This document shows, in pieces, positions 1 through 22,037 of a DNA stretch of 22,037 nt (position 1 is its first letter; each line of letters begins with the position of its first letter). The position numbers and the translations under genes are program-made. The notes beneath the pieces are model-generated. The model was not told where the DNA came from. It saw only the letters and a program-made list of their open reading frames with translations, and made no database searches. This DNA comes from a virus. The stretch spans positions 4,548 to 26,584 of the IMG/VR virus record IMGVR_UViG_3300030110_004413. One strand, given 5' to 3'.

Positions 1-702
1 AACGGAAACGAATTAATTAATTTTACTGCAACAGGATCAGCTGTTAATGAAATTACTATAGCTAACGCAGCTACAGGAGTTACTGGACCAGTTATTTCAG
101 CAACAGGTGAAACTAATGTTGGTATTAATGTTAACCCTAAAGGATCAGGAGTTTTTAACTCTGGAGGATCAGCGGTTAAAATTGCAGGAAAAGAAACTAT
201 GTGGGTACCAGCTACAGCTATGTATCCAACAACAACTAACCCAGCAACAGCTAATCAAGTTGAAACAACAGCATTAAGACCAGATCTGAAGGTTATGGAT
301 TTTGCAGATTCTGCAGATGACTTTGCACAATTTTCAGTGGCAATGCCTAAATCATGGAATTTAGGAACAATTACTTACCAAGTTTTTTGGACTCCAAGTA
401 CTACTAATACAGGTGACTGTATTTTTGGTTTACAAGGCGTTGCATGTGGTGATAATGATACAATAGATGTTGCTTTTGGAACAGCTATAACTGTGACAGA
501 CACAGGACTGGGAACCGTTGAAGATCAACAAGTTTCAGCAGAAAGTTCTGCAGTTACAATTGCAGGTTCTCCTGCAGACGATCAACAAACTTACTTTCAA
601 TTATACAGAGATGCAGACGCAGGGGGAGATACTTTTACTGGAGTTGCAAGAGTTCTAGGTGTTAAAATATTCTTTACTACTGACGCTGCTAACGACGCAT
701 AA
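1..702 (+). CDS. Tail fibre / tail-associated protein, C-terminal part (5' end outside window)
   Basis: The reading frame is open from base 1, so this is the C-terminal 233 residues of a longer protein. The first methionine in the window (base 199) lies inside it and is not the start. The N-terminal 60 or so residues are rich in Ala, Gly, Thr, Asn and Val, with a short-strand pattern (VISATGETNVGINVNPKGSG) that I know from repeated beta-rich marine phage tail fibres. The last 170 residues (from MWVPATAMYPTTTNP) look like a compact beta domain that would form the distal tip. It is followed after 11 bases by the glycine-rich adhesin gene, which fits a host-recognition module. The assignment to a fibre is by composition, repeat style and context; the attachment end is not visible, so the exact virion position is unknown. 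Confidence 0.65.
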   Translation, partial: NGNELINFTATGSAVNEITIANAATGVTGPVISATGETNVGINVNPKGSGVFNSGGSAVKIAGKETMWVPATAMYPTTTNPATANQVETTALRPDLKVMDFADSADDFAQFSVAMPKSWNLGTITYQVFWTPSTTNTGDCIFGLQGVACGDNDTIDVAFGTAITVTDTGLGTVEDQQVSAESSAVTIAGSPADDQQTYFQLYRDADAGGDTFTGVARVLGVKIFFTTDAANDA

Positions 703-713
703 GGAGCATAGGT

Positions 714-1625
714 ATGAGAAAAATAGGCACACCTTTAACTGTCGAAGGTAAAGGACAAAAAAATACACAATCAAAAAGAGCTAAAGGTTTCGGTTATCAA
801 GTCTTAGGATTTGGTGCTGGAGGAGGTGCAGCACCTGTTGAAGTAGAATATTTAGTTGTCGCCGGTGGTGGCAGTGGAGGAAAAGATCTTTCAGGCGGCG
901 GTGGAGCAGGAGGCTTTAGACTTTCTTATGGGAATACTCCTTTATCTTCTGGAGAACCTATTGAAATGGCAGCAGGAACTAGTTACAATATAGTAATTGG
1001 TTCAGGTGGTGGAGCAGGATCATCAGCAGCTTCTGGACAAGATTCAACAGTACAAACAGATTCAGGAAGTTTTGAAGCTACAGGAGGCGGCCGTGGAAAT
1101 GGCGGTCAAACAGGCGGAGGATTAAGTGGAGGCTCAGCCGGTGCAGGAAATACTCAAGGAAACGCAGGGGGATATACTCCACCTGAAGGAAACGGCGGTG
1201 GTGATGGCCAAGGTTCTGGCGGAGGCGCTGGTGGACCCGGTGGATCTCCATCTGGTGCAACTGGTGGTGCGGGAGCACCTAATGCATCTATTGATACCGC
1301 TAATACAACTTACGCTGGTGGCGGTGGCGGTGGTGGTTATACTACTGGTGGCGGCGGATCAGGTGGTACTGGTGGCGGCGGTAATGGTGGTAATAGACCA
1401 GGCGGCTCAGGTAACCCAGGACAAGCTTCAACAGGAGGCGGCGGCGGAGGCGGCGGCGCTGATGGCGGAGGCCCAGGCGGCGGAGGCGGAACTGGAAGAA
1501 TGAATTTCAGAGCACCTTCAGCTATTACATTCACAGTAGCTCCAGGAACAAACACCACGGGTACAGCTCCTAATGGAGACAAATTAGCTGAATTTACAGT
1601 TTCAGGAACAATACAAGTAGATTAA
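714..1625 (+). CDS. Glycine-rich phage adhesin-like protein
   Basis: A 303-residue protein. After a basic head (residues 1-40) comes the hallmark VEYLVVAGGGSGG (44-56), the opening of the glycine-rich domain found in many phage tail-tip proteins. Residues 97-261 are dominated by Gly runs separated by short loops, and 262-303 form a non-glycine beta-like end (MNFRAPSAITFTVAPG). Known relative by design, not by alignment: the Salmonella phage S16 Gp38 adhesin, where packed polyglycine II helices present receptor-binding loops. The start is set by an AAGGAG ribosome binding site at 701-706, seven bases before the ATG and overlapping the preceding stop. Long GGC/GGT runs stand out in an AT-rich genome. 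Open frames on the other strand and in another frame here are low-complexity shadows. Role as tail-tip host-recognition protein is inference. Confidence 0.7.
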   Translation: MRKIGTPLTVEGKGQKNTQSKRAKGFGYQVLGFGAGGGAAPVEVEYLVVAGGGSGGKDLSGGGGAGGFRLSYGNTPLSSGEPIEMAAGTSYNIVIGSGGGAGSSAASGQDSTVQTDSGSFEATGGGRGNGGQTGGGLSGGSAGAGNTQGNAGGYTPPEGNGGGDGQGSGGGAGGPGGSPSGATGGAGAPNASIDTANTTYAGGGGGGGYTTGGGGSGGTGGGGNGGNRPGGSGNPGQASTGGGGGGGGADGGGPGGGGGTGRMNFRAPSAITFTVAPGTNTTGTAPNGDKLAEFTVSGTIQVD

Positions 1626-1627
1626 TT

Positions 1628-2134
1628 ATGGCAACATTTTGTGAACTAGACGAAAACAACATTGTAATAAGAGCCATCAAAATAGGCGATGACGAAGTAC
1701 CTAATGGAAATGGAGACGTTGCTGGTGAAACTTATTGTAATAAATTCTTGGGTGGAACATGGAAACAAACTTCTTATAATACTCTAGGTGGAATTCATTA
1801 TATTGTTGATGAAGAAACAGGTGTTCAAAGTGTTAATCCAGATCAAACTAAAGCGTTTAGAAAAAATTATGGAGTGCCTGGATTTAAATATGATGCAACT
1901 AAAGATGCTTTTATTGAACCTAAACCATATGAAAGTTGGACTTTAAACGAAACTTCTTGTTTATGGGAAGCACCTGTTGCAAGACCATCTACAATTAATG
2001 TAGATGCTGAAACTGAAGCTTATCCTTTTGAATGGAATGAAGTTAATCAAAGATGGGAAGCACCTGAATTAGGTAGTAATTCAATAAGTTATTATTGGAA
2101 TCCTTCGGATTCTTCTTGGAATTCAATTTCATAG
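1628..2134 (+). CDS. Conserved marine-phage hypothetical protein with repeated Trp motif
   Basis: 168 residues. It matches my memory of a protein type common in marine phages, with an N-terminal ATFCELDENNIVIRAI segment, a central GGTWKQTSYNT (42-52) and an FRKNYGVPGFKYDATKDAF stretch (78-95). The C-terminal third carries a repeated two-Trp unit: W104 to W113, W136 to W143 and W157 to W164, the first two ending in the same WEAP (113-116, 143-146). The start is two bases after the adhesin stop, so the genes are probably translationally coupled. Its place directly after the fibre and adhesin genes suggests a tail-tip, fibre-assembly or carbohydrate-contacting role, but I know of no demonstrated function. 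It is the last gene before the promoter of the oxygenase island. Confidence 0.6.
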   Translation: MATFCELDENNIVIRAIKIGDDEVPNGNGDVAGETYCNKFLGGTWKQTSYNTLGGIHYIVDEETGVQSVNPDQTKAFRKNYGVPGFKYDATKDAFIEPKPYESWTLNETSCLWEAPVARPSTINVDAETEAYPFEWNEVNQRWEAPELGSNSISYYWNPSDSSWNSIS

Positions 2135-2136
2135 TA

Positions 2137-2165
2137 TTGACTATATAATATTATTTTAATATAAC
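2137..2165 (+). promoter_or_regulatory. Sigma70-like promoter of the oxygenase island
   Basis: TTGACT (2137-2142) and TATAAC (2160-2165) are separated by exactly 17 bases; each box matches the consensus in five of six positions. It starts two bases after the stop at 2134, in one of the few real gaps of the window. Transcription would begin near 2172, giving a leader of about 14 bases that keeps the GAAAGG ribosome binding site (2173-2178) of the first oxygenase. Seen in sequence; activity is inferred. Confidence 0.6.
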
Positions 2166-2183
2166 CTTATTTGAAAGGTTATA
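2160..2183. repeat. Inverted repeat overlapping the -10 box and the ribosome binding site
   Basis: TATAACCTT (2160-2168) and AAGGTTATA (2175-2183) are perfect 9-base inverted arms around the 6-base loop ATTTGA. The left arm contains the -10 box; the right arm contains the AAGG of the ribosome binding site for the gene starting at 2186. In RNA that reads through from upstream genes, the hairpin would cover the ribosome binding site; RNA started at the local promoter lacks the left arm. It could equally be a repressor operator. No U-run follows, so it is not a standard terminator. Confidence 0.6.
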
Positions 2184-2185
2184 AA

Positions 2186-2755
2186 ATGATACTTAAACAT
2201 CCATATTGGTTTTTTAAAGATGTAATTCCACATCATGTTTGTGATTTAATTGTTAAAGATTGTTTAAATAGAAAAGCTAAAAAAGGTTTAGTTGGTAATC
2301 AATCTAATGACGATTTAAAACATGTTATGTCAACAAGAGATTCTAATATTGTTTTTGTTAATGAACCTTGGATACATAATTTAATTCAACCATATATAAG
2401 AACTGCAAATAAAAACGCTGGGTGGAATTTTCAATTAGGACTTCCAGAGGAAATTCAATTCACAGTTTATAATAAAAATCAATTTTATGATTGGCATTCA
2501 GATTCTTTTCCAGAACCTTTTAAAAATGGTTCTATTAGAAAAATTTCATCAACACTACTATTAAATGATTCATCAGAATTTAAAGGTGGAGAGTTTTGGT
2601 TTAGTATTGAAGAGGACAGGAAAGTATGTGAAGAATTAAATAGTAAAGGAAGTTTAGTTGTATTTCCATCTTTTATAAGACATAAAATTGCACCTATTAC
2701 AAAAGGCACAAGGTATTCTATGGTTACTTGGAATAATGGTGACCCATGGAAATAG
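2186..2755 (+). CDS. 2OG-Fe(II) oxygenase 1 (PiuC/prolyl-hydroxylase-like)
   Basis: 189 residues. Visible 2-oxoglutarate/Fe(II) oxygenase signature: iron ligands H104 and D106 (YDWHSDSF), GGEFWF (134-139) on the central strands, distal iron ligand H166 (PSFIRHKIAP) and R176 (GTRYSMVTW) for the 2-oxoglutarate carboxylate. It ends WNNGDPWK, nearly the same closing motif as the last oxygenase of the array (6968-7519), so these two are paralogues. I chose ATG 2186 because GAAAGG (2173-2178) is seven bases upstream; a TTG at 2171 is in frame but lies at or before the predicted transcript start. The family typically hydroxylates a side chain, coupled to decarboxylation of 2-oxoglutarate to succinate. 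The substrate cannot be read from sequence. Confidence 0.85.
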   Translation: MILKHPYWFFKDVIPHHVCDLIVKDCLNRKAKKGLVGNQSNDDLKHVMSTRDSNIVFVNEPWIHNLIQPYIRTANKNAGWNFQLGLPEEIQFTVYNKNQFYDWHSDSFPEPFKNGSIRKISSTLLLNDSSEFKGGEFWFSIEEDRKVCEELNSKGSLVVFPSFIRHKIAPITKGTRYSMVTWNNGDPWK

Positions 2756-3324
2756 AATTAAGAGATGATCATATAGGTGTATTTAAAAATGCATTACCTG
2801 AAGATTTAATTGATAGTTATATAAATTTTTATAAACAAAACGAAAAACAAGGATTAGTTTATCCAAGAGAATTTGATTTTCACGATGCTGCAGATAATCA
2901 AATTGACCTAATAACAGATACTTTTAATATGAATGTTCCTTATAATAGTAAACCATTCATAGAAGTTTTTTTTAAAAACATATACCCCGTTTATTGTAAA
3001 AAATATTCTATTTTAAACGAGGTACAAAAACACAGTATCTATGATATTAAAATTCAAAAAACTATTCCTGGAGAAGGTTATCATAGTTGGCATATAGAAA
3101 ACTCAAGTTTAGCATTAAGAAATAGATTGATGGCTTTTATGGTGTATTTAAACGATGTAAAAGAAGGAGGAGAAACTGAATTCTTACATCAAAAATGCAG
3201 ATTTAAACCTGAAAGAAATACATTGTTAATATGGCCAGCAAACTATACTCACGTACATAGAGGTAATTCCCCATTATCAAATGATAAATATATTATTACA
3301 GGGTGGATTGAGTATGGTGTTTAA
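2746..3324 (+). CDS. 2OG-Fe(II) oxygenase 2 (prolyl 4-hydroxylase-like, HxE variant)
   Basis: 192 residues, overlapping the previous gene by 10 bases. The double-stranded beta-helix core is clear: YHSWHIENS with H116 and E118, a long helix-to-strand segment MAFMVYLNDVKEGGETEF (129-146), a distal histidine in THVHRG (H171, or H169), and K181 in NDKYIITGW where most family members have Arg. Lysine at this place is known from animal collagen prolyl 4-hydroxylases. The second iron ligand is Glu instead of the usual Asp, which is unusual. The GGETEF element is a strong prolyl 4-hydroxylase type signature. Substrate unknown: peptidyl proline is the simplest guess, but free amino acids or other targets are possible. 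Confidence 0.8.
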   Translation: MEIELRDDHIGVFKNALPEDLIDSYINFYKQNEKQGLVYPREFDFHDAADNQIDLITDTFNMNVPYNSKPFIEVFFKNIYPVYCKKYSILNEVQKHSIYDIKIQKTIPGEGYHSWHIENSSLALRNRLMAFMVYLNDVKEGGETEFLHQKCRFKPERNTLLIWPANYTHVHRGNSPLSNDKYIITGWIEYGV

Positions 3325-3904
3325 AAAACAAAAATATCAAATAATTAGAAATGTTATATCAAAAGAACTAACTGAATTTTGTTATCAATATTTAAAACTA
3401 AGAAGAGATGCATTACATCATATGCTAATAAAAAAACTTATATCAATACATGACACCTCTTTCGGATGTTTTGGTGATTCAATGATTCCTGAATGCTATT
3501 GCATTTATGGTGATCCATGCATGGAAACTTTATTAGTTGCAATGCAAAAAAATATGGAAAAAATTACTGAAGTAAAACTAGTGCCAACATATGCTTATGC
3601 AAGAATATACAAACAAGGTAATTCAATGCGTAAACATAAAGATAGATTAAGTTGTGAAATATCTACTACAATGAATCTTGGAGGAACACTTTGGCCAATA
3701 TATTTAGAAGGTAAAGCGGTCAAACTAAATCCTGGAGATATGTTAGTTTATAAAGGTTGCGAATTAGAGCATTGGAGAGATCAGTTAAAAAAAGGAGAAT
3801 GTGCACAAGTTTTTTTACATTATAATAAAAATACAAAGAAAGCTGTAAAGTTTGATGGCAGAGCTGCATTAGGAGTTCCATCTTATGGAAAAAATTACAG
3901 TTAA
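3314..3904 (+). CDS. 2OG-Fe(II) oxygenase 3 (divergent)
   Basis: 196 residues from ATG 3314. An upstream in-frame ATG at 3281 would lie 44 bases inside the previous gene; I prefer 3314 because it gives an 11-base overlap like the other pairs. The core resembles marine-phage oxygenases: LVPTYAYARIYKQGNSM (89-105), then H108 and D110 in KHKDR, NLGGTLWPIYL (121-131), and H153 in ELEHWRDQL. The basic residue expected about a dozen positions after the distal His is missing: the place holds GECAQVFLHY (Q165), so 2-oxoglutarate binding may differ or be lost. K159-K160 could substitute. The C-terminal 25 residues extend beyond the fold. Family call firm, catalytic competence less so. Confidence 0.72.
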   Translation: MVFKKQKYQIIRNVISKELTEFCYQYLKLRRDALHHMLIKKLISIHDTSFGCFGDSMIPECYCIYGDPCMETLLVAMQKNMEKITEVKLVPTYAYARIYKQGNSMRKHKDRLSCEISTTMNLGGTLWPIYLEGKAVKLNPGDMLVYKGCELEHWRDQLKKGECAQVFLHYNKNTKKAVKFDGRAALGVPSYGKNYS

Positions 3905-4388
3905 AATAGGTAAGTATAGATACAAAGATCATTTTAAATATAAAAATGAATTAATGGATCTTTTTAAAAAAGAGCCTTCATTTATAAATGATATTTATAA
4001 AGTTGATTTTAATAATAGTACAGATTTTGAAAGGCCTTGGATAAAAATGATAAGAAAAAGTTTTGGTAATAGTTTTAAACCGTGGCTAAAACAAATGAAG
4101 TTTGGAAAATTACATATAAAAAATTTGTGGTTTCAACAATATAACAAAGGCAACAAACACGATTGGCATATACATGGTTGTAGTTTTTCTGGTGTTTATT
4201 ATGTTAATTATAATAATAAATGTATTGGTACAGAATTAATTGATCCATATTCAAATAAAATAATAAAACCAAAAGTATCAGAAGGTGATGTAATTATATT
4301 TCCAGCGTTTGTAATTCATAGAGCACCTGCAGAAAAAACAAATGATTTAAAAACAATAATATCTTTTAATTTTGATTGTGAGTTATGA
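3885..4388 (+). CDS. Putative 2OG-Fe(II) oxygenase 4 (HxH type, SGVYYV family)
   Basis: 167 residues. The start at 3885 has AGGAG at 3871-3875, inside the previous gene, which it overlaps by 20 bases. HDWHIHGCSFSGVYYV (92-107) fits the family in which a histidine-rich turn is followed by SGVYYV (Pfam-type 2OG-FeII_Oxy_5, from memory). Here the canonical HxD is HxH (H95, H97). Distal H145 in FVIHRAP follows GDVIIFP (134-140), and K156 sits where the 2-oxoglutarate-binding residue is expected. The overall strand order matches the double-stranded beta helix. HxH could still bind iron, as in cupins, but activity as a 2-oxoglutarate enzyme is not guaranteed. The substrate is unknown. Confidence 0.72.
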   Translation: MEKITVKIGKYRYKDHFKYKNELMDLFKKEPSFINDIYKVDFNNSTDFERPWIKMIRKSFGNSFKPWLKQMKFGKLHIKNLWFQQYNKGNKHDWHIHGCSFSGVYYVNYNNKCIGTELIDPYSNKIIKPKVSEGDVIIFPAFVIHRAPAEKTNDLKTIISFNFDCEL

Positions 4389-4969
4389 TTAAAGTTGTAG
4401 ATAATTTAATATCAAAAAAATACCAAGATAAAATTATTAATACAGTTAATGATAATTATTTTCCATGGTATTTTTATGAAACTGTTTTAAGTGATGAAGA
4501 AATAAAAAGAGCAGGTAATAAAAATATTACCTTAACTCCAGCATTTGTGCATACTTTATTTATTTTACCTAAAGGAATAAATTCTAATTACTATGACTTT
4601 TTTATTAAAATGTTAGACACCTTTAATGTAAAAGAAATTATTAGAATAAGAATTAGAAGAACTTTTAAACAAGAAAATCATAATTTAAAAAAATACAACT
4701 ATCCACACGTAGATATAGATAAACAACAAAACTACAAAAGTTTAGTTTATTATGTTGAAGATTCTGATGGGGACACTGTTTTCTTTGATAAAAAATATAA
4801 ACTAGGTGGTCCTACTTTCATTGATTTAGACTATAAAGAAATAAAAAGAGTGTCTCCCAAAAAAGGAAGAGCAATATATTTTGACGGAGAAATTTATCAC
4901 GCTGGTAATAATCCGGTTAACTCTGACATTAGAACAATAATTAATTTTGATTTTATTACCAATGAGTAA
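4385..4969 (+). CDS. 2OG-Fe(II) oxygenase 5 (marine-phage P4H-like)
   Basis: 194 residues, coupled to the previous gene through an ATGA overlap (start 4385, stop ending 4388). All key residues are present: H108 and D110 in YPHVDIDK, a strand YKSLVYYVEDSDGDTVFF (117-134), distal H172 in EIYHAGNNP, and R183 in SDIRTIINF. N-terminal FPWYFYETVL (26-35) is also echoed in the later gene at 6482 (LPWYYRNEQT), and both end in R-x-I-I/V-I-N type strands, so the two form a paralogue pair within the array. Type known from marine T4-like phages; substrate not established. The DNA here is extremely AT-rich (a hand count of bases 4381-4440 gives 9 G+C of 60). Confidence 0.85.
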   Translation: MIKVVDNLISKKYQDKIINTVNDNYFPWYFYETVLSDEEIKRAGNKNITLTPAFVHTLFILPKGINSNYYDFFIKMLDTFNVKEIIRIRIRRTFKQENHNLKKYNYPHVDIDKQQNYKSLVYYVEDSDGDTVFFDKKYKLGGPTFIDLDYKEIKRVSPKKGRAIYFDGEIYHAGNNPVNSDIRTIINFDFITNE

Positions 4970-5486
4970 CATTGTATTTCATAAAAATGTTTTAGATGAA
5001 AATTTAATAAACCATATAAAAAAATATGTTATAGACAATAAAGCAAGTAAGAAATGGCAAACCAGTATGTTTTGGCCCGAGTTTATTCAAAAGACGTCCA
5101 CGACAGTTTCTGTTTTAAGTTTAGATGATAATAAAAAAATATGTAAAGAATTGAGAAAAATATATAATAAACTTATCCCTGAAACAAAAAAGATGGGCAT
5201 GGAAGTTAATTATTACATATGGCCCCCACTTAGTTATATTCCTTTTCATGATGACAGTCACAAGCAAGTTGCATCTACTATATATTTAAATAAAGATTGG
5301 CATATAGATTGGGGTGGATTATTTTTATATTATGAAGATCAACAAATAAAAACATTTTTTCCCTCTTACAACACTTGCATTATAAATAATAATAAGATAT
5401 CACATGGTACATCCTTAACTACAATGGATGCTGTTAACAGAGAGACTATACAGGTATTTTTTTATGAAAGAAACAATGTTAAGTAA
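4962..5486 (+). CDS. 2OG-Fe(II) oxygenase 6 (Tpa1/prolyl-hydroxylase-like)
   Basis: 174 residues. Start taken at ATG 4962, an 8-base overlap (ATGAGTAA) with the previous stop; an in-frame TTG at 4947 is less likely. Motifs: IPFHDDSH with H96 and D98, a strand with TIYLNKDW (106-113) then DWGGLFLYYED (116-126), distal H148 in ISHGTS, and R160 in VNRETIQVFFYE. The order HDD, DWGG-L-L-Y, and His then Arg is the pattern of peptidyl prolyl hydroxylases related to yeast Tpa1/Ofd1, which act on ribosomal protein S23 (known for yeast). By analogy a protein substrate, possibly in translation, is plausible, but free proline or other substrates are also possible. Confidence 0.83.
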   Translation: MSNIVFHKNVLDENLINHIKKYVIDNKASKKWQTSMFWPEFIQKTSTTVSVLSLDDNKKICKELRKIYNKLIPETKKMGMEVNYYIWPPLSYIPFHDDSHKQVASTIYLNKDWHIDWGGLFLYYEDQQIKTFFPSYNTCIINNNKISHGTSLTTMDAVNRETIQVFFYERNNVK

Positions 5487-6120
5487 TTGGGATAAAGCAA
5501 AACCTATTATCGAAAGTGGCGATAGAGCTGTGCCTTTTGTTGTCCCACCAAAAGCATTTGCATGGTTAAAGAAAGCTGCTAACAAAGCTACTCGCGATGC
5601 TACCAAAACTTTAATTGGTCATATTAAAAAAGAATATCATATAGATAATATTAGTGATGAATTTAAAAAATTTATTTTAATTGATTGTTTATCTAACCCT
5701 CAAATCTTGTACCGCACAAAACAAATAAATATTTTATCACGACCTTGTGAATTTTATATTGATGATCTATGGGTAAACTTTCAAAAAAAACACGAATTTA
5801 ATCCTCCCCATACTCATTCAGGTTTGTATTCATTTGTTATCTTTGTAAAGATTCCATACGATTTAAAAAAAGAAGAAGAATATTTTAGTGACATTAAAGA
5901 AGATCCTGCAAATATTAGATATAACCATACCTCAAAATTTGCATTTTTAAATGCAGATTATAGTGGAGAGATACGTTGTGATCTTTTAAATGTAGATAAA
6001 AGTTTTGAAGGCAAAATGGTAATGTTTTCTGCAAAACAATCACATCAAGTTTTTCCATTTTATACAAGTAATGGTTATCGAATCACAGTATCAGGCAACC
6101 TTAAATTTAAGGTGGCTTAA
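5476..6120 (+). CDS. Putative 2OG-Fe(II) oxygenase 7 (PHTHSG type)
   Basis: 214 residues from ATG 5476; longer forms from ATG 5464 (four residues more) or ATG 5428 are possible. I favour 5476, which overlaps the previous stop by 11 bases with a purine-rich GAAAGAAA upstream, but the start is uncertain. The first 90 residues (LSNWDKAKPIIESGD, then a basic helical region) lie outside the core. The core starts at EFYIDDLWVNFQKK; H112 and H114 in PPHTHSGLYSFVIFV give an HxH in place of HxD, H190 (KQSHQVFPF) is the distal ligand, and R202 (NGYRITVSGN) the carboxylate binder. The SG after HTH links it loosely to the gene at 3885. The last codons contain a 16-base perfect palindrome. Substrate unknown. 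Confidence 0.7.
   Translation: MLSNWDKAKPIIESGDRAVPFVVPPKAFAWLKKAANKATRDATKTLIGHIKKEYHIDNISDEFKKFILIDCLSNPQILYRTKQINILSRPCEFYIDDLWVNFQKKHEFNPPHTHSGLYSFVIFVKIPYDLKKEEEYFSDIKEDPANIRYNHTSKFAFLNADYSGEIRCDLLNVDKSFEGKMVMFSAKQSHQVFPFYTSNGYRITVSGNLKFKVA
6098..6113. repeat. 16-bp perfect palindrome, same ACCTT-N6-AAGGT frame as the island promoter dyad
   Basis: ACCTTAAATTTAAGGT is a perfect palindrome at the very end of the preceding oxygenase gene, 48 bases before the start of the unknown gene at 6162. The dyad at the island promoter (2164-2179) reads ACCTTATTTGAAAGGT: identical five-base arms and identical spacing. A poor TTAAGG (6107-6112) and a good TATGAT (6131-6136) 18 bases apart could form a weak promoter just after it. 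Shared operator use is inference; AT-rich palindromes also occur by chance. Confidence 0.45.
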
Positions 6121-6161
6121 TACAATAATGTATGATACAAAAATGGCTAAAGGATAAAGTA

Positions 6162-6506
6162 ATGAGTGCAATAACATTTGCTAAAAAGCATTTAAATAAC
6201 GCTAGGTTTCCTAGTGAGAAAACGCGTAAAACGCAATTGTGGGACGTGTCTGGTATTTTAAAAAATAGATATAATGAAAGATTTAAATTTGATGTAAGAC
6301 CATTAAAAATTATGTTTGATAATAAAAAAGCTAAAAAGGGGTCTACTAAAACTAAAGCAGATAAAATGGTAGTCGAGACTTTAAGTCAATGGCTAATTGT
6401 AGACATAAAAGAATTACACGAATATATTTTTAAAAATAAAATACAACATGTATATGTTGAACAAATAATAAAGGATCTAGAATGGAACGTAATTATACAG
6501 AAATAA
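6162..6506 (+). CDS. Unknown small basic protein inside the oxygenase array
   Basis: 114 residues from ATG 6162. This start is chosen because AAAGGA (6149-6154) lies seven bases upstream; an in-frame ATG at 6132 has no such site. I do not recognise the protein. It has no HxD...H pattern, no signal peptide and no membrane segment. The N-terminal half is basic (FAKKHLNNARFPSEKTRKTQLWDVSGILKNRY in parts; many K and R), then a KKAKKGSTKTKADK stretch (59-72), and the C-terminal half is predicted helical (ELHEYIFKN, VEQIIKDLEWNV). The charge would suit binding to nucleic acid or to another protein. It is the only non-oxygenase in the ten-gene run, preceded by a 41-base gap and overlapping the next oxygenase by 25 bases, so it is probably co-expressed with it. 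A regulator, a partner or a substrate of the enzymes are all open options. Confidence 0.6.
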   Translation: MSAITFAKKHLNNARFPSEKTRKTQLWDVSGILKNRYNERFKFDVRPLKIMFDNKKAKKGSTKTKADKMVVETLSQWLIVDIKELHEYIFKNKIQHVYVEQIIKDLEWNVIIQK

Positions 6507-6967
6507 AAAATTTTTTACCTGATGAAGAATTTAAAGCATTAAGAAAAATAATGTTTTCAAAAGAATTACCTTGGTATTATCGTAACGAACAAACTTATTC
6601 AGATAGGTTTTATTTTAACCATAGTTGTTATCAGTGGTATACTGAGACTTCTGATTTATTTGAACATGTTAAACCTATACTACATAAATTAAAAGTTAAT
6701 ATGTTATCAGAAGTAAGAGCTAATTTAATTTTAAAAGATAAAGAACATCATCAATCTGGTTGGCATTGTGACAGAAACTTTGATTGTAATACAGCCGTAT
6801 TTTATATGAATACAAATAATGGATACACTTTGTTGGGTGAAAAAAATCCTACAAAAATTGAATGTGAAGAAAATAAAATGTTAATATTTAATTCACAAAT
6901 TAAACATTGTGCGGTTAGTCAAACTAATAAGGTTAGAAGGATTGTTATTAACATTAACTATGTGTAA
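6482..6967 (+). CDS. 2OG-Fe(II) oxygenase 8 (marine-phage P4H-like)
   Basis: 161 residues, overlapping the unknown gene by 25 bases, with AAAGGA near 6470-6475 as ribosome binding site. Iron ligands H95 and D97 in GWHCDRN, strand TAVFYMNTNNGYT (104-116), MLIFNSQIKHCAV with distal H142, and R152 or R153 in KVRRIVINI. The N-terminal LPWYYRNEQT (29-38) and the C-terminal strand match the style of the gene at 4385, so they are likely paralogues of one subfamily that have separated within the array. At 161 residues it is close to a minimal double-stranded beta helix, leaving little room for substrate-recognition domains. Substrate unknown. Confidence 0.84.
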   Translation: MERNYTEIKNFLPDEEFKALRKIMFSKELPWYYRNEQTYSDRFYFNHSCYQWYTETSDLFEHVKPILHKLKVNMLSEVRANLILKDKEHHQSGWHCDRNFDCNTAVFYMNTNNGYTLLGEKNPTKIECEENKMLIFNSQIKHCAVSQTNKVRRIVININYV

Positions 6968-7519
6968 ATGAAATACACTTATTATTACTATGACAATATT
7001 ATACCTACAGATAGGATAAAAAATTTAAATAACTTTATCTTAAATAACGCAGATAATTCTTTAAAAGATAAGTACAATGGTAAAATTAAAAAAACAGCTG
7101 ATGTTAAAATAATTAACTGGAATTCATTAAAAAATCAAATTGAATTCATAGAAGATTATGTTGACAAATGTAATCAAGAAGCCTTTAACTTTGAAACATA
7201 TAGATTTAATAAGTTAGATGCAATGAATCATAATACTTACAGTTCTAAAAATAAGGGTTGCTATAATTATCATGCTGATGGATCTCCTTATGAAAAAGAG
7301 TATACGTTAAAACTTACAGTGTTATTAAATTTATCTACTGAAAAATATAAAGGTGGGGACTTTTACATATGGGATGGTGAGGATGTGCGTATAAAACAAT
7401 TTAATAAACCCGGTGCCTTATTAGTATTTCCTTCTTATTTTCCTCACAAAGTAACACCAGTTACCGAAGGAAAAAGAACAACTTTAGTTTTATGGAAAAA
7501 AGGCCCTTGGTGGAGATAG
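6968..7519 (+). CDS. 2OG-Fe(II) oxygenase 9 (PiuC/prolyl-hydroxylase-like)
   Basis: 183 residues, starting on the base after the previous stop. H102 and D104 in YNYHADGSP, LTVLLNLS (116-123), KGGDFYIWDGED (128-139), GALLVFPSYFPH with distal H160, and R170 in EGKRTTLVLW make a complete 2OG-Fe(II) oxygenase site. The end, WKKGPWWR, mirrors WNNGDPWK of the first gene (2186-2755), as do the GGDF/GGEF and LVFPS elements, so the array begins and ends with relatives of the same subfamily. The N-terminal 95 residues are Asn/Lys/Tyr-rich. No terminator follows: the 47-base gap to the next gene shows no hairpin, so transcription probably continues into the tail genes. Confidence 0.86.
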   Translation: MKYTYYYYDNIIPTDRIKNLNNFILNNADNSLKDKYNGKIKKTADVKIINWNSLKNQIEFIEDYVDKCNQEAFNFETYRFNKLDAMNHNTYSSKNKGCYNYHADGSPYEKEYTLKLTVLLNLSTEKYKGGDFYIWDGEDVRIKQFNKPGALLVFPSYFPHKVTPVTEGKRTTLVLWKKGPWWR

Positions 7520-7566
7520 AAAATTAGAGTAGAAAAGTCACTGTTTTAGCTATATAAGGAATTATT

Positions 7567-9750
7567 ATGCTACAAAAATTAGGTTTTCTACCAGGATTTA
7601 ACAAACAAGTCACAGAAACGGGAGCCGAAGGGCAATGGTTTGGTGGTGATAATGTTAGGTTTAGATATGGTACACCTGAAAAAATAGGTGGATGGGATCA
7701 ATTAGGGGCCGATAAATTAACGGGTCCAGCCCGAGCAATTCACCACTTTGACAATAATGCCGGCGTAAAATATTCTGCTATCGGAACAAGTAAAATTCTT
7801 TATATATACTATGCTGGATCTTACTATGATATTACGCCATTAAGAACTTCAATTGCCAGTTGTAATTTTTCTACAACTAGCGGACAGCCTACTGTTACAG
7901 TAACTTTTCCCTCTTCACATGGTATGGTGGAAGGAGATATTATAACTTTTAGTAGTGTAACCACACTTACAGGATCGAGTTTTCAAACTACAGATTTTGA
8001 AGGAAAAGTTTTTGAGGCCACACAAGTTCCAACTTCTACTACCATTGAATTAACTATGGCTGCTAATGAAACTACTGGAAGCACTAGCAATGTTGGAAGT
8101 GCGACTGGTAGTCCTTATTATCATGTTGGTCCTAATCAACAACTAGGGGGCTATGGATGGGGAACAGCTAACTTTGGCGGAACCGCTTCAGGTATCGCAA
8201 CGACTACTCTATCAACAACACTTGCATCTGATGCCGCGGTCACAACTGTAGTTGTAGCTAGCTCTACTGCATTTCCAGATTCAGGAGAAATTAGAATTGG
8301 ATCAGAAGATATTAGTTATACAAATAATGATACTACGACAGGGACTTTAAGTGGAGGAGCTCGTGCGGTTAATGGAACTACTCTAGCCGGCCATACTGCA
8401 GGAGTAACAGTAAGCAATATTTCTGATTATGTAGCATGGGGAGAATCGTCTTCTGAAGACGTTACACTTGATCCAGGCTTATGGGTTTTAGATAACTATG
8501 GAACAAAATTATTAGCACTTATTTATAACGGACAATGTTTTGAATGGGATTCCTCAATAGCAAATGCAACTAACACACGAGCCACATTACTAGCTAATGC
8601 ACCTACAGCTTCAAGACATATGTTGGTTTCTACACCAGATAGACACTTAATATTTTTTGGAACAGAAACTACAGTGGGGGATAGTACTACTCAAGACGAT
8701 ATGTTTATTAGATTCTCAGATCAAGAAAGTATTGATGGAACTAATTCTTATACAGTAACCGCTAATAATACCGCTGGTACTCAAAGACTAGCTGATGGCT
8801 CTAAAATTATGGGAGCTGTACAAGGTCGAGATGCCATTTATGTATGGACCGATAAAGCATTATTTTTAATGCGTTTTGTTGGAGCGCCATTTACTTTTTC
8901 TTTTGAAATAGCTGGAACTAACTGTGGATTAATAGGGAAGAATGCTGCGATTGAAGTTGATGGTACTTCGTATTGGATGGCTGAAAACGGATTTTTTGCA
9001 TATGATGGTAGATTAAAATCTTTACCGTGCTTAGTAGAAGACTATGTATATGATGATATTAACACAACATCCAGAGATTTAATTAACTGTGGATTAAATA
9101 ACCTTTTTACAGAAGTAAACTGGTTTTATTGCACTAATGGTTCTAATGTAATTGATAGAGTGGTTACCTATAACTATCTTGAATCAGGATCTAAGAGAAC
9201 TATATGGACCACAGGTAGTTTAGCTCGAACAGCGTGGCAGGATTCTTCAATCTTTGATAAACCTCATGCAACTAGATATGATACTAGCTCCAATACCTCT
9301 TTTGATGTTGTTGGAAATACGGCTGGCTGTACGTACTACTATGCCCAGGAAACAGGGACCGATCAAGTGGACGCAGGTGGAGTAGTTACTGCTATTCTAG
9401 CCAACATTGAATCCGGAGACTTTGATATTACTCAAAGAACATCTAGAGGTGGTGGACAAATTGTAGGAATGCCAGATCTTAGAGGGGATGGTGAATTTGT
9501 AATGAGAGTTAGTCGATTTATACCTGATTTTATTAGTCAAACGGGTAGCACAAGGGTCTCATTGGTTACTAGAAATTATCCAAATAGTAGTACAAGTACA
9601 ACAAATTATGATATAACAACAGCTAGTACAAAGGTTGATACTCGAATAAGAGGAAGAGCCGTTCAATTTAAAGTAGCTAATACGGCCGCTGGCCAAGATT
9701 GGAAACTAGGTACGTTTAGATTGGATATACACCCAGGAGGAAGAAGATAA
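7567..9750 (+). CDS. Tail hub / phage stabilisation-like structural protein
   Basis: 727 residues. The N-terminus (GFNKQVTETG then WFGGDNVRFRYGTPEKIGGW, 10-43) is the opening I associate with a widespread marine podovirus tail protein annotated as stabilisation or tail-tube protein. The rest is beta-rich with few charged clusters (AIHHFDN, LLALIYNGQ, HLIFFGT, IMGAVQGRDAIYVWTD), suggesting repeated blades. Residues about 215-284 look like an inserted Ig-like or beta module: TVVVASSTAFPDSGEIRIG, then EDISYTN, TGTLSGGARAVNGT and AGHTAGV, a motif series I recognise from many environmental phage virion proteins. The ribosome binding site AAGGA (7556-7560) is six bases from ATG 7567. Likely role: sealing or extending the short tail below the connector. 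The name is by family memory and is not tested. Confidence 0.6.
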   Translation: MLQKLGFLPGFNKQVTETGAEGQWFGGDNVRFRYGTPEKIGGWDQLGADKLTGPARAIHHFDNNAGVKYSAIGTSKILYIYYAGSYYDITPLRTSIASCNFSTTSGQPTVTVTFPSSHGMVEGDIITFSSVTTLTGSSFQTTDFEGKVFEATQVPTSTTIELTMAANETTGSTSNVGSATGSPYYHVGPNQQLGGYGWGTANFGGTASGIATTTLSTTLASDAAVTTVVVASSTAFPDSGEIRIGSEDISYTNNDTTTGTLSGGARAVNGTTLAGHTAGVTVSNISDYVAWGESSSEDVTLDPGLWVLDNYGTKLLALIYNGQCFEWDSSIANATNTRATLLANAPTASRHMLVSTPDRHLIFFGTETTVGDSTTQDDMFIRFSDQESIDGTNSYTVTANNTAGTQRLADGSKIMGAVQGRDAIYVWTDKALFLMRFVGAPFTFSFEIAGTNCGLIGKNAAIEVDGTSYWMAENGFFAYDGRLKSLPCLVEDYVYDDINTTSRDLINCGLNNLFTEVNWFYCTNGSNVIDRVVTYNYLESGSKRTIWTTGSLARTAWQDSSIFDKPHATRYDTSSNTSFDVVGNTAGCTYYYAQETGTDQVDAGGVVTAILANIESGDFDITQRTSRGGGQIVGMPDLRGDGEFVMRVSRFIPDFISQTGSTRVSLVTRNYPNSSTSTTNYDITTASTKVDTRIRGRAVQFKVANTAAGQDWKLGTFRLDIHPGGRR

Positions 9751-10694
9751 TGGCTACAGATAAAAAAATAAAATATGAAATGCAGGGAGATGTTAGGAAC
9801 TATCTCGGCAAACAAAAAATGGTTAAGGCTCCTTTACGTTGGCAATCTAGTCCCGATCATCCAACAACAGAATTAGCTTACATTACAAAAAAAGAAAAAG
9901 ATTTATTAGTTAAAAAAGATTTACACGGTTCATTAAAAGGTGGTGTCAACAGAGGACCTTCAGGTATTATGAGTTTAAATGGCTGGGGAGACAAAGACGA
10001 AGGTTTTGCAGATAAAAGTTTTAGCGGTAACGAAAGACCGGGTAGGGACATTGAAGTAACTAGAGGAACACCACGTGGTCCTGTAACCTCTACATACAGA
10101 ACTAAAACAGTAAATACAATGCCAGATGTAGTTGATCAAAAATATTCTGGTGACGGATTTTTTAGTGGCTATAGAAACATAGATCCAAGAACGGGTCAAC
10201 CTAAAATGGGATTAGCCTATGCTTTTGACAGAGTAAAAAATTTTTTACCAAGTGTTTTTTCAGCAGCAATGGGACTTCCTCCTATAGTAACAGCAGCTAG
10301 ACTAGGTAAAAAAGTTTTTGGTTTTGATGATGATGAAGAAGAAGAATTTAAGAGTGATTACACTATTGGTCCTGATGGTCAATTTAGGTATACAGGATCA
10401 ACAGATACTATTGATGATGTAAAAAAAGAATTTGCTATAAATTATCCATTAGATTTAAGTGAAAAAACTAATCAAGTTGACCAAGTTTTTAATTATAAAG
10501 ATGTTATTCCTACCATGAACACAACTGATTTTAATAACCCAAATAATTTTAATGTAAACCAAAATTATATGACAACGGAAGCACTCCCAAATTCTGAATA
10601 CCCTACGTCTATAAATCAAAACATGTTGACTGAACAAGACTATGACTACTTTAATAATACTTTTCAAAACGGAGGCATAGCAAGATTATTATAA
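9750..10694 (+). CDS. Virion-associated protein, function unknown
   Basis: 314 residues, starting in a TAATG overlap with the tail-hub stop; AGGAGG at 9735-9740 is a strong ribosome binding site. The N-terminal half is basic and Gly/Pro-rich (NRGPSGIMSLNGWGDKDEG, GNERPGRD). A hydrophobic stretch around 165-185 (FLPSVFSAAMGLPPIVTAA) is followed by an acidic run DDDEEEEF (193-200). The C-terminal 80 residues are Asn/Asp/Tyr-rich and end in NGGIARLL, similar in style to GGR motifs of neighbouring proteins. Its place between the tail hub and internal virion genes suggests a structural or ejected protein. I do not recognise a defined domain. Confidence 0.6.
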   Translation: MATDKKIKYEMQGDVRNYLGKQKMVKAPLRWQSSPDHPTTELAYITKKEKDLLVKKDLHGSLKGGVNRGPSGIMSLNGWGDKDEGFADKSFSGNERPGRDIEVTRGTPRGPVTSTYRTKTVNTMPDVVDQKYSGDGFFSGYRNIDPRTGQPKMGLAYAFDRVKNFLPSVFSAAMGLPPIVTAARLGKKVFGFDDDEEEEFKSDYTIGPDGQFRYTGSTDTIDDVKKEFAINYPLDLSEKTNQVDQVFNYKDVIPTMNTTDFNNPNNFNVNQNYMTTEALPNSEYPTSINQNMLTEQDYDYFNNTFQNGGIARLL

Positions 10695-10858
10695 TGGCTA
10701 AAATTGTACAATCACTAACAAGAGCAGGTGAAGAATACGACCAACAAGATTTTCAATCTTTGGTTAGAGATCTTGATGGAGTTATCAATAAACTTAACAC
10801 CTCATATCAAGAGGATATGAAACAAGAAATAGAAGCTAGAAATTTCTTTTTAGACTAA
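10694..10858 (+). CDS. Small helical protein, function unknown
   Basis: 54 residues. The frame starts in a TAATG overlap with the previous stop and ends in another TAATG overlap with the next gene, so it is held in a chain of coupled genes. It begins MAKIVQSLTRAGEEYDQQDF and continues with a predicted helix (LVRDLDGVINKLNTSYQEDM, then KQEIEARNFFLD). Charged and Gln-rich, no membrane segment, compatible with a short coiled coil. Small proteins of this kind occur at this place in marine podovirus structural blocks; a chaperone or minor virion role is a guess. Confidence 0.6.
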   Translation: MAKIVQSLTRAGEEYDQQDFQSLVRDLDGVINKLNTSYQEDMKQEIEARNFFLD

Positions 10859-11196
10859 TGGCAATAAAAAACGAATATAAATTTTATGGCAAAACAGTGA
10901 CGGCTGCTGAAAGTAACAACTTATTATCACCGTCAATTAATGAAACTATTATTATTAAATCTTTACACGTTACTAATAAATCAGGATCTAATACACCTAC
11001 TATAACTATTACTAATAATGCTTTTGAAGTAATACATACTCAAACGTTATCTACGGCGGCTAGTGTAGAAATATTAAGTAATCCAATGGTAGTAGAAGGA
11101 AATACAGTATTAGCTGCTACTACAGCAGGAACAGTAAGTGATGGGGTAGTTATTACCATCAGTTATTTAAATATTAAAAAGGAGAAACTAGACTAA
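10858..11196 (+). CDS. Small beta-rich virion protein, putative
   Basis: 112 residues, starting in the TAATG overlap at 10858. The sequence alternates short hydrophobic strands and Ser/Thr/Asn turns (TIIIKSLHVTNKSG, TPTITITNNAFEV, TVLAATTAGTVSDGVVITISY), as expected for a small jelly-roll or Ig-like beta sandwich. No catalytic motif. It resembles decoration or tail-accessory proteins that marine phages carry in this region, but I cannot name a family. The following gene begins in its stop codon, so expression is linked. Confidence 0.55.
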   Translation: MAIKNEYKFYGKTVTAAESNNLLSPSINETIIIKSLHVTNKSGSNTPTITITNNAFEVIHTQTLSTAASVEILSNPMVVEGNTVLAATTAGTVSDGVVITISYLNIKKEKLD

Positions 11197-11381
11197 TGAG
11201 TGAACAAGAAGTACCGGTAATTATACCGGAAGAAGTAAAAACTACATATAAAAACAAAAAAACAGGCGAGATTTATGAGACGCGAGATGGCTGGGTATCT
11301 AAAGGAATTCCTAATGAAGATATTCAACAGGACGTTACAGTCACTCTTCCAAAACTTGATTTGTTTGCTAAAACAAAGTAA
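11196..11381 (+). CDS. Small hypothetical protein
   Basis: 61 residues, TAATG overlap with the previous stop and AAAGGAG at 11178-11184 inside the previous gene. The first 15 residues are acidic with Pro and Val (EQEVPVIIPEEVK), then a TYKNKKTGEIYETRDGWVSKG segment that reads as a beta hairpin, and a C-terminal TVTLPKLDLF. No recognised domain. Compact placement and good initiation signals support it as a real gene; the role is unknown. Confidence 0.55.
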   Translation: MSEQEVPVIIPEEVKTTYKNKKTGEIYETRDGWVSKGIPNEDIQQDVTVTLPKLDLFAKTK

Positions 11382-11403
11382 AGTAGGAGATTAAGGTAAA
11401 ATT

Positions 11404-12771
11404 ATGGCAATTTCAAGAATGCAAGAACCCAGACAATTATATGGATTAGGTAGTATCGTTAAGAAAGCGGTACGAGGTGTTAAGAAAATTGTTAAAAGTC
11501 CACTAGGTAAAGCAGCTATAATAGGGGGCCTAGGTATGATTCCTTTCGGTGCTTCTAAGGCTAGTTTATTTAGTAGAGGAATTGGTGCACTTAGAAATTT
11601 AGGCGGTGGAAGTATACCTGGTTCAAGTTTTTTATCTAAATTAAATCCTTTTACAAACCCTAATTTATCTTTTGGTCAAAAAGCTTTTATAGGAGGGGGT
11701 CTTGGACTTACCGCGTTACCATTTTTAATGAATAAATTTGGTGATGACGAAGAAGTAGAAGAAGAGGTAGATGTCATGGACGTTGCCGGAATTAGAAACC
11801 GTGCAAGAGATTATTATAGAGGGGCCACGGACACGGGATTAAATTTTATGCCAGGTAAACAATATGTACAACCTAATTTTTATGCGGCAGCTGGTGGTAG
11901 AGCTATGTTAAACATGGGTGGTCAACCGGGTGGACAGCAAGCAGAACAAATGCTTATGGCAGAATTTGTTAAATATAAAAATAAAGGTGGCACATTATCT
12001 TTTGAACAATTTGTAAAAGCAGTAATGCAGGCCCAACAAGAACAAGATATGATGGCTCAAGGTGCTGGCATGGAACAACCTCAACCAGTTGCTATGGCTG
12101 CTGATGGTGGAAGAATTGGATATGCAGGAGGACAATTAGTAAGTCCAAGTGCTGATGGTTCAAGACCTGGTTACAGAGGATTGGAGAACATATTTGTAAC
12201 TCCAGATCCAAGTGATAAAAGACGTCCTCCTAATAAATTTGATTTTTTAAGATCTACTGGACCAATGACTGATGAGCAAAAAGAATTTTTACAAAACATG
12301 ACTGAAGAGGACTGGAAAGAGGCAGACAAAGGCGGTTTTGTTGATATAATTATTGATATATTAAAAACTCCTTACATTATAAGAGGAGGAGAAACTAATG
12401 AACCAATATTTGCTGATGGCGGAAGAATAAGAAAACAAGAAGGTGGAATCATGGAAACTGAAGAAGCATCAGAAATGATTGACATGGGCGGCATGGAAAA
12501 AGATTATAGAGAAACAGGTGGTTTTGTAGAGATGGGAGGCAAAGAAAGAGCTGACGATGTCCCTGCTAGACTATCTAAAAATGAATTTGTATTTACAGCA
12601 GATGCTGTTAGAAATGCAGGAGGTGGCGATATAGATAAAGGCGCTGAAGTTATGGAAAATTTAATGAATAACTTAGAACAAGGTGGAGAAGTTTCTGAGG
12701 ACTCACAAGGATTAGAAGGTGCGCAAGCAATGTATGATCAACAACAAATGTTACAATCGAGGATAGCATAA
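11404..12771 (+). CDS. Virion protein with GGR repeats
   Basis: 455 residues. Start supported by AAGG (11393-11396) seven bases upstream. Order of parts: basic N-terminus (SIVKKAVRGVKKIVKSPLGK, 17-36); hydrophobic Gly-rich segments 37-50 and 95-110; an acidic run DDEEVEEEVD (114-123); then GGR motifs AAAGGRAMLNMGG (161-173), AADGGRIGYAGG (232-243) and FADGGRIRKQEGG (336-348); and a C-terminal block DDVPARLSKNEFVFTADAV (384-402) with GGGDIDKGAEVMENL. I recognise that C-terminal block and the GGR elements from marine podovirus virion proteins, where their function is not established. Likely an internal or tail-associated protein. Confidence 0.6.
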   Translation: MAISRMQEPRQLYGLGSIVKKAVRGVKKIVKSPLGKAAIIGGLGMIPFGASKASLFSRGIGALRNLGGGSIPGSSFLSKLNPFTNPNLSFGQKAFIGGGLGLTALPFLMNKFGDDEEVEEEVDVMDVAGIRNRARDYYRGATDTGLNFMPGKQYVQPNFYAAAGGRAMLNMGGQPGGQQAEQMLMAEFVKYKNKGGTLSFEQFVKAVMQAQQEQDMMAQGAGMEQPQPVAMAADGGRIGYAGGQLVSPSADGSRPGYRGLENIFVTPDPSDKRRPPNKFDFLRSTGPMTDEQKEFLQNMTEEDWKEADKGGFVDIIIDILKTPYIIRGGETNEPIFADGGRIRKQEGGIMETEEASEMIDMGGMEKDYRETGGFVEMGGKERADDVPARLSKNEFVFTADAVRNAGGGDIDKGAEVMENLMNNLEQGGEVSEDSQGLEGAQAMYDQQQMLQSRIA

Positions 12772-13631
12772 TGGCAATAGCAGATTATTTAGAACCGGCA
12801 GTAAAAGATTTTGCAGATCAGGCGACAGCCACATATTCTGCACCGATTGACACAACTCAATTTACTGGTAGACAATTTGTTGCCGGTGAAGACCCATTAC
12901 AAACACAAGCTATTAACATAGCTCGAAGTGGTGTTGCTTCTTATGAACCATTTTTAACAGCTGCAAAAGCAGCACAGACTCAAGCAGCAGGAACTGTTGG
13001 AGGACTTGGTGCATTAACAGGAGCGTCAGCTTACCAACCATTTATGTCTCCTTATCAAACACAAGTTATTGATACAACTCTTGCAGAGTATGACAAACAA
13101 AGTCAAGCAGGTGCACAAAATATTAGAGATGCAGCAGTTGCATCAGGAAATTTTGGTGGTGGTAGAGAAGGAGCAATGTTAGGTCAATACCAATCAGACG
13201 TATTAGGTGACAGAGCAGCTCTTCAAGCACAATTATTAGCACAAGGATTTGGTCAAGCACAACAAGCAGCAGGTCAAGCTTTTGGTCAAGGTGCACAACT
13301 AGCTGGATTACAATCTGGTTTAGCTGGTCAACAGTTTGGTTTATCTAATTTTGAAAGAACAGGTATGGGTGCAGACATTTCTGCATTAGGATCTCTTGGT
13401 GCATTAAGACAAGGTTTAGAGCAGGCTAGATTAGGGGCTGATCAACAAGCAGCACAGACTGCAGCTTATGAACCTTACGGAAGATTATCACAATACGGTT
13501 CTGCATTAACTGGTTTAGGTGGTGGAGTTGCAGCACCTCAATACGCTCAACCTCAAGCAGCAAGTCCTTTCTCAACTGCACTAAGCACAGCTTTAGGTGT
13601 AGGTGGATTGTACGGAAAAATATTTAAATAG
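12771..13631 (+). CDS. Ala/Gln-rich virion protein, putative
   Basis: 286 residues, TAATG-coupled to the preceding gene. It is Ala, Gln and Gly-rich, and largely helical by composition: AKAAQTQAAGTVGGLGAL, a central QAQLLAQGFGQAQQAAGQ region (143-165) with quasi-repeated AGQ units, and a C-terminal SPFSTALSTALGVGGLYG. Low-complexity helical proteins of this kind are typical of internal or ejected podovirus proteins that may form a channel or cross the envelope. No catalytic motif. Placed between two GGR-type proteins, it most likely belongs to the same internal assembly. Confidence 0.55.
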   Translation: MAIADYLEPAVKDFADQATATYSAPIDTTQFTGRQFVAGEDPLQTQAINIARSGVASYEPFLTAAKAAQTQAAGTVGGLGALTGASAYQPFMSPYQTQVIDTTLAEYDKQSQAGAQNIRDAAVASGNFGGGREGAMLGQYQSDVLGDRAALQAQLLAQGFGQAQQAAGQAFGQGAQLAGLQSGLAGQQFGLSNFERTGMGADISALGSLGALRQGLEQARLGADQQAAQTAAYEPYGRLSQYGSALTGLGGGVAAPQYAQPQAASPFSTALSTALGVGGLYGKIFK

Positions 13632-13640
13632 GAGATAATT

Positions 13641-13856
13641 ATGGCTGATAAAACAAAAAAGAAATCTGGTTTATTAAAAGGGTTTGGAAAATTTACAGGC
13701 GGTAGTGGTATATATGACATGGTTTTTAATCAAGGTGAAGGAATACAGGCTATTCTTAGCGCATTACAGGGTGTACCAATGAAAGACGGTGGTAGAGTGA
13801 GAGGATGTGGCGTTGCTAAACGTGGGTTTGGCAGAGCAATGAAAAGGAAAAAATAA
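13641..13856 (+). CDS. Small basic virion-associated protein with GGR-RGCG tail
   Basis: 71 residues; AGGAGA overlaps the previous stop and precedes ATG 13641. Lys-rich N-terminus, Gly-rich middle, and a C-terminal MKDGGRVRGCGVAKRGFG then RAMKRKK that I recognise as a recurring terminal motif in marine podovirus proteins. The strongly basic end would suit contact with DNA, for example packaged or ejected genome, but this is inference. The next gene starts in its stop codon. Confidence 0.58.
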   Translation: MADKTKKKSGLLKGFGKFTGGSGIYDMVFNQGEGIQAILSALQGVPMKDGGRVRGCGVAKRGFGRAMKRKK

Positions 13857-15118
13857 TGAGAGTTTTAAATAGACCTATGTTTAGATACGGCGGACCTATT
13901 AAAGAAGGTGTTATGTCTGGTATTAAAGAACGTGTACCTTATAAAACAGGTGGTAATTATCTTAGTAATTTAACTGGTGCTCTTGCAAATTTTTATAACC
14001 CCATAAAAAAAGCTAAACCAATTCAAAAAATTATTAAAAGATTAAAAGTAGATATTCCACCTAGTAGAGTGCCTAATACAGGTGGTATGGGTGGAGTAAC
14101 ATTAACTCCAGCACAAATTAAAGCAGGAATGGGTACAAAAGGAGTTCCTTTTTTAACAAGAGCAAAACAATTTGCACAAAGAAACCCTGTTTATACTGGT
14201 ATTGGTGCTCCCCTTGTAGTTAGTGGCGCTGTAACATCAGCTCCTCCCATAGCTAAACAAGCATATGGGTTAGCTAAATCTGGAGTAATGCAGTTAGGAG
14301 ACCTTGCTGTACCTGATTTTATTTTTGATCAAGATGAATATTTTGCAAATAAAGAAAAAGAAAAATTAGAAGAAGATATTAACAAATCAAAAGAAACAGC
14401 TAACGAAAAAAGAATTAAAGAGTTAGAAGCATTGTTAGCAACCGATACTTCTAAGAATCAAGGTAAAACTCAAGATGAAATAAGAGAAGAACGTATTCAG
14501 AAATACAGAGACATTATGGATATTAAAGGTATGAACAAAACAGCTGCTTACGATTCTTTGATTGCAGCTAGTCAAGCCGTTAACCAAACAGGTGGAGATT
14601 TAAAAGGAGCTATAAAAGATGGTAGTTTAATTAATCAAATCATACAATCAACTAGTAAAGCATTTGACAAACCTAAGAAAACTAAAGATGCGATTGATAC
14701 ACTTATACTTAAAGGTGAGATTGAAGCAGACATTGCTGCAGGCAAACCAAGTACATACTTAAAAGCTGCACAAGATATGGTTTCAACAGGTGCTGCTAAA
14801 AATATTACTGAAGCTATGAAAACATTAACTAAATCAGAAACAGATATGTCTACTACACTGGGTGCAATACTTGCTAAAGGAAATAGATTAGATGAAAAAA
14901 CTGTAGGTGTTGCTTACAGAGAAGAAACAGGAAACATTCCAGCAGGTTCTGTTAAAATTAGTGAAGTTAATGAATGGAAAGAAGATAATAAAGGTAAAAA
15001 CGAAGTAGATTACGTAAAAGAAATTATGAAAATTTCTGAATTATCACCCGGAGATTATATAATTGGAGAAAGAGTTGTAACTGTAGATGAGGACAAATCT
15101 GTCAGCTTCTTTTATTAG
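13856..15118 (+). CDS. Virion protein of unknown function (MFRYGG type)
   Basis: 420 residues, TAATG overlap with the previous gene. N-terminal MRVLNRPMFRYGGPIKEGVM (1-20) is a signature I associate with marine podovirus virion proteins. A hydrophobic stretch about 111-138 (TGIGAPLVVSGAVTSAPP) is followed by a charged helical segment about 163-220 (KEKEKLEEDINKSKETANEK) able to form a coiled coil, then Lys/Ala-rich helices to about 335 and a small C-terminal domain ending GDYIIGERVVTVDEDKSVSF, which reads as a small beta fold. Upstream of the giant virion protein, it probably belongs to the same particle substructure. Confidence 0.58.
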   Translation: MRVLNRPMFRYGGPIKEGVMSGIKERVPYKTGGNYLSNLTGALANFYNPIKKAKPIQKIIKRLKVDIPPSRVPNTGGMGGVTLTPAQIKAGMGTKGVPFLTRAKQFAQRNPVYTGIGAPLVVSGAVTSAPPIAKQAYGLAKSGVMQLGDLAVPDFIFDQDEYFANKEKEKLEEDINKSKETANEKRIKELEALLATDTSKNQGKTQDEIREERIQKYRDIMDIKGMNKTAAYDSLIAASQAVNQTGGDLKGAIKDGSLINQIIQSTSKAFDKPKKTKDAIDTLILKGEIEADIAAGKPSTYLKAAQDMVSTGAAKNITEAMKTLTKSETDMSTTLGAILAKGNRLDEKTVGVAYREETGNIPAGSVKISEVNEWKEDNKGKNEVDYVKEIMKISELSPGDYIIGERVVTVDEDKSVSFFY

Positions 15119-15126
15119 GGGGTTAG

Positions 15127-18100
15127 ATGCTTAGTTTATCACAACTTCAATCAGACACTAAATCATCAAGAGGAAATAAAATAGGTACAATAGAATCTAT
15201 GCTATCGGGTGTAGCATCAGGTTTAATTGCAATACCAAAAGGTTTTTTTTCGTTAGGCGCAAGTCTTTTAGATCTTGGTGTTAACAGTGGTAAAGCTGCT
15301 GCCGTAGAAAAATGGTTTGATGACCTTACAGAGTTTGATGAGAAAGCAGAAGCAACTGCTGCTGGTAAAATTACAGAAGCATTAGTTAACATTGGTATAC
15401 CTGGTGGTCTTGCATTTAAATCGGCTAGTGGCCTAGCAAAAACTGCAATGCTTGCAGGTAAAAATAATAAATACGTAAGAATGTCAAATAAAAATTTAGT
15501 TGATGCAGCTGATGAAGCGTTAGAATTAACTGCTAGAGGTAAAGGCAGACAGTTTGTTGCAGGTGCATTAGGGGGCGGTGTAGCAGAAGGTGTATTTGTA
15601 GGTGATGCAGAAAAGATTGGTACGTTTGGAGATCTTATTGGGGGTCCAACTAAAATAGATAGAAGCGACACGGACCCAGATGCAACAAGAGAAATATTAA
15701 ACAGAATTAAATTTGGTACAGAGGGTGCATTGTTTACAGGTATTCTTGGTGGTACAGGTAGGGTTATTAAAAAAATAACAAACAGGAACCGGGGATTAGA
15801 CACAGCTAACTCAACATTAGATAGATGGATTGACACTGTTGCTTCAAAATTTAGAGCACGTAGTGGTAAGACTCAAGAATTTTTTGATATAGAAAGACAA
15901 TCTATTGGTGCTCAGGCAGCTGATGCAAACGTTGCTAGAAATTTATCAAGAGAATTAGATACAGATATAGACAAATTATTTCCACCCATACGAACTGTAT
16001 TTAATAAACAAACAGCAGCGGAAAGAACAAAATTTTTAGGTGAAGTAAATGAAGCGTTAGTTTCTGGTACTCCTACACTTACTCGTGAAGGAGAAAAAAG
16101 AGTTTTAAATGCGGAAGGTAAAAAATTCTTTTCTGCAGCGTCACCTGAAGCTGAAGATTTAATTATACAAAGAATGAAAGAAGCAGATTTAAATAAATAC
16201 ACTGAAGTCATTGATAGTAATAGATTAATTGCACAATTTGGAGACATGGATGCTGCTGCTGTACAAAGAGTAAGAGATAAAATTAAAAAGTTTGCACCAA
16301 CTAGGGAAGCTGCAGAAGAATTAGAAAAATCTATTTTTGGTGGACTGTCTGTTATGAGAAGTAAATGGGCAAACTTATTTACTAAATTAGGGGGTGCTTT
16401 AGACCCAGAAGATTTAGCTAAATTTAAAGAAGTATTTAGTAAAAAATTTAAAGGTTACCTTGGTTCTACTTATGATATTTTTCAAGACAAAAGTATTTTA
16501 CCATGGTTAAGATATAAACCTGCAGCAGAAGCTGTAGAAAATGCTAAGACATTATTTAAAGATAGTGCAGCACAAGCGGGTAGACCTATTACAGATTTAG
16601 AAGCAGAACAAATAGTAAATAATGTATTAAAAACTGCAGGGTTGCCTAAAGGTTTAAGAATGGATAAATCTTCTGATGCATTATTTAACATACCAGATTT
16701 TTTTGTAAACAGAACAACATTAGATGATGCAGTTAAGAGAGGTGGTGTACCTAGAATTTCAATTGGAGATTTAGATTCAGCTGCAGACAGAAAAGTATTA
16801 AATGAGTTATTCGGTAAACAAAAAAATCCTATGCAAACTATGATAGGTGGTATGGCAAAACTATCTTTAATTACAAGACGTAATTTATTTTACGATGATC
16901 TTATAAAAAAGAATGATGAAGTAGTCGCAACATGGAGAAACGCTACAGATAAACAAACAGTTGCACAACCTATGTTTGCTAGGTCCGAAGCAGAAGCTAG
17001 AGCATTTTTTGGAGATGATTATGTTAGAATCCAACCTATTGATCCTGCACAAACTTTAAATGTAAATATTAGAGCGGGTTCAAGTAATCCTTTTGGTGAT
17101 ATTGCAAAACCTTTTTTTGCAAGACCAGGTGTTGCAGAAGCTATGGAAAAAACTTCTATGACTACACAAAGCTCAGGTATACTTGGTAGAATTTATGAAA
17201 GTTTAGTATTGTATCCTAAAGCTACATCACAAATTGCTAAAACAATTTTATCACCAATAACACACATGCGTAACTTTGTAAGTGCTGGAGCGTTTGCTGC
17301 AGCAAATGGTATTATACCAGCAGCAGATATAGGTGCAATTAAACAAGCTTATCAAGCATTACAAACACCACTTAAGGGAACAAGACAACAAAACGATTTA
17401 TATCAAAAACTTTTAGAACTTGGTGTTGTAAACTCTAATGTAAGACTTGGAGATTTATCTAGACTATTAAAAGATGTAAACTTTGGTGAAACTATGACGT
17501 CGGATAAAGGTATGAGATTATTATTAAAACCTTTATCAAAATTAAAACAAGTGTCACAAGATTTATATACAGCTGAAGATGACTTTTGGAAAATATATTC
17601 TTGGGCTATAGAAAAAGGAAGAATTGAAAAAGCTTTTGAAAAATCTGGTGTAGTTAGAGGACAATATTTTAAAAGAAATGGTGTTGATATAAAATTAACA
17701 GACGACTTTTTAGAAAAAGAAGCAGCAGATATTGTAAGAAATAATATACCTAACTATGATTATGTATCTGACTTTGTAAAAGGTTTAAGAAAATTACCTA
17801 TTGGTAATTTCGTATCGTTTCCTGCAGAAATTGTAAGAACAGGAACTAATATTGTAAGACGAGCATTAAGAGAAATAAATGAGAGCATAACTTTAGCTGA
17901 TGGTACAGTTGTTAAACCGTTTGAAGGCATTGGATATACTAGATTACTAGGTTTTACTACGACTGTAGCGGCTATACCAATGGCTACAACAGCAGCATTC
18001 CAGGCCCTATACGACGTCACAGACGAGGAAAGAGAAGCTATTCGTAGGTTTGCAGCCCAATGGTCAAAAAACTCTACGTTACTACCTATTAAACAAGATG

Positions 18101-19170
18101 ATGGTAGTTTTAAATACATAGATTTTAGTCATGCTAATGCTTACGATACATTAATTAGACCATTACAATCCATAGTTAACGCTGTTCAAGATGGTAGAAC
18201 AGATGAGGATGGTATGATGGATGACTTTGCTAAAGGTTTATTTACAGCTATGCGTGAGTTTGGTCAGCCATTTATATCAGAATCTATTTGGACGGAAGCT
18301 GCGTTAGATATTATAGCTAGAGGTGGTAGAACAAGAGAAGGCTTTCAAGTTTATAGTGATCAAGATACGCCTGGAGATCGTAACAGTAAAATTATGGCAC
18401 ACTTAGTTAGAGCACAAATGCCTTTTTCATTAGATCAATTTAAAAGATTAGATAGATCTATAGAATCTGTAGATGTAATTACAAAAGGTAAATTTGATGA
18501 GTATGGTCAAGAATTTGAATTTGGTGATGAGTTTCAAGGACTGTTTGGTTTTAGAGCTGTAAAAGTAAACCCTGATAGAGCCATGAATTTTAAAGTTGCT
18601 AACTATCAAAAAGGTGTGAGGGATTCTAGATCATTGTTTACTAGAGTTGCATTAAAAGGTGGACCCATTGAACCAAGAGAAATTGTAGACGCATATATAA
18701 ATGCTAACCGTGCATTGTTTGATGTAAAGAAAACTTTAAAAGGCGACATGGATGCTGCAAGATTATTAAATATATCTGATGAAGGTTATTATGGTGCACT
18801 AGATAGAATTTCTAACAGAGAAGTAAATGCAATTGAAGATAATCTTTTTAACCCATACAGTGTATCTCTTGAAATACAAAATGCGTTTGCAGACAACGCT
18901 GCAAAAATAGGTATTGCAAATCCTTTTGATAAAGCTGCTGATGTAATAGGAGAGCTTGAAGCTAGATTTGCAGACCTAAGTTTAAATCTTCCAGAGTTTC
19001 CTGTATTTGAAAACCCATTACAACCTATTATGCAAGACACACCACTAGGTCCAACAACACTTAATTTACCTAGTATTGATGCGGAAGCTGTGTCAGCACA
19101 AGTACAAGGAACTAACTATAATACCTTGACAACACAACAGAAATTAAGTTTATTATTTGGAAATAATTAA
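15127..19170 (+). CDS. Giant internal virion / DNA ejection protein, putative
   Basis: 1347 residues, the largest gene in the window; GGGGG at 15117-15121 precedes ATG 15127. Hydrophobic, Gly-rich segments near residues 27-52 (SGVASGLIAIPKGFFSLG), 708-725 (LSPITHMRNFVSAGAFAA) and 940-960 (LGFTTTVAAIPMATTAAF) sit among long Lys/Glu/Ala-rich helices. The overall pattern and size, and the place just before the lysis genes, fit an ejected internal virion protein comparable in role to T7 gp15/gp16, although no transglycosylase motif is evident to me. The C-terminal 150 residues (AKIGIANPFDKAADVIGE and onward) are Pro/Leu-rich. I cannot assign domains beyond this; a multi-domain polyvalent protein is an alternative. 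Confidence 0.6.
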   Translation: MLSLSQLQSDTKSSRGNKIGTIESMLSGVASGLIAIPKGFFSLGASLLDLGVNSGKAAAVEKWFDDLTEFDEKAEATAAGKITEALVNIGIPGGLAFKSASGLAKTAMLAGKNNKYVRMSNKNLVDAADEALELTARGKGRQFVAGALGGGVAEGVFVGDAEKIGTFGDLIGGPTKIDRSDTDPDATREILNRIKFGTEGALFTGILGGTGRVIKKITNRNRGLDTANSTLDRWIDTVASKFRARSGKTQEFFDIERQSIGAQAADANVARNLSRELDTDIDKLFPPIRTVFNKQTAAERTKFLGEVNEALVSGTPTLTREGEKRVLNAEGKKFFSAASPEAEDLIIQRMKEADLNKYTEVIDSNRLIAQFGDMDAAAVQRVRDKIKKFAPTREAAEELEKSIFGGLSVMRSKWANLFTKLGGALDPEDLAKFKEVFSKKFKGYLGSTYDIFQDKSILPWLRYKPAAEAVENAKTLFKDSAAQAGRPITDLEAEQIVNNVLKTAGLPKGLRMDKSSDALFNIPDFFVNRTTLDDAVKRGGVPRISIGDLDSAADRKVLNELFGKQKNPMQTMIGGMAKLSLITRRNLFYDDLIKKNDEVVATWRNATDKQTVAQPMFARSEAEARAFFGDDYVRIQPIDPAQTLNVNIRAGSSNPFGDIAKPFFARPGVAEAMEKTSMTTQSSGILGRIYESLVLYPKATSQIAKTILSPITHMRNFVSAGAFAAANGIIPAADIGAIKQAYQALQTPLKGTRQQNDLYQKLLELGVVNSNVRLGDLSRLLKDVNFGETMTSDKGMRLLLKPLSKLKQVSQDLYTAEDDFWKIYSWAIEKGRIEKAFEKSGVVRGQYFKRNGVDIKLTDDFLEKEAADIVRNNIPNYDYVSDFVKGLRKLPIGNFVSFPAEIVRTGTNIVRRALREINESITLADGTVVKPFEGIGYTRLLGFTTTVAAIPMATTAAFQALYDVTDEEREAIRRFAAQWSKNSTLLPIKQDDGSFKYIDFSHANAYDTLIRPLQSIVNAVQDGRTDEDGMMDDFAKGLFTAMREFGQPFISESIWTEAALDIIARGGRTREGFQVYSDQDTPGDRNSKIMAHLVRAQMPFSLDQFKRLDRSIESVDVITKGKFDEYGQEFEFGDEFQGLFGFRAVKVNPDRAMNFKVANYQKGVRDSRSLFTRVALKGGPIEPREIVDAYINANRALFDVKKTLKGDMDAARLLNISDEGYYGALDRISNREVNAIEDNLFNPYSVSLEIQNAFADNAAKIGIANPFDKAADVIGELEARFADLSLNLPEFPVFENPLQPIMQDTPLGPTTLNLPSIDAEAVSAQVQGTNYNTLTTQQKLSLLFGNN

Positions 19171-19171
19171 T

Positions 19172-19360
19172 ATGGCTAAAAACGCATTACAAAAAATAGA
19201 AGAGCACGAGAAGCTTTGCAGAATAATGCAAAAGCAGACTCATGATAAGATACATAAGCTTGAGCGTCAAATTAATCGCATAGAAAGTATCTTATTAGTG
19301 TCTACTGGAGCGTTGATTACTGGTATGGGCTATGTTATATTTACTTTAATCTTACAATAA
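19172..19360 (+). CDS. Small coiled-coil protein with one C-terminal membrane segment, holin-like
   Basis: 62 residues from ATG 19172 (an in-frame TTG at 19157 lies inside the previous gene). Residues 1-38 are charged with heptad-like spacing (LQKIEEHEKLCRIMQKQT, then KIHKLERQINRIES), and 39-62 form one hydrophobic segment (ILLVSTGALITGMGYVIF then TLILQ). That layout matches XhlA-type small membrane proteins that accompany phage lysins. It is immediately followed by the M15 peptidase gene, which supports a lysis role: permeabilising or depolarising the inner membrane so that the lysin can act. A tail or entry membrane protein is the alternative. Confidence 0.55.
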   Translation: MAKNALQKIEEHEKLCRIMQKQTHDKIHKLERQINRIESILLVSTGALITGMGYVIFTLILQ

Positions 19361-19366
19361 AAAATC

Positions 19367-19852
19367 ATGCAGCTATCTAAACATTTTAAACTTGAAGAGA
19401 TGACTAAGTCAATGACCGCCACACGGAAAGGGATTGACAACTCACCAGGAGCAGGTGATATTAAAAACTTGGAGAATGTATGTTATGAAATATTGGAACC
19501 GGTTCGTGCGCACTTTGATAAACCCATTACTGTTACCTCTGGCTACAGATCGGAAGCACTTTGCGAAGCAATCGGCTCGAAAAAAACGAGTCAGCATGCT
19601 AAAGGCCAAGCGGTCGACTTCGAAATAGCAGGGGTGCCTAATATTCAAACAGCTTATTGGATTCAAAATAATTGTGACTTCGATCAGCTGATCCTCGAGT
19701 TCTACAAAAAAGACGACCCCGCAGGTGGCTGGGTCCACGTATCGTATAATGAAGCTGGTGCTAACAGAAAACAAGTTTTAACATATGACGGGAAAAGCTA
19801 CGAAAACGGACTTCCTGACATGAAATGGTCTGGTGGCAAAGTAACAAATTAA
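19367..19852 (+). CDS. Endolysin, M15-family D,D-peptidase
   Basis: 161 residues. Zinc ligands H77 and D84 in SQHAKGQAVDFE and H124 in GWVHVS, plus SGYRS (58-62) and the E110/E111 region (DQLILEF), are the signature of peptidase family M15 (M15A/M15_3 type). It would cleave D-Ala-containing cross-links or stem peptides of peptidoglycan, causing lysis. No signal peptide, so it needs the holin-like neighbour. No clear ribosome binding site before ATG 19367, so initiation may depend on coupling. Base composition is odd: a hand count gives 30 G+C of 60 (19561-19620) and 34 of 60 (19681-19740), far above neighbouring genes, suggesting recent acquisition. Its stop overlaps that of the opposing helicase gene by four bases. 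Confidence 0.85.
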   Translation: MQLSKHFKLEEMTKSMTATRKGIDNSPGAGDIKNLENVCYEILEPVRAHFDKPITVTSGYRSEALCEAIGSKKTSQHAKGQAVDFEIAGVPNIQTAYWIQNNCDFDQLILEFYKKDDPAGGWVHVSYNEAGANRKQVLTYDGKSYENGLPDMKWSGGKVTN

Positions 19853-21279
19853 ATCCAAGCTTTTAATTCTTCACCCATAATTTGAGTAGCAATATTAACT
19901 TTTTCTTTTAAAGCTTTAACAATTCTTTCATCAACAGTTTTCTCACACATAATATCTATATAAGTCATTGGATATTTTTGTCCTATCCTGTCTATTCTTG
20001 CTTCCGATTGCTGTCTTTTTTCCAAGTCATAACCATTAGAGTAATATATCATAGTAGAAGCTGCCGTTAATGTAATACCATAACCGCCAGTTTGTGTAGT
20101 GCCTACAAAAAATCTACATTCAGGGTTATTTTGAAATTTTTCTATATTTTTTTGACGGTCGGCCATAGGGGTTAAACCGTAATAATCAACAAAACTATTT
20201 TCGCCAAACTTTTTTGATATCTCCCTTAAAATCCTATTAACGTCTCTTTGCCAATGTGCCCATATAACAACCTTTCCTTCTATTTCCTCTAATACATTCA
20301 TTAATTCAGGTAATCTATTTGAGTCTACTTCTTGGAAGGTGCCATCATCTGCAGTAAAGTGACCACATGTAATTTGTTGCAATCTCATTAATTGAGTAAG
20401 CACTGTTGCGGTGCTCATCATTTTACCATTCATTTGAGCAAGTGCTAAAACTTTCATTTGTTTGTATAACTTAACTTGATCTGGAGTTAATTGTACTATT
20501 CTTTTTACATAGGTTTTTTCAGGCAAATCTAAACAATCATCTTTAAGAACTCTATGAGAGAAAGGTTTTAATTTATCAGATAATTCAGCTAAATGTTGAT
20601 AACCTACTACAATTTGTACAGATCTACCACCAAAATTAGCAGTTTTCATTTTTGCATACCTGGTTCTAAAAGTATAATAAGAAGTATGTCCTAATAATTC
20701 TTTTTTAAGAAACTCACATTGTTTATATAAATCTAATGGTGATTTAGTTACAGGAGATCCTGTTAATATTCTTTTATATTGTGCGTATTCTCCTAAAGAA
20801 CAGATATGCCTTGTTCTTTTAGCATCTGGATTTTTAATAGTGGTAGATTCATCAATTGCCATTAGAGTTCTATGACAACGTAAAAATTTAGCAGCAAATT
20901 CTACACCCTTTTTAGTTGAAAAAGCTTCTACATTCATAATTAAAATATGAAGATCTTCTCCTGGCACAAAAAGCTTATCTAATTCTTTTTGTTGTTTTTT
21001 ATTAATCATAGCCTGCCATAAAACATCAGTATGTTCTACGTGATCTGGCATATGTGTAGGTATTTCTTGTTCATACCATGTTTTAACAACCCCTTTGGGT
21101 GCCACAATTAGAACACCATTGATTTTACCAGCATCATATAGCATAGCAATATTATCTATCAGTACCTTTGATTTACCAGTACCCATTTCCATAAAATAGG
21201 CAAAGTACGACTTATCCCAAGAAAGCTCTAACGCTTTTAATTGATGAGCGTAAGGCTCTGTTTTAAATTTATATTTCAT
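19849..21279 (-). CDS. SNF2-family DEXX-box helicase / ATPase
   Basis: 476 residues on the minus strand. Motifs in order: Q-like YAHQLKALELS (10-20), Walker A MGTGKS (32-37), Ia VAPKGVVKTW, DExx box DEST (143-146), III LTGSP (172-176), then in the second RecA lobe IWAHWQRD, V GGYGITLTAAS (398-408) and VI QSEARIDRIGQ (424-434). This is the compact SNF2 helicase type common in phages, with no extra nuclease domain. It would move double-stranded DNA during replication, recombination or packaging-related processing. It is the only minus-strand gene found, convergent with the lysin gene (4-base overlap) and driven by its own promoter at 21308-21336. Its leader is predicted at about 22 bases, with weak AGAAAGAA as ribosome binding site. 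Confidence 0.88.
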   Translation of the reverse strand: MKYKFKTEPYAHQLKALELSWDKSYFAYFMEMGTGKSKVLIDNIAMLYDAGKINGVLIVAPKGVVKTWYEQEIPTHMPDHVEHTDVLWQAMINKKQQKELDKLFVPGEDLHILIMNVEAFSTKKGVEFAAKFLRCHRTLMAIDESTTIKNPDAKRTRHICSLGEYAQYKRILTGSPVTKSPLDLYKQCEFLKKELLGHTSYYTFRTRYAKMKTANFGGRSVQIVVGYQHLAELSDKLKPFSHRVLKDDCLDLPEKTYVKRIVQLTPDQVKLYKQMKVLALAQMNGKMMSTATVLTQLMRLQQITCGHFTADDGTFQEVDSNRLPELMNVLEEIEGKVVIWAHWQRDVNRILREISKKFGENSFVDYYGLTPMADRQKNIEKFQNNPECRFFVGTTQTGGYGITLTAASTMIYYSNGYDLEKRQQSEARIDRIGQKYPMTYIDIMCEKTVDERIVKALKEKVNIATQIMGEELKAWI

Positions 21280-21298
21280 AATATTTATTCTTTCTGTA

Positions 21299-21327
21299 TT
21301 GACATCTTATATAGACTATCCTATATC
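21299..21327 (+). promoter_or_regulatory. Sigma70-like promoter, rightward genes
   Basis: TTGACA (21299-21304, consensus) and TATATC (21322-21327, four of six) with a 17-base spacer. Transcription would start near 21334, at or beside ATG 21336, so the first message would be leaderless or nearly so. There is no ribosome binding site in the few bases before that ATG. Confidence 0.6.
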
Positions 21328-21336
21328 TATTGTCAA
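21308..21336 (-). promoter_or_regulatory. Sigma70-like promoter, helicase gene
   Basis: On the minus strand TTGACA (21336-21331) and TATATA (21313-21308, five of six) are also exactly 17 bases apart. Start near 21301, leaving about 22 bases of leader to the helicase ATG at 21279. It overlaps the rightward promoter almost completely, so the two probably compete for polymerase. Confidence 0.62.
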
Positions 21337-21701
21337 TGTCAGAAAGCAAAAAAATAGTATATGTAATTCAAGAATTACCAGGAACTAAAGCCGGTACCCC
21401 TAAAATAAATATTATGAGTGCGAGAGAGTACGGTGAGTTTAAATTTTTACTTCCAGAGTTTTCACAAATAATATTTTCACCTGGACCATTAGTTTTTAAA
21501 TTAAAAAAACTTTTAGAAAACTATACAACAGATGATTATTTGTTACTAACAGGAGATCCTGCAATAATTGGTATTGCGTGTTCGATTGTTGCTGACAGAA
21601 CAAACGGCAAATTTAATTTGCTAAAATGGGATAGACAAGAAAAAATGTATTATCCTTTAAAAATAAACTTATATGAGAAAGGAGAAATCGATGAACATTG
21701 A
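21336..21701 (+). CDS. Conserved marine-phage hypothetical protein
   Basis: 121 residues from ATG 21336; an in-frame TTG at 21330 would precede the predicted transcript start. It opens with a SESKKIVYVIQELPGT strand and ends with DDYLLLTGDPAIIGIACSI (about 66-84) and LLKWDRQEKMYYPLKINL. I recognise the LLTGDPA-IG-ACS and LLKWDRQE-YYP pattern from hypothetical proteins at the head of early regions in marine podoviruses. No catalytic motif I can name. First gene of the rightward block, likely expressed early and possibly from a leaderless message. It overlaps the next gene by 11 bases. Confidence 0.65.
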   Translation: MSESKKIVYVIQELPGTKAGTPKINIMSAREYGEFKFLLPEFSQIIFSPGPLVFKLKKLLENYTTDDYLLLTGDPAIIGIACSIVADRTNGKFNLLKWDRQEKMYYPLKINLYEKGEIDEH

Positions 21702-22037
21702 TTTTGAACAAGACCAACGTGCAGATTTGGATGGTGCAAATGACGCCAATAAATTATCTGATCAAGTTGTAAAACTACAAAGGTTAGAAGAAGAGCTTCT
21801 AGCTAAAGAAGAGGAACTAAAAGAGCTGAAAAGAAAAGTGGAACTAGTTTCAGGAGAAGTCATTCCTACAATGATGCAGGAAATGAATATCTCTACATTA
21901 AAATTAGCAGACGGAACTTCAGTAGAAGTAAAACCCGTCTACGGTGCTTCCATTCCTACCAAAAGTAAGGAAGAAGCATTTAAATGGCTTCGAGATAACG
22001 GCCTAGGTGATTTGATTAAAAATGAAATCACTGTTGC
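21691..22037 (+). CDS. Conserved phage protein of the DNA-metabolism region, 3' end outside window
   Basis: The frame runs from ATG 21691 to the end of the window without a stop (115 residues seen). AAAGGAG at 21678-21684, six bases upstream, is the best ribosome binding site in this area. Residues about 25-55 form a Leu/Glu/Lys coiled coil (LQRLEEELLAKEEELKEL), followed by VIPTMMQEMNISTLKLADG, KPVYGASIPTK, and EEAFKWLRDNGLGDLIKNEI. I recall this C-terminal pattern from phage proteins encoded near replication or recombination genes; its function is not known to me. Overlaps the previous gene by 11 bases. Confidence 0.65.
   Translation, partial: MNIDFEQDQRADLDGANDANKLSDQVVKLQRLEEELLAKEEELKELKRKVELVSGEVIPTMMQEMNISTLKLADGTSVEVKPVYGASIPTKSKEEAFKWLRDNGLGDLIKNEITV

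Follow-up and report, generated by a model that had tools for sequence, protein, structure and literature searches.

HTVC023P-type pelagiphages are a group of podoviruses whose cultured members infect SAR11, bacteria that are abundant in the ocean. Eight non-orthologous types of 2-oxoglutarate (2OG) oxygenase have been described in this group (PMC9599517), the cyanophage S-SCSM1 carries 24 such enzymes (PMC9602691) and, in the cited part of a study on marine metaviromic islands, Fe(II) oxygenases are among the commonest identifiable genes, with an inferred role in host recognition (PMC3909814). That these phages, like metaviromic islands, can carry several oxygenases is thus already known; what is added here is their organisation in arrays, their turnover and their misannotation.

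The sequence studied, hereafter the window, is the whole stretch of 22,037 nt that covers positions 4,548-26,584 of the IMG/VR virus record IMGVR_UViG_3300030110_004413. Judging by gene order and sequence, the window is part of an HTVC023P-type pelagiphage: the late gene order of HTVC027P, HTVC023P and 023Pt_psg01 is kept, from the fibre genes through a stabilization protein to a helicase gene at the end, and this helicase gene has 73% DNA identity to that of HTVC027P. Between the adhesin genes and the gene of a conserved virion protein lie ten tightly packed ORFs on the + strand (2186-7519), nine of which match the 2OG superfamily. Since two contigs from other metagenomes, assembled independently, hold the same array with 1 and 2 mismatches per 5349 bases, an assembly chimera or artefact is ruled out for the array. 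The features of the region are the following, the oxygenases being named after their predicted function:

714..1625, + strand: Gly-rich fibre/adhesin-like protein that heads the island (36% Gly; PF21722 Gly_rich_2 above cut-off; phrog_2295)
1628..2134, + strand: small conserved protein of the 'MAxFxELD' type, separating the Gly-rich gene from the array (phrog_7759, 8e-33)
2186..2755, + strand: oxygenase 1, PKHD-like, HxD..H..R (PF13640, 5e-14; phrog_61, 2e-34)
2746..3324, + strand: oxygenase 2, prolyl-4-hydroxylase-like, HxE..H..K (PF13640, 6e-12; phrog_61, 1e-41; solved P4Hs, 1e-5)
3281..3904, start probably 3314, + strand: oxygenase 3, labelled 'ferrochelatase', 2OG-oxygenase fold (phrog_2954, 4e-47; HxD..H; model)
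3885..4388, + strand: oxygenase 4, HxH..H (PF13759, 3e-10; phrog_81, 3e-32; model)
4385..4969, + strand: oxygenase 5, labelled 'DNA endonuclease V', HxD..H..R (phrog_274, 2e-37; PF13640, 8e-5, sub-threshold)
4947..5486, + strand: oxygenase 6, HxD..H (PF13661, 2e-6, above cut-off)
5428..6120, start probably 5464, + strand: oxygenase 7, HxH..H (PF13759, 5e-7, above cut-off; phrog_81, 2e-23)
6132..6506, + strand: ORF8, non-oxygenase (no Pfam or PHROGs family match)
6482..6967, + strand: oxygenase 9, HxD..H..R (phrog_274, 1e-41; PF13640, 5e-4, sub-threshold)
6968..7519, + strand: oxygenase 10, PKHD-like, HxD..H..R (PF13640, 5e-11; phrog_61, 2e-23)
7567..9750, + strand: virion structural / tail stabilization protein, the conserved anchor downstream of the array (phrog_3287, 1e-90)

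An earlier, sequence-only reading had taken nine of these ten consecutive genes for 2OG-Fe(II) oxygenases. Family matches and structural models confirm that nine of the ten are members of the Fe(II) oxygenase superfamily with the double-stranded beta-helix fold, 2OG-dependent oxidation being the activity predicted for most of them. All nine are matched in PHROGs (E <= 2e-7) and six are above the curated Pfam cut-offs: ORFs 1, 2 and 10 (PF13640, <=5e-11), ORFs 4 and 7 (PF13759) and ORF6 (PF13661). ORFs 5 and 9 stay below the cut-off of PF13640, and ORF3 has only chance-level matches in Pfam. Foldseek pairs the models of ORF3 and ORF4 (pLDDT 91.4 and 90.6) with solved 2OG oxygenases at a probability of 1.00, the top PDB matches of ORF4 being 3bvc and 2rg4. 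The beta-helix, on which the sequence-only reading depended, is present in both models, and its absence from the other seven products is unlikely by sequence: Pfam matches above cut-off suggest it for ORFs 1, 2, 6, 7 and 10, and the sub-threshold PF13640 matches and an invariant motif for ORFs 5 and 9. In profile comparisons, the phrog_274-type alignment (ORFs 5/9) matches the ORF4/7 alignment (93%), matches ORF10 alone weakly and has no usable similarity to the ORF3-type alignment; the assignment of ORFs 5 and 9 therefore rests on Pfam, the ORF4/7 match and the motifs. ORFs 1 and 10 resemble YbiX-type models. The scores of the array enzymes stay far short of the curated cut-offs of all named hydroxylases. 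ORFs 5 and 6 are weakly similar to an FlmC-type oxygenase model. ORF8 had rightly been set apart from the other nine; its homologues occur in other arrays (loci L015, L024 and L028), with residues invariant in three homologues, and it has seven matches in the recovered loci when copies of the same virus are counted.

The active sites are less uniform than had been proposed. The clustered iron ligands and distal histidine ascribed to all nine enzymes are present as HxD/E...H in seven (ORFs 1, 2, 3, 5, 6, 9 and 10), whereas ORFs 4 and 7, like the solved relative 3bvc, have HxH..H, in which the carboxylate of the canonical facial triad is missing. The ligands are invariant among relatives (HxD..H for ORF3, HxD..H..R for ORF5/9 and HxH..H for ORF4/7) and, given the invariant HxH of ORFs 4/7 in place of HxD, not all nine enzymes are canonical. 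The basic 2OG-binding residue expected in most members is found by inspection at H+10 to H+12 in ORFs 1, 2, 5, 6, 9 and 10, but ORF3 has none at H+10; an Arg at H+2 is invariant in its family, and a second one precedes HxD. The array had also been credited with its own promoter, a claim that we reject: the gap upstream (2135-2185) has no promoter-like site on the + strand, and the 41 promoter-like sites of the region are about as many as chance would give (39.6 expected).

Wrong gene labels have partly hidden such arrays. The AlphaFold model of ORF3 has two prolyl hydroxylases, P. putida P4H and PHD2, as its top PDB matches, and the Pfam ferrochelatase model has zero matches at E <= 1 among 31 phrog_2954-type members. 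ORF3 is thus rejected as a ferrochelatase, and the label of phrog_2954 is almost certainly wrong. Similarly, none of the 24 phrog_274-type members has a pyrimidine-dimer glycosylase / endonuclease V domain in Pfam and 16 of them match PF13640, so that ORFs 5 and 9 are rejected as DNA endonuclease V and this label is very probably wrong on sequence grounds. The 'ferrochelatase' label of phrog_2954 underlies the conclusion that ferrochelatases and oxygenases are partner genes in pelagiphages (PMC9599517), and phrog2954 is named in a report of seasonal enrichment of ferrochelatases (PMC11561400). The ferrochelatase conclusions of both papers should be re-read as concerning additional enzymes of the 2OG-oxygenase fold.

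The anchor protein was used as the query that recovered 80 viral loci. At the same site, the 34 uncut arrays of HTVC023P-type relatives have 2-11 oxygenases (median 5); with the PF05118 hydroxylases, which are outside this count, L051 has 12 and L015 has 10. Some arrays are interspersed with sulfotransferases, a carbamoyltransferase, a methyltransferase and halogenases. Nine-oxygenase arrays, partly mislabelled, are also found in the cultured cyanophages S-SM1 and S-RSM4. The idea that nine oxygenases are far beyond the established cargo of marine phages does not stand against these numbers and the precedents in PMC9599517, PMC9602691 and the cited part of PMC3909814. The described placement of a diverse tandem array in a tail/adhesin region does hold, as a fixed site beside the Gly-rich fibre gene, which is one of the two genes immediately upstream of the array in 30 of the 34 uncut arrays. 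The same neighbourhood of Gly-rich gene, phrog_7759 gene and array is present in the pelagimyovirus HTVC008M, the podovirus HTVC033P and the cyanomyoviruses S-SM1 and S-RSM4. The link of the array to the Gly-rich protein is weak. A control on short contigs is uninformative (33/36 observed vs 79% for random intervals), and whole-genome permutation, on genomes partly selected for having these genes, is suggestive but significant in none (p 0.06-0.35 per phage). S-SCSM1 and S-PM2 have oxygenase clusters and no Gly-rich gene by the criterion used; Melnitz-3 and, in the stretches examined, Bellamy and CRP-143 have the Gly-rich and phrog_7759 genes without an oxygenase cluster. Many cyanophage oxygenases sit outside tail regions.

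Identity within the array is at most 29% and the best match of each oxygenase is in another virus, in agreement with the earlier view of at least five types rather than one amplified gene; as the closest relatives sit in other viruses, tandem duplication in place is rejected. For oxygenase 6, the sampled loci offer no close relative in any other virus (best such match E 0.03). The array genes are under purifying selection (median dN/dS 0.137, 46 orthologue pairs) and drawn from a shared pool. The window and loci L013, L014 and L015 have anchor proteins that are 92-95% similar, yet at 55% identity they have no array gene in common, and they differ in the Gly-rich and phrog_7759 genes as well. 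The array is replaced wholesale with the adhesin region, even where the neighbouring virion protein is nearly unchanged. Corrected for the anchor, array content has a small correlation with the Gly-rich protein (partial Mantel 0.205, p 0.025, one of three tests); it has no significant link to the phrog_7759 protein (p 0.135) and none to the gene downstream of the anchor (partial Mantel -0.011, p 0.54). These differing gene sets fit the combinatorial set that the sequence-only reading had envisaged.

Several scenarios may explain these observations. The one that we tentatively favor, as a serious possibility, is that the array is a swappable tailoring island linked to the adhesin. Expression would be late, along with that of the tail genes, and the enzymes would use Fe(II), O2 and, in most cases, 2-oxoglutarate in the infected cell. 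They would hydroxylate side chains or glycans that govern surface recognition, most likely on the phage's own adhesin/fibre proteins, and this same target would afterwards be decorated by the occasional sulfo-, carbamoyl- and methyltransferases and halogenases. Surface chemistry would vary with the oxygenase set, and rapid change of the host receptors would favor phages that exchange the set along with the adhesin. The oxygenases are not evident virion components, since the S-SCSM1 proteome text names none among the virion proteins (PMC9602691); the HTVC027P transcriptome paper mentions gp73, for which its main text gives no timing. In a broader and more doubtful version, marine phages of several families would carry an interchangeable 'surface-chemistry cassette', made up of an adhesin and, behind it, a combinatorial set of oxygenases, up to twelve in number, plus transferases. 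It would hydroxylate and decorate the fibre proteins in a pattern specific to the phage, whose receptor specificity would then depend on post-translational chemistry in addition to sequence. If arrays tailor adhesins or surfaces, oxygen- and iron-dependent chemistry would have a part in how phages recognise their hosts, and cultured HTVC023P, HTVC008M or S-SM1 would allow this to be tested.

Alternatively, the enzymes could modify the host envelope, altering lipopolysaccharide, a glycan or a surface protein in infection, for instance in superinfection exclusion or in avoiding re-adsorption of the progeny. The interspersed sulfotransferases, carbamoyltransferase and methyltransferase are of types that commonly act on glycans, glycosyltransferase genes are found downstream in HTVC023P and HTVC027P, and the FlmC-like resemblance of ORFs 5 and 6 points in the same direction. 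Nevertheless, a virion target explains the adjacency to the fibre gene and their co-replacement more directly, and the array itself has no envelope-biosynthesis genes; we consider an envelope target unlikely. The published proposal for cyanophages is auxiliary metabolism (Sullivan 2010, PMC3037559), by which the enzymes would act on host metabolites or lower 2-oxoglutarate, shifting nitrogen or iron physiology in infection. Iron uptake genes do rise in HTVC027P infection (PMC12753301). Yet, one or two conserved enzymes would suffice for this, and sets of 2-11 divergent ones are exchanged instead; since such sets swap between near-identical phages, an arms race is a better fit than a constant metabolic demand. 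The NtcA argument, made for cyanobacteria, may not apply to SAR11, and a metabolic role seems distinctly unlikely. A defence arms race would likewise fit fast turnover if the enzymes modified or repaired nucleic acids, hydroxylating phage DNA or RNA bases to escape restriction or other defence. These phages have DNA hypermodification genes elsewhere (PMC9599517), the sole PDB sequence matches of the ORF3 profile are Tet-like dioxygenases, if weak (E 0.24 and 0.33), and the 'DNA endonuclease V' label would agree. However, the ORF3 model mainly matches protein prolyl hydroxylases, the phrog_274-type members are without the Pfam endonuclease match, no nucleic-acid-binding domain was found, the array sits among late tail genes and the PADLOC '2OG' matches reflect the superfamily only, so that this role appears quite improbable. 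Finally, a neutral hotspot that tolerates insertions and accumulates oxygenase genes with little joint function would account for the highly variable gene number and identity, and for the oxygenases carried elsewhere in large phage genomes, but is very improbable given the purifying selection, the near-universal retention of the iron ligands and the dominance of a single enzyme class at the site across several phage lineages.

Compared with known systems, the array enzymes have the fold and iron ligands of P4H/PKHD-type proteins (P. putida P4H, PBCV-1 vCPH and YbiX/PiuC), the structural matches being at about 14-16% identity; P. putida P4H is the best structural match of ORF3, and ORF2 matches P4H by sequence. 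The metaviromic islands likewise combine a labile region, tail fibre genes and frequent Fe(II)-dependent oxygenases; unlike here, the cited part of that study gives gene counts with inferred roles and describes no tandem arrays (PMC3909814). The T4-like cyanophages S-SM1, S-RSM4, P-RSM4 and S-SCSM1 also have tandem arrays, of up to nine oxygenases, which in S-SM1 and S-RSM4 directly follow the Gly-rich and phrog_7759 genes as in the window; they differ in morphotype and hosts, and their labels are mixed (2OG, DNA endonuclease V, ferrochelatase, hypothetical). The closest systems are the genomes of HTVC023P, HTVC027P and 023Pt (PMC9599517), like the window in phage group, site, families and multiple non-orthologous members per genome. 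The oxygenases were described there as nearby, non-adjacent and paired with ferrochelatases, whereas here they are contiguous, up to 11-12 in number, and the 'ferrochelatase' is itself almost certainly one of them.

The window covers 22,037 of the 26,584 bases of a virus record and represents part of the late genes of an HTVC023P-type pelagiphage. This assignment is based on a gene order shared with the reference pelagiphages HTVC027P, HTVC023P and 023Pt_psg01; its helicase gene is 73% identical in DNA to that of HTVC027P. Ten short plus-strand genes lie between an adhesin pair, made up of a glycine-rich gene (714-1625) and a phrog_7759 gene (1628-2134), and the stabilization protein gene (7567-9750, phrog_3287). 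The array, compared over 5,349 bases, recurs with 1 and 2 differences in two contigs from other metagenomes. As the sequence-only reading had proposed, nine of the ten genes match the 2OG-Fe(II) oxygenase superfamily (Pfam and/or PHROGs):

ORFs 1, 2 and 10, plus strand: oxygenases of type PF13640/phrog_61
ORF3, 3281-3904, plus strand: oxygenase of type phrog_2954
ORF4, 3885-4388, and ORF7, 5428-6120, plus strand: oxygenases of type PF13759/phrog_81
ORFs 5 and 9, plus strand: oxygenases of type phrog_274
ORF6, plus strand: oxygenase of type PF13661
ORF8, 6132-6506, plus strand: not an oxygenase

The array is predicted, with little room for doubt, to encode nine beta-helix iron enzymes, from sequence and, for two of them, also from structural models. 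These are not all canonical. In ORFs 4 and 7, as in their PF13759 relatives, an invariant HxH..H replaces HxD..H, an arrangement also found in the solved relative 3bvc; these enzymes may hold a three-histidine iron site rather than being classical 2OG oxygenases. Since the basic residue that normally follows the distal histidine is also missing from ORF3, the predicted use of 2OG is well supported by motif in six of the nine and tentative in the other three. The small ORF8 family has strongly conserved WDV.GI.KN and KADK segments and was only found within oxygenase arrays in the loci sampled (the window, L015:9011-9367 and L024:3246-3584); its members are possibly partners or substrates of the oxygenases.

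PHROGs labels the ORF3 family (phrog_2954) "ferrochelatase" and the ORF5/9 family (phrog_274) "DNA endonuclease V". The former is almost certainly wrong: none of the 31 ORF3-type members matches a ferrochelatase model, HxD and the distal histidine are invariant in their alignment, and the ORF3 model (pLDDT 91.4) matches the P. putida prolyl-4-hydroxylase and PHD2 with probability 1.00. The latter is very probably wrong, since H95, D97, H142 and R153 are invariant among 24 phrog_274-type members, 16 of which match PF13640; SSM1_053 of cyanophage S-SM1, which is named a "DNA endonuclease" and belongs to the related phrog_2297/274 group, also exceeds the PF13640 cut-off. The ORF3-family correction is not wholly new, as the S-SCSM1 and S-CREM1 homologues are already named 2OG oxygenases in GenBank. 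Nevertheless, the ferrochelatase label still underlies published ecological conclusions (PMC9599517, PMC11561400). The phrog_2954 annotation is widely used in phages, with members also in S-PM2, S-SM1, HTVC008M and others, and relabelling it as a family with the 2OG-oxygenase fold affects published claims on auxiliary genes and seasonality.

The survey comprised 80 viral loci recovered through the stabilization protein, three reference phages and the window. Its 34 uncut arrays, a few of them near-duplicates of one virus (window/L007/L008, L069/L071, L033/L034 and L042/L047), contain 2-11 oxygenases (median 5); L015 and L051 each have an additional PF05118 hydroxylase, bringing L051 to 12. A repeat check against PHROGs and Pfam covered the four largest arrays, whose members share the first and distal histidines. 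When sampling was instead based on ORF3 relatives, with any flank allowed, 36 uncut clusters were obtained, each with 2-7 oxygenases. The array occupies the same site on the opposite strand in HTVC027P, L017 and L018, which indicates that the cassette can be inverted.

The array behaves as a labile island fed from a common gene pool. The window (9 oxygenases) and the loci L013 (5), L014 (5) and L015 (9) have stabilization proteins 92-95% similar by normalised bit score; pairs of them can have no oxygenase in common at 55% identity, and their glycine-rich and phrog_7759 proteins likewise differ. Every window oxygenase except ORF6 has a clear closest relative in another virus, and the median dN/dS of shared orthologues is 0.137 (46 comparisons, some with loci in common). 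Once stabilization protein similarity was removed, array sharing correlated with glycine-rich similarity (0.205, p 0.025, one of three tests), and it did not correlate with the gene downstream of the stabilization protein. These comparisons make it very likely that the array belongs to a swappable adhesin-region island.

Profiles built here also recovered many oxygenases in the cyanophages S-SM1 (14, longest tandem cluster 9), S-RSM4 (14, 9), P-RSM4 (11, 6) and S-SCSM1 (22, at least 3, an undercount because the annotation has four neighbouring 2OG oxygenases at ORFs 240-243, of which the profiles recovered only two), and in the pelagimyovirus HTVC008M (21, 6). The longest cluster adjoins, or lies within 2 kb of, a glycine-rich gene in S-SM1, S-RSM4, P-RSM4, HTVC008M and the podovirus HTVC033P. 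This proximity is only suggestive, since circular-shift p values were 0.06-0.10 in the four large genomes having both elements and part of the genomes had been selected by means of these genes. S-SCSM1 and S-PM2 have no glycine-rich gene by the criterion used, and Melnitz-3 has both adhesin genes and no oxygenase cluster, as do the retrieved parts of Bellamy and CRP-143; the pair and the array are associated, neither depending on the other. The small, conserved phrog_7759 protein has no Pfam match; in several families of marine phages its gene often adjoins a glycine-rich fibre gene.

Other enzymes accompany the oxygenases in the surveyed arrays:

L015 and L051, and weakly L083: sulfotransferases
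L080: carbamoyltransferase
L033: methyltransferase
L021, 2954-6713, opposite strands: two tryptophan-halogenase-type flavin halogenases, separating the oxygenases from the stabilization gene
L015 and L051: the PF05118 hydroxylases

A carbamoyltransferase also adjoins the P-RSM4 array, and glycosyltransferases lie downstream in HTVC023P and HTVC027P. Except for the halogenases and hydroxylases, such enzymes move groups onto existing positions, often hydroxyls, which favors a scenario in which the array would have a tailoring role. Position, companions and joint turnover point tentatively to a virion adhesin protein as the main target, with somewhat less than even probability; the host envelope, metabolism or nucleic acid may be targeted instead.

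The abundance of 2OG oxygenases in the genomes of these phages and of cyanophages is already published. The literature search found no description of contiguous arrays, their size range and wholesale exchange, of their recurrence after the adhesin pair in several lineages, or of the phrog_2954 relabelling, an absence that is not proof of novelty. The labile behaviour of the array is consistent with metaviromic islands, for which Fe(II) oxygenases are listed with host-recognition genes (PMC3909814). The published account of HTVC023P-type phages places the oxygenases near one another without direct adjacency and partners them with ferrochelatases (PMC9599517), whereas the arrays found here are contiguous.
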